Below, in pieces: positions 1-64,000 of a stretch of 64,000 nucleotides of DNA. Source of the DNA: Aedes albopictus (taxonomy: Eukaryota > Arthropoda > Insecta > Diptera > Culicidae). The number at the start of each line of letters is the position of its first letter. Positions within the stretch are counted from its first letter, which is position 1. Below the pieces are notes generated by a model. That model was not told the DNA's origin and did not search any database. It worked only from the letters and a program-made list of their open reading frames with translations. Made by a program: the position numbers and the translations under genes. The DNA lies in contig NC_085137.1 in the NCBI RefSeq assembly GCF_035046485.1, positions 441,382,334-441,446,333 of the forward strand, read 5' to 3'.

Positions 1-714
1 AATATTACTATGTCCATATATGAACACCGTTGAATGAGTAATGACAATATACTGTTTAGTATGAAACAGTATCAACTCGAAATCGTACAAAAAAACAATA
101 AAAATGTTAAAATATTCAAACTGCTCTAACTAAAAAAAGTGCAAGTATGTGCAGCTAAATTCTTCAGGATATGAAAGCACACATCTGAAACTATGCTTTA
201 ACGTGATCCACAGCCTGGGACAACTTGGGACAAAAAAGTACTTGATGTGTAAAAAACCTTTTTTCCTGGTAATACAAACATTTTAATACAATTGTCATAC
301 ATGCATACTTTAAGTAAAAAATTGTCCATCAAAATGTACTCATTAGAAAGCTTTTTTTATATTCTTGAGAATGAGGGTAAAAGATTTTAAATATCTTGGG
401 TAGAAAAAAAGTTATAGCAATTTGAAGATATTCTCGTTTTTCACCAAAAAATACATATTTTCTTCAATATTTTGACTTAGGCACCTTATATCTTTGCGTT
501 TAGAACTTGTTTTGCGCTAATATTTTAGAAATCTCTTAGTGAATATGTTTGCTATTGATTGGTTACTTGGACAAGACAATGTAAGCAAAAAGGTTTTTCG
601 ATTTTTGGCCGCCTGATCTGCCATAGTGCAACCTCGACGAATCGTGCTTTACGTCAAAAAGTGACGTTTGACTTCGATTCAACTGGGCTATAGCCCACCT
701 AACTGGCGCCTAGT
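1..714. other. unassigned AT-rich intergenic DNA
   Basis: No convincing coding frame, RNA gene or tandem repeat is visible here. Several A-rich and T-rich runs occur between 240 and 480. Nothing is assigned up to the TA at 715-716 that opens the first inverted-repeat element. Confidence 0.6.
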
Positions 715-716
715 TA

Positions 717-984
717 CCGTCTACCCCCGTTGGTTTGACCTCATGTAATCTGAACACTTTTTAATTTGACCCCCGCTAATCTGCATATCGTTCAAACTAA
801 AAATGGTTCACACGTCATTCTGCTAATAGAACGGAGTGAAACAGAACGCAGAATCAAAACAAAGCATCTAATAAGGCTGCCAGCAGTGTGTTTTCCGACG
901 CCCACAGGGTTGCTACAAGTTCAAATTAAAAATGAACCCCGTTGGTTTGCATGAGGTGTCGTTCAAACCAACGGGGGTAGACGG
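717..984. mobile_element. TA-flanked MITE, 268 bp
   Basis: The ends form an inverted repeat of about 24 bp that begins CCGTCTACCCCCGTTGG and differs at about two positions between the two ends. Each end is followed directly by the dinucleotide TA (715-716 and 985-986). TA target duplication is typical of Tc1/mariner-type transposons, so this is most likely a non-autonomous member. A second, internal pair of CCCGTTGGTTTG motifs repeats the terminal sequence just inside the ends. There is no transposase; the 62-codon open frame inside is not credible as a gene. Confidence 0.85.
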
Positions 985-986
985 TA

Positions 987-3016
987 CAGCTATTAAAGAG
1001 GGAGGTGGGACCCAAAGTTAAGACCCTTGCAACTGACTTTATTGCGCACGGTTCCAGAAATACTTGCCTAAGTATACTGGATGGTATAACGAAGCCCAAC
1101 GGACGAAGATCGACTGTACCTGACTCCACACTACATGAAGCTCTGATTGGTTTGGTCGACAAAGTAGTCTCCTCTTCTTCGATGGTGGCTGTAACCAGTG
1201 GAGTGTCTGTCTGTCCGAGATTTGTGAGATTTGTGCGGTGTAGTTTTTCGTTTTCAATGTTAAAAATACTAAGAAGATGTTAGTGTATTCGTCGAGCATC
1301 ACCAACTACCACCCATCGCCTACCGGGCAACTAGCAACCACACCACACAGTTCCGCTACTCATAACCAGACATCGCAGGCTTAAGGATAAGGCAGTTATG
1401 ATGAGGCGAAAACCCTCGGTCGGGAGTCTGGATTGGTGAAGCACCATTGCTCTACTCATTGGCAAGCCAAAACTCGAAGAGTATAGACGAGATTTAAGAA
1501 AGTATTCAGAAATCAAAGAACGACGGTCCTGACGGTAGAGTGCCGCGTATCCCAGTGCCACTATACCTAGTGTTCGCGAGCGCTGCCATTTTGTCGGAAG
1601 CTTCGCGGCATCGGCGGAGCTTCGCGAACGCTCAGCAGTCAAAGCCAACGAAAGTGAAGTAAGCGAGAGAGGAGGAAGTGAAGACAACGTAGCATCGCCG
1701 CTCGAGAAGTGCGAGCTAGCGAACACGAAGAAAGGTGGAAAGGAGTGGCTGCGGAACGGAGAAAGGACCCCGCCAGAATAAGAAGAAATTGGTAGATAAG
1801 GTAGGAGATAGGCTGTACACAAGTCGAAATAAAGTGGGAAAGTGTGTTGCAATCCGGAGTTCAAGTGTTTTCTTGGTCGTGACTGGTCACGGGCATATGC
1901 CGACCCTGAGGCAGTGAAGAAGGGGGTCTCATAGATGCCGGATACGGGAGTACCCCATCAGTTACACGGCGGACTCACGACCTGAGCTACTGAAAAACGT
2001 TTTAAGCGTTATTTGTTTTATCTAATGTCACATAATTACAAAAAGGACTAAAACAAACGGTCCCATATTCATCTGTTTTCAAATAGGATGAATATAGGAA
2101 CGCAGATAAAGGGTAATCTTACCTAGGCTGATGAAAAGCATTTGAGGACAACAGTTTCACTTCTACCATTCGCTATTCCCGTTCTCACACCATACATTGT
2201 AGCCCACCTTGGCATTATATCTTTTTATTGGATTTTGATTAATATAATAACTGTCACTTGGCATATTTTACACGCCATTCTCGGCAATAAAAGAAACCCG
2301 AGAGTGCACCAATCATATTTATTCACTAGAGAACCCGAACCCGATTGAAACTTATAAACCGCAGTTCCTTGTAGGTTTGAACGAAACGCGATGCTTTCGG
2401 CCCCAGGTTTTTCCCCGCGTTGTTGGGGGACTGTTGGGGAGTGGTCCACAAACAAAAACATACTCCGGATGAATATGATTAATTCTAGCGTTCAGTATCA
2501 TACAAGCGTTAATGCAATATTTTAATTCTCTCCTGTCGTTGCCTTTTGTTCATACAAAATTATCGAAATTTGTACGGATCGTAAACTTTGGCCAGAGCAC
2601 CCCCTTCCCCTAAGAATCGACGTAGTTTACGCCCGTACGATACCAAAAGCGTGATTTGCTTAACATTAATCCGCTTAACTAGCACCATTGGCTTTCAGAT
2701 GTTCTCACCAAAGCTAATACGCGTCGCCATCAATGCGGCCGGTCTGTTCCATCCGCCTAGGAAGGGATTACATAGTTGCATGCCGGATAGAGCATGTAAA
2801 TTGAAATCTGGGAAAGGTGAGTGCGCGTACTCCCAGAAAGAATCGAGAATCGTTTAATTGACGTGTCTCCTTGAATGAGCGAATGCCAGCCTAGCGTACG
2901 CGCACAGCAGCGAAAAGGTGGTCTGCGTCATCTATGTGGGCAGAAGGTGGTTGAGACCATTGGCGAACAAAAGGGTAAAGACTTTAGTAGGATTGGTCAC
3001 GAGCTATTGCTGCATG
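987..3016. other. unassigned region, no credible gene
   Basis: The segment 1540-2000 is richer in GC and purines than its surroundings, and a plus-strand reading is rich in charged residues. It could be the decayed 5' part of a retroelement, but no domain is recognisable. Around 2918-3010 a plus-strand frame has a weak likeness to the end of a LINE RNase H region (motif LVGLVTSYC). I do not regard this as established. The 177-codon minus-strand frame at 1331-1864 has low-complexity Ser/Leu composition and was rejected. Confidence 0.4.
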
Positions 3017-3025
3017 GAATCAGTA

Positions 3026-3250
3026 GGCTCTACCCCATTTGGCATAATGCCGTTTGGCATAATGCCATTTGGCATAAAAGCCATTTGGCATAACGGCCAT
3101 TTGGCATAATGGCCATTTGGCATAACAAATATTATGCACATTCTTACCAAGAAGGCTGTTCTTCGTGTTATGCCAAACGACATTATGCCAAATGGCATTT
3201 ATGCTAAATGGCATTATGTCAAATGGCGTTATGCCAAATGGGGTAGAGCC
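3026..3250. mobile_element. MITE with 9-bp target duplication and clustered TTTGGCATAAT motifs
   Basis: A 225-bp element starts GGCTCTACCCCATTTGGC and ends with the exact reverse complement. Outside it lies a perfect 9-bp direct repeat GAATCAGTA (3017-3025 and 3251-3259). The left half carries about six tandem copies of a ~15-bp unit, CATTTGGCATAATGC-like. The right half carries about five copies in inverse orientation, and a short unique loop lies between them. A 9-bp duplication fits Mutator-like (MULE) transposition best. The overlapping frames of 60-70 codons are by-products of the repeat. Confidence 0.88.
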
Positions 3251-3259
3251 GAATCAGTA

Positions 3260-4335
3260 TATTCTTCTTTTTGTTTCTCTTCTACTTCTTCTTCTCCTTC
3301 TTTATAATAATATTCTTCTTCTTCCCTTTTCTGCTTCCTTTTCTTTTCCATCTTCTTGTAATCATCTATGCTTCGTCTTTTTTTCTTCTCCTTTCTCTTC
3401 TTGTTATTTTTTCATCTTAGTGTTCTTTGAGCGATTTTTTTTATATTTTAATGCACGAGAACCTCAAACGATAGGTATCTTGTTTTGTGTGCAATTTACA
3501 GGAGCACTCAGCAGACTATCACTAATGCCCGGTGGAGGAGTAATTGGCGTAATACCGAGCCTACCTACACGAAGATTAATAAACACATCTCTTCGACCGT
3601 TCAACTGACTATAGTGACTGCGAAAATAAAACATTGTTGCAATCTTCGGAAGCCCTACAGGCTAAGGTGGGATGCCAGCCATCTAGTAAGGGATCGCCAT
3701 CGCCAGTTGACGTAGTACTGAGTACTGACTGATCATGAGCAGCTCAAACAACTGCAGATTGTGTCCGATATCAGAATGGGATCTTGTTGGGTGGTTTGAT
3801 TAATTTTACCCGTCAAACAAGACACACCCGCCATCGCCCGGTTGGTTGAGTGGCCTGCGGCCCTTCAGGAAGGTGTCGTTCGTCGCCGTTCCGTGGTCGT
3901 CTGCGCATTCGTCAACGTTGCAGACTTTCTTAGTGCAATTTATTTCACGTGTTAGATGGTATCATGGGAAAATAGGCGACACATAATTTACTGCCATCGG
4001 TTATGGATCACGCGTATAAGAAATTATAATTTCTAATAATGCGAAGAGATGTCAGTACAGTATCTTGAAAATATGAAAGGATGGCAATAGTGAGCTTCGG
4101 TCGTAAGGTGGTCCTATTGAACTACGCTTTTGCTTACGAAAATCAGTCACTACCGGTTTAGGCTGTTCTTGAGAGGAATTACATCTCATTCAATGTCAAT
4201 GAAATTCTATCGCACAGAATTATCTACATAGAGTGGTAACCCGATTTTGTCTTCCACTATTTAGTTTTCTCTCGATTTTATCAGCTTTTTAAGCAGATTA
4301 TTATTTTTTGAATAAATAAATAACAACGTTCAACA
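3260..4335. other. unassigned; pyrimidine-rich tract then ordinary intergenic DNA
   Basis: From 3262 to about 3430 the plus strand is almost entirely CTT/TTC-type pyrimidine sequence, and it supports a spurious Leu/Phe-rich frame. The remainder to 4335 contains no repeat or coding signal that I can support. Confidence 0.5.
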
Positions 4336-4738
4336 CTAAATTTTGTTATGGGATGAGAAAAAAATAACAGGGGTTTGGGACCCTAGAAGTGTCATAGTGA
4401 AAGATTTTTTGAAAAATATTGGACCGGGCCTTCACAGTTCAAAACTTGTATGGAGAAGTTGGGGTGTTCAATTGATATGTGCTGTGCATTAGAACGCGCT
4501 GTGCATATATTTAGGCGTAAGGCAATAACGAAACTAACCCAAATACCGAGAACGCCTAAAAATATGCACGGCACGTTCTAATGCACATATCAATTGAACA
4601 CCCCAAGCTCTCCATACAAACTTCGGTTTTGAAGTGTGAAGACCCGGTCCAATATTTTTCAAAAATTCTTTCACTATGATACTTCGAGGGTCTCAAACCC
4701 CTGTTATTTTTTTTCTCATCCCATTACACCAAATTTAG
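4336..4738. mobile_element. foldback (palindromic) MITE, 403 bp
   Basis: Two arms of about 180 bp (4336-4516 and 4552-4738) are close reverse complements around a loop of about 35 bp. Matching landmarks include the GGGATGAG/CTCATCCC pair near the ends and the ATTGGACCGGG/CCCGGTCCAAT pair midway. Arm divergence is modest, with a few indels. No clear target duplication was found at the ends. The 60-codon minus-strand frame crossing it is a product of the palindrome. Confidence 0.8.
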
Positions 4739-4859
4739 TAAAATTTTGTCGAGCAGTGTAATAATACGGTGGGCTTTCGACAGGATACACCTTGGGACAA
4801 TAATTGTGTTGGCTCGGCAGTCTTATTTAAACATTAAGTGAACTCCTATTTTTCTCGCA

Positions 4860-4900
4860 CCGACGTTTCGACGTCCTGGTGTGGGGCCTTCCTCAGGGAT
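4860..4900 (-). other. hammerhead-core-like motif (speculative)
   Basis: On the minus strand the sequence contains CTGAGGA, then an intervening stretch, then GAAACGTC and GG. This order matches a hammerhead ribozyme core (CUGANGA, stem II, GAA, a self-complementary ACGT stem III, cleavage-site C, stem I). Stem II is poorly paired here, and an extra A follows CTGAGGA. It is probably the relic of a widespread arthropod repeat end. See the better example at 20985-21030. Confidence 0.25.
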
Positions 4901-5104
4901 CTATAGTTTTATTAACAATATGGACAGTTAATAGTTTTACAATTGACAAATAACATTTAACAAAACATTTTTACATAAATATTGGTGTGAGATTAACATT
5001 TAATTACAAAGAATTGTTCACTCTCGTCCTAAAATTTTTGTAGCCTGTCGTGTTGTCCTCTAAGTTCGAAATTCTGTGAAGTGCTATTGAAGTATGGAAT
5101 CAGG

Positions 5105-6245
5105 AAAGTAAAATCCATATAAAAATTCCGCTTCAAGGATTTTTCCAAAAATTCCGTCTGGGTTTCTTTCTGGAACTTCTTTAGAAATACCTCCTGGAAC
5201 CCCTCTCATGGTTTCTCACAAAATTCATTCCGTATTTTTCATGCCATTTGTCTAGGTATTTCTTTTTTAATTTTTTCCCCATATAGGTATACTTCCGGTT
5301 TCATTCTAGTTTTTTCCTGAATTTCTGAATTCCGACCGATTTCTCCTGGAGCTTTTCACGGGGATACTACAGAATTTCTTCACGGTATTGCTCTTAGAGC
5401 CCCACGTGGAATTTTTCGTATTGCTCAAAGAAAATTACTTAGGATTTATACCAGAACATATCCCGAATTCTCTATAATAAATTCTATTGAGATAAACCAT
5501 AGAAGTTCTCACAGATTTTCTCCGGACTCCCCTTGGAGATTTTACGCAATTCCTTTCGGTGTTCCTCTTGGGACTTCCCAAGGACATCTTCCCAGAGTCT
5601 ATCTCAGAGTTGCTACAAGATCTATTCCTGGGATTTCGATTAGAGCACCAGCAAGGATTTCTTAAGGAGTTTTTCACGAATTTTCTGCAGGAGTTTTTCC
5701 CGAGATTTCTTCCAAAGTTTTTTTCATCTTCAAAGAAATTTCTCTCTTCTAGAGTTCCTTCCTGGTTTTCTACTCACTGAGTTTCAGCTGGGATAAGCCT
5801 TAAAGATTCTCGCGGGGTTTATTTTGAAGCTTTACCTGAGACTTCTTTAGGAGTTTATCCTGGAACTTTTCCTAGAAGATTCCTTCCAGTGTTGGTCATG
5901 GGATGTCTCTCAGATTTTTTTTCTAAATTTACCCTGAACTTTCTCCAAAGATTTTCTTCGGGGTGTCTTCTGGGATTTATACAGGAGCTGTTGCTTCTTT
6001 CAGAACCAGACTATTCCTCGTAGTTGTACCAGATTTTTTACACCTGAGATTTTTTTTTACTCTTAGAATTCTTCCTCAGAGTCTTTACCGAAAATTGTCC
6101 CCAGATTCTGGATACTCCTTTAGGGATTTCTTTAACGGGTACTTCCAGAGTTATTGAAAGATTTTTCCACGGGTTTTCCTCAGAATGTCTCCCGGGATAA
6201 CTTACAAAATTCCTTGTAAGAAATTCCCGGAGAAATATTTAAGTG
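5105..6245. repeat. degenerate TTCCTGGAATTTCT-type minisatellite
   Basis: The plus strand is a loose succession of 20-35-bp units built on motifs such as TTTCTCCGGA, TTCCTGGGATTTC and CTTCCAGAG. The units are too diverged for an exact period. Open frames here (for example 5559-5780) are rich in Phe, Leu and Ser because of this composition. Related degenerate arrays recur at 6340, 12830, 15865, 18000, 19154, 21960 and 49290. Confidence 0.65.
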
Positions 6246-6339
6246 AATCTAAGTGAAATCATAACTCCGCAAAGTCTTACTGTAGAAAACTCGACAGGAC
6301 CTTAAGAAAAATAAAAAAAATCTGATATAAAATCAGAAA

Positions 6340-6620
6340 TCTCAGAATAAAATTCTAAGAGTAATCCCGAGAGAAAATCCAAGAGAAATATCGGAAAACT
6401 ATCGCTAAATGGCATCCATGATGGAACTTTGAATAATTTCGGATGGACCCATCCTCCATGTAGGGAGAAGTTTCTCGCTGGAACTCTGGAAGCATATCAG
6501 AAAACCTCTGGAAGAAATATTGAGAGGTACTCCAACTGATATCTCGTGAAAAACTTCTGCGGAAATCCAGGTAGGGGCTCTGGTAGAAATCCCAGTAACA
6601 ACTCACAAAAATCATAAAGG
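6340..6620. repeat. degenerate minisatellite, opposite orientation
   Basis: The same kind of loose repeat as at 5105-6245, but in the inverse orientation: the plus strand reads GAGAAATCC, GGAAGAAAT and similar motifs. The orientation switch between the two blocks lies near 6250-6340. Confidence 0.5.
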
Positions 6621-7187
6621 ACGTTTACTAAATTATTGGGGAGAAGTTTGTTTTGCTTATGAAGAGAGATGAAGAATATTAAACTTTTAGAGAATTTGGG
6701 TAATTTTTGGATTGTTAACATTCAAAATTTCCCCTGGAAAAACCTGCGAAACTCAAAGAATTGTATTTGGAGTTATGAGTTCCAGATGACTACACAGTTC
6801 AAAATTGTTACATCGAGTTCGCTGTAACAAAATGACCTCCATCGCTTTCAACACAATTCTCCATCGGATTGTACAACTTTGCGTGCAAGTCATTCTTCTA
6901 TGTAAAATCGTATGAAATGAAATGGAAATTTAAACTTTCTTATATTTACGGCACGTGTAGTTTTCAGAATTTCTTTCTGTGTACCCCAAAACACTAATAA
7001 GAAGGATGATCAACAACAGAAACATGTCACGGACGGAGTCAATCAATAACGATGAGACGATTTACAAGACAATTCCATACATCGACAAGCTTTCACTGCT
7101 AATAATAAAACACATAGAACAGACAATAAAGTATGGAAATAACAAAGCATGTTAATAAACTTCTATTCAAGCCTTAAAAGTGGCATA

Positions 7188-7264
7188 ATCATCGAAAAAA
7201 GCTTGAAAATAAGGCCTTTTTTTAATTTTAAAATGGCCTTATTTTCAAGCTTTTTTTCGATGAT
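7188..7264. repeat. perfect-looking hairpin with AT loop
   Basis: Arms 7188-7216 and 7235-7264 are reverse complements (core AAAGCTTGAAAATAAGGCC) around an 18-bp loop of T and A runs. It could be a tiny foldback or the central palindrome of the surrounding element. Confidence 0.75.
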
Positions 7265-7374
7265 TTATCAAAAATAAATCAATTACTCTTGAAACATACA
7301 GAAAAACTCGTAGCTAGAAGACACAGAATGTTGCTAATTGACAAATTGAGGGATGAATTTTTGATAAAAATCGC

Positions 7375-7445
7375 GTTCTGGTGGGATTCGAACCCACGAC
7401 CCCGTATTCGCTAGACCGGTGCTTTAACCAACTAAGCCACAGAAC
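7375..7445 (-). tRNA. tRNA-Ala(AGC)-like sequence, probably a pseudogene or SINE head
   Basis: On the minus strand this 71-nt stretch starts GTTCTG and ends CAGAAC, giving a six-pair acceptor stem. It has a D-arm GCTTAGTTGGTTAAAGC that matches a box A. The T-arm is a perfect GTGGG-TTCGAAT-CCCAC with box B GGTTCGAATCC. The anticodon loop CTAGCGA would give AGC (Ala), but the anticodon stem pairs badly and the acceptor stem lacks one pair. A functional tRNA is therefore unlikely. It sits inside a transposon-like inverted repeat. Confidence 0.5.
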
Positions 7446-7583
7446 AGCAGTGGTGGAAAGCATCATGCGCTTGACGTGTTTTTTGGTTCGCATCAAACAC
7501 AGTCTTTGCTCACGCGCTCGCGAACCCAAAAAGAGAGAACGGTTCACGATTTCCCGGATCGACGAACCAACACATAACAAATT

Positions 7584-7838
7584 CAGGCCAAACATTTCAA
7601 TAGGTCCTATCTGCATTTGAGAGGTTCTCTTTGCTCACTTTCTCTTTTAATTATTGCAATGTAATGGTACACTTTTCAACTATTTTTGCAGTACAAATCA
7701 AAAGACGATTGTTTTGACCATCGTTCAATGCAAGGGGACAATCCTAATATAAATAAACAGTTGAGATATTAACGAAAGAGAGGGAAACCAAAGAGAGCCT
7801 CTCTTCTGCAGATAGGACGTTTAGACATGTTTGGCCTG
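7584..7838. mobile_element. inverted-repeat MITE, about 255 bp
   Basis: The left end reads CAGGCCAAACAT, then CCTATCTGC, then GAGAGGTTCTCTTTG. The right end carries the inverse of all three blocks and finishes ATGTTTGGCCTG. The arms are about 65 bp with small indels. No clean target duplication is visible. Confidence 0.6.
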
Positions 7839-8483
7839 ATATCAGCAAAATCTGGTAAATGCCAGTAAAGGGCAACATATATCAGTGTACTCTTGAAACC
7901 TCATTTTTTGACAGCAACTACGATTCGATATTCGCAATATTTGATGAGATTTTTCAATAGAGTTAATAAACTAAAGAGGACGAATGTCTCTGGTGTTCCC
8001 TTTGTTCTCGCTCGGGAACATGTCGGGTATCTATCTGTCAAACTGCATACTTTTTCGCTTTGACACTTATATCCCTGCCTATCTCCGCCAGCAAGAGATG
8101 TTGAGGCGACGACGACAGCGACATTCTTCCTCTATAGTTTATTAGCTCTATTGATTTTTCAGATAATGTTTTGACCCATACTTGCCCCTCTGACATATTG
8201 TCAACCCCAACGACGGACCTGAATGGAATAAAGAGTGTCTGCACAGAAAAAAATTCTGAAAACTACACGTGACGTAAATATAAGAACGCATAAATTTCCA
8301 TTTCATTTCATACGATTTTACATAGAAGAATCTCTTGCACGCAAAGTTGTATGCAAGCTTCATACTGCAGACAATCTGTAATTTTACAGTCCGATGGAGA
8401 ATTGTGTTGAAAGCGATGGAGGTCATTTTGTTACAACGAACTCGATGAAACAATTTTGAAATGTGAAAAGTCTATAGTTTAAA

Positions 8484-10357
8484 ATAAACTAGAATAGACT
8501 ACAATAGACTAGAATAGACTAGAGTAGACTAGAATTGATAAGAATAGACTTGAATAGACTAGAATAAACTAGAATATACTAGAATAGACTAGAACTAGAA
8601 TAGAACTAGAATATACTAGAATAGACTAGAATAGACTAGAATAGACTAGAATAGATTAGAATAGACTAGAATAGACTAGAATAAACTAGAATATACTAGA
8701 ATAGACTAGAACTAGAATAGAACTAGAATAGACTAGAATAGACTAGAATAAACTAGAACTAGAACTAGAATAGACTTGAATAGACTTGAATGGACTTGAA
8801 AAAACTAGAATAGACTAGAATAGACTAGAATAGACTAGAATAGACTAGAATAGACTAGAATAGACTAGAATAGACTAGAATAGACTAGAATAGACTAGAA
8901 TAGACTAGAATAGACTAGAATATACTAGAATAGACTAGAATAGACTAGAATAGACTAGAATAGACTAGAATAGACTAGAATAGACTAGAATAGACTAGAA
9001 TAGACTAGAATAGACTAGAATAGACTAGAATAGACTAGAATAGACTAGAATAGACTAGAATAGACTAGAATAGACTAGAATAGACTAGAATAGACTAGAA
9101 TAGACTAGAATAGACTAGAATAGACTAGAATAGACTAGAATAGACTAGAATAGACTAGAATAGACTAGAGTAGACTAGAATAGACTAGAATAGACTAGAA
9201 TAGACTAGAATAGACTAGAGTAGACTAGAATAGACTAGAATAGACTAGAATAGACTAGAATAGACTAGAATAGACTAGAATAGACTAGAATAGACTAGAA
9301 TAGACTAGAATAGACTAGAATAGACTAGAATAGACTAGAATAGACTAGAATAGACTAGAATAGACTAGAATAGACTAGAATAGACTAGAATAGACTAGAA
9401 TAGACTAGAATAGACTAGAATAGACTAGAATAGACTAGAATAGACTAGAATAGACTAGAATAGACTAGAATAGACTAGAATAGACTAGAATAGACTAGAA
9501 TAGACTAGAATAGACTAGAATAGACTAGAATAGACTAGAATAGACTAGAATAGACTAGAATAGACTAGAATAGACTAGAATAGACTAGAATAGACTAGAA
9601 TAGACTAGAATAGACTAGAATAGACTAGAATAGACTAGAATAGACTAGAATAGACTAGAATAGACTAGAATAGACTAGAATAGACTAGAATAGACTAGAA
9701 TAGACTAGAATAGACTAGAATAGACTAGAATAGACTAGAATAGACTAGAATAGACTAGAATAGACTAGAATAGACTAGAATAGACTAGAATAGACTAGAA
9801 TAGACTAGAATAGACTAGAATAGACTAGAATAGACTAGAATAGACTAGAATAGACTAGAATAGACTAGAATAGACTAGAATAGACTAGAATAGACTAGAA
9901 TAGACTAGAATAGACTAGAATAGACTAGAATAGACTAGAATAGACTAGAATAGACTAGAATAGACTAGAATAGACTAGAATAGACTAGAATAGACTAGAA
10001 TAGACTAGAATAGACTAGAATAGACTAGAATAGACTAGAATAGACTAGAATAGACTAGAATAGACTAGAATAGACTAGAATAGACTAGAATAGACTAGAA
10101 TAGACTAGAATAGACTAGAATAGACTAGAATAGACTAGAATAGACTAGAATAGACTAGAATAGACTAGAATAGACTAGAATAGACTAGAATAGACTAGAA
10201 TAGACTAGAATAGACTAGAATAGACTAGAATAGACTAGAATAGACTAGAATAGACTAGAATAGACTAGAATAGACTAGAATAGACTAGAATAGACTAGAA
10301 TAGACTAGAATAGACTAGAATAGACTAGAATAGACTAGAATAGACTAGAATAGACTA
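8484..10357. repeat. 10-bp tandem array (TAGACTAGAA)n, about 1.87 kb
   Basis: The first 330 bp are imperfect, with units such as TAGAACTAGAA and TAGACTTGAA. From about 8812 the 10-bp unit is nearly invariant for more than 1.5 kb; the exceptions I noticed are a TATAC unit near 8922 and AGAG units near 9170 and 9220. The array resumes after a 273-bp insertion. It encodes nothing. Such a homogeneous centre with a decayed edge implies recent expansion or gene-conversion-like turnover. The true length may not be reliably assembled. Confidence 0.97.
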
Positions 10358-10630
10358 CTCAGATAAAAATAATGAGATTTACACGGCATGTAAACTTCAT
10401 TTCAGTCATGTAAATTTATTGTTATGATGGTTTACATGATATATCATGTAAATTTGTGTTATATGTCATGAAAATACCCAGAGTCATGCTGAATTACATG
10501 ACATAAAATGGAAGGTTACATGATATTTTATGACCTTTTCATGTCATGTCATGTAAACTTCTGTGATATACCATGCTCCAATTATGTGCATCATATGTCA
10601 CAGAATTTTACACTCTTTTGTCGATCTGTG
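10358..10630. mobile_element. TA-flanked MITE inserted in the 10-bp array
   Basis: The 273-bp element begins CTCAGAT and ends ATCTGTG, a short imperfect inverted repeat. It interrupts the array exactly at a TA, which is present on both sides (10356-10357 and 10631-10632). Removing the element and one TA restores the unit phase. The body is AT-rich and contains many direct and inverted CATGTAAA / TTTACATG motifs. There is no coding capacity. Confidence 0.8.
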
Positions 10631-10761
10631 TAGAATAGACTAGAATAGACTAGAATAGACTAGAATAGACTAGAATAGACTAGAATAGACTAGAATAGAC
10701 TAGAATAGACTAGAATAGACTAGAATAGACTAGAATGGACTTGAATAGACTAGAATATACT
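10631..10761. repeat. 10-bp array (TAGACTAGAA)n, continuation
   Basis: The same array on the far side of the MITE, about 13 units. It becomes imperfect in the last three units (GGACTTGAA, TATAC) before unique DNA begins. Confidence 0.95.
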
Positions 10762-11116
10762 GGGTTACAATTATTACACCTTCAACGAAGAAACCCTAGA
10801 AAAAAAAACACTCCTTATGCCACATTCCTATATTTACTCAACTTCGATCATACGTGCTCCAGTCTCCATTCCTAGAAACTAATTCCGATTAGCAATCCAT
10901 GCAAGCAAGGCTTGTCTTGCTGATTTGCACGCGTGCGCACACCTCTTCTAGATATCTCTCACCCATCGCACAATCTCCGCCCAATTGTCCCGCAGACACA
11001 CGTTCGTTAAGCCTACCTATCTCTAAGCTGCCCAGCTAAAAGCAACAGAGTAGCAAAATCCATCCATCCGATCACGATCGCCTATGGATAGGTTGGTCGG
11101 TAGGTAGGTAGGTAAG
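10762..11116. other. unassigned, with a short GGTA repeat at its end
   Basis: No coding signal is visible. From about 11092 to 11116 there are some five to six GGTA/GTAG units immediately before the TA that opens the next transposon-like element. Confidence 0.5.
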
Positions 11117-11118
11117 TA

Positions 11119-12244
11119 GGGGTAGGCGGGGCAATATGGACACCCTAAGGTTTTTGCCAACTTTACCTGGCAAGATGTCAAAAAAGTTTAGTTTTTTGAT
11201 ACATGTATCCTTTTAAAGTCTATTTAGCATCTATTGCATAAGAATGCTCACGAAGAAAAATGATTTATCCACTTCAAAAATGTTATGAAAAATGTTAGTT
11301 TTCCATGACCGTCTTCAAGCATACGGGGCAGAATGGACATCCCTATGGGGCAATATGGACACCATGAGACTTTTACGAATTCCGTACATTATTTACACCT
11401 ATAAAGTCATTTCATTACAAAACAACTATTATGGATGAATAATACGCCGAAGTAGTTCATTTTTGTTCAGTTAATTTAAATTCAGGCTGTTTTGGATAAA
11501 GCTTCGTTTTTGTCGGCATGTACAGCTGTGCCTAGAACAACTATTTTCCACTGCTTTCGTTTTTTGACCAATTTGTTTCACCCTATGTCTACTATAGTGA
11601 ACATTTAAGGGGCTGTCCATAAACCACGTGGTCATGAGGGGGGGGGGGGGGGGGGGGGTTCGGCCAATGACCATTTTGTATGGACAAATAAAATTTTTTG
11701 TATGGACCAATGACCACGCGGGGGGGGGGGGGGGGTTGAAAAGTCCCAAAAAAATGACCACGTGGTTTATGGACAGCCCCTAAACGAAAATATACTGAAA
11801 TCGAAGAATTTGGTTGGTTTGTGATTTAGGTTATATTTTTCCCTTGTCGCTTCTTTCAAAAAGGTGAGTGTCCATTTTGCCCCGGCAGCAGAAGATATTT
11901 CCAAACTTGATTTTTGATATAATAAAGAAGAAAATATTAACATGTTAAGCATGTAGATACAGCAAAACTACTTGCATGTGTTCTAGAAATATCAGGTTTT
12001 AATCGACCTGCAATAAATTAATCACTAAATCTTATTTTAGATGGTGTGAAAAATTATAATTTCCATGCACAAAAAACCGAGGACGCAACTTTTTCGTGTA
12101 AAATCAAGTATAATTTTAATTTCGAATGTTTCTTTCCTGAAACTACGTTTTAGACAAATGGACTATATTCTCCATTCATTAAAAGTTCAAAAAAATTCGC
12201 ATATTTTAAAATATTGAGGGTGTCCATATTGCCCCGCCTACCCC
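11119..12244. mobile_element. TA-flanked element, 1126 bp, GGGGTAGGCGGGGC termini
   Basis: The first and last 30 bp are exact or near-exact inverse copies (GGGGTAGGCGGGGCAATATG and onward through GACACCCT). TA lies on both sides (11117-11118 and 12245-12246). Copies of GGGGCAATATGGACACC recur inside at about 11345-11365 as a subterminal repeat. No transposase frame survives, so it is a non-autonomous Tc1/mariner-type candidate. It hosts the TAA-flanked MITE at 11609-11780. Confidence 0.9.
11609..11780. mobile_element. TAA-flanked MITE (PIF/Harbinger-like) with two poly-G tracts
   Basis: The ends are a perfect inverted repeat of about 25 bp starting GGGGCTGTCCATAAACCACG. The 3-bp sequence TAA is present on both sides (11606-11608 and 11781-11783). 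A 3-bp TAA/TTA duplication is characteristic of PIF/Harbinger transposons. Two long G runs (11638-11658 and 11720-11735) lie on the same strand. They break the inverted symmetry and could form G-quadruplexes. Confidence 0.88.
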
Positions 12245-12540
12245 TACATTACATGCGGAATTCGCATAAATGCGGGAGAAAATTAATCAAACAAAGGGCA
12301 GCGCAGCGCAAATAGAGTGCCATTTTTTCCCGGGCACACCGCACCGCACCACGATTGACGATTGACAATAAGCTGAGGAATTAAGTTGTACCTACTTACT
12401 TAGGCATTCCTTGCCTCTTCGGCGGCTCGTGCAAGCGCAAATCTCCACAGCACTTCTGCAGCCCCGCAAGTGTGCCGGGTAGACTCTGGGAAATAACAAT
12501 GGCATCACTTTATATTCACTGTATATTCTTGATTTAAACT

Positions 12541-15163
12541 AGCGTTGGGCAATTTTGAATCGATGTTTGCAACATCGATGTTTTTGTTCCAATTAAAATC
12601 GATTTTTTTGAATCGATGTTGAAGCCCCACGAATTCGACCGAATCGATTTTTTACATTCGATTTTTCTTTCGATTCAATAATATTAACTTTTTTTCAGGA
12701 TGCACTGTAGAATTTAACCATTGGAAAATGTAGATGAAATCGAGGAAAAATGTACACAAAATCGAAGTACATAAAATCAAGGGACTATTTAATCTAGGCC
12801 TAGGGTTTACTAAATCGAGGCATGCCAGTATATCTCAGGTTTCTTGGACAATCCCTCTCAAAAGTCTAAGTGAATCTTTCTCAGGGTTCTGAAGGAATCC
12901 TCCTCATGTTCAAGGGAGTCCCTTTCAGGGTTCTAGCACATCCTTCTCAGAATTCTAGGTCAGTCCATCTCTGGATTCCGAACTTTTTTTTGAGAATCCC
13001 TCTCAGGAATCTAGATGAATTTCTCTTAATAATGTAGAGGAGGGTTCTTGGCCAATCTCTTTCAGGATTCTAATGGAATGTCATTAAATACTGCAGGGGT
13101 TTTTTTTCAGGATTCTAGAAGAATCCCTTTCTAGATTCTGGAAGAATCCGCCAGGGAGTTCTGCGGATACCCATCTAAGCATTCTGGAAGAATCCTGAGG
13201 AAAAACTTCTCTCAGGATTTTGAGGCAATCCGTCACAGGATTCAGGGAGAATCCATCTCGGGTATACATGGAAACTCCTCAGGATTCTGGAAGAATTCCT
13301 CTAAACATTCTGAGAAAATCCATCTCGGAAAACTGGAGTAATCTCTCCCAGAATTCTAGGGAAATCCTTTATAAAATTTGGGGAGAATCCCTATTGGAAA
13401 AGTCTTTCTCTTTTTTTTCTAGGATAAGGTCTCTCAGGATGCTGGTTGTGAAAATTTTCAGCATTTTGAAGGAATCTCTCCCAGAATTTTAGTGGAATCC
13501 TCAAAGTTATGGAAGTGTCCCTTTGAAAAATTTGGAGGATTTTTTATCAGCAGTATCATATGGGAATGCCTATCAGAATTCTAGGGAATCTTTGGATTTT
13601 AAGGGAATTCATTTCAGGATTTTGGGTTATTTCCTGCCAAGGTGTCTACCAAGGGTGAAATCCCTTTAAGAATTCTAAGAAATTTCTAGATTATCTGGGA
13701 TGATTCCTCTAAGGATTCTGGAAGACCTTCACTTAGAATCCTACTCAGAATTCTGAGGAAATCATTCTCAGAAATCTCAGGAACTCCTCTCAGACTTCTT
13801 GGAGCATTCTCAGAATTGTGGTGAAATTCCTCTCAGAATTCTGGGGGAATATTCCTTAGGATTCTGGAGGAATCCCACACAGGTTTTTAGTGGTATTCTT
13901 CTCAGGATTCTGCATTCGATCCTTTAAGGTTCTGGGGGAATATCACTAAGTATTCTGCGGGAAGTACCTCTCTTATGATCCCTCTCAGGATTCTGAGGGA
14001 ATCACTCGTAGAACTCTGGGGAATAACTTTCGGAAATCTGGCAGAAATATTCTCAGCATTTTAAAAGATTCCACTCAGGATTGTAAAGGAATTCAGGGAG
14101 AATACTTAAAATGATTCTGCAGGATTTTTTTTCATCTCAGGATTCTAGGGAATCCTATATCTCAGAATTCTGTGAGAGTTTATCTCAGGTTTCTTTGGCA
14201 ATCCCGCCCAGTATTTTGGGGAACCTTTCTCAGGATTCAGGAGTAATCCTTCTTAGGGTTCTAAGCTACCCTTTTCAGGATTTTGGGTCATATCTTTTAA
14301 GTTTCTTGGGGAATTCATCTTAGAATTCCGAAAATCTTTTCTGAGAATCTCTAGATGAATTAATCCATTAATCTCAAGTATGTGGAATTCCTCACAGGAT
14401 TCTGGGAGAATTCTTCTTAAGACTCTGGGATAATCCTTCTTAGGATTCTGGAACATTTTTGGAGAATCCCAAGAGAAAGCTTCTCTTAGGATTCTGATAC
14501 TAGCTATCACAGGATTCTGGGAGAATTCCTCTCGGAATTCTGAAACAATCCGTCTCATAGATATGGAGGATTCTAGGAAAATCCTTAATTCAGAGAGAAT
14601 TCCTACCGAGATACCGGACGAGTGTTGCTCTCTTTTCTAGCTAATGTCGCGCAGGATTCTGGTTTAATCATTTTCAGCATTCTGAAGAAATCACTCTCAT
14701 AATTCTAGAGGAACTCCTTTTAGTATTCTGGAGGAGCTTCTTTGAAGATTCTGGGAAAATTTCTCTCAGCAGTCTGCGGGAATTTATCTCAGTACTATAT
14801 GGGAATATTTCCCAGAGTTCTGGGAAATCTCAGGATCTCAGGATTTTTCTTTCGATTCAAAAATATTTAATTTCTTTTTTTTTTCAGTATGTACGTTATA
14901 TTCATTTTCGAATCAGTGTCGCGAAATGTTCGATGTGCAATCTCAAATATTGATATTGAAATTATTTCCACAAATAAAACATACCATGAATTTGAACAAC
15001 ATGCAGCAAACGAATCATTTTATAGTTTTGTAATATTTTATAATATTGAATCGATGTGAGATCATCGATTCAACGCATTCGATTAAATCGGTGAATCTAT
15101 TCTGCTGATCCGATTCTAATCGATTCACAAAAATCGATGTTTTAGGAAAGTTTGCCCAATGCT
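12541..15163. mobile_element. hAT-like terminal-inverted-repeat element, about 2.6 kb
   Basis: The left end begins AGCGTTGGGCAA and the right end finishes TTGCCCAATGCT. Subterminal regions on both sides hold many ATCGATT/AATCGAT motifs and runs such as AATCGATGTT. The terminal pattern resembles hAT elements, but no exact 8-bp duplication is seen, so the class is tentative. The interior between about 12830 and 14850 is degenerate minisatellite with no transposase. Confidence 0.65.
12830..14850. repeat. degenerate minisatellite, TCTCAGGATTCTGGAGGAATCC-like units
   Basis: About 2 kb of loosely repeated units of roughly 25-55 bp built on CTCAGGATTCT and GGAATCC motifs. Units are heavily diverged and no single period holds. 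Open frames inside (for example 13220-13492 and 14253-14558) merely follow the repeat. The block lies entirely within the hAT-like element. Confidence 0.85.
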
Positions 15164-15860
15164 GAATTTTGAACACATTTTATCATTTTATGGTATAAAC
15201 TTGAATAAGAAGAAATATTTTCTTCAAGCATACTTCGGCATATCGAAAACAATTGATTTCATAAACCATTATCAAAATCGGGTTTGCTTTTGAACAAAAA
15301 AGTTTTCTAAGGAAAAAGTTTATGTTGTTTTTTTTTATTATATTATATTTAGCTCTTAGGGTAAACGTACCAATAGTGGTGCAATTAGTAGCTCCTTAAA
15401 GTAAAATAATTGAATAAAAGTAATCATACCACAAAATAAAAAGTCTGAAAACGTTAATCGGTAGTTTTTGTTTAAATTAGCTAGGAAAAATGTAAAAACC
15501 ATCGTTTATTTCAGATTTTTCTAATAAATCACTTGCACCAACTATAGGTACACGGTTCGAATTATGATGGTAAAATTTAACATTCGTTCCTATAGTGGCG
15601 CATCCCATTGAATTCTTATGGGACCCACCCAAATAATCGTTTAAAGTTGGTTTTTTGACGAATCCTAAACACAAACTGATTTAATGTCAATAATTAAGCA
15701 TAATGCATCTATTAAGATGCCGTTTGCGAGCTTTTTGGTCAAAATAGTGCTAAACTGCCACTACCTCCACTAAGGCCGTTCGCAATGCAGTTTTATTTTG
15801 TATGGCGAGTTTTAAAAATTTAAAAATGAGATTGTATTTCACATCGAGTATAGCGGGTCG
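15164..15860. other. unassigned AT-rich DNA
   Basis: Nothing coding is visible. Motifs such as CCAATAGTGG and AACTATAGGTAC near 15370 and 15540 hint at a decayed inverted-repeat element, but I could not pair its ends. Confidence 0.4.
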
Positions 15861-15864
15861 CGTT

Positions 15865-16345
15865 TTAGAGGGTCCCAAGGAGTCTCAGGGAGTATCTGGA
15901 GGCCCAAGGAGCGTTCAACCTTTCTTTTGCATCACGTTGGCAGCAACTCGCTGACGTAGTGTATGGTTTGGGTCAAAATAACCCTAATGCCAAAGGTGGG
16001 TTAAGAGTGGCTCAGGGGGTACTGGAGGTCTCAGGAGCGTTTCAGAGGCTCTCAGCGGATCTCAGGGAATTCCAAGGGGATTCATGGGGGTCTCTGGGGC
16101 ACTTCGGGGGTTTCCAGGGGATACCGGGAGGTTTCAGGGTGCTTCACGGGTCTCAGAGGCTTTTCAGAGTGCCCCTTGGGATTTCATGGAGCTCCAGGGC
16201 GTTTCAGTAGGTACCTGGAGATCGAGGTTCCAGGCGGCCTCAGTGACACGGCGTCTGAGGATCATGAGGATCAGAAGGTTCTCAGGGCGTTTTAGGGGGA
16301 TCTACGAGGTTTTAGGGGACCCCAAGTGGTGGGCCCATCTCCAAT
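15865..16345. repeat. degenerate TCTCAGGG/TTTCAGGGG minisatellite
   Basis: Units of about 20-30 bp with the core TTCAGGGG or TCTCAGGG, G-rich on the plus strand. Two overlapping open frames (15959-16210 and 16084-16377) exist only because of the repeat phase. Confidence 0.7.
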
Positions 16346-16379
16346 CCCCAAGAGCAAGACCTGTTCTCGCGAACTAAGA

Positions 16380-17990
16380 TTACTCATTAAAACCCTGATC
16401 AAATTCAATTTTGCAAGCACATTTTTAATTTGCACCCCAGCGCAAGGCATAAAATGCAGTTCCAGAGTATGTATTTTTTAAATTCTATAACAAGAGGTCA
16501 AATGACAAAATGTTGAAATACAATAAATAAGGGTAATGTTTTGCGCTTCGATTTTTTGTCTCCATCTGAAACCCTGCTAAAATATACAAGGTCATAAAGA
16601 AAAAAAATATTTGAATGTTTGGATGTTCAGCAACACTTTTTCAAACATGAAAAAGCAGAGACCCTAATTTTATTCCGCACAGTCCACCAGAGGGGCAGCT
16701 AAATATTTTGCTAGTTTGTCTTTTCATCTCAAACAATTCCCGCCTAGAGTGGTGCAAATTTGCTTTTCTGAAAGGAAATCAACCAATGAATGTCACTGCC
16801 ACACGACACGCTCCTCGTCGTGTTTGTTCGTGATCATTGAATATTACATGAAGCGGTGGCTACTCGCTCGCGGTGGCTGGCAATTGCACTATGGTCCAGT
16901 GGTAGGAATTTATACAGGAAAATTTCATAACGAAATCTAGAAAGGCTAGAGAGAGAGTGTGTCAGAGTGAGTCAAGATTCAGTTGAAAATGAGTCGAGAA
17001 GTGGTCGGGTATAAATTAATATTCAGTTCAAGTTTGCGGTTTCGAACTTATTTATTGACAATGTACAGAAGCAAAAGAAAGTGATGAAGCAATCACTCGC
17101 CCATGGAAGACAATGCAGTACATGTCAGACTATGCGTTAATGTGAAAGTATGGATGCTGAGAAACATTTTGTAATCCTTTTCTTAGCTTCAGCATAAGCT
17201 TCAAACATATGAATACACATGGTATGTATGAGTTGAGAAGAGGAAGAAAGAGCATAAAAAACAAAGTAGGAGGAATGACAAGGAGCCAGAAATTCTACGC
17301 AGAACCTCTTGCATCAGAACCATTTGACCATCAATTCCGTCTTCGCCTTACAAGCCAAGCATCTCATTGCTTGGAAAAACTTCGAGGGAGATAGTTTAAG
17401 TTTAAATATAATACTCATTTACTTATAACTTCACTCACTAGACCACTGTGCAACGGTTCGAGTATGTTGACTGTCACAGTAATGTTGCTTATGTTTAATG
17501 CCACCGGCCAACCAACCAAACGACCGATGCCGATGATTGATGGTGTTGCCAATTTCGTTTGCTACTTTGTAGAATTCATATCTGGTTACCTACCTTTGTG
17601 ACGGCGTGAGGGCACACCGTCAGCGAGGAGGTATTTAAATCACATTTGCATTATAGAATGTTGTTGACCGATGGTGGTGAATGTCTCAAGTGTGGAAATG
17701 CTTAAAGGCTATGCTCAGACGATGGGTTCTCGTGCTGGAGTATTAGGTATATAAAAATTGTTTGACATTTTTATTGACAGCTTCCATTGTGTTCGGTCCG
17801 TTTTTGAAGTCCAGTGATTGTATGCAAAGTGTTTTTTTTTTTTCCTGGATATGCCTATGAAAGTGGCAAACATTAACTTATTGGTTTACACCCAAACTTC
17901 CATTTAGGTAATCAGTCGGGGCTGCCTCAATAGATTTTTTACCTAAATGGATTCAGTTTACATATATATATTACCAAAATGGAGTTCAAG
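16380..17990. other. unassigned region, no supported gene
   Basis: No frame here shows a recognisable domain. TATATAAAA at 17749-17757 resembles a TATA box, but no initiator at the right distance and no downstream gene support it. GTATAAAT at 17010 likewise has nothing behind it. Confidence 0.4.
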
Positions 17991-17999
17991 GTGGCAAAG

Positions 18000-18608
18000 A
18001 AGTTTAAGAAAGGCAATAGGCTTACAGATTTAAAGGGTCACGCAGGGTTTCAGAGGACTTTCAAGAGAATTTCCGAAAGGGAGAGTCAGATGCGTTACAG
18101 GGGGGCTTTAGGGCCGTTTTCTGGGGGTTCGGGGGTTCAGAGGCATTACAGAAGTGTTTTGAAAATTTAGAAGGGTCTTAGGTGCATTACAGGGGGTTTC
18201 GTTGGTATTTCAGAAAGTATCAGAGAATCTTCATGGGGTTCCGGAGGTGTTACAGGAATGTTTACCGGGGTTTCGGAGAGTCTTAAGTGCGTCACATGGA
18301 GTCCGAAGGTGTTTGAGGAAGATTTCGAAGGCATTTTAGGAAGCTTCAGAGGTTTTTTGACGAGTTGCATAGGCGTCACGCAGGCGTATTAAGGGGCAAA
18401 GGTGGACCTCAAGTTGCGTTACATGGGCTCGGAGGGGGTTTTAAGGGGAATCGGTAACATTTCTGATATATCAGAGTATTTTCAAAGGGATTCCGGAGGC
18501 GTTACACGAGCGCTTTCGAGGGTTTTGGAGGATCTCAGGTGCGTTACATGGGCTCCGAGGGGGTTTCAGGGGCATTTCGAAGGCATTTTAAGAAGCTCCA
18601 GATTTAGA
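18000..18608. repeat. degenerate TTTCAGAGGCGTTACAGG-type minisatellite
   Basis: Loose units of about 30-40 bp with cores GGTGCGTTACA, GGGGGTTTC and GGCATTTC. The block stops at 18608, where a 545-bp insert begins, and similar units resume at 19164. Confidence 0.7.
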
Positions 18609-19153
18609 TTTTTTTGTTTTTATTTAGGCTCAGTGTACCAGTTATCGCTATAGTACCTCAAATTCGCCATAGTTGATTTTCAACCTTTAAAGATGCAAAT
18701 CAACAAGAAAAAAATCGTGAACAACAGATCACGTTCACAAAAGATGATTGCAATCATTCAAACTTCACAATTTGCTCAAATTATGATAGAAATAAATCAT
18801 TTTCCTTAACTTTTCGGCCTCCTTGCACCCTATTTCGCCATAGTGTACCAGTTATGGCAAATCCCATAAGGAATGCATGTAAATAGTGCGAAGTGGAACC
18901 CAAATTAACAAATGTGTCCATAACTGGTACAGGGTTCCTACCATTGGCACACGCCGTAATAAATACTAAAAGTAGTTTTGGCTCCGTTTCTGTATTTTTC
19001 CTGTAAAGTATGTAAACAAATCATTGATTTGACATATCGACGAAATTCGTCGGTCTTCTTCTTATTTTTGTAGAAATAGTTTTCCTTATGTAGTGCGATA
19101 ACTGGTACAGGCACTCTATGTGTATGTTAACATTATGCTAATTCTACACATTT
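18609..19153 (-). mobile_element. 545-bp insert with poly(A)-like end and 10-bp direct repeat
   Basis: The segment is bracketed by the direct repeat CAGATTTAGA (18599-18608 and 19154-19163) and interrupts the minisatellite. Its left edge is T-rich; on the minus strand it reads as an A-rich tail preceded by AAATAAA. It carries inverted copies of TACCAGTTATCGC near both ends (about 18629 and 19085) and two more TACCAGTTAT-like copies inside. It could be a retroposed sequence on the minus strand or a MITE with TACCAGTTATCGC ends. Confidence 0.55.
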
Positions 19154-20560
19154 CAGATTTAGAGTCTCAGGTGCGTTACATAGGGTCTGACGATGTTTCA
19201 AGGGGTTTTCAATGGCATTATAAAATGCTTAAAATAATTTTCCGAGGCATTGGGGTCCGAGGGGGGTTTCGGATCATTTCAGAAACTCCGGATCAAGACT
19301 CCAGAGAAATCCAGGAAGAATCTTTAAGAAAATTCCGGGATCCGAGAGAATGCATAAAACAGTTGTAGGAGAAATGTTTACAAAATTTTCTGAGGAAAAC
19401 CCCGTTAATATCTGTGCGAAATTACTGGGACAGCACCAAGAGAAGCCCTTGGAAGCATTCTGAAGATATTTAACCCCTGGGGAAAAATCCGGAAGCATTT
19501 CTTGTAACCATTTCGCAATGAGTCGCTTGATGTATTTCTAGAGAATTCCGGGAAGAATCCTTAGAAGAATGCTACGGGGGGTCCTAAAAATCTTGCTTAA
19601 AATCTATGAAGAATTTCGGGAAGAATGTTTGGGATATTTCCAGAAGGAGTCCCTGGAAGAATTATGGTGAGAGTATATGCGGGAAAACTAAAGGATACAT
19701 TTTGAAAATTGCGGTTCGAGTCTCTGAGGGAATTTTTGGGAGGAATCTCTAGAGAAATTCGAATTCTTCCACAATCTGTGGAAGAATTGTGAAAGAAATC
19801 TATAGAAAAGATCTGGAAGAAATACCAGAAGAATTCGGGGAAAAAACTGAATGAACTTACTAGGATAATCCATGCAAAATTCATGGATAAGTTGCGAGAA
19901 GCATCCTAGAGAGTATGGCGAGAGTAATCCATGAAAGGTAAAAAAAATAGGGAAATCTTTTGTCAATGTTTCGGGGAGAATGTCTGGTACAATTCTTGGA
20001 GTAATTCCTGGAAAATTTCCGAAAGGAATGCCTGAAAGAATGGTGAAAGGAAAGATCTTCATCAAACCCCCTGAGAACACTCGAAATGTCCCTGGGATTC
20101 TTGAAACTTCCTGAAATGCCTCTGGGTCTCCCTGAAACTCCCCGGAACTCCCCTGGCAACCGCCTCAGAACCTCTGCAACGCCAGAGCCCTCCTGGGACC
20201 CCCCTGAGATCTCTTGGAACTCCTTCTGGACCCCTCTTATGATCCTCTGGAATCCCCTGAGATACCCAGAAACTCCCGAGAAACCTCTGAAACGCCCCTG
20301 GAGCCCCTGTTGAAGTCCCATGATAACTCATGAAACGCCTCTTTGACCACCTTAAACGCCTCGAACTCACTGAGAATCCTTGAAATTACACTAAAATTCT
20401 CTGAAACACTGACGAGACCCCTTGTATCTTTGCTTGAAACCCATTGAGAACTCCTGAAACGACACTGAAACCCTCCTGAACGCATCTGAGGCCTTTTGAG
20501 ACTCCCTGAGAATCCCTGAACCCGCCTGAGACCTCCCTGAAAGTCCCGAAAAATAATTTT
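19154..20560. repeat. degenerate minisatellite with an orientation switch near 20050
   Basis: From 19154 to about 20050 the plus strand shows GGAAGAATTCC/GGGAAGAATC-type units. From about 20060 to 20560 it shows CTCCTGAAAC and CCCCTGAGA units, which are C-rich instead of G-rich. Frames on both strands (such as 19881-20321 minus) follow the units and have no recognisable domain. Confidence 0.7.
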
Positions 20561-20564
20561 GTTT

Positions 20565-21860
20565 CGTTCTCACACTTTCGGTTCATGAGAATGTTGCGTG
20601 GCCCGTGACCATAAATTATAAGCTACTGATATTTGCAGCTCATCTATAGTCAAGATCTTGTTCCTTGAGATGACCAATCAGAAAAACATAAGTACTTCTT
20701 CCTAGCACTTTTGGTTCTAACGAAATTCTTGAGGCCTATGAATCCAGATTGGTAACCAGTGTGTTTTGCAACACTACTATAATGTAATCAGTGCTCCGTG
20801 AGGCGTGAATCGATAAAAAAAAACATTTTCATTTCATCAAATTTATGGTTTTGAATATTTTGCGTGGCTTATGACCATTGGATTGGAAACTACTGGTTTT
20901 GAAATGCATCTGCACCTTGGGATGAATTATTCAAAAAACATTTGCATTACTAAATAATCGACTAAATAGTCGAGTCAAGTACAAGACACTGAAGAAGACC
21001 TTACAGTTGAGGTCGAAATACGTATCTGTCAAAGGATGCAAATTCTTAGTGGAATTCAAAAGAACAGTACTTAACGCGATTTTCTTTTTACTTACAGATA
21101 TTCCCCTAACAAGCCCAGGTTAATCATCATTTGCATTACTTTCAAGCACATCCTATAATCCAGAAATTCTCGTTATCCGTGACGTCATATTGGAAATCAC
21201 TGGGCTATATTTAAGTAAGTTGGTCCAAAGGCGTAGATTCCAAAAAAAAACATTATTTATTTCGTCGTTACACTTACGGTTCTTGAAATATTCACGTGAC
21301 CCGTGACCATGTATTGGAAACCACTGTTCTTCATTCAACATATCTATATCAGAGCACAGATAACATATATCCAGGCTAGAACAAATTTCATTCAGAAATT
21401 TGTATAAGGATTTGAATCTTCGCTTGAGTAAGGTTGCAAACCAATACACGATGAAAACACCAACGCCGCCACACGCAATATTGCCACAGTCAGTGGAGAA
21501 TTGAAACATTTCAAGTAATGAATTAAATTAGTATGGGAAATTAACCGATTGCAGCGCCACGGTGTTGCCACTTGTGTTGCCGATAAATAATTCCTTACAC
21601 AAAATTAAGATTGGACTTGGACGTCTGTTCTCTGTGATCAGAGATACTGATCCTTGAGATGATCAACCCGAAAAACATTTGCACTTGCGGTTCTTGAAAA
21701 ATGTTTCAAGCCCGTGACCCCAGATTGGGAACCACTGATCTTTGGAATACAACTACATTGTGATAAGTACTACCTGAAGTGCAGAATCCGAAAAAAAAAC
21801 TTTCGGGTCTTGAGAAACTCGCTTGGCCCATGACCTTAGGCTAGGATCTTAGCAAAACTG
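20565..21860. repeat. long-period degenerate repeat built on a hAT-end-like motif
   Basis: A block containing variants of CGGTTCTTGA, then CCCGTGACC, then GATTGGAAACCACTG recurs at about 20580, 20700, 20850, 21275, 21680 and 21800. The spacing is irregular (about 120-430 bp). GGAAACCACTG, or CAGTGGTTTCC on the other strand, resembles the terminal motif of some hAT elements. The 118-codon minus-strand frame at 21153-21509 is not recognised. Confidence 0.5.
20985..21030 (+). other. hammerhead-ribozyme-like fold (candidate)
   Basis: The order of elements matches a hammerhead. GACA (20985-20988) can pair with TGTC (21027-21030) as stem I. CTGAAGA (20989-20995) fits the CUGANGA core. GACC (20997-21000) and GGTC (21011-21014) form stem II. 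GAA follows at 21015-21017. ATAC-GTAT (21018-21025) is self-complementary and could form stem III within or between molecules, and C21026 sits at the cleavage position. One extra A (20996) follows the core, which may abolish activity. Such compact stem III forms are known from Penelope-like retroelements, but no Penelope coding sequence is present nearby. Confidence 0.4.
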
Positions 21861-21959
21861 CCAAATTCTTGATTGTAACTAAAAAACTTATTAATTTACC
21901 ACAGGTTCAAAATTTTGTAGTTTCGATCTTTACAAACTAATTCAGAGTTTGTTATAAAA

Positions 21960-22860
21960 AGAATAACGTGGAAAGCATCTCTGGAAGAATCACCTGGAAC
22001 TTTTATGGGAAGAAGCCCGACAGAAAATTCAGGAAGAATTCAGGAGAAATTTGTAAAGAATTCAGGAACATTTTCCGAGTAAGATTTCTTGAAAAAAATT
22101 CATGTAGAAAGCCTTCAGACGTCCTTAAAAGAATTCCGAGTAGAAATTTTGGAATATTTCTGATAGAGATCTCTAGAAGAAGTTTGTTAAAATTCCAGGT
22201 GTAATTCCGAATAAAATTTCTGGAAAAAAATTACAGGCGAATCTTTGAGAGAGTTCTGAAATGAATCTCTGGAGAATTCATTTTTTTTTTTTTGATAAAC
22301 TTCGAGAGGAATCCTTGGAAGAATGCGAGGAAAAATCTTTACAAAAATACCGGGTAAATTCGATGAGGAAATCCCGGAATAAATTTCAGGAAGATTTGGA
22401 AAGAATTCCTATGGAAATTTTTTCAAATATTTTTCGAAAGAATTCCTGGAAACATTTCAGAAGCATTCTATGGAAAAAAATTTAAAAAAAATCTATGGAT
22501 TCATTTTCGGATTCCTTGGGACGATTTCGGGGAAAATATGTAAACAACTCCGAGAAAAATCCGTTAGGAAAGAAAAAAAAATCCGGGTAGAATGCTTGGA
22601 ATGAGGTCCGGAAGGAATCCCTAGAAGAGCTACGGAAAGCAAATCTGAAAGGATTCCGGGGAAAAAGTCTGTGGAACAGCTCGGTCAGTCTTCGGACGAG
22701 TCTTTGCAAAAAAGTCAAAAGAATATCCTAAAAAATTTACGGGAAGAGGCCTTCTGAGAATTCCGAGGGAAAGCCTAGCAAGCATTTCAAGAGAAATGTT
22801 TGAAATTTCTAGAAAGAATTGCGAAAGAAATCCTAGGAAAACATCCGGTAGAAATATCAA
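21960..22860. repeat. degenerate GAAGAATTC/GGAAATCC minisatellite
   Basis: Loose units of about 25-35 bp with cores GGAAGAATTC, AAATTTCTGG and GAGAAATC. It ends where a decayed RTE fragment begins at about 22864. Confidence 0.6.
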
Positions 22861-22863
22861 ATG

Positions 22864-23715
22864 CAAGCAGATGTCTCCATCGCATATGCGCAGAATCTCG
22901 AGGCAGATTTGCCGGAGTTGTCGAGGACTGCTAGAATACGATAAAGGTAGCCATCATCAACAAGCTGACAACAATGTCGGGTATATGGAATGGAACCGAC
23001 AGAACGTCTGGCTCAACCAAAAGTGTAGGGAGATTTTGGTAGAGAAGAACGCAGCGAAAGCGGTTATGCTGCAGCATGGGACTCGGTAGAAAGAAAGAAC
23101 GGTATTAAAGAACGCGGAACTAACAGACTCCGTTCTTCCGGGAGAAAAAGCGCTACCTGCAAGAAGCAGAGTTTTAACAAATGAATCTGTCTCTAGTCGA
23201 AATGTGTAGAAATAATAACAGGAGCGTCTTTACGGATGGACGTAAGGTGATCAATAGGTGGAAGCAGCACTACGACGAACACCTGAATGGTGCGAGTAGC
23301 GCAGAAATGGAGGACCAAGGCAGCGGGAGAAATTACTATGATGAGCGAAGTTAAGGATGCTATACGGCAGCTCAAGAACAATTAATCAGCTGGTAGATGA
23401 TGTTGGAGCTTTACCATTATTGGCCTGGAAATGTTGACCACCGACCTGCAGCGGTTCATGGTCCGGATCTGGGAGATTGAACAGTTACCGTAGGAGCAGA
23501 AGGAAGGACTCATTAGCCCCATTTTTAAAAAGCTGACAAGTCGGAATGTGAAAACTTTCGAGCAATCACAACTCTGAATCCCGCCTACAAAGTACTATCC
23601 CAAATCATCTTCCATCGTCTTTCACCTTCAGTGAATGAGTGAGTTTGAAGTTACAAAGCCAGTTTCGTCGACGGCCGCTCGACAACGGACCAGATTTTCT
23701 CTTGGAGATCTTTCA
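22864..23715 (+). pseudogene. decayed RTE-clade non-LTR retrotransposon fragment
   Basis: Nucleotide blocks match the better-preserved RTE copy at 32641-35705 in the same order. Examples are the CGCAGAATCTCGAGGCAG region, the GTGGAAGCAGCACT.CGACGA region and the CATCGACGGCCG.TCGACAACGGACCAGAT region just upstream of the reverse transcriptase core. It covers the endonuclease-to-RT linker and the first part of the reverse transcriptase. Stops and frameshifts occur throughout, and the rest of the RT is absent. It has no function as a protein gene. This copy is clearly older than the other RTE copies in the window. Confidence 0.85.
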
Positions 23716-24355
23716 ATTCAGCCCTCTGCACCACCATACATGCTGAGGACTAAATGTAACTTGTAAGTATCCCAAGTAACAAAATTAATTTTATAATGCG
23801 TTGAAGTACTCTTCAACACATGTTCTTTAAAACCATGCATAAACCAAATTGCTCTGCAAAACAACATCAACTCAACCATAAACCCGCCAGAAGACCAAAG
23901 CGGCCCATCCTAAGATGCTCTTGGAGAGTTGTTTTTAAATTTCTCTTAAAACTTGTTGTACTTCCCAAGTTGTCCTCAAGGCGAATTGCTCTCCCCTTGT
24001 AGAATTCTACAAGTGCACGATAAAATATTATAAATTTGTCAGTGTTGTTGCTGATGCAGCTTTTATGTCGACAGAAAAGTTTGGTGAATTAAAATGAAAA
24101 AAAAAAAAACACAATGAAAATGACACATTATTGTAATCGGGATTAATTTATTACACAAATTGGAAATATTTCCGTGGTGTAACAAGGATGCCAAATGCCA
24201 AGCAAAATTTATCGTATATATATTGCAAGATACTTCCAAAAATTGCAACGCGCTTCCATTATAATGCATTAATAACATATTTAAAAATAGTATTCCTGGT
24301 CATGGAAACATTGTTCATGAGTTTTCTCAACATGGCTTCCATTGAAATCCAGGTC
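23716..24355. other. unassigned
   Basis: No supported gene. A CCCAAGTAAC motif near 23768 and another CCCAAGT at 23963 resemble the ends of short palindromic mosquito repeats, but no paired arms were found. Confidence 0.35.
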
Positions 24356-25336
24356 GGTGCACTATGGGCCAGAAATCAAAATTTCGCGACAAAATTCAAA
24401 AAAGTTGTTCTTTTTTTAAATCAATCAATTTTTATATATGTATGATTGTTTGGGCTATGATTGATTATATACCGACTGATTTTGTTTGATTTGTAACAAA
24501 ATTGTATAGTTTTTTGTATGGAAAAACTTCTTATAAGCGAAAATTCTCGATTTGAACCAATATTAAGAAAAATGTATGTTTTTTGTTTTTATTAGTGATA
24601 CTTTACACCATTCCCGTGATGCATTCGCATCAGCAAGAAAAATGTAATTTTTTGGTGGAAAATGTGCCCAACAAATATATCGCCTACAATTCCTAACAGT
24701 AAATTTAGTATATTTTGCATATTTGATGCACAAATTGTGATGTCTTTAAGTTTAAATTAAACTTTTATGCAATTCAGTATCGGCAAGCCTCGTTGGATAA
24801 ATGCACGACTTGTGCTGAAAAAATCAACTTTTTGCAACTCGTTACATAAATAACTATTACAATATTTACTCAAAATTTACGGTTTATTTGCCAATTTGTT
24901 CAAAAAGAAGTAGTATTCGACTGTATTCGACATGCATCTGGTCTAGGAAGCTAGTTGAGACTCTTCTTTTTCGGATGCTAACGGACGTTTTTGCGGGAAT
25001 TTGCGGGAAATCAAAATATAATGATTTTAGTGCATGAGTTAATTTTACAAAATTATGTTTTACGCTGTGATTCAATAGCTATCCACTCTAAGGTCCACTT
25101 TTGCTATTTCCTTATGGCTTGCGAAACAATACACGTAGCAACAAACTACCATTATTCAGGAAGGTTTTGTTTCAGGCAAGACTGTGATTGTAGGCGTTCA
25201 AGTCAATACCACACACTTACTATAAGTACAAAGTTTCGGTACATCAACTCGTGTGGTCAATTATGATTTTTAATAAGCTCAATATATATGGATAAGTTTT
25301 TGGTAAAAAAATCCGCTGTTCAGGTTTTTCAGATGT

Positions 25337-25715
25337 CCGGCATTTGGCCGAATGCCGCTTGACCGAATTATGTTCAAAATAATTCAGAGAACCCTTTTCA
25401 CATTCTAGCTACCAATTTTATCATCATTAATTTTTCCATCATTATATTGTCTATTATTTCTAGTTTTACAATTCAGGGATTAGTTGGCCTTGAAACTGTC
25501 AATATTTTATCAGAGATTTTTCCTCCTTTTAATCATAGGCGATTATTTTGAGTTATACTGACGTGGAGAACAATGATATGATCGTTTCTTCTTCAGCCTA
25601 AAGGCATTCAGCCAAATGGCGTTCGGCCAAATGACCCTTTCGGCCAAATGGCGTTCGGCCAAGCGGCAATCACTCAAATGACAGTCGGCCAAATGACTCG
25701 GAGCCGGTAATGAAC
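25337..25715. repeat. clustered TTTGGCCGAATG motifs, inverted at two ends
   Basis: The left side has GGCATTTGGCCGAATGCCGC (25338-25360). The right side (25604-25700) has about six inverse copies such as GGCGTTCGGCCAAATG. The layout mirrors the 3026-3250 element (clusters of a ~15-bp TTTGGC unit facing each other), but I found no clean ends or target duplication. Confidence 0.5.
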
Positions 25716-25768
25716 AATAAATAAATTACGCTCGCTCTTCGTACATATGCACAAGTGGGATGGATATA

Positions 25769-25952
25769 GGGTGACAAAGGGTATTATCGGCAGGTTTGTT
25801 CTCTTCGTCAAGGGGTTTTTTGTGGGCCAAATTGCCTGAAATTTGGGCACATGACTCAGCTTGGTTGGGAAGGATTTGAGGCCAACTTTGGGATCAACAG
25901 GTGTCAAAAAACCCCCCATGACGAAGAGAACAAAACTGCCGAAAAGTTCCCC
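25769..25952. mobile_element. TA-flanked MITE, about 184 bp
   Basis: Inverse arms share CGGCAG..TTGTTCTCTTCGTCA and GGGGTTTTTTG. The outermost bases (GGGTGACA left, the inverse of GGGGAACTTTTCGGCAG right) match only partly. TA lies at both edges (25767-25768 and 25953-25954). The short open frame on the minus strand is a shadow. Confidence 0.6.
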
Positions 25953-26015
25953 TATTTGCGATAAATAGACATATTTAAATTTCCTTGTAATATTTATAAT
26001 GCCGTGTCATTGATT

Positions 26016-26086
26016 GGCTCGGTAGCTAAGTCAGTAAAGCCCTTGTGTAGCATATAAGGGTCGTGAGGTCAAATCTCACTTGAGCT
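26016..26086 (+). tRNA. tRNA-Ala(AGC)-like sequence inside a transposon loop
   Basis: A 71-nt stretch folds as a cloverleaf. The acceptor GGCTCGG pairs with TTGAGCT using three wobble pairs. The D-arm is GCTAAGTCAGTAAAGC. The anticodon arm is CTTGT-GTAGCAT-ATAAG (anticodon AGC). The T-arm is GTGAG-GTCAAAT-CTCAC, lacking the usual TTC at the loop start. The weak acceptor and altered T-loop suggest a pseudogene or SINE promoter relic. Confidence 0.45.
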
Positions 26087-26897
26087 GTGGAATTGTTATT
26101 AATTTCATTAATAATATATTCATCTGTACATATGTATGTACGTTGAGTTAATTTAAAATTCTAATTGATCACAAGGATTGATATACCGAAACTTTGCACA
26201 TTGAGTAAGTGTGTGACCTTGATTTAAAAGCTTATAATCACATTTATATCTAAAACAAACTCTTCCAGAATGGTAGTGGTTTGTTGCTATGTAAATTGCA
26301 TCACAAGCCACAAAGTCATTGCGTCGTAATGGCAAGAGTGGATGATTATTTAAGCACAGCGTTATATATTGTAAAATTAGAGCAAACACTAAAATCACTC
26401 TAACTTGGTTTCCCGCAAATTCCCGCAAAAAAGTCCGGAAGCATTCGAAAAAGAAGAGTCTCAACTAGCATCCTAGACCGGTTGCATGTCGAATACGGTC
26501 GAATATTCCTACTTTCTGAACACATTGGCAAATAAACCGTAAAATTTGAGTAAATATTGAAAAAACAATTTTTAAACTTAAAAGCATCGCAATTTGTGCA
26601 CCAATTCTGCAAAATATACTAAATTTACTGTTAGGAAATGTATGCGTTATACTTGTTGGGCACATTTTTCACCACAAATCACATTTTTCTAAATATTGAT
26701 TAATATCGAGAATTCTCGCTTACAAGAAGTTTCTCCATACAAAAAACGATTCAATTTTGTTACAAATCGAAAAAATCAGTCGGTATATAATCAAACATAG
26801 CCCAAACAATCATACAAATATGAAAATTGATTGATCCTAGAAAAACAACTTTTTCGACTTTTGTCGCGAAATTTTTATTTCTGGCCCATAGTGCGGT

Positions 26898-27593
26898 GGT
26901 CGGTCCATTATCGATGGTTTTAATCAACATCACCATAAGATCGTCTTAAATTTCTTTCAACTCATGCCAGAGCTAAAAGCATAACTCAAGAATACTAGGA
27001 TTTATAACGTTCTCAATGCAGCCTGGTTGGCCTCCATCAAGGACGTCTTAAATTTATTTTATCTTAAGCAAGGGTAAGAAGTAAGTATTACTCAAGAGTA
27101 CTCAGGTTTATAACGTTCTTGATGTAGGTTTATGCAAACTCCGCCGAGAACGTCATAAATCATGTACGCCAAATTGTAAACAAACAGTAAATTATCGCAC
27201 CGCGGTGGATTTTGTGAATCTCGTCCGATCAATTTAATCATTAGCCCGGTACCGTTGCCAATCAGGCAGACCTTTTTCGATAACCGGCCTTGATGCTGTG
27301 CAGTGCCTCATTCCTCCGGTCAGCATTTCCAACAGGTAAGTAGTTGTTTACTTTGAAGATCGATGTTTGGAACCCCGATTGCACCGGAATCGACGTCCTG
27401 GATGACCAAACCCACCTCATTTCGGATGCTGCAACCGGAAGAACTTGGCACTGCACCGCGTCGCGGTTGGGTTTCCGGGTAGGTGTTCTTGATTGGCAGC
27501 AATCATGGAACGATGAGAATCAAAATCTGTATTTTTCATGTACCAAACTGTTCTCATGCGAGAACAGTTGCTCTTGATCAAGAACAGATGATT
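26898..27593. other. unassigned; includes a diverged ~115-bp duplication
   Basis: Around 26940-27140 two successive segments each run from GTCTTAAATTT through ACTCAAGA.TACT to TTTATAACGTTCT, so a unit of about 115 bp is present twice. The segment 27240-27590 is GC-richer and contains CAGGTAAGT (27330-27338), which looks like a splice donor. I cannot connect it to any gene. Confidence 0.4.
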
Positions 27594-27598
27594 GAAGA

Positions 27599-28072
27599 TG
27601 TTGCTGGCAACACTGCTGCGCAACCGTCAGACAGGCATAATGAAAGGCAAATATAGGCGAATCATGTAGGCTATTGTATTCAATGTGTCAAACGCGATGT
27701 AGTGGAATTAGACCAAGTGGATGATAACAAGTCTACATTATTTGTTAAAGCAACTGTTTTATCTTAAATCTATACAATGAATTGGACGACACGTAACTTA
27801 ATCTAAGTGTTTGTATCACAGATTGTAAGTGAATTCTGTAACTATATTGAGCTAAATCTAATTAATATCTAAACAACAGATAATGAAATGAGCACCATAC
27901 AATTACGGAACTAATCCAACGTGCACTCGAAACCGAAATTTGTAAGTAGTTATATACTATACATTGTGAACCCTGCTGAAATAAATTCTTAGCTTATAGC
28001 TTACACGCACCTAAAAATTGAGTTTGCGATTTGCTCGTAGAGTTCGGACATGAGCCCGTAGTTCCCGTAACA
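27599..28072 (+). mobile_element. solo LTR, 474 bp
   Basis: The segment starts TGTTGC and ends GTAACA, with the usual TG...CA boundary. It is bracketed by a perfect 5-bp direct repeat GAAGA (27594-27598 and 28073-28077). A polyadenylation signal AATAAA lies at 27980-27985, about 90 bp before the end, consistent with plus orientation. No internal retrotransposon sequence adjoins either side, so this is the product of LTR-LTR recombination. A 5-bp duplication is seen in several LTR superfamilies, so I do not name one. Confidence 0.85.
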
Positions 28073-28187
28073 GAAGATGACTACAAGAGCCTTATAAAAC
28101 TGAAAATAAGTTCAACAGTTCTTGTTGTGTTTATGGTTTTATGAACTGAACCTCAAGTATTCTTGGAGGTGTTTTTTAAACCACATA

Positions 28188-28835
28188 CCGTCGTGCGGGG
28201 CTTCTTTATACACTTTTTAATGGTTTTTCAACTTTATGACATTATAACTCCCAGAGTAGTGAATGTATTTCCACAATTTTTACACATAATAATTGTGAGT
28301 ATGTATGTAGAATGAATGCAAAATTTGAACTAAATCCATCAATAAACAAAAAAGTTGTCCATACACCAATCGGAGACATCTCATATAGAACCAGAGGGAG
28401 CTACTTTGGACATTCATAATTAAAACAGAACTGCAGTTAAAATTCCGTTTAACTGTTGTATACTATATCATACATGATTTCAATAAATATATGCGTTTTT
28501 AGGTGGTTCTGTGCTACCTTTGGTATTATGAGTCGATACTTCTTGCACAAATTGAGCAACCCTTTGAAATTTATGAACTGTAGAAACAATGCTTACAGAG
28601 CAAATGTTCTGATACGTGATGTATATTTTTATGATTCATTCGATGTTTTTTCGCCTCCTGACAAGCAATAAAGGGTTTGTTTAAAAAACAATTTCAGCCA
28701 AATGAAGGGGAAAATATTGCGTCATAATAGTCCCAAAGACATCAAACAGATTTGAACCATATTTCAAATTCAAAAGATCCATATTTAAAAGTGTCCAAAG
28801 TAGCCCCGTATTTCAAAAGTAGCCCCGCACGACGG
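28188..28835. mobile_element. TA-flanked element, 648 bp, CCGTCGTGCGGGGC termini
   Basis: A perfect 15-bp inverted repeat CCGTCGTGCGGGGCT sits at both ends, each followed by TA (28186-28187 and 28836-28837). Subterminal copies of AAAGTAGCCCC and its inverse occur near 28400 and 28795-28825. The 71-codon frame in the middle has no recognisable domain. Confidence 0.85.
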
Positions 28836-28920
28836 TATTGACAAAGAATAATCGTGCTCAGCTTCGATAAGATCAATAAGAATATGCAATGTTCCGATGA
28901 AACTATCATAAAAACAAATA

Positions 28921-29135
28921 GGGTATCGCGCCACTTGGGCGGTGGCTTCTATATTCGTCTGTTTTCCACTATAACTCAGTCAATTTTGAACCAATTGACT
29001 TGAAATGTTGTACACGGGTAGATATTATACATATCTCACCAAATTCCAAAAGTTGTGTCAATTGGTTCAAATTTGACTGAGTTATAGTGGAAAACAGACG
29101 AATATAGAAGCCACCACCCAAGTGGCGCGATTCCC
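28921..29135. mobile_element. TA-flanked palindromic MITE, copy 1 (215 bp)
   Basis: Almost the whole element is an inverted repeat. It starts GGGTATCGCGCCACTTGGGC and ends with the inverse (GTGGCGCGATTCCC), with TA on both sides (28919-28920, 29136-29137). It is the same length as, and nearly identical to, the copy at 61180-61394. It therefore belongs to a family of recent copies. Confidence 0.92.
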
Positions 29136-29137
29136 TA

Positions 29138-32100
29138 AAACCAAATAGAATCAAGATTGTTTCTTGGGATGTTATATGCGTCCCGACTCTACCGTCCTAC
29201 ACAGAGAGATAACCGCCGATATGCAGCGGCTTCCTATTTGTTCTTTCGCAATCAATACATTCTTTATTATTCTTGCAAGCGTGGGCCCACCTTGGTCGAT
29301 GGAATTGCAAACCCACAGTATAGAGCTAACGCAATCGATTACACCTCGAGTCGATTGAGTTGCACAACGCAACGCATTCCTTTTGCCTTGGTTACAGCTA
29401 GCCTCTGGAAGATTAGTGTGCATTAGGTAGACGATACCTATAGTTTTGTTTGCCGTGCCCTACCTTACCTTGAGTTGGCTACGCGCAGGCCGCGTCCGTG
29501 CGCGGCTGCATCGGTAATAATTTATTGCGGCAGCTTATTAAAAGTCCATCAAGCGTTCCTCTCAGGCAGGCCGTCGCGCCGCCACCGTATCGTCCGAGGC
29601 GCGTCAAAAGACGGATGGCGCTGTCGATGGGAAGATTCAGCCGCATTTGTCAAGATTTTCCTTTTTGCAGGCGCTCGATGAGAAAAGGCGGCATGGAAGC
29701 CCCGCCGCCGCGTCACCTAGAAATGATCGCGATGAACGAGCTGGATTGTGGTCAGCTTCAGTCCATAGACCAGACTTAGGCAGGAGCGATGATGGAGGTA
29801 TGTAAATCATGCAAATCGCGAAATGTAAAGTGGATTTGAAATTGTCCATGGATCCGTCAGAGATTAGGTCAAGAATAATGGAATGCCATTAGTTCGAGCT
29901 TGAGATTGATATACTCTGTTTGGATGATGTCATTTGAGGATCAACTATGGTGACAATATTGAGTCCAGCTATTGGATAAAGTAAAACAAAACGTCTCTTT
30001 ACAGTACTCAATAATTATTTTATCTACAATCTTTATTTTTATCTCACTTCATCAACTTAAAACTTTGTGTTCTGTGTATAATTGCACACTATCGTCTTAA
30101 TTTGGTAATTTGTATTTTCCTAAAGTGGTTTTTGAAAGTCCTTGTGAAACATCTGCTGCAAGAATATTTGAAGAAAACTGTCTTGTAGGTAGATATAGAT
30201 TACCTGAAGATGGGTATGAGTATTAATCAATCGTTGACCTACAAAGTTGGCGAACGATTGCTGTTCCCGTTCATCTGCCGGGCACGTTATTCAACAACTA
30301 TTTTTAGGGTATCGTAACAACAAAAGTTTGACATGTGGTTGTCATTGAAATTCATGCTTTCAAATTTACTGGAACAGACAATTGTTCTTCGCAAGCAAAG
30401 TACCACAACAAAAATTGAGCATGGCTAACTTGTCCCAATTTCTTTTTACTAAATAATTCTTTGCATCTACAAATTGAACGGTCATCTATGCTTATGGCTT
30501 ATACTTATGGGGTGTTCATATTCAATCTTAAAATGTTAAAAAAAAACGCGGAATTATTTTTTTTTGGTTTGTTGTACTAACGTCACCATCTTACTAGGGT
30601 TAACAGTAATATGTGAGAAAATCGGTTGAAAACAGAGGAAAAATAAGTCGAACAACGACAAGTTTGATTCGAGTTGGCGCTCATCTCTAATCGCATTCTG
30701 CCCACTCCCCAAACCAATGAGCAGAACCGAAGAAAAGTGGCAACCACTCTCAGAAGATCTGATTTTAAGCCCCAATGACGAAAACAAATAGCCCACGACA
30801 CAGAATGTGACATAAAGAAAAGATCACACACGACGAAACAAGGCGCTTCGGCAGCGATTATTGCACCCCGGGACTCCTGGCACTTCCAACAACACCACGA
30901 GCAGAGCGGACTTTTCAATAATTCATATTTTATTAATTTGATACAATGCGCCGATGGACGGATGGCAATATGTTTCAGCGTTTTTTTAGGCTTGGCCAAG
31001 TCTCTGAAGTTGGAAGAACCACAACCACAACTGGTGGACAGATACAAAAAAAAACTGGACTCATCAAAACCAAATGTTTATGTTGCAAAACGCGCTGTTA
31101 AATGTTTGATATGCATGCAATAAAATACGAATACATATTAGGTAGACCATAAATCACGAAGCATTATGGTCAAAATATTTGCTGGGTTTTTTGTTCGTAC
31201 AATTGCTTTTATGGACGAGATATGATCATAAAATTTCAGGAAGGTTATCGACACTTCACACGTTTTGACACTTAGAAAAGTTATTTCTTTTTAAATTATT
31301 ATTTGAGATGTGCGATAGCTCAAGATTTATGCAGTTTTTCACCCATTCTACAGGAATTTTTAATTTGCCAACAACTGATAATATGAACAAACTTCTACTT
31401 AAACTTGAGAAGTATTTCACGTGCTTCCTATAAATCTATCTTGTCATGATTAGACCGTAATTTATCACTTCCCTCAATGCTACTGTATCGTTCATAAGCC
31501 GGGACAGTTCCATCGAATTCCTTTTTCAGAAAAGGGTCCAAACGCAATGCGTGAGGAATGCTAGACAGTAGCAGCAATGAAACGCGTGTCTGGTAAAACC
31601 CTACAAAGCTCACCAATCTTCGAGCGAGTCGGAAGAGTAGTTGGTCAAGCAGCATTAAAATTCCGTCGTATCACCACCACCGGTTTTTATTGCCCACCGC
31701 CGATATTTAAGGAATTTATGGGCATCTAAACCATGGCAGTCTTCCGCTACCTGTCGGAAAAACAGGTCACGGAAGGAATTCACCCGGCCACGAGCACAGC
31801 TTGGTTTCTTACAATGTTGTTCATAAAGATGTGGTCTCGAAGGCTCAACCGCATGCTTCTAGCAATTTCGTAACCGTCTACGAGGTCATATAGCTCTACT
31901 AAATATTTGTTGTATATTTTTTGCAGTTTTTCCATCTGGAATTCACACTACGTAACCGGCCCACAGACTGTAGTCCTACATTTCCATTTTTTGTGTTTTA
32001 CAATACTCTGCCCATATTCGCATAGTTGACGTAAGCGCCGCTGTAGTTTCTACGTTGACATCCAACTAAAGGTTAGATCTTGTGTTGTATTCAATTAAAC

Positions 32101-32280
32101 TGGATACATATACGTAGATGCGTCAGATATTAGCTTTGTATATGCTGACTTTGTCAATTGTGGGTACGTCGACTATGCAAATATGGGCAGTACAGGTACA
32201 CTTCGATTTAATGGATCCTCTATTAAATATACCCTCGATTTTATGTACATTTCCTTTAATTACTAAAATATGTTGTTCCA
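29138..32280. other. 3.1 kb without a recognisable gene
   Basis: The segment 29480-29800 is clearly GC-rich (CGTCGCGCCGCC, CCCCGCCGCCGCG) and holds short frames on both strands; none resembles a known family. The minus-strand frame of 154 codons at 30583-31047 is Cys/Ser-rich and unrecognised. The stretch 31430-31860 also carries an unrecognised minus-strand frame. Exons of a host gene could hide here, but I cannot support any. Confidence 0.35.
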
Positions 32281-32281
32281 T

Positions 32282-32640
32282 AGGGCTGCAAAACGGTGAA
32301 TCGTTAAGGAGAGCGTCCAACATAGCTCTGGCCCTCACAAGTTCCTCGGGTCAAATTCTGCTATACTCTGGCCTACGAGGTGAACACACTCCTCGCCACC
32401 GTGGAGTTGGTTTCCTGCTCGGCACTCACGCCTACGTTGCGCTCATGAAGTGGGAACCTATTAATGAGAGGATAATTGTAGCCAGATACAGAACACGGGT
32501 TCGAAACCTTACCATGATCTAATGTTACGCGTCAACCGATGCTGCCGAATTGCAAGATAAAGAAAATTTTTACAGTCAACTGTATGCTGTCGTGGGGGTG
32601 GAAGCTCAGGTAAAATATTATCTCCTGGGCGCCCATTAAA
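32282..32640 (+). pseudogene. RTE-type element fragment: 5' region fused to endonuclease piece
   Basis: The first ~65 bp (GGGCTGCAAAACGGTGAATC and onward to CACAAGTTCCT) match 59926-60000, an RTE-associated 5' region. The frame then reads GVGFLLGTHAYVALMKWEPI, RIIVARYRTRVRNLTM and DKENFYSQLYAVV. These are the middle strands of an exonuclease-endonuclease-phosphatase domain as found in RTE-type elements. The N-terminal third of the endonuclease is missing and a stop falls at 32520. The following copy at 32641 is a different subfamily, so this is an independent truncated insertion. Confidence 0.75.
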
Positions 32641-35600
32641 AACACCACCCCCGGTGAAGACTGGCGCTTGAGCCTAGCTATTTAGCACTGTAGTTGGAGG
32701 AAATACCAATGCAGAACCCGTAGCTTCCGAGAAGGTAAGCCCAGCTCCCTGGGTTAGTGGGTTGATGTCAGGCCCTGCGAGCCAGCCGTAAAAAAGACTA
32801 GCACCGGAAAATCAACAAGAGAAGAATGCGAACCGATAGCAATGGCGACGACCACAGCGACGAAAAGGGACTCGTGATTGGAAGCTCGGTACGTGGAACT
32901 GCAGATCTCTCAACCTCATCGGGAGAACCCGCATACTCGCCGATATACTAAAGGACCGCGGCTTCGGAATCGTAGCGCTGCAGGAGGTGTGTTGGACAGG
33001 ATCTATGGTGCGAACGTTTAGAGGTAATCATACCATCTATGTACAAGAGTTGCGGCAACACACGTGAGCTGGGAACAGCTTTTATAGTGATGGCGACATG
33101 CAGAGGCGCGTGATCGGTTGGTCACCGATCGACGAAAGAATGTGCAGGTTGAGGATCAAGGGCCGATTCTTCAACATTAGCATAATAAACGTGCACAGCC
33201 CTCACTCCGGAAGCACTGATGATGACAATGACGCATTTTACGCGCAGCTCGAACGCGAGTACGACCGCTGCCCAAACCACGACGTCAAGATCATCATAGG
33301 GGATCTAAACGCTCAGGTAGGCCAGAAGGAGGAATTCAGACCGACGATTGGAAAGTTCAGCGCCCACCAGCTGACGAACGAAAATGGCCTACGTCTCATC
33401 GATTTCACCGCCTCCAAGAACATGGCCATTCGTAGCACCTTCTTCCAGTACAGCCTCCCGTATCGTTACACCTGGAGATCACCACAACAAACGGAATCGC
33501 AAACCGACCACGTTCTGACTGATGGACGACACTACTCCGACATTATCGACGTCAGGACCTATCGTGGCGTTAATATCGACTCTGATCACTACCTCGTCCG
33601 TGATGGTTAAACTGTGCCCAAAACTTTCCGTTATTCACAATGTACAGTACCGGCGGCCGTCCCGGTACGATCTAGAGCGACTGAAGCAACCGGATGTCGC
33701 CTCAGCATACGCGCAGAATCTCGAGGCAGCGTTGCCGGACGAGGGTGTGCTCGATGTGGCCCCTCTAGAGGACTGCTGGAGTACAGTCAAAGCAGCCATC
33801 AACAACGCAGCCGAGAGCACTATCGGGTACGTAGAACGGAGTCGACGAAACGATTGATTCGACGAGGAGTGCAGAGCGGTTCTGGAGGAGAAGGATGCAG
33901 CGCGGGCGGTAATGCTGCAGCATGGAACCCGACAGAATGTGGAGCGATACAGACAGAAGCGGAAGCAGCAGACCCGTCTCTTCCAGGAGAAAAAGCGCCG
34001 CCTGGAAGAAGCGGAGTGCGAGGAAAAGGAACAGCTGTGCCTTTCACAAGAAACACGTAAGTTCTACCAGAAGCTCAACGCATCCCGCAAAGGCTACGTG
34101 CCGCAAGCCGAAATCTGCAAAGATAAGTACAGCCTCCTGACGCACAAACGTGAGGTGATGGAAAGGTGGAAGCAGCACTTCGACGAGCACCTGAATGATG
34201 AAGAGAATGTAGGCACGGAGGACCAAGGCAGCGGAGGTAATGACTATGTTGGTGCAGCAGAGGACGGGAACGATCCAACTCCCACGCTGAGGGAAGTTAA
34301 GGATGCTATTCACCAGCTCAAAAACAACAAAGTGGCTGGTAAGGACGGTATCGCAGCAGAACTCATCAAGATGGGCCCGGAAAAGTTGGCCACCTATCTG
34401 CACCAGTTAGGAGTCAAGATCTGGGAACAGCTACCGGAGGAGTGGAAGGAAGGGATAATCTGTCCCATCCACAAGAAAGGTGACAAGTTAGTGTGTGAGA
34501 ACTTTCGAGCGATCACCATTTTGAATGCCGCCTACAAAGTGCTATCCCAGATCATCACCTAAAGTAAATGAGTTCGTGGGAAGTTATCAAGCCGGTTTCA
34601 TCGACGGCCGATCGACAACGGACCAGATCTTCACCGTACGGCAAATCCTCCAGAAATGTCGTGAATACCAGGTCTCAACGCACCACCTGTTCATCGACTT
34701 CAAAGCGGCATACGACAGCATCGACCGCACAGAACTATGGAAAATTATGGACGAGAACAGCTTTCCCGGGAAGCTTAACAGACTGATAAGAGCACGATGG
34801 ACGGTGTGCAGAACAGCGTAAGGATTTCGGGTAAACTATCCAGTTCATTCGAATCTCGACGGGGACTACGACAAGGTGATGGACTTTCCTGCCTACTATT
34901 CAACATCGCCCTGGAAGGTGTTATGCGACGAGCCGGGCTCAACAGCCGGGGTACGATCTTCACGAAATCCGGCCAATTTGTCTGTTTTGCGGATGACATG
35001 GATATTATTGCTAGAACATTTGGAACGGTGGCAGAACAGTTCACCCGCCTGAAACGTGAAGCAGCAAAGGTCGGACTGGTGGTGAATGCGGCTAAGACAA
35101 AGTACATGCTGGTAGGTGGGACTGAGCGAGACAGGACAAGCCTTGGCAGCAATGTTACGATAGACGGGGATACTTTCGAGGTGGTAGAAGAACTCGTCTA
35201 CCTCTGTTCCTTGCTAACGGCTGACAATAACGCGAGCCGTGAAATACGAAGGCGCATCATCAGTGGAAGTCGTGCCTACTATGGGCTCCAGAAGAAACTG
35301 CGGTCAAAAAAGAATCACCCCCGCACCAAATGTACCATGTACAAGTCGTTAATAAGACCGGTGGTTCTCTACGGACACGAGACATGGACGATGCTCGAGG
35401 AGGACCTGCAAGCACTTGGAGTTTTCGAGCGATGAACCACGAGCTCGCTGCACTTTACGGCGAACCCAGCATCCAGAAAGTGGCCAAAGCCGGAAGGATG
35501 CGGTGGGCAGGGCATGTTGCAAGAATGCCGGACAACAACTTTGCAAAGTTGGGGTTTGCTAACCATCTGGTTGGTACAAGAAGACGTGGAGCGCAGAGAG

Positions 35601-35705
35601 CACGCCAACGTTGGACGAGCTGCAGTTGTAATCGAGTATTATGGCGGCAAATTGTTGATTCAGTATTATCATGAATTTGATGTTAACTAAATAAATGAAA
35701 TAGTT
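32641..35705 (+). pseudogene. near-full-length RTE-clade non-LTR retrotransposon, inactivated
   Basis: The order is 5' leader (32641-32880), endonuclease, linker, reverse transcriptase, C-terminal region. The endonuclease begins LGTWNCRSLN near 32885; it shows IIGDLNAQVG near 33295 and DSDHYLV near 33580, the expected catalytic Asp/Asn and Ser-Asp-His blocks. The RT shows FIDFKAAYDSIDR (about 34690), GLRQGDGLSCLLFNIALE (about 34865) and the catalytic box FADDMD (34984-35001). The 3' part reads RMRWAGHVARM (about 35497). Total length of about 3 kb is close to the family norm. Breaks seen: frameshift with stop near 33068, stop 33608-33610, in-frame TGA 33855-33857, frameshifts near 34555, 34790 and 35430. 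It encoded target-primed retrotransposition, but this copy cannot now make the enzyme. Confidence 0.93.
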
Positions 35706-35720
35706 CAGTAGAGTAAAGTG
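35696..35720 (+). repeat. left copy of 25-bp target-site duplication
   Basis: Identical to 44138-44162; it starts TGAAATAGTTCAG. It spans the last bases of the RTE 3' end, the TA, and the first ten bases of the TA-flanked element 44153-45062. Confidence 0.9.
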
Positions 35721-38700
35721 AGCATGAGCATGAGCATAGATGACCGTACTATTCGTAGTTGCTACTCCGTGATTGACCAGAACAATCGAAGTTGCACAAG
35801 GAACCAACAGACGGAGCTTGGGAGTAGCTTACCGTCCTCAATGTGCATCTTCGAGAATTCCAAACTTTATTAGGTCAATAACGGCGCCGGCCACGTCCTT
35901 ACGGTCATCGAGGAAGGAAAGGAATGTTATTATGACGTGCGTTGCTTACTAAAGACCGAGATCACCTCTGCGTCTCCACGTCTGTCATGGGAAGGACTTT
36001 TTGTTAGTGGGGAGGGGAAAGGGCGCATGATATGAGTTCACTTTGGTAAGTGGAATGATTCATGCAACCCTATTAATATCAAACCACTTATTTTCATTTG
36101 GACTAAAACAAAACACATGCCGACATCGAAGATGACGAACCTTTCAGATAGTTTTCGAAGTGCGAAAATTAACGAAAGAGAAAATAAAGTGATTTGAACC
36201 AACGTGGCTTTGGAACTTGGGCCGACACTTGACGTGACGAACATTTCAATGTCTGTTGACTAAAATCGCAAAAAATGTTGTTTGTTGCATTTATCGTATC
36301 ATAAATCGCCCCGTACGAAGATGAGCAGTCAAATAGACGACGACGACGACGACCGAATGAAAACGCGGCCTGTACACTTTGCCTCCAAAAACTCACTCTC
36401 GCAAAAATCTAGCAAAGCGAGCGCGCGAAACTTTGCTGCTGCCGAACTACCGCACACTACTGACTGCTTGGCATCCCGTCGTCGGAGCCCCGCAGAGAGA
36501 AGGGGAAAGAAAATCGCAAAAATCTAGCAAAGCGAGCGCGCGAAACTTTGCTGCTGCCGAACTACCGCACACTACTGACTGCTTGGCATCACGTCGTCGG
36601 AGCCCCGCAGAGGGAAGAGGAAAAAAATCGCAAAAATCTAGCAAAGCGAGCGCGCGAAACTTTGCTGCTGCCGAACTACCGCACACTACTGACTGCTTGG
36701 CATCCCGTCGTCGGAGCCCCGCAGAGAGAAGGGGAAAGAAAATCGCAAAAATCTAGCAAAGCGAGCGCGCGAAACTTTGCTGCTGCCGAACTACCGCACA
36801 CTACTGACTGCTTGGCATCACGTCGTCGGAGCCCCGCAGAGGGAAGAGGAAAAAAATCGCAAAAATCTAGCAAAGCGAGCGCGCGAAACTTTGCTGCTGC
36901 CGAACTACCGCACACTACTGACTGCTTGGCATCCCGTCGTCGGAGCCCCGCAGAGAGAAGGGGAAAGAAAATCGCAAAAATCTAGCAAAGCGAGCGCGCG
37001 AAACTTTGCTGCTGCCGAACTACCGCACACTACTGACTGCTTGGCATCACGTCGTCGGAGCCCCGCAGAGAGAAGGGGAAAGAAAATCGCAAAAATCTAG
37101 CAAAGCGAGCGCGCGAAACTTTGCTGCTGCCGAACTACCGCACACTACTGACTGCTTGGCATCACGTCGTCGGAGCCCCGCAGAGAGAAGGGGAAAGAAA
37201 ATCGCAAAAATCTAGCAAAGCGAGCGCGCGAAACTTTGCTGCTGCCGAACTACCGCACACTACTGACTGCTTGGCATCCCGTCGTCGGAGCCCCGCAGAG
37301 AGAAGGGGAAAGAAAATCGCAAAAATCTAGCAAAGCGAGCGCGCGAAACTTTGCTGCTGCCGAACTACCGCACACTACTGACTGCTTGGCATCACGTCGT
37401 CGGAGCCCCGCAGAGAGAAGGGGAAAGAAAATCGCAAAAATCTAGCAAAGCGAGCGCGCGAAACTTTGCTGCTGCCGAACTACCGCACACTACTGACTGC
37501 TTGGCATCCCGTCGTCGGAGCCCCGCAGAGAGAAGGGGAAAGAAAATCGCAAAAATCTAGCAAAGCGAGCGCGCGAAACTTTGCTGCTGCCGAACTACCG
37601 CACACTACTGACTGCTTGGCATCACGTCGTCGGAGCCCCGCAGAGGGAAGAGGAAAAAAATCGCAAAAATCTAGCAAAGCGAGCGCGCGAAACTTTGCTG
37701 CTGCCGAACTACCGCACACTACTGACTGCTTGGCATCCCGTCGTCGGAGCCCCGCAGAGAGAAGGGGAAAGAAAATCGCAAAAATCTAGCAAAGCGAGCG
37801 CGCGAAACTTTGCTGCTGCCGAACTACCGCACACTACTGACTGCTTGGCATCACGTCGTCGGAGCCCCGCAGAGGGAAGAGGAAAAAAATCGCAAAAATC
37901 TAGCAAAGCGAGCGCGCGAAACTTTGCTGCTGCCGAACTACCGCACACTACTGACTGCTTGGCATCCCGTCGTCGGAGCCCCGCAGAGAGAAGGGGAAAG
38001 AAAATCGCAAAAATCTAGCAAAGCGAGCGCGCGAAACTTTGCTGCTGCCGAACTACCGCACACTACTGACTGCTTGGCATCACGTCGTCGGAGCCCCGCA
38101 GAGGGAAGAGGAAAAAAATCGCAAAAATCTAGCAAAGCGAGCGCGCGAAACTTTGCTGCTGCCGAACTACCGCACACTACTGACTGCTTGGCATCACGTC
38201 GTCGGAGCCCCGCAGAGAGAAGGGGAAAGAAAATCGCAAAAATCTAGCAAAGCGAGCGCGCGAAACTTTGCTGCTGCCGAACTACCGCACACTACTGACT
38301 GCTTGGCATCACGTCGTCGGAGCCCCGCAGAGAGAAGGGGAAAGAAAATCGCAAAAATCTAGCAAAGCGAGCGCGCGAAACTTTGCTGCTGCCGAACTAC
38401 CGCACACTACTGACTGCTTGGCATCACGTCGTCGGAGCCCCGCAGAGGGAAGAGGAAAAAAATCGCAAAAATCTAGCAAAGCGAGCGCGCGAAACTTTGC
38501 TGCTGCCGAACTACCGCACACTACTGACTGCTTGGCATCCCGTCGTCGGAGCCCCGCAGAGAGAAGGGGAAAGAAAATCGCAAAAATCTAGCAAAGCGAG
38601 CGCGCGAAACTTTGCTGCTGCCGAACTACCGCACACTACTGACTGCTTGGCATCACGTCGTCGGAGCCCCGCAGAGGGAAGAGGAAAAAAATCGCAAAAA

Positions 38701-41700
38701 TCTAGCAAAGCGAGCGCGCGAAACTTTGCTGCTGCCGAACTACCGCACACTACTGACTGCTTGGCATCACGTCGTCGGAGCCCCGCAGAGAGAAGGGGAA
38801 AGAAAATCGCAAAAATCTAGCAAAGCGAGCGCGCGAAACTTTGCTGCTGCCGAACTACCGCACACTACTGACTGCTTGGCATCACGTCGTCGGAGCCCCG
38901 CAGAGGGAAGAGGAAAAAAATCGCAAAAATCTAGCAAAGCGAGCGCGCGAAACTTTGCTGCTGCCGAACTACCGCACACTACTGACTGCTTGGCATCACG
39001 TCGTCGGAGCCCCGCAGAGGGAAGAGGAAAAAAATCGCAAAAATCTAGCAAAGCGAGCGCGCGAAACTTTGCTGCTGCCGAACTACCGCACACTACTGAC
39101 TGCTTGGCATCACGTCGTCGGAGCCCCGCAGAGAGAAGGGGAAAGAAAATCGCAAAAATCTAGCAAAGCGAGCGCGCGAAACTTTGCTGCTGCCGAACTA
39201 CCGCACACTACTGACTGCTTGGCATCCCGTCGTCGGAGCCCCGCAGAGAGAAGGGGAAAGAAAATCGCAAAAATCTAGCAAAGCGAGCGCGCGAAACTTT
39301 GCTGCTGCCGAACTACCGCACACTACTGACTGCTTGGCATCACGTCGTCGGAGCCCCGCAGAGAGAAGGGGAAAGAAAATCGCAAAAATCTAGCAAAGCG
39401 AGCGCGCGAAACTTTGCTGCTGCCGAACTACCGCACACTACTGACTGCTTGGCATCCCGTCGTCGGAGCCCCGCAGAGAGAAGGGGAAAGAAAATCGCAA
39501 AAATCTAGCAAAGCGAGCGCGCGAAACTTTGCTGCTGCCGAACTACCGCACACTACTGACTGCTTGGCATCACGTCGTCGGAGCCCCGCAGAGGGAAGAG
39601 GAAAAAAATCGCAAAAATCTAGCAAAGCGAGCGCGCGAAACTTTGCTGCTGCCGAACTACCGCACACTACTGACTGCTTGGCATCCCGTCGTCGGAGCCC
39701 CGCAGAGAGAAGGGGAAAGAAAATCGCAAAAATCTAGCAAAGCGAGCGCGCGAAACTTTGCTGCTGCCGAACTACCGCACACTACTGACTGCTTGGCATC
39801 ACGTCGTCGGAGCCCCGCAGAGAGAAGGGGAAAGAAAATCGCAAAAATCTTGCAAAGCGAGCGCGCGAAACTTTGCTGCTGCCGAACTACCGCACACTAC
39901 TGACTGCTTGGCATCCCGTCGTCGGAGCCCCGCAGAGAGAAGGGGAAAGAAAATCGCAAAAATCTAGCAAAGCGAGCGCGCGAAACTTTGCTGCTGCCGA
40001 ACTACCGCACACTACTGACTGCTTGGCATCACGTCGTCGGAGCCCCGCAGAGGGAAGAGGAAAAAAATCGCAAAAATCTAGCAAAGCGAGCGCGCGAAAC
40101 TTTGCTGCTGCCGAACTACCGCACACTACTGACTGCTTGGCATCCCGTCGTCGGAGCCCCGCAGAGAGAAGGGGAAAGAAAATCGCAAAAATCTAGCAAA
40201 GCGAGCGCGCGAAACTTTGCTGCTGCCGAACTACCGCACACTACTGACTGCTTGGCATCACGTCGTCGGAGCCCCGCAGAGGGAAGAGGAAAAAAATCGC
40301 AAAAATCTAGCAAAGCGAGCGCGCGAAACTTTGCTGCTGCCGAACTACCGCACACTACTGACTGCTTGGCATCCCGTCGTCGGAGCCCCGCAGAGAGAAG
40401 GGGAAAGAAAATCGCAAAAATCTAGCAAAGCGAGCGCGCGAAACTTTGCTGCTGCCGAACTACCGCACACTACTGACTGCTTGGCATCACGTCGTCGGAG
40501 CCCCGCAGAGGGAAGAGGAAAAAAATCGCAAAAATCTAGCAAAGCGAGCGCGCGAAACTTTGCTGCTGCCGAACTACCGCACACTACTGACTGCTTGGCA
40601 TCACGTCGTCGGAGCCCCGCAGAGAGAAGGGGAAAGAAAATCGCAAAAATCTAGCAAAGCGAGCGCGCGAAACTTTGCTGCTGCCGAACTACCGCACACT
40701 ACTGACTGCTTGGCATCACGTCGTCGGAGCCCCGCAGAGGGAAGAGGAAAAAAATCGCAAAAATCTAGCAAAGCGAGCGCGCGAAACTTTGCTGCTGCCG
40801 AACTACCGCACACTACTGACTGCTTGGCATCACGTCGTCGGAGCCCCGCAGAGGGAAGAGGAAAAAAATCGCAAAAATCTAGCAAAGCGAGCGCGCGAAA
40901 CTTTGCTGCTGCCGAACTACCGCACACTACTGACTGCTTGGCATCACGTCGTCGGAGCCCCGCAGAGAGAAGGGGAAAGAAAATCGCAAAAATCTAGCAA
41001 AGCGAGCGCGCGAAACTTTGCTGCTGCCGAACTACCGCACACTACTGACTGCTTGGCATCCCGTCGTCGGAGCCCCGCAGAGAGAAGGGGAAAGAAAATC
41101 GCAAAAATCTAGCAAAGCGAGCGCGCGAAACTTTGCTGCTGCCGAACTACCGCACACTACTGACTGCTTGGCATCACGTCGTCGGAGCCCCGCAGAGAGA
41201 AGGGGAAAGAAAATCGCAAAAATCTAGCAAAGCGAGCGCGCGAAACTTTGCTGCTGCCGAACTACCGCACACTACTGACTGCTTGGCATCACGTCGTCGG
41301 AGCCCCGCAGAGGGAAGAGGAAAAAAATCGCAAAAATCTAGCAAAGCGAGCGCGCGAAACTTTGCTGCTGCCGAACTACCGCACACTACTGACTGCTTGG
41401 CATCCCGTCGTCGGAGCCCCGCAGAGAGAAGGGGAAAGAAAATCGCAAAAATCTAGCAAAGCGAGCGCGCGAAACTTTGCTGCTGCCGAACTACCGCACA
41501 CTACTGACTGCTTGGCATCACGTCGTCGGAGCCCCGCAGAGGGAAGAGGAAAAAAATCGCAAAAATCTAGCAAAGCGAGCGCGCGAAACTTTGCTGCTGC
41601 CGAACTACCGCACACTACTGACTGCTTGGCATCACGTCGTCGGAGCCCCGCAGAGGGAAGAGGAAAAAAATCGCAAAAATCTAGCAAAGCGAGCGCGCGA

Positions 41701-44137
41701 AACTTTGCTGCTGCCGAACTACCGCACACTACTGACTGCTTGGCATCACGTCGTCGGAGCCCCGCAGAGGGAAGAGGAAAAAAATCGCAAAAATCTAGCA
41801 AAGCGAGCGCGCGAAACTTTGCTGCTGCCGAACTACCGCACACTACTGACTGCTTGGCATCCCGTCGTCGGAGCCCCGCAGAGAGAAGGGGAAAGAAAAT
41901 CGCAAAAATCTAGCAAAGCGAGCGCGCGAAACTTTGCTGCTGCCGAACTACCGCACACTACTGACTGCTTGGCATCACGTCGTCGGAGCCCCGCAGAGAG
42001 AAGGGGAAAGAAAATCGCAAAAATCTAGCAAAGCGAGCGCGCGAAACTTTGCTGCTGCCGAACTACCGCACACTACTGACTGCTTGGCATCCCGTCGTCG
42101 GAGCCCCGCAGAGAGAAGGGGAAAGAAAATCGCAAAAATCTAGCAAAGCGAGCGCGCGAAACTTTGCTGCTGCCGAACTACCGCACACTACTGACTGCTT
42201 GGCATCACGTCGTCGGAGCCCCGCAGAGGGAAGAGGAAAAAAATCGCAAAAATCTAGCAAAGCGAGCGCGCGAAACTTTGCTGCTGCCGAACTACCGCAC
42301 ACTACTGACTGCTTGGCATCCCGTCGTCGGAGCCCCGCAGAGAGAAGGGGAAAGAAAATCGCAAAAATCTAGCAAAGCGAGCGCGCGAAACTTTGCTGCT
42401 GCCGAACTACCGCACACTACTGACTGCTTGGCATCACGTCGTCGGAGCCCCGCAGAGGGAAGAGGAAAAAAATCGCAAAAATCTAGCAAAGCGAGCGCGC
42501 GAAACTTTGCTGCTGCCGAACTACCGCACACTACTGACTGCTTGGCATCCCGTCGTCGGAGCCCCGCAGAGAGAAGGGGAAAGAAAATCGCAAAAATCTA
42601 GCAAAGCGAGCGCGCGAAACTTTGCTGCTGCCGAACTACCGCACACTACTGACTGCTTGGCATCACGTCGTCGGAGCCCCGCAGAGGGAAGAGGAAAAAA
42701 ATCGCAAAAATCTAGCAAAGCGAGCGCGCGAAACTTTGCTGCTGCCGAACTACCGCACACTACTGACTGCTTGGCATCACGTCGTCGGAGCCCCGCAGAG
42801 AGAAGGGGAAAGAAAATCGCAAAAATCTAGCAAAGCGAGCGCGCGAAACTTTGCTGCTGCCGAACTACCGCACACTACTGACTGCTTGGCATCACGTCGT
42901 CGGAGCCCCGCAGAGAGAAGGGGAAAGAAAATCGCAAAAATCTAGCAAAGCGAGCGCGCGAAACTTTGCTGCTGCCGAACTACCGCACACTACTGACTGC
43001 TTGGCATCACGTCGTCGGAGCCCCGCAGAGGGAAGAGGAAAAAAATCGCAAAAATCTAGCAAAGCGAGCGCGCGAAACTTTGCTGCTGCCGAACTACCGC
43101 ACACTACTGACTGCTTGGCATCCCGTCGTCGGAGCCCCGCAGAGAGAAGGGGAAAGAAAATCGCAAAAATCTAGCAAAGCGAGCGCGCGAAACTTTGCTG
43201 CTGCCGAACTACCGCACACTACTGACTGCTTGGCATCACGTCGTCGGAGCCCCGCAGAGGGAAGAGGAAAAAAATCGCAAAAATCTAGCAAAGCGAGCGC
43301 GCGAAACTTTGCTGCTGCCGAACTACCGCACACTACTGACTGCTTGGCATCACGTCGTCGGAGCCCCGCAGAGAGAAGGGGAAAGAAAATCGCAAAAATC
43401 TAGCAAAGCGAGCGCGCGAAACTTTGCTGCTGCCGAACTACCGCACACTACTGACTGCTTGGCATCACGTCGTCGGAGCCCCGCAGAGAGAAGGGGAAAG
43501 AAAATCGCAAAAATCTAGCAAAGCGAGCGCGCGAAACTTTGCTGCTGCCGAACTACCGCACACTACTGACTGCTTGGCATCCCGTCGTCGGAGCCCCGCA
43601 GAGAGAAGGGGAAAGAAAATCGCAAAAATCTAGCAAAGCGAGCGCGCGAAACTTTGCTGCTGCCGAACTACCGCACACTACTGACTGCTTGGCATCACGT
43701 CGTCGGAGCCCCGCAGAGGGAAGAGGAAAAAAATCGCAAAAATCTAGCAAAGCGAGCGCGCGAAACTTTGCTGCTGCCGAACTACCGCACACTACTGACT
43801 GCTTGGCATCCCGTCGTCGGAGCCCCGCAGAGAGAAGGGGAAAGAAAATCGCAAAAATCTAGCAAAGCGAGCGCGCGAAACTTTGCTGCTGCCGAACTAC
43901 CGCACACTACTGACTGCTTGGCATCACGTCGTCGGAGCCCCGTAGAGGGAAGAGGAAAAAAATCGCAAAAATCTTGCAAAGCGAGCGCGCGAAACTTTGC
44001 TGCTGCCGAACTACCGCACACTACTGACTGCTTGGCATCACGTCGTCGGAGCCCCGCAGAGGGAAGAGGAAAAAAATCGCAAAAATCTAGCAAAGCGAGC
44101 GCGCGAAACTTTGCTGCTGCCGAACTACCGCACACTC
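35721..44137 (-). mobile_element. 8417-bp retroposon-like insertion: tandem 5' monomers, body, CATGCT-type 3' tail
   Basis: The segment is flanked by an exact 25-bp direct repeat (35696-35720, 44138-44162), the size expected for target-primed retrotransposition. Read on the minus strand, it starts AGTGTGCGG inside a 114/115-bp monomer and runs through about 67 tandem monomers to 36399. It then continues with a unique body of about 0.68 kb and finishes CATGCTCATGCT. The last ~280 bp (35721-36000) match 57500-57796, the end of a second retroposon in the window. No reverse transcriptase is encoded, so it would be non-autonomous. The layout resembles LINE 5' UTRs made of promoter monomers. Alternatively the array expanded after insertion. 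Confidence 0.75.
36399..44136 (-). repeat. satellite array of 114/115-bp monomers, about 67 copies
   Basis: Each monomer contains AGCGAGCGCGCGAAACTTTG, CTACCGCACACTACTGACTG and GTCGTCGGAGCCCCGCAGAG in that order (plus strand). Two linked variable sites define three monomer types. The base after CATC is C or A, and the tail is AGAGAGAAGGGGAAAG (115 bp) or AGAGGGAAGAGGAAAA (114 bp). C occurs only with the long tail. Identity is otherwise near 100 percent. Rare variants are CTTGCA for CTAGCA (near 39848 and 43972) and CGTAGAG (near 43940). Frames of 69-221 codons follow from the period not being a multiple of three, and are not genes. Confidence 0.97.
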
Positions 44138-44162
44138 TGAAATAGTTCAGTAGAGTAAAGTG
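44138..44162 (+). repeat. right copy of 25-bp target-site duplication
   Basis: Identical to 35696-35720. Here it runs without a break into the rest of the TA-flanked element, showing that this was the original target. Confidence 0.9.
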
Positions 44163-45062
44163 GGGCAAAAGTTCGAGTGGGGCAAGAGTTTCTTTTGAAG
44201 TTTTTGAGCTCAATACAAATTATTTCTTTCGGGTGTCAAGGTTGTTCGAAGCCTTTTTGAAAAAGAGTCTTTCACTTCAAAAATTATGAAAATTGATCAA
44301 TAATTCGAAAAGTTACGACAAAATGTTGGTTTTTGATCAAAAAATTGTGATATGCGATGGTCCTTCCAACGCATGGAATGGAATTGTAATGAAATCGATT
44401 TCGATATTTTATTTTGGGGCGTAACTAGGTATATCTTGAAGATTCTTTAGCATGTATAACTTTTTGCAAAAAAGATTTGGAAATCATATTTTACACATAG
44501 TGGGGCAAAAGTTCGATTTGTGGGGCAAGAAAGAGTTCGAGTCATGTAGCAACTTTAGGTAAAAACCTAAAATTCTGCAAAATGTACATATTAACACTAA
44601 AAATGATGGAATTAGTGAGAAAATTCGATTAAAGTTGAAGAAAAAATGTTTCATCCGAATTTGGCGGAAAACTACTTTTTTGTGTAGTAAATTTAACTCT
44701 GATTTGGGTAAAATCCAGATCGAACTTTGTAAGTGTATTTCAGGTTCAAGATCAAATATTAATTGGTTTTAGGTATTCAGATTACCAAAGTGTCGAAATA
44801 GTGTGCTACGGTTAGTGGAATTCCACAAACACTAGATTCGAACTTTTGCCCCAGTGGTGGGGCAAGAGTTCGAATTAGACACACACATACAAAAAGTGTT
44901 GTAACTCAAAACTGAAAAGACATTTGGCGTAACTTTGTTCAGCAAATGTTTAGCTCATGGATGATAGAATCACCACACGGTATTTCTTTATTTTTATCTG
45001 CTTCGATTTCTTGAAAAAAGTTGAATTTTCAACTAAGGTCGAACTTTTGCCCCACCTTACTC
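44153..45062. mobile_element. TA-flanked element, 910 bp, GAGTAAAGTGGGGCAAAAG termini
   Basis: The left end reads GAGTAAAGTGGGGCAAAAGT and the right end is its inverse with one mismatch. TA lies at both sides (44151-44152, 45063-45064). At least five further copies of GGGGCAA(A)AGTTCGA occur inside in both orientations (about 44175, 44510, 44522, 44848, 44862). Its first ten bases are duplicated at 35711-35720 because the 8.4-kb insertion landed there. No transposase is present. Confidence 0.88.
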
Positions 45063-45065
45063 TAT

Positions 45066-45745
45066 TGGTTAGCTCTTGATGTCCTGAACGACCTTGTCGA
45101 AGATGAAATTCTGAAATTCTTCTATGTAGTCTGATTCTCAAGATACGGAAATTCCGAATTTTTAGAGCCCACTTACGCCATCTAGCGGAAAGCCTACAAC
45201 CAACTAGCAACCTTGCTGAAGACATAATTCTTCTATGTAGTCGGGTTCTCGAGATACAGAGGTTAAAATTTTTTAAGGACTCACTAGCGCCACCTAACGG
45301 ATAAACCTAGAACCAACAAGTTCACTATCGGATTGCTCTTGGTGTTCTGATCAACCTTGCCGAAGACGAAATTCTTCTATGAAGTCGGATTCTCGAGATA
45401 CAGAGGTTTTTTTAGGACTCACTAGCGCCACCTAACGGATAAACCTAGAACCAACTAATTCACTATCAGATAGCTCTTGATGTTCTGATCAACCTTGCTG
45501 AGAACGAAATTCTTCTATGAAGTCGGATTCTCGAGATACAGAGGTTTAAATTTTTTAGGACTCACTAGCGCCACCTACCGGATAAACCCTGAACCAACAA
45601 GTTCACTATCGGATAGCTCTTGGTGTCCTGATGAACCTTGCCGAAGATGAAATTCTTCTATGTAGTCGGATTCTCGAGATACAGAGGTTTAAATTTTTAG
45701 GACTCACTAGCGCCGCCTAACGGATAAATCCAGAACCAACTAGTG
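45066..45745. repeat. ~142-bp tandem repeat, about five units
   Basis: Units carry TCTCGAGATACAGAGGTT (near 45247, 45391, 45530 and 45672), TTAGGACTCACTAGCGCCAC and CTTGCCGAAGA. The first unit is the most diverged. Read on the minus strand, the unit resembles the 54384-54967 array. Confidence 0.9.
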
Positions 45746-45916
45746 CACATCTTTCGCCGCAACGCAACCCAAAAAGGTGATCTACCCACGTTACGGGCTC
45801 CGTTAAAGATCGAACATTTTTTAAACCTCCTTCAACCATTCATCCATCAGCACGGTTGCCTGATACCTTGGATTGGGGTTACCTGGTATGATGGACTATT
45901 ACACGGACAAACTCTT

Positions 45917-46425
45917 CCTACATGAAGTACATGACAGCGGGTAGTGACAGAGGCAGGCCTAGTGGTGTTGGTGCTGAGGTAGTGATAAATGGGGATGTGT
46001 TTGAGTTGGTGAAGAATGTGTTTACCTTGGAACACTTATGACATGTGACACGATGACGTTTCTCGTGAAGTGAAAAGGGGTATTGAAGCTGCGAGTAGGG
46101 CCTTTAACGGATTGCGTAACCAGCTTAGGTTCCGTAACATACAAACGCAAATGGAATTTGCTCTGTATAAGACGCTAATTCTTCCGGTTGCCCTCTACGG
46201 TCACGAAGCGTGGACGTTAAAGGGGGTAAACCGAAAAGCTTTCGGAGCTTTTCAGCGCAAAGTGCTGCGGACAATTCTTGGTGGGAATCAAGACAATGGA
46301 GTGTGAGGCAGACGCATGAATCACGAGTTGTACCAAGTGTTCGAAGATGCGAAGATTGTGAAACGTATAAAATACGGCAGATTTTAGTGGACTGGGCACG
46401 TAGTTAAAAGCCAACAAGGTAAGTA
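45917..46425 (+). pseudogene. RTE-clade fragment, C-terminal region only
   Basis: A broken frame reads VGAEVVINGDVFELV, then (from 46070) RGIEAASRAFNGLRNQL, LYKTLILPVALYGHEAWTL and FQRKVLRTILGG, and finally MNHELYQVFEDA. These correspond to the segment downstream of the reverse transcriptase box in RTE elements. Upstream RT and endonuclease are absent, so this is a typical 5'-truncated copy. Frameshifts occur near 46035 and 46303. The 3' edge has AAGGTAAGTAGGT, like the tail of the copy at 62696. It is a different subfamily from 32641-35705. Confidence 0.85.
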
Positions 46426-46825
46426 GGTACAACATACGTGGACGCATTCTATGCGCAGCTTTATAACTATTACATCCACCACCCAGTGTCCCGTTACGCT
46501 CTATTTTTTATTTGTCTTGAAAGAAAAAGTTCATTTTTTCATTTTTAAATCATGAATTGAATATTCTAATGAAATCTGATCGTTAGATATATTGGTTGGC
46601 ATAACATAACCATTTTTGGGAGCAAAAGTTTGACTCTCGCGCAAAATGTAACGCGTGTATTGTGTCAGAGAGGTTACAAATATTGCAGCATAGCAAGTAC
46701 AGAGAATCGATTTGAAGAGAGGAATTAAGTAAAGAGGAACACGTATCCAAGGAAGTAAATAGAAGCAACGCTTCCCAGGGATGACTCGATTATGTTACAG
46801 AAACGCTTGGTTAGAGTCAGTTAAA
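46426..46825. other. unassigned
   Basis: AT-rich, with no coding or repeat signal that I can support before the AGGAAGATAG array. Confidence 0.4.
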
Positions 46826-47222
46826 TAAAAGATAGAAGATAGAAGATAGAAGATAGGAAGATAGGAAGACAGGAAGATATGAAGATAGGAAGATAGGAAG
46901 ATTGCAAGATAGGAAGATAGGAAGATAAGAAGATAGGAAGATAAGAAGATAGGAAGATAGGATGATAGGAAGACAGGGAGATAGGATGATAGGAAGATAG
47001 GAAGATAGGAAGATAGGGAGATATGAAGATAGGTAGATAGGAAGGTAGGAAGATGGGAAGATAGGAAGATAGGAAGATAGTAAGATAGGAAGATAGAGAG
47101 ATACGAAGATAGGAAGATAGGAAGATAGGAAGATAGAAAGATACGAAGATAGGAAGATAGGAAGATAGGAAGATAGGAAGATAGGAGGATAGGAAGATAG
47201 GAAGATACGAAGATAGGAAGTA
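46826..47222. repeat. (AGGAAGATAG)n array, about 400 bp
   Basis: An imperfect array of GAAGATAG/GGAAGATA units, mostly 8-10 bp. It begins with AGAAGATAG units and ends at GAAGTATAG. The 145-codon minus-strand frame with Leu/Ser/Tyr-Pro repeats is an artefact of this array. A sister array lies at 51689-51833. Confidence 0.95.
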
Positions 47223-47309
47223 TAGTAGGCATTGGTGAATAAGTCTAAAACAACGTAGGCACTGACTTAAGCTAATGACAAGGGCTTATGACTATTACCC
47301 AATTAAACG

Positions 47310-47628
47310 TTGAAAAGAGAACAACTGTGTATCATTGCCTCCTACATCGTCAGAAGTGGGATTACCGCCGAAATGGATCATCAGAGATTTGGACTGGGCC
47401 GTGGAACACCCAGATCAGCGGAATTCAATCTAGGGATTGGAGATCACGCAATTCAAAAGGTAGCTTCAAGTCGGTTCATCATACAAAAGTCGGGGAATGG
47501 AAAGTTCGCACATTATCCAGAAGCACGTCAAGCCCAAGCGGAAGCCGTTCTCGGGGATGGATTTCTCGCGCAGCATGAACAAGTTTCAAGAATCCGATCA
47601 TCAGAATATGTAACGAGGACATCTTTTC
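47310..47628 (+). pseudogene. 5' part of an LTR-retrotransposon gag frame
   Basis: The frame from ATG 47310 contains MDHQRFGLGRG and FAHYPEARQAQAEAV. It reaches YVTRTSF at 47607-47627, where it is cut by a foreign sequence. It resumes in the same frame at 50615. This N-terminal part alone has no recognisable domain; it is assigned to gag because removing the insertion joins it in phase to the zinc-knuckle part. The true start could lie upstream. Confidence 0.7.
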
Positions 47629-48798
47629 TAGTCTAGTCTAGTCTACACATACACAGCCATTCATTGAAAGAATCCTGGAAAATGATAGAATCGACTACTT
47701 CTATCATTTTTCTTGTCATTATCAATGCTTGCAGCACATCGGAGATGTAATACAAGAATTGAAGCGGCCAGGCCTACTGTGCAGCGTCTTGTTGTGGATA
47801 ATGCTACAGAACGGGGACATCTCGTACCAACCGCTCAGCATAGTATGTAGTATAAATGTGAAATAAATACGTTGGGAGTGACTTTTGCTAAGAAAGTTAA
47901 TGTCACCCCGTCGATGCTCCTCTTCCTGGGATGGGACATAGGAATTTCACCCTGATGTCCAGGCTCGAAAGCCTAGGCTTAAGCGCCATTACTCGCTCTC
48001 TGAAACGAGAAGAAAATAGAGCGATCCCTTCCCGAAGTACATTTTACTAAATAAACATATGATTTTATGAATACCCCAAAAGGACACAACATACAATTCA
48101 AATCAGAACAAACTCACCAAATTCATCGATTGGAGTGCGCCATTCTCAATAACAGGAAGGTATTCCGTTTCCCTCTAATCAACCACACTGATTTTTTTTT
48201 AAATGAAACTAAGAAAATGTTGCAGTCACCCACTAACAGCTACATCTTCGGCATATGCAAGGTTCCAGAACGTTTCGCTGCAGAAAATTCTTGCCAGTGT
48301 TTTTCTCTATTGATTTGCTTTTAACTCGACCGCGTTCCATTTTTTATTACCAAGTATAAAAATCCATATAAACACAAAACAGAAAAAATACGGCCGCGAA
48401 GAAAGAAAATGTTTTTTGACCTATGACGGTACCACTTTGCAGTGTTGATTTGGACAGATCTCACCCAGCAAAAATTAATGACTTTTAATCGTCGGTTTCT
48501 TTTTTCACTATACAAAACTGATCACAGCAATCCCGATGTTTTTGAAATCCTGCAGCTCGCTTTTTCATGGTAACAAGTTGGTAAGTCGGTTGCCATGGTA
48601 ACAGTAGTCGTCTTCTAGTATCTTCCGCTAGCACCAGCATTACAGGAATATTTAGACAATTCTGATCCTTGAATCAATTTGAATAGCCAACTGTAGATCA
48701 CTATTTCATCACTCTAAATCAACACCTTTTCGGCTAGATTATGTCCCTTCATGCTACACACGCAAACTGCATCGCCCCAAAATTTCAGAACGCATATA

Positions 48799-50209
48799 GG
48801 GTTGAACGCTAATTGTTGAACACTACCCAAATGTTGAACAATTTCTGAATATTTTATTATAAATCTTTCTTAAGTAATTTTCATCCAACGTAAACATATG
48901 ATGTAGATGCATATACATGTGGGTCACGATATTGCTCTAATTAATTTACAAAATTTTACATATTTTATGTCAAAAAAATTGATTGAAAATTTAGTACCGC
49001 TGATGATACGAAAACTACACAATTATTAAGATTAATGTTAAGAAATTGCTGTTACGAAATAAGCTTTGCGGGCAAATCAACCACAAATATCAAAGGCACA
49101 CCATAGTTACAAGAACTGGAAGGATGTCCTTAACAGTTTAACATTGTTTAAATTCACATTTTCATTGTAATTTAATTTGAAAAAATATTTTTCTTATCAC
49201 ACTATTATTATGCATCCATGATCCAATTGTTGAACACTGGCATAACCTACGATATTAGCATGACTGCTAGGACTTTTTTTTTCACTTTACCTAACCGTGC
49301 ATTTCATGGGGTTTCAAGGGCGTTCCAGGGATGTTCTAGGGGTGTTCCAGTGGGCTTCAGAAAGATTCCAGTGGTTTTCAATGGGTTTCAAGGGCATTCT
49401 AGAGTTGTTCAAGAGGAATTCAGAGTGTTAAGGGGGTCCCAGGAGTATTTCAAGGCGTTCCAGGAGGTTCAGGAGCAACCCACGTGTTTTCAAGGGATTT
49501 CAGGGTAGTTCCACGAGTGTTCTTGGGGGTTGAGTGGATCCCATGCGTTTCCAGAAGTATTTCAGGGGCTTTTAAAGGCATACTTTCCGTATGTCGTTTT
49601 CGCTTCTAATTAAATCTTTTCAGCCATTTTTGCATCAAGTCATGTTTAAAACAATTTCAGTCCACTAGAGCTCTCTTCAAATGAGTGATTCCTTGTCATT
49701 TAAATGAATTGTCACTAGCTCGGACTAGCCCAACACGAAAAACCCGGAAAAAATCCGCCAGAGTGAAAAAAATATCGGATGTCGGGTCAAAGTCGAGTCA
49801 AATTTTATCAAATGTTGGACCACTGTTGGACTCACATCGCATAACTGTTGGGTCTATGTTGGGTTTGGTGGTCAAAATTAAAACAGGTGAATGATAGGTT
49901 GATGTCGGGTTATACGTCATTAATTACGAACAAAGCTTCAACCGTTCAACAATTGGCGAGAACCGTCCAACATTAGGATGAGCTAGCTTAAGGAAGCGTT
50001 CAACATTTGGGTTACAGACTTCCCATACAAATGTTCTATTTTCTCTTAGAAAATGGAACTTAAGGGAAAACAAATTCAATGGGCAGTATAAGGGATGAGT
50101 AGATCTAGACGTTCACTGGATATTTTTCAACTAAAGTGGAATTATGCACAGAAAAACGAACGAAAACCAAAATGCCAGTACTAACCGTTCAACAATTGGC
50201 GAATTACCC
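48799..50209. mobile_element. TA-flanked element, 1411 bp, with GTTGAACA subterminal repeats
   Basis: The left end (GGGTTGAACGCTAATTGTTG) and right end (the inverse of GGGTAATTCGCCAATTGTTG) agree imperfectly over about 25 bp. TA lies on both sides (48797-48798, 50210-50211). Copies of TTGTTGAAC or its inverse recur near both ends (48831, 49226, 49939, 49993, 50185). The centre holds degenerate minisatellite at 49290-49580. There is no transposase. Confidence 0.78.
49290..49580. repeat. degenerate TTTCAAGGGCGTTCCAGG-type minisatellite
   Basis: Loose units of about 20-25 bp (GGTTTCAAGGG, GTGTTCCAG, GTTCCAGGA). It is related in style to the block at 15865-16345 and is again inside an inverted-repeat element. 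Confidence 0.65.
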
Positions 50210-50614
50210 TATCACAATTAACACCCTAGGCAGCATTTTCCATCGCATTGGTTAAACCATGACACTCCCGATCCCAACACATGGAGCGGACGTATTGCAC
50301 TCTCGGGACGTAACCTGTGTCAATGGTTGGAATTCACCCGAAATTACAAACTCTGCTATTTTCAAAATATGACACACTCGATATAAACAAACAAAACTTT
50401 GAACCACTGCTTTCGTCTTTCGAAGAAATTCCGAAATTTTACTATGTTTTATGCACGAAATACGATGCCACTCTATAATCACTCGCGAAGTGCAGTCCGG
50501 GTGGCGTAGTCGCAGATTATCAATCGGCCGAATCACAATTAACGGGAGCTCGAAAAATATGCGACGGGGAAAACAAAACACGACCGATCACGGCAACGCC
50601 TACTACGATCTCCC

Positions 50615-51690
50615 GTAACGAGGACATCTTTTCAAGAAACAAATTTTCCAAATCAACAACAACTTTCTAATGAAATTGGTGATGAAGACCACACTTTTGC
50701 AAACACAAAATTTTCAAACAAATTACATCAAGATGAGCTGTCAGCAATACTTCCTACGTTTTCTGGTAATTATCATGAAGATGTAAACCATTTTTTGAAG
50801 ATATTGAACAATACGAAACAAGTTTTACAAGTGAATGAATTCACCATGAAATTGGTTTTAATCAAGCAATTGAAACAAAAGGCACAAACCTGGCTATTTT
50901 CAAAAGCGGATTTCATGCTCAAAAGTTATCAAGATTTATGTCAAGAATTACAAGCCGTTTTCGATGTCAGCAACGTATACCAATTAAGAACTCAACTTGC
51001 GAAAAGGACCTGGTCAGAACGAGAAAATTTTGAAGAATACTATCAGTCAAAAAGAATATTTGCCCAAAAACTCAACTTACCGGAGGAAGAATTCGTGCAA
51101 TATCTCGTTGAGGGAATCGAAGATCAAACACTACGCAATCAGGCCCGAATCCGAAATTTCAAAAACGTGAACGACGTGATTCAAGCATTCCGTTTGATTC
51201 AATCGGATCCTGTGCCATTTAGGAGAAAGATGTCGCTTTGTTATTCGTGCAGTCAACCCGGACATTTTGCGGCAGAATGCAGATTCATCAACAATCATCT
51301 GAAAGATAGAAGCCTCGAAAAGAAAAATGTATCACCACCAACGCAAAAGCTATCCGACAAGACTGTAAACGTTTTAGAGGACGAAGATTCGAAACAAAAG
51401 GACGAACAAGTACAATGTGACGGTATAGTAAACTTTAGATTTTTAAACAGTACTACACATTTAAAGGCACTCTTTGACACGGAAAGCCCAATCTCACTGA
51501 TACGCCGAGGTTTGATCGATTGAAAACGGATTAAAATAATAGATCAATCCAAAACTTACCAGGGTATCGGTGGGAGTAAGCTTAAAGTTTTAGGATTGTT
51601 CACCACCAAAATTCTTATACAAAACATTATTTTTAACATTGATTTTCATGTAGCTCCGGATAATGTACTTAACCTCATCGATGCAAAATT
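50615..51690 (+). pseudogene. LTR-retrotransposon gag with zinc knuckle and truncated protease
   Basis: Continuing the frame from 47310, the region 50700-51200 resembles a retrotransposon gag/capsid domain (motifs ELSAILPTFSG, WLFSKADFML, RTWSERENFEEYYQ). A CCHC zinc knuckle CYSCSQPGHFAAEC follows at 51239-51280, and then a Lys/Asp-rich linker. The start of an aspartic protease is seen at ALFDTESPISLI (51470-51505), in which the usual catalytic DTG/DSG reads DTE. A stop (TGA) ends the frame at 51521-51523. Protease-like sequence continues to about 51690 (LNLIDAKLG), where an AGGAAGATAG array replaces everything downstream. No RT or integrase is present. Gag packages element RNA; this copy is dead. 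Ty3-like affinity is likely but unproven. Confidence 0.85.
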
Positions 51691-51833
51691 AGGAAGATAG
51701 GAGGATAGGAAGATAGGAAGATAGGAAGATAGCAAGATAGGAAGATAGGAAGATAGGAGGATAGTAAGATAGGAAGATAGGAAGGTAGGAAGATAGGAAG
51801 ATAGGAAGATAGGAAGATGGAAGATAGAAGATA
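51689..51833. repeat. (AGGAAGATAG)n array, second copy
   Basis: About 15 units of AGGAAGATAG with variants (GGAGGATAG, AGCAAGATAG). It begins abruptly in the protease frame and ends in AGAAGATAGAGAATAAAAG. It has the same unit and orientation as 46826-47222. Confidence 0.95.
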
Positions 51834-51834
51834 G

Positions 51835-52732
51835 AGAATAAAAGCTAAAACATAGCAGACAGAAAATAGTAAATAATGGATTTGCTTTAACTTCAATTTC
51901 AAATCTGGTCAAGTACATATTTTCGAAGAGCACTAAACTTCATAACGTAACATCATACCAACGGTTTTCCCCACTTTCGATCGTCCCGTACTTAGAGATC
52001 AACTTGTTTAATCGATTAATTGGCATCGATTGGATCTGTCAAATATGACAAATTGCATCAAACACGCAACACCAGGTTCGTTTATTGGCAGCCCGTTTTC
52101 TTGCCTTAGCTTACAGAGCCCGAGCGCAACGCGACGCGCAGTTGCAACACCAAATCTCGAGGGGTCTGTTTTGCGCACATCTAATGCGCCTATGTCATAT
52201 GAGAGCTCCCCTACTTACATACTGTAAACTGTATGGCCTTCTGGAAGCATCCGTCCTTATGCGTGTGAAATACGAGCCCATAAATGATCCACTCGATCCG
52301 ATGAAATTTATTCGAAAATTGCACCACTGGCTGGAATGTGCACCGCGCGGTTTCTGTCATAACCGTTTAATTGCGCAAAATCACACAACTGAACAACCGA
52401 CGACGACCGACGGCGACGTTGTGGACTTGCGGTGGTTTCTGTGAGTTATGCGAGCTGGAATTTGGTCCGGGAGCTAGACGTAAGGAATTTTTCAATTGAG
52501 TTGAGAAATACGTCTTTTTGCGTGATTGTCATTGCCATATGGGTTCAATGGGAAAAATGCCAGTTTGAAAGATTGAAGAATTTCAACTGGTGTAGAGTAA
52601 TTGACCCTCAGGTTCGACTTGAAAATCTGCTCTCTACTCAGTTTTTTTTTTCTTTTTTTTTGTTGTTGAATTTTTTCATTCATTTCAATTCCCAAAAAGA
52701 GCTAAGTAAGTGGATGCGGCCATGCTGGGAGT
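51835..52732. other. unassigned
   Basis: A 119-codon plus-strand frame (52085-52444) is present, with no domain that I recognise. A T-rich run lies at 52641-52665. No mobile-element boundary was found. Confidence 0.35.
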
Positions 52733-52734
52733 GA

Positions 52735-52885
52735 CGGAATATAGTCCCGGTCGGTCCAGGGACATTTCGTAATGGAAATTTCCTTGACTTTCTTGAGGAA
52801 AGAGTATCACGTGCCTGCCACATGATGCATAATAATGACAGAAGTGTGAAGTATGGAAAGTGCTCATCACGTGAGATGTAGGATT
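52735..52885 (+). mobile_element. SINE-like repeat fragment with GGAAATTTCCTTGACT core
   Basis: The segment contains GGTCGGTCCAGG, then GGAAATTTCCTTGACTTTCT, then GAGTATCACGTGCCTGCCACA and AGTGCTCAT. The same blocks occur in the same order, on the opposite strand, at 56515-56735. I recognise the pattern as an abundant Aedes short interspersed repeat. This copy lacks the A-rich 3' end. Confidence 0.65.
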
Positions 52886-53797
52886 CTTCCCATTTAACAC
52901 GTTACGCCAATGAGCAATAGAGGAGCTAAATTCTTTGTATTATTTCCGATACTTCTTCAAAAAACGAAATGAATCATTCAAAGAAAAGAACGAAATCCCT
53001 TCACCTCCATTATGCTACATGAGCAACAAATGAGTCAGTTTATAAAAATGTTAATCAAGATTTAACATTATCTTGTCCGAAATCACAACAAATATAACAT
53101 AAGTCTGCTGCACATGCTTTGGCGCCCTGTGCACTTCAAACAACCGCGCACAAAATAGCACAACCTCGAACCTCCAAATACTCCAAAGCATAAACATAAA
53201 GACCTAACGATACCCTTTTTTATTTAGTTTGTTCCCAGCTGCCGCTCCCGTCCCTCTCGGCGCACTAGTTTTGCTAGTAGTCACTATGAGCTGTTCCAAT
53301 CCGTTAACACGGCCACCACACCGCCACCAACCGGCAGGCAGGAAAATTTATGGACCATTTATTTACGAGTTTCAACGCGGCACAAGCGAGAAACCTGGTA
53401 GAGTGCTGATGCTGGAACGCTCTGGCTGGATCGGGGATCGGACAGGGGAGCTATCCCAGATGGGTGCACTGATTTGGCCAGTTTTCTAAGCCATTATGTT
53501 TACCTCTTCTAGGCGTCTAGACTTGTGGGGTGAGCCCACACTTGGACGGCGCACATGGTGGGATAGTTCCATCTTGGAGTATAATTGTAAGGGAGAATGA
53601 ACACTAGGTAAGCTTTCCAGTCTCAAACATAATGATGATGATTAGTTAGTAAAGTGAATTAGGATTTCGGATATCAAATATGGCCAATAATGTCAAAATG
53701 TGCAGGCCAATAATGAAAAACTGATCGGTTCTTATTATCGAATTGTTCCCAGCTAACCAATTTGCACGTATAATGAATTTTATGTATATTCATGTTC
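52886..53797. other. unassigned; one GC-richer open frame
   Basis: The plus-strand frame at 53229-53489 (86 codons) begins with a hydrophobic stretch that could mimic a signal peptide. It is followed by Pro/His/Arg-rich sequence. I do not recognise it and cannot tell whether it is an exon. Confidence 0.35.
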
Positions 53798-53799
53798 TA

Positions 53800-55354
53800 C
53801 AGTCAAGTCTCTTACTAAACGAATTCCTATTACACTATAGTTATTTATGTAACGAGTTGCAAAAAGTTGATTTTTTCAGCACGAGTCGTACATTTATCCA
53901 ACGAAAATCAGATAGGTAGGTTCAAATTGACCGAGTTAAAGCAGAAAAACTACCCTGTAAAAAAGACCTTAGTGTAAACGGACTCCTATTAAACGAACTC
54001 CTACTAGACAGGGGTGAGCGTTATAGGAGACTCAGAGCTTATGGGATTTCGGCTTTTTGGGGGTGTGGCCTATTATCTCGGGTGCGTTAAGAGTTAGCGC
54101 AATACTTTCTTCGGCAAAGTTTTAGGGCTTGATAAGATCTACCATTTAGAACTTTGGTTCATATGATTAGTTAACAACTTGGCCGCTAGAGGGACCATCA
54201 ACAGTTTGATGCTAAATTGCAATACAAGAACCATATTAGGTTGTCAAGCAAACGTTACGATATGCGACAGCTCAAGACCCTGATAATTTGGAAGGATAGT
54301 GTCTTCAGGAAAGTTGTTGGGTACGTCAATATCTTACTGACGATGAGTTGCGAAGTTCGAAATTCCTCCACTGGGCGGCGCTAGTGAGCAAGTATATTTT
54401 CAAAACCTCATATCTCAGAATCCCGATAACTTAGAAAGTTGGTGTCTTCGGCAAAGTTGATCAGTATGACATAAACTTACATAAAAATAAACACTTGTTC
54501 CGCAATTCTGCCACTAGGTGGCGTTTACCGGTTTTTTCGTCTTTTTTCGACTTTTTTTTTGGGGTTTTCGGCTTGGCAAAACTAGTGTCGCTCCCCCCGA
54601 TAACTTAGAAAGTTGGTATCTTTGGAAAAGTTGATCAGAATGACATAAACTTACATAAAAATTAACACTTGTTTTGCAATTCTGCCACTAGGCGTCGCTA
54701 GTGAACATGCAAATTTTAGAAATCTCATAGCTCAGAATCCTGATAACTTAGAAAGTTGGTGTATTCGGCAAAGTTGATCAGAATAATATAAACTTACATA
54801 AAAATAAACACTTGTTTCGCAATTCTGCCACTAGGCGGTGCTAGTGAACATGCAAATTTTAGAAACCTCATAGCTCAGAATCCTGATAACTTCGAAAGTT
54901 GGTGTCTTTGGCAAAGTTGATTAGTATGACATAAACTTACATAAAAATAAACACTTGTTTAAAAATTCTGCCTCTAGGCATTGGAAGAATTTCGAACTTC
55001 GCTACTCATCGTCAGTAAGTTATTTGCGTACCCAACAACTTTCCTGAAGACACTATCCTTCCAATATATCAGGGTCTTGAGCTGTCGCATATCGTAACGT
55101 TTGCTTGACAACCTGATATGGTTCCTGTAGTACAACTTCCAAGTTGCCAACTAATCATATGAACCAAAGTTCTAAATGGTAGATCTTATCAAGCCCTAAA
55201 ACTTTGCCGAAGAAAGTATTGCGCTAACTCTTAACACACGCGAGATAATAGGCCACACCCCCAAAAAGCCGAAATCCCATAAGCTCTTAGTCTCCTATTA
55301 AGCGGATTCCTATTGCGCCCCCCCCGACCAGTGATCTTATAGGAGTCTCGACTG
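53800..55354. mobile_element. TA-flanked foldback element, 1555 bp, with satellite loop
   Basis: The ends CAGTCAAGTCTC and the inverse of CAGTCGAGACTC are each followed by TA (53798-53799, 55355-55356). CAGT-type ends with TA duplication suggest a pogo/Tc1-type relative. Inside, arms 54021-54383 and 54968-55310 are reverse complements with high identity over about 350 bp (landmarks CATATGATTAGTT, AAGCCCTAAAACTTTGCCGA and GTTGTCAAGCAAACGTTACG). The loop is a ~143-bp tandem repeat. Confidence 0.82.
54384..54967. repeat. ~143-bp tandem repeat in the foldback loop, about four units
   Basis: Units contain ACTTAGAAAGTTGGTGTCTT, ATAAACTTACATAAAAAT (near 54471, 54645, 54788 and 54933) and TGCCACTAGGCGGTGCTAGT. 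The first interval is longer because of a T-rich insertion (54535-54590). Confidence 0.9.
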
Positions 55355-55356
55355 TA

Positions 55357-56330
55357 CGTACTTTTATGCGCTAAAGTTACATCGCATAAGATGCAGTAAA
55401 AGTGCCTTATGCGTATAAAAGTGGAGGCGCTATACGTGCATTGCCGGAAAAATAATGACGCTATATGACTTGAAGCGATATCTTATGCGATGCACGGTAT
55501 GCACTATTGCGACGTAATATAGCATCTTATGCGTCTTAAAAATATTCGAAATAAAAAAATCTTATCATCTAAGCATCGAACTAATAACCTTTGGATAATC
55601 GAGCCGCACTTTGCACTTTACACTTTACACCAAACACTACTTATGAAACACGCTGAATAATTGTCATTAGGATTCTAACTCACCTCAGTGCTTGTTGGAA
55701 TGCACTTGGTTTCCGTGCGCTATACGTGTTCGACAGGCTATCTGGAGATCAAAATGATGTAGCATGATTTCCCGCACAGTTACCACTACTCTTCTCTTGC
55801 TAGTACCACCCATTGTTAAATCGACAATGATTTTTCATAAGGGCCTAACTGACTTTATCGATTTCTCTTCGTCGACTCTCTCTTTCGCTAATAACTTGAT
55901 CAAAACAAACAAAATCATTATTCTTTTTGTTTCTATAGCAACATGTAGTCGTTTTCTTCGCATTTCAACCATAAAACTTTTGGAAAACTCAATACACATT
56001 CTGTGATAACACAAAGAGAGGATCGATGAAGACTCGAAACTGTCAGTTAGGCCCAAATAAAAAATCAGTGTCGAATTATCAGGTCAACAAAACAAAAATG
56101 ATGACTTTGTTACTTGTTTTCTAACCATAATGATAACTTTTCACTTTCTTGTAGCTTTTTCGCACTCCAACAGAACCTCTTTCATTGTTATCACATCGCA
56201 ATATACCAACGTTAATGATTCTAGCTTATGTGAGTTTGTATGTACTTTTGAACGAGTTTATTTTCGCTTTTATGCGATTTAGTTTGTACACCAATGTGGG
56301 TTAAACTGACATAATTATAAAAGTACCAAG
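55357..56330. other. ATGCG/CGCAT-rich segment, possible decayed element
   Basis: The ends GTACTTTTAT (55358) and ATAAAAGTAC (56314-56323) are inverse, and ATGCG/CGCAT motifs are frequent between 55370-55530 and 56270-56370. This could be an inverted-repeat element holding the smaller MITE at 55841-56054. The evidence is thin. Confidence 0.3.
55841..56054. mobile_element. inverted-repeat MITE, 214 bp, GGGCCTAACTGAC termini
   Basis: A perfect 13-bp inverted repeat GGGCCTAACTGAC sits at both ends. Further partial symmetry inside (TCGATTTCTCTTCGTCGACT against the inverse of AGTCTTCATCGATCCTCTCT) suggests longer decayed arms. The flanks (CATAA and AAATAA) do not give a certain duplication. Confidence 0.65.
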
Positions 56331-56514
56331 CGAAGTCATATAATCATCGCAGTACGCAATTATGCGAATTCTATTGACACTTTGCGAGTTGTCACCTCCA
56401 ATGCCTTCTTTTCAGGCACTCCTGTAGCCGTGCCAAAATTTCCACGTCAGAAAAGTTGCACGTATTCCCTCCTTGTCCTTCCTCTTTACCCGCCTTTCTC
56501 TAATCCTTCCCCTG

Positions 56515-56735
56515 GAAATATTTTTTTTCTGCTTCGTCCCAACTGGGACAAAGTATGCTTCTCAGCTTAATTTTCCATGAGCAGCACTTCCATAGTTATT
56601 AACTGAGAGCTTCCTCTGCCAATGCCCACTTTGCATGCATATATCGTGTGAAAGGTATGAAAATACTCTATGTCAGAGGAAGTCAAGGAAATTTCCTTGA
56701 CGAAAGTGCCAGGACCAACCGGGAATCTAACTCGT
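56515..56735 (-). mobile_element. SINE-like repeat with A-rich 3' end
   Basis: On the minus strand the order is GGTTGGTCCTGGCACTTTCG, GGAAATTTCCTTGACTTCCT, GAGTATTTTCATACC, AGTTAATAACTATGGAAGTG, AGCTGAGAAGCATACTTTGT and CCCAGTTGGGACGAAGCAG, followed by an A-run. I recognise this as an abundant Aedes repeat. Its first half matches 52735-52885 in opposite orientation. Confidence 0.7.
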
Positions 56736-56742
56736 CACCCTC

Positions 56743-57408
56743 AACATGGCCATGCTAAATACCCGTACGCTTACCGCATCTACTTGAGGAGTTTCAAGAT
56801 GGACACTCTCCCTTTTACTTTTTATGCTCCAAGTCCCTTTCTAACCTTATGATCGTGTTGTTCCTTGCTGTGCATGCATCTCTCCTGATGGGGTGAGTAA
56901 ATATTGCAGCATAATCGATCGAGTTCGCCATGGTCTCGCGCGATAACGAAAAGAATATAATATCATTGGTTTGTCGCGTTTAGTTCATTCCTGTGTGGAA
57001 TGGGCTTAAAGCTTCTACTCCCTAATGAGGTGAAGACGCGCGACAGCATTTCTTTTAGTACACGTGTTCTCGTATAACATGGCCATGCTAAATACCCGTA
57101 CGCTTACCGCATCTACTTGAGGAGTTTCAAGATGGACACTCTCCCTTTTACTTTTTATGCTCCAAGTCCCTTTCTAACCTTATGATCGTGTTGTTCCTTG
57201 CTGTGCATGCATCTCTCCTGATGGGGTGAGTAAATATTGCAGCATAATCGATCGAGTTCGCCATGGTCTCGCGCGATAACGAAAAGAATATAATATCATT
57301 GGTTTGTCGCGTTTAGTTCATTCCTGTGTGGAATGGGCTTAAAGCTTCTACTCCCTAATGAGGTGAAGACGCGCGACAGCATTTCTTTTAGTACACGTGT
57401 TCTCGTAT
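56743..57408 (+). repeat. perfect 333-bp tandem duplication
   Basis: The units 56743-57075 and 57076-57408 appear identical base for base. Each unit consists of target-flank DNA (to CTAACCTTAT) plus the first ~225 bp of the retroposon 57184-57796, so the duplication spans the 5' junction of that insertion. Confidence 0.9.
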
Positions 57409-57796
57409 AAAAAAGTGGTCGATTTTGCGCGAAAGTTAGTGTTTATTGATCCTTTGTTAGATCACATCACCAACCGTACGTAACTCCCAGACTAACAATG
57501 TACCCTACCCTGCTAACAAAAATTCCTTCCCAAGACAATCGTGGAGACACTGAGATTTCCGGTCTCTATAACAACGGTTGTCTTAATAACATTCCTTTCC
57601 CTCCTCGATGGCCGTAAGGACGTGGCCGGCGCCGTTATTGACCTTACTAAAGTTGAGAGCTCTCTAACTGTGTATATTGAGAATAGTAAGCTAGTCCCAA
57701 GCCCTATGCATTGGTTCCTTGTGCAATTAAGATTGCTCTTGTCAATCTCTGAGTAGCAACTACGAATTGTGCGGCCATCTATGGTCATGCATACTC
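57184..57796 (+). mobile_element. 613-bp retroposon sharing its 3' module with the 8.4-kb insertion
   Basis: A 27-bp direct repeat (57157-57183 and 57797-57823; core CCAAGTCCCTTTCTAACC) brackets the segment. The first few bases, ATGC, may belong to the tail. The 3' portion (57500-57796) matches the minus strand of 35721-36000. Shared landmarks are TAACATTCCTTTCC, GTAAGGACGTGGCCGGCGCC, GAGTAGCAACTACGAAT and the CATGCAT.CTCATGC end. The 5' portion is unrelated to that element. A 71-codon frame (57541-57756) runs through the shared part but is not conserved in phase, so I do not call it a gene. Confidence 0.7.
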
Positions 57797-57903
57797 ATGC
57801 TCCAAGTCCCTTTCTAACCTTATCTTTCATGGAAAGACTCTAAAACCATCCTGAAGATTCATTGAAACTCTCCTAGATCAAGAAACGCCATTGAAGCCCT
57901 CGT

Positions 57904-58415
57904 ACAGGGGGTGGCCAAAATGTTTGGGATAGGCAACTTTTTTTCTCTCACGAACAAGTTCAACATGCTGTAACTTTTCAGAGTGCATGAAAAATTCTCA
58001 AATTTTGTCTGTTTGTCAACCTGTGCAAATATGTGCATCATTGGTACAAATTTGGGCGCAATTGGGTAATATTTCGTAAAGCTAGAACGGCTTACGTTAA
58101 ACATCGTTTTTCAGACAGCTTATTTTTAAACTTTCATATCTCAACAAATTCTCTTTCATACTGAACAAATTGAAATTTTCAACGCTTATCATCAATATAT
58201 TAATACTTCACAAGTGATTAAAACATAGGTACATTTCAAACCTTTAAAAAAGTTATCGTGAATTGTGACTAGGTCACAAATGCACAATAACTTTCAAAAT
58301 TCATTTAAAAAAAATCCATTTATGAATCGTTCAAATTAACGACAACTCGTTTTTGGCAATTGATTTTCCTATACCTAAAGCACTGATCGTATGTGGGCGC
58401 TGGCCGCCCCTTGAT
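57904..58415. mobile_element. possible TA-type element with CAGGGGGTGGCCAAAATG start
   Basis: CAGGGGGTGGCCAAAATG at 57905, preceded by TA, resembles the end of a Tc1/mariner-type mosquito element. A partial inverse, GCTGGCCGCCCCTTG, occurs at about 58401-58415, but no TA follows it. Either the right end has decayed or the pairing is accidental. Confidence 0.35.
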
Positions 58416-59405
58416 TGGATCCAATTTTCTCCGAGATCGTTCCAGTGAAGTTTAATCGATACCTAATTATTATTTATCTGTAATATTTTCACCTGAATCG
58501 CTTCCATTACCATAGGAAGGCAATTATCGGCCACAGTCAGTGCCACACTAACTGGCGATGATGGGACATGAGAGCGCGTTCGATTCACGCTTTGAATCGA
58601 ATATTACCTACTTTCAGCAAAGATGCTGATGCTGGTTAGTGTCAAGGCGGTGTGGTTGTGCGAGCAAGAACAATCAAGATCGCCGAGATTGGCGTCCTGC
58701 TGGGCCAATTTTTAGCATTTCGTCGAGAGTAGGTTTGTTTATGTCCTCTTGGCGGTCTCTAGCGCATAGAGCCAAGTGTTGAGACCTCATGTAGCCACCT
58801 ATGCATACTTGGTCTGGTCTGGTCTGGACTAGATAGTAGGTAGTCGATCGGTATGTGGTAGAGAAGTATTATCATTAGCTTGCAACCAGCGGGGAGCAAT
58901 TTGGTACTATGCCTACAGCCGGGTCGAAGATGCAATTCCTTCCAGCTGCATGCACAATGAATCACCTGAAACAGGTCCAAACAAATATACCATAGGGAAT
59001 TATAATAAGAAACTCATTATGTTGCCATGTTTATTATTTTGCATACATACACTTGATTAAATCCTCGTTTCAGTCGGAGAGGCGTGGCGGCAGCACGTAA
59101 TGGTAGCCAGCATGTCCAAGAGCACACGCTCGACAACACCATACAGGCTTCATCTAGCGTAAGTATATGTAGTCTCATATGTACCGTGAAACGGGGTAGC
59201 TTTTATTGTTCATTAAAAAAATCAAATCGATCAACTTTTACCGGTTCTAGAGATATCATCACCGAAACGGCACTTTTTAAAAACAGTTCACTACAGTTGT
59301 TCATGGCTCAAATTATTAATGTAATGGCAGTAGATGGCAAGGTCTAAACTCCAGGGTATTTTGGGCGTCGCCGAATATCTTCACCCTTTCGAGCTGGAGT
59401 GGTCA
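58416..59405. other. unassigned
   Basis: A short TCTGG repeat lies at about 58811-58828. No gene, RNA or element boundary can be supported. Confidence 0.35.
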
Positions 59406-59585
59406 TTTTTTATCTGTATTAACGAGATTTTTAGCCCAAGGCTAGTTCAACTCGAGAACCACGCTTTACTTCCCATCCGAAGGGAGAACTCACATTTTTT
59501 TGAGAGTTTGTCGGGAGCGGGATTTGATCCCAGGTCCTCGGCGTGATAGTCAAGTGTTCTAACCATCACACCAGGTCCGCTCCAC
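59406..59585 (-). mobile_element. tRNA-derived SINE (Feilai-like)
   Basis: On the minus strand the head is tRNA-like. Box A lies in TGGTGTGATGGTTAGAACAC and box B is GGGATCAAATCCC. Then come CTTCGGATGGGAAGTAAAGC, GAACTAGCC and GGGCTAAAAATCTCGTTAAT, ending in GATAAAAAA. This order (tRNA head, unrelated body, short A-rich end) is that of the mosquito SINE Feilai as I recall it. RNA polymerase III would drive transcription, and mobilisation depends on a LINE. About 335 bp of unassigned DNA follow up to 59921. Confidence 0.75.
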
Positions 59586-59921
59586 TGGAGGGGACATAGT
59601 AACGGTTGTATAAATTCACACATTCAACAAAACAGAATACTGTCCTCAGCAAAGCTGTTGCATATTGAGTCCTTTGTCAGGGAAAAATGGGAATATTTGT
59701 ATCTGAGACTTCGCTGACAACCTAGAACATCCTGTACACCATAAAGTATGGAGAAACGAAATAAATGCCATGCCAGTTGCACAACTTTACACTCCGTTAC
59801 TAATACAGTGGTAAGATTCAGTTTAAACGCACTTGATTTTTGAACCGTCAACTTGAATTGAAGGCCAAATGCGTTTGGTTGGTATATATTTTGACAGCCA
59901 CTCAAGTAATATACAATCTAT

Positions 59922-60205
59922 TTAAGGGCTGCGAAACGATGAGTCGATAAGGAGAGCGTCCAATATAGCTCTGGTCCTCACAAGTTCCTACCTCATGCTT
60001 CCACGGATCAAGCGATGACAAAGACCGCCAGCTAAGGGTTGTGTGCGTGCTTAGCTGGTAGTGCAGCCTGGGCACTGTTGTCCTTCTGACTTCAGCTAGT
60101 ATGAGGAGGTACGACACGAGCGTCTGTTCACCAAGGAGGTGCGGCTCAAACAGCGTCTGTTCTGGCATCCAGCGGCTGAGTAAGAAACGCTGCACCACAC
60201 CCAGT
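59922..60205 (+). pseudogene. RTE-associated 5' region fragment
   Basis: The segment starts GGGCTGCGAAACGATGAGTC. It shares about 70 bp with 32282-32350, which leads into an RTE-type endonuclease. Here it continues into other leader-like sequence (CCACGGATCAAGCGATGACA, AGGAGGTGCGGCTCAAACAG). It then stops just before the endonuclease C-terminus of the next RTE copy, implying an internal deletion or a chimera of two subfamilies. Confidence 0.55.
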
Positions 60206-60664
60206 TAACCACCAAACAGAAAACCAAATCGACCACGTTCTAATCAACGGTAAATTCTTCTCGGATATAACCAATGTTCGCACATACCGCAGTGCGAATA
60301 TAGATTCGGATCACTACTTAGTCGCTGTATGCATGTGCTCATAACTTTCGACAGTTATCACCACGCGTCGAAGTCGAACGCCGCGGCTCAACATCGAGCA
60401 ACTTCGTAACGTAGAAGTGGCTCAAGACTACGCGCAGCAGTTAGCAGTGGTCCTACCAACGGAAGAGCAGCTTGGCGCAGCTACACTTGAAGATGGCTGG
60501 AGGGACATCCGATCTGCCATAGGTAGTACCTCGGCTACAGAACTAGGCTTCGCGACTCCGAATCACAGAAACGACTGGTACGACGGCGAATGTGAGCAGT
60601 TGAAAAACGAGGAGAATGCAGCATGGGCGAGAGTGCTGCAACACCGTAAAGAACACCATGCAGC

Positions 60665-61095
60665 GAAAAATTCTAGCTGTCGTTGCAAAAACACTGCGTC
60701 TTGACGTTGCTTGATCACGAAATACAGCTTCAGGTCGTCAGCATATGAAAGTTTCAAGCATTTGAGCATAGAGTTGACATCATTCATATACAACAGAAAT
60801 AAGAACGGTCCTAGATGACTGCCTTGGGGAACGCCGGACCATACCGTGAACGGTGAAGAGACGTAGTCACCAATTTTCACAGACATACTGCGACCGGTCA
60901 AATAGGATCGAAGCCAGATGAGGAGGTTGTTGTTCATGCCTAGTTTGTCAAATTTGGCCAAAGCGATTTGGTGATTCATTTTATCAAAGGCGGCAGAAAG
61001 GTCAGTATAGATGGCGTCAACTTGATGGCCGCTTTGAAACTGGCGTATCAGGTAGGACGTAAAGCACGTCAGGTTGGAGATCGAAACAGGACGAA
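60665..61095 (-). pseudogene. Jockey/CR1-type reverse transcriptase fragment
   Basis: The minus-strand frame reads VDAIYTDLSAAFDKMNHQIA (RT block A with catalytic Asp), SGVPQGSHLGPFLFLLYMND (block B) and LSYADDLKLY (block C, YADD box). It ends near QLEFFAAWC. These blocks in this order, with VPQGS and YADD, belong to the Jockey/CR1 group, unlike the GLRQGD/FADD of the surrounding RTE. It is only about 140 codons and lacks fingers, thumb and endonuclease. It lies in reverse within the RTE linker. Confidence 0.88.
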
Positions 61096-61179
61096 AGACT
61101 TCCGGCCCCTGACCTCCAAGAGATTGAGGAGGAGGTTGGCCGGTTGAAAAACAACAAAGCCGCTGGAGCAGATCAACTA

Positions 61180-61394
61180 GGGAATGGCGCCACTTGGGCG
61201 GTGGCATCTATAATCGTCTGTTTTCCACTATAACTCAGTCAAATTTGAACCAATTGACACAACTTTTTGAATGTGGTGAGATAGGTATAGTATCTACCCG
61301 TGTACAACATTTTAAGTGAATTGATTCAAAATTGACTGAGTTATAGTGGAAAACAGACGAATATAGAAGCCACCGCCCAAGTGGCGCGATACCC
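61180..61394. mobile_element. TA-flanked palindromic MITE, copy 2 (215 bp), inside RTE copy 2
   Basis: Same family and length as 28921-29135. It starts GGGAATGGCGCCACTTGGGC and ends with the inverse (GCGCGATACCC). TA is at 61178-61179 and 61395-61396. Removing the element and one TA joins ADQL to PSELLKYG in a continuous RTE frame, which proves both the insertion boundaries and the TA duplication. Confidence 0.95.
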
Positions 61395-62699
61395 TACCAA
61401 GCGAACTTCTAAAATACGGTGAAGAAGCACTGGTGAGAGCACTACACTGGTTCATTACCAAGATTTGGGAGGAGGAAGTATTACCGGAGGAATGGATGGA
61501 TGGTATCGTGTGTCCCATCTACAAAAAGGGCGACAAGTTGGATTGCGGGAACTACCGCGCGATCACACTACTGAGCGCTGGCTGCCTACAAGATACTCTC
61601 TCAAATTTTATACCGCCGCCTATCACCGATTGCAAGAGAGTTCGGCTGGATTCATGGGTGAACGCGCTACAACGGACCAGATGTTCGCCATCTGCCAGGT
61701 GTTGCAGAAATGCCGCGAATACAACGTGCCCACACATCACTTGTTCATCGATTTCAAATCGGCGTATAATACAATCGATCGAGAACAGCTATGGCAGATT
61801 ATGCACGAATACGGATTCCCGGATAAACTGATACGGTTGATCAAGGCGACGATGGAACGAGTGATGTGCGTAGTTCGAGTATCAGGGACACTCTCGAGTC
61901 CCTTCGAATCTCGCAGAGGGTTACGGCAAGGTGATAGTCTTTCATGCTTGCTGTTCAACATTGCTTTAGAAGGTGGAATTAGGAGAGCGGAAATAAACAC
62001 GAATGGAACGATTTTCACGAAGTCCGTTCAGCTGCTTGGTTTCGCTGATGATATTGATATTATTGCTCGTAAATTTGAGACGATGGCGGAAACGTACAAG
62101 CCAAGCGAATCGGATTAGTCATTAATGTGTCCAAGACAAATTACATGATGGCAAAGGGCTCCAGGGAGGATTCATCGCACCCGCCATACCGAATTTATAT
62201 CGACGGTGATGAAATCGAGGCAGTTGAAGAATTCGAGTACTTGGGCTCACTGGTGACCGCCGACAACGACACCAGCAGAGAAATTCAGAGGCGCATTGTG
62301 GCAGGAAATCGTGCTTACTTTGAACTCCGCAGAACTCTACAATCGAATAAAGTTCGCCGTAACACGAAGTTGACTATCTACAAAACGCTGATTAGACCGG
62401 TCGTCCTCTATGGGCAACGCGCCCTTGGAGTTTTTCGAACGGAAGGTGTTGCGTACCATCTACGACGGAGTGCAGATGGAAGACGGGACTTGGAGAAGGC
62501 GAATGAACCACGAGCTGCATCAGCTGTTTAGAGAACCAACCATTGTCATACCACGAAAATCGGAAGGCTACGGTGGACGGGTCACGTCATCAGGATGTCG
62601 GATACTGGAGACAAACAGCCATGGACCGAGTGGAATGGAGGCGGCTACTATGTACAGCACCCCGGCCTTAGCCTGATCGGTAAGGTAAGTAAGTGGTGA

Positions 62700-64000
62700 G
62701 AATTCTCATCAATTCGTTGTATTTTTATTATCTAATTTTTGCATGAAAATTCCTTTGAACGCACTTTTTTCGATTTAACCGCAATTGTTATTGACACATT
62801 ATTACACAATTATTCATATCAATAAGAATTTCTGTATCATTTCATATATTATTACTTGTTCCATTGGGTTGCATGCTATACTACATTTTTCTCGTGATTT
62901 ATTGTCCACCATCTATCACTTTGATATTTCATTATTATAATAATGTTCAACCTTGTGAAATTGCTCATCAACAAATAATTCTCATCCAAATTATCTATCA
63001 TTTGATATTTTAGTTCATGTTACCACATTTACATCAAATTACATTATATTTCATTTTTATTTTGTGTGATTATACCATATATTATATTTCATATTATACC
63101 ATAAATCATACTTCATCATAATAAGTTACATCACTGACAAAATAACTATATGGAGTTGGGAGGGTGCATCAGGGCATCTTTGAAGTTGTAACTGTACGAC
63201 GGAGTGGTCGCCAGCCGGAGTGAAGTGAGAAGTAACTGTAACATCCTTGTAGATGGGCTCTTCTATCCCAACAGTTGCAATGGATTTGATGCGCCCTTCT
63301 TGTAACAAACCATTCCGTAGTAAGCTTGATAACTAATTAAATTTCACTATTCACCTTGTTGGATCATACTATTCGAAAGGAGATTTTCTAAATCCCGCGG
63401 ATTTCGCGTAAGCGTCTCTACTTACGGGCCCGCCACACTCCCATTTGACCCTTCATACAGCGGTATTTTAAATTCAGAGTTATAATACAAATAATCCTTA
63501 CTGTTAAGTGGAACTGCATGCAGGGCAAGACTCACCATGTTAAGGCTATCTACATACGTAGAGCAGTTAAAATATAATATATTATAAAATGTCATTCAAC
63601 TATTTTGAATTGTATTTCGTCATATTAAATTAAATGATTAACTAGATTACTATATGGAGTTAGGAAAGGACAACAGGGCTCACTGAAGAAACATTTGGTC
63701 GATGGAGGGATTGGCAGCCAGAGGAAGGGAAGAAAACACTATAATATTCCTGTAGGTAGATCTGTTGGCTGTCATTTCATATCTATTTTATTTTGCATTC
63801 CTAAGTGCGACTACTACTACTACATTACTTAAAGGTCAAGCGCAGTAATACTATTCGTCGGCAAATTATATTTCTTATAATCACCTACCTTTACATTCTA
63901 ATACACTATATTTTATTTCATTATGCATATTATAGGTCCTTTTAATGCGTTATATTATATTCTACTATATTATTTTATTTTATTAATTATATATCATCTA
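62700..64000. other. AT-rich unassigned DNA with a diverged ~120-bp duplication
   Basis: Two segments, about 63138-63260 and 63646-63770, share the order ACTATATGGAGTT.GGA, CAGGGC, GCCAG, then TCCTGTAG or CCTTGTAG, and GATCT or GGGCT. They are direct copies about 508 bp apart. The rest is mostly A/T with many ATATTATATT-like runs. No gene is supported. Confidence 0.4.

Follow-up and report, generated by a model that had tools for sequence, protein, structure and literature searches.

SVA elements of hominids are non-autonomous composites that are moved in trans by a LINE and carry a tandem array of variable length, and mouse L1 is an autonomous element with two ORFs. In mouse L1 (A, Gf and Tf) tandem monomers are located at the 5′ end, their number varies from copy to copy, and the outermost one is cut at the transcription start (PMC6454616, PMC9022269); in the portions of these accounts drawn on here, young subfamilies have 3–4 monomers on average, with more than 10 monomers at seven loci (PMC9022269). 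Satellites derived from transposable elements (TEs) form a further group (UTR-derived, HeT-A, Tetris, Helentron and LTR-derived), in which a TE segment seeds the satellite (PMC9659126, PMC7004042, PMC7492417), and both 5′ and 3′ UTRs are named as satellite sources in the part of a review of such satellites used here (PMC9659126).

The Aedes albopictus DNA presented above, whose whole 64,000-nucleotide length we refer to as the window, contains an insertion with features of each of these systems. It is very probably a non-autonomous, LINE-dependent retroposon with promoter monomers, inserted with one or, most likely, more complete monomers and followed by growth of the array to 67 monomers at this locus.

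The insertion and its monomer array

The insertion lies between two exact copies of a 25-bp direct repeat, TGAAATAGTTCAGTAGAGTAAAGTG, at positions 35696–35720 and 44138–44162, and there is no third plus-strand copy in the whole window. The original prediction had such a repeat bracketing 35721–44137, and these coordinates are right. The two copies behave as a real target-site duplication generated by the insertion, because the left end of a terminal-inverted-repeat (TIR) element is split between them. The arms of this element (44148–44176 and 45039–45067) are 93% complementary, and the right copy of the 25-bp repeat continues into the whole 29-bp arm, whereas the left copy holds only the arm's outer 15 bp; an older direct repeat that existed before the insertion is rejected for the same reason. 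On the minus strand the order is target duplication, an extra G, a 60-bp partial monomer, 67 complete monomers, a 678-bp body with a CATGCT tail, and target duplication, which bears out the predicted layout of 114/115-bp monomers, a body of ~0.7 kb and a CATGCT tail. The features are as follows.

35696–35720, no strand: left copy of the target-site duplication (element 3′ side), an exact 25-bp match to 44138–44162 in which only 15 bp of the TIR tip are kept
35721–36398, minus strand: body, 678 bp, without a long ORF; one of 40 near-full-length places scored genome-wide
35721–35738, minus strand: CATGCT tail; two to four units are present near the 3′ end in 38 of 39 other copies and a single unit in one
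35739–35909, minus strand: 3′ structured domain, with a predicted RNA fold and pairing kept relative to element 2
36302–36397, minus strand: M2 unit (body positions 2–97), a single copy here and tandem 93–97-bp monomers in other copies
36399–44136, minus strand: M1 array of 67 complete 114/115-bp monomers and a 60-bp partial one, from TRF and unit splitting (25 of type A, 22 of type B, 17 of type C and three singletons)
44077–44136, minus strand: partial monomer at the outer end, beginning 3 nt downstream of the A in an initiator-like TCAGTAG
44137, minus strand: extra G, in neither monomer nor target, as from a cap
44138–44162, no strand: right copy of the target-site duplication (element 5′ side), an exact match to the left copy
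44148–45067, no strand: TIR element with paired arms, its left end hit by the retroposon insertion
57184–57801, plus strand: element 2, a relative whose 5′ half differs, flanked by a target duplication at 57162–57183 and 57802–57823

TRF places the array at 36399–44140 with 67.6 copies of 115 bp, and also reports periods of 229 and 344 bp. Splitting into units gives 68 starts, corresponding to 67 complete monomers (40 of 115 bp and 27 of 114 bp) and one partial monomer at the right end, so that the predicted count of about 67 stands, the length being that in one assembly. The monomers are very similar to each other. All but three of the complete ones fall into three exact types, the others being singletons; types A and C are two substitutions and one indel apart, types B and C are separated by one substitution, and the array as a whole has six haplotypes, with 3 monomers at least 2 substitutions apart. 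A string of 14 monomer types recurs 40 monomers away, a length reached by none of 2000 shuffles and by 5 of 2000 first-order Markov strings, and a greedy parse of the type order requires just 20 copy phrases, as few as which were seen in none of 1000 shuffles. The array has hence undergone block duplication, either here or in its source.

A dispersed family and the origin of its arrays

The original prediction proposed searching the assembly for the body and the 115-bp monomer (M1), and doing so in one 1.344-Gb assembly (1494 contigs) reveals a dispersed family. The body search gives 40 near-full-length places including the window (the best 40 scored of 2965 candidates), and the 39 other copies were taken together with 4 kb of upstream sequence; as the best matches to the window body, they are biased towards its subfamily. 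Exact junctions between M1 and the body are present 157 times genome-wide, with none for a reversed-pattern control, and a 31-base landmark of the monomer has 3,674 exact matches, again with none for its control. Bodies without monomers had been expected to speak against a mobile array, and they do occur, in 10 of the 39 other copies, but M1 matches are present in the remaining 29.

Monomer numbers, junctions and flanking duplications were tabulated for these copies. Target duplications of at least 15 bp are present in 34 of 38 copies (the window and 37 others) and of at least 12 bp in 35 of 38; mispaired controls give 0 of 74 and 4 of 74, respectively, and the threshold was hence set at 15 bp. 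Three copies (L021, L044 and L046) have no match of 12 bp and one (L039) has just 12, and the tandem pair L030 and L031 was excluded from this count, from the 5′-end count and from the comparison of array length with age, L030 being omitted from one of the unit counts as well. The median duplication is 22.5 bp among the 26 copies with M1. As is typical of LINE-dependent retroposons, the target duplications vary in length within about 10–30 bp, and the copies have a common 3′ end with a simple-repeat tail and a variable 5′ end.

Array length, calculated as the distance from target duplication to body divided by 115 (values for L011, L026 and L033 contain some M2), ranges from 0.45 to 120.8 monomers with a median of 3.73 among the 25 copies with a target duplication and measured M1. 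The sizes found represent stages of 0.5 to 12 monomers, 17–20, 67 and 121; per-copy unit counts are too low where the monomer chain is broken (e.g. L015 and L016). The longest array, L047 on C1, has 121 landmarks spanning 13.9 kb within a perfect 27-bp duplication, and contains 32 haplotypes. Both this array (120 complete units) and that of the window (67 units, six haplotypes) are long, homogeneous tandem arrays of the kind that constitutes satellite DNA. With many separate insertions found, the broader claim of the original prediction, that this is a non-LTR-mobilised element with tandem 5′ monomers like those of mouse L1 and that it disperses satellite-like arrays, is supported.

Comparison of monomers with their adjacent bodies indicates that, at the level of the family, multi-monomer arrays entered with the RNA. 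For this purpose only monomers at least 2 substitutions apart were counted, as plain haplotypes overstate the diversity (L016 has 8 haplotypes, only 3 of which are so far apart). There are 4 such monomers in L009 and 3 each in L016 and L019, all with no private changes in the body, and 14 in L047, whose body has 2 private changes. In L042, all 9 of 9 monomers are distinct, 7 being at least 2 substitutions apart, with a mean difference of 3.7%, and the body has 2 private changes in 678. The absence of any change in 678 positions limits divergence since insertion to about 0.4% or less, and the arrays hold 0.7–1.0% per lineage; because the body limit lies below the within-array divergence, several distinct monomers were inserted together.

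At the window locus, the outermost partial monomer is without the 54–55 bp upstream of the start, from which it follows that at least one complete monomer was inserted; a single partial monomer as the sole inserted unit is rejected, as it cannot supply these bases. The RNA most likely contributed at least two complete monomers, representing two types, because a- and b-type blocks are mixed in the window array and in other insertions too, and the window B monomer has exact copies in L019, L022 and L046.

In contrast, most of the 67-monomer length is probably the product of amplification, either at the site once the element had inserted or in a source copy that the assembly does not contain. First, a private variant base is present in 44 of the 67 monomers (types A and C and two singletons), and a 30-base word containing it has 44 matches in the 1.34-Gb genome, all of them within the window array. 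Second, the mean difference within the window array is 0.0134, the second lowest of 17 arrays, against 0.0351 between its monomers and those of other loci. The original prediction had also offered an alternative, in which a short insertion carried one or a few monomers that were amplified later; later amplification probably does account for most of the 67, judging by the 44 that share the private variant, but the family inserts multi-monomer arrays. L047 is comparable in this respect: a variant word occurs 17 times in its own array and once at each of four other places, as would result from the scattering of one monomer by retrotransposition followed by amplification at one site. The private variant of the window may nonetheless have spread in a source copy that the assembly lacks. 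The monomers of L016 are 0.0142 different within the locus and 0.0394 between loci and its body is unmutated, and locus-only monomer features beside an unmutated body mean that such sharing can predate insertion. Steady array growth with age is unsupported, array length being uncorrelated with private body changes (Spearman 0.10, p 0.62, 27 copies).

These data bear on whether one insertion event, copied from an 8.4-kb RNA, delivered the entire 67-monomer array with no growth at the site, which we regard as unlikely. Such an event would be consistent with the window 5′ end being 3 nt from the initiator A and having an extra G, with long arrays at other loci (121 monomers), with the co-insertion of distinct monomers elsewhere, and with the lack of correlation between array length and body age. 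However, with a variant in 44 monomers unique to the window array, the source array would have to be absent from the assembly, and there are only six haplotypes among the 67 monomers. It is quite unlikely, too, that the copy number of 67 is an assembly artefact and the true array is shorter or longer: near-identical monomers do assemble poorly and a single assembly was used, but the three types are interleaved in a non-periodic order, the flanks are ordinary, and there is a second giant array with 32 haplotypes.

5′ ends, the 3′ domain and a second body

The 5′ ends of the copies suggest where transcription begins. Among 28 M1 5′ ends placed by script, 19 are no more than 5 nt from the A in the initiator-like TCAGTAG (expected share 11/115, binomial p 1e-13). 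Nine are exactly on this A, and another five, that of the window among them, are 3 nt downstream; four of the 28 (L018, L029, L043 and L045) really sit at the body start or junction. On visual inspection, L042 begins on the initiator A and L014 roughly 20 nt upstream; the monomers of L027 are preceded by other DNA. A recount by eye places 20 of 25 ends near the initiator. Given ends at this site, many arrays measure about 0.5, 1.5 or 3.5 monomers. One extra G is present at 13 of the 28 script-placed ends, including that of the window, and a leading G is also seen in L034 and L035, whose starts are at a different site (TCATTC) within the M2 unit. An extra G copied from the cap is known from other LINE insertions, and those seen here are presumably caps copied by reverse transcriptase. 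The TCAGTAG site matches 5 of the 6 bases of the fly initiator consensus, and there is no DPE-like match at the position inspected (AAAGTT at +28). We infer from these sequence features that the monomers are transcribed by Pol II.

A Pol III SINE with a duplicated head would also have a short body without a long ORF, and the body does contain one B-box-like site with one mismatch. Similar one-mismatch sites are found elsewhere, however (8 in the remainder of the window, counting both strands), and no A box is present in body or monomers at one mismatch. The RNA strand of the array has 135 runs of at least 4 T, at which Pol III would terminate; transcription by that enzyme is therefore disfavoured, and we consider such an origin very improbable.

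The 3′ ~300 bp of the body and 57503–57801 of element 2 share 80.5% identity. The 3′ domain of the window element is predicted to form a single long hairpin (z −5.76, with 0 of 200 shuffles as stable), and the opposite strand folds almost equally well (−61.1 versus −68.2 kcal/mol); the element 2 domain by itself folds weakly (z −1.17, 26 of 200 shuffles). When the two are aligned, pairs are kept in 93.9% of cells versus 29–45% when the alignment is slid, and two-sided changes number 5, where shuffles average 2.5 and 8 of 500 have 5 or more. Conserved 3′ pairing across the window element and element 2 is suggested rather than proven by this comparison, because it involves two sequences with the structure taken from one of them. 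We think that the 3′ structured domain is probably the site read by the reverse transcriptase of a partner LINE. The element itself has no Rfam match at E 1, a protein search with one monomer reading frame gives no match at E 0.001, and exact-pattern scans of viral and prokaryote contigs give no matches.

The copies without M1 are of several kinds. Four (L018, L020, L034 and L035) begin in tandem or partial repeats of the second monomer, three (L013, L043 and L045) begin at body position 1 or no more than 1 base from it, some 10 bp of monomer are left in L029, and the body is preceded by other DNA in L038 and L044. Extra M2 units (body positions 2–97) number 11 in L018, 8 in L035, 2 in L033, and one each in L011, L020 and L026.

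M1 is also associated with more than one body. The first 100 landmark places listed form 16 clusters in the first 52.6 Mb of C1, of which five have an exact junction. Each of the other 11 listed clusters in this region leads into a body of the family, which is truncated in two cases. Confinement of the monomers to unrelated satellite loci, which the original prediction had named as adverse, is thus not what is seen in this region. Two of the 11 (L077 and L080) have the window body behind an altered junction, and the other nine lead into a second body, which we refer to as body2. The body2 copies L075, L076 and L078 have about 83% identity to element 2 over nearly 500 bp, and have the same 3′ domain. 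In L081 and L082, body2 ends after 233 and 76 bp and is followed by other DNA; these were considered as possible autonomous relatives and rejected, there being no long ORF in 740 bp. No autonomous partner came to light. Because M1 clusters adjoin both the window body and body2, the monomer array is, as judged from its sequence context, a module common to different bodies. That a satellite came first and was captured next to, or transduced by, an unrelated retroposon is hardly credible, for although the arrays are satellite-like in their homogeneity and dimer period, there are 157 exact monomer–body junctions (the 100 listed being on C1, C2 and C3), all 11 clusters without the exact junction among those listed in the first 52.6 Mb of C1 join a family body, and separate insertions end 5′ at the same monomer base.

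We therefore favour a LINE-dependent retroposon with promoter monomers, and propose that it would operate as follows. Pol II would start at the initiator-like TCAGTAG, present once per 115-bp monomer, and a capped RNA would extend from one monomer through all downstream monomers to the body with its folded 3′ domain and CATGCT tail. The reverse transcriptase of a presumed LINE, acting in trans, would read the 3′ hairpin and tail and insert a copy with a target duplication of ~22 bp. With its own start in every monomer, the element would retain a 5′ end despite start-site choice and truncation, and an insertion could carry a ready-made array. The window RNA would have contained the partial monomer together with at least one complete monomer, and most likely with two or more that represented two types, after which block duplication and exchange (unequal exchange or replication slippage) would have enlarged the array to 67. 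Both the growth at this site, as opposed to in a source since lost, and the way in which monomers were exchanged are inferred.

We also put forward a more tentative idea, which falls somewhat short of probable, that a self-renewing promoter of this type acts as a mobile satellite nursery. The monomers would be both start site and unit of homology, with arrays being spread by retrotransposition and re-grown by exchange, the M1/M2 pool would serve several bodies as exchangeable modules, and single insertions could mature into arrays of more than 10 kb.

Comparison with known systems

Among the literature titles searched (Repbase and most subscription papers being outside the search) none was found that describes this mosquito family, and the sections used here of a review of TE-derived satellites describe no case of such a kind (PMC9659126). 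The family resembles SINEs that share a LINE 3′ end in having no long ORF and in having a 3′ domain that is common to the window body, element 2 and body2, each with a different 5′ part; unlike such SINEs, no Pol III head with A and B boxes was found at its 5′ end, which has tandem monomers instead. It can be likened by description to SVA, as it is non-autonomous, is presumably moved in trans by a LINE, and has a tandem array of variable length. The SVA array, however, is internal and shorter and is not known to be a set of start sites, and the mosquito tail is CATGCT and not poly-A.

The likeness to mouse L1 is in the tandem 5′ monomers, whose number varies per copy and the outermost of which is cut at the presumed transcription start. 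Ends at an initiator-like site in separate copies are consistent with promoter monomers of the mouse L1 type, and tandem 5′ promoter monomers, which are best known from rodent L1, would thereby be extended to a non-autonomous insect retroposon. Unlike mouse L1, the mosquito element has no long ORF that could correspond to ORF1 or ORF2, and its 3′ end and tail are different. Its monomers are 115 and about 93 bp in length with up to 121 per array, which is far beyond the class of more than 10 monomers reported for mouse, as given in the portion of that study cited here (PMC9022269).

For known TE-derived satellites, as treated in the portions of the accounts cited above, the link between TE and satellite is made by sequence similarity, and the origin of a satellite from a TE is usually inferred backwards from it. 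The mosquito arrays that were measured each lie within a target duplication of their own and adjoin a body with countable mutations, and insertion and later growth can be judged separately, the former by body mutations and the latter by locus-private variants. Many stages are present in one genome, most of them marked by a target duplication, and together they illustrate how a jumping element can plant satellite DNA.

Variant copies of the retroposon family

In L027, a family copy elsewhere in the assembly, approximately 350 bp of non-monomer DNA separates the 17-bp target duplication from the first monomer, and this stretch is perhaps the product of an RNA started upstream (5′ transduction). 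Two complete bodies, the 678-bp part 3′ of the monomers, lie in tandem at C3:77164546-77166208 (L030 and L031), 988 bp apart and with monomers between them; the pair is possibly a duplicated element. A further long array of the 114/115-bp monomer M1 is located in cluster G000 (C1:52568390-52575610 and beyond), where it is joined to the second M1-carrying body type, body2 (copy L075), and contains at least 29 exact copies of the 31-base landmark word among the matches listed.

A tandem duplication at element 2

Within the window, a 333-bp unit is present in two exact tandem copies at 56743-57410, and is composed of about 108 bp of flank, including the target duplication, followed by the first approximately 225 bp of the family relative element 2. 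The duplication either arose after insertion or is an assembly duplicate. This unit contains flank, whereas the units of the window array do not.

Short-unit arrays, relics and other matches

Short-unit tandem arrays in the window
8483-10357: 10-bp unit AATAGACTAG, about 188 copies
46829-47225 and 51690-51834: 8-bp unit (AAGATAGG; TAGGAAGA)

Within the terminal-inverted-repeat element, a weak snoZ162-like match (44704-44788; 31.7 bits versus a gathering threshold of 45) is perhaps due to chance. A 34-bp segment at 30463-30496 matches the family's 3′ end and tail at 85%, and is perhaps the relic of a third copy. A broken LINE (33068-35674), which stops shortly before the window retroposon insertion, retains part of a reverse transcriptase along with a weak endonuclease match that falls below the cutoff, and has a 64% relative at 61750-62416.
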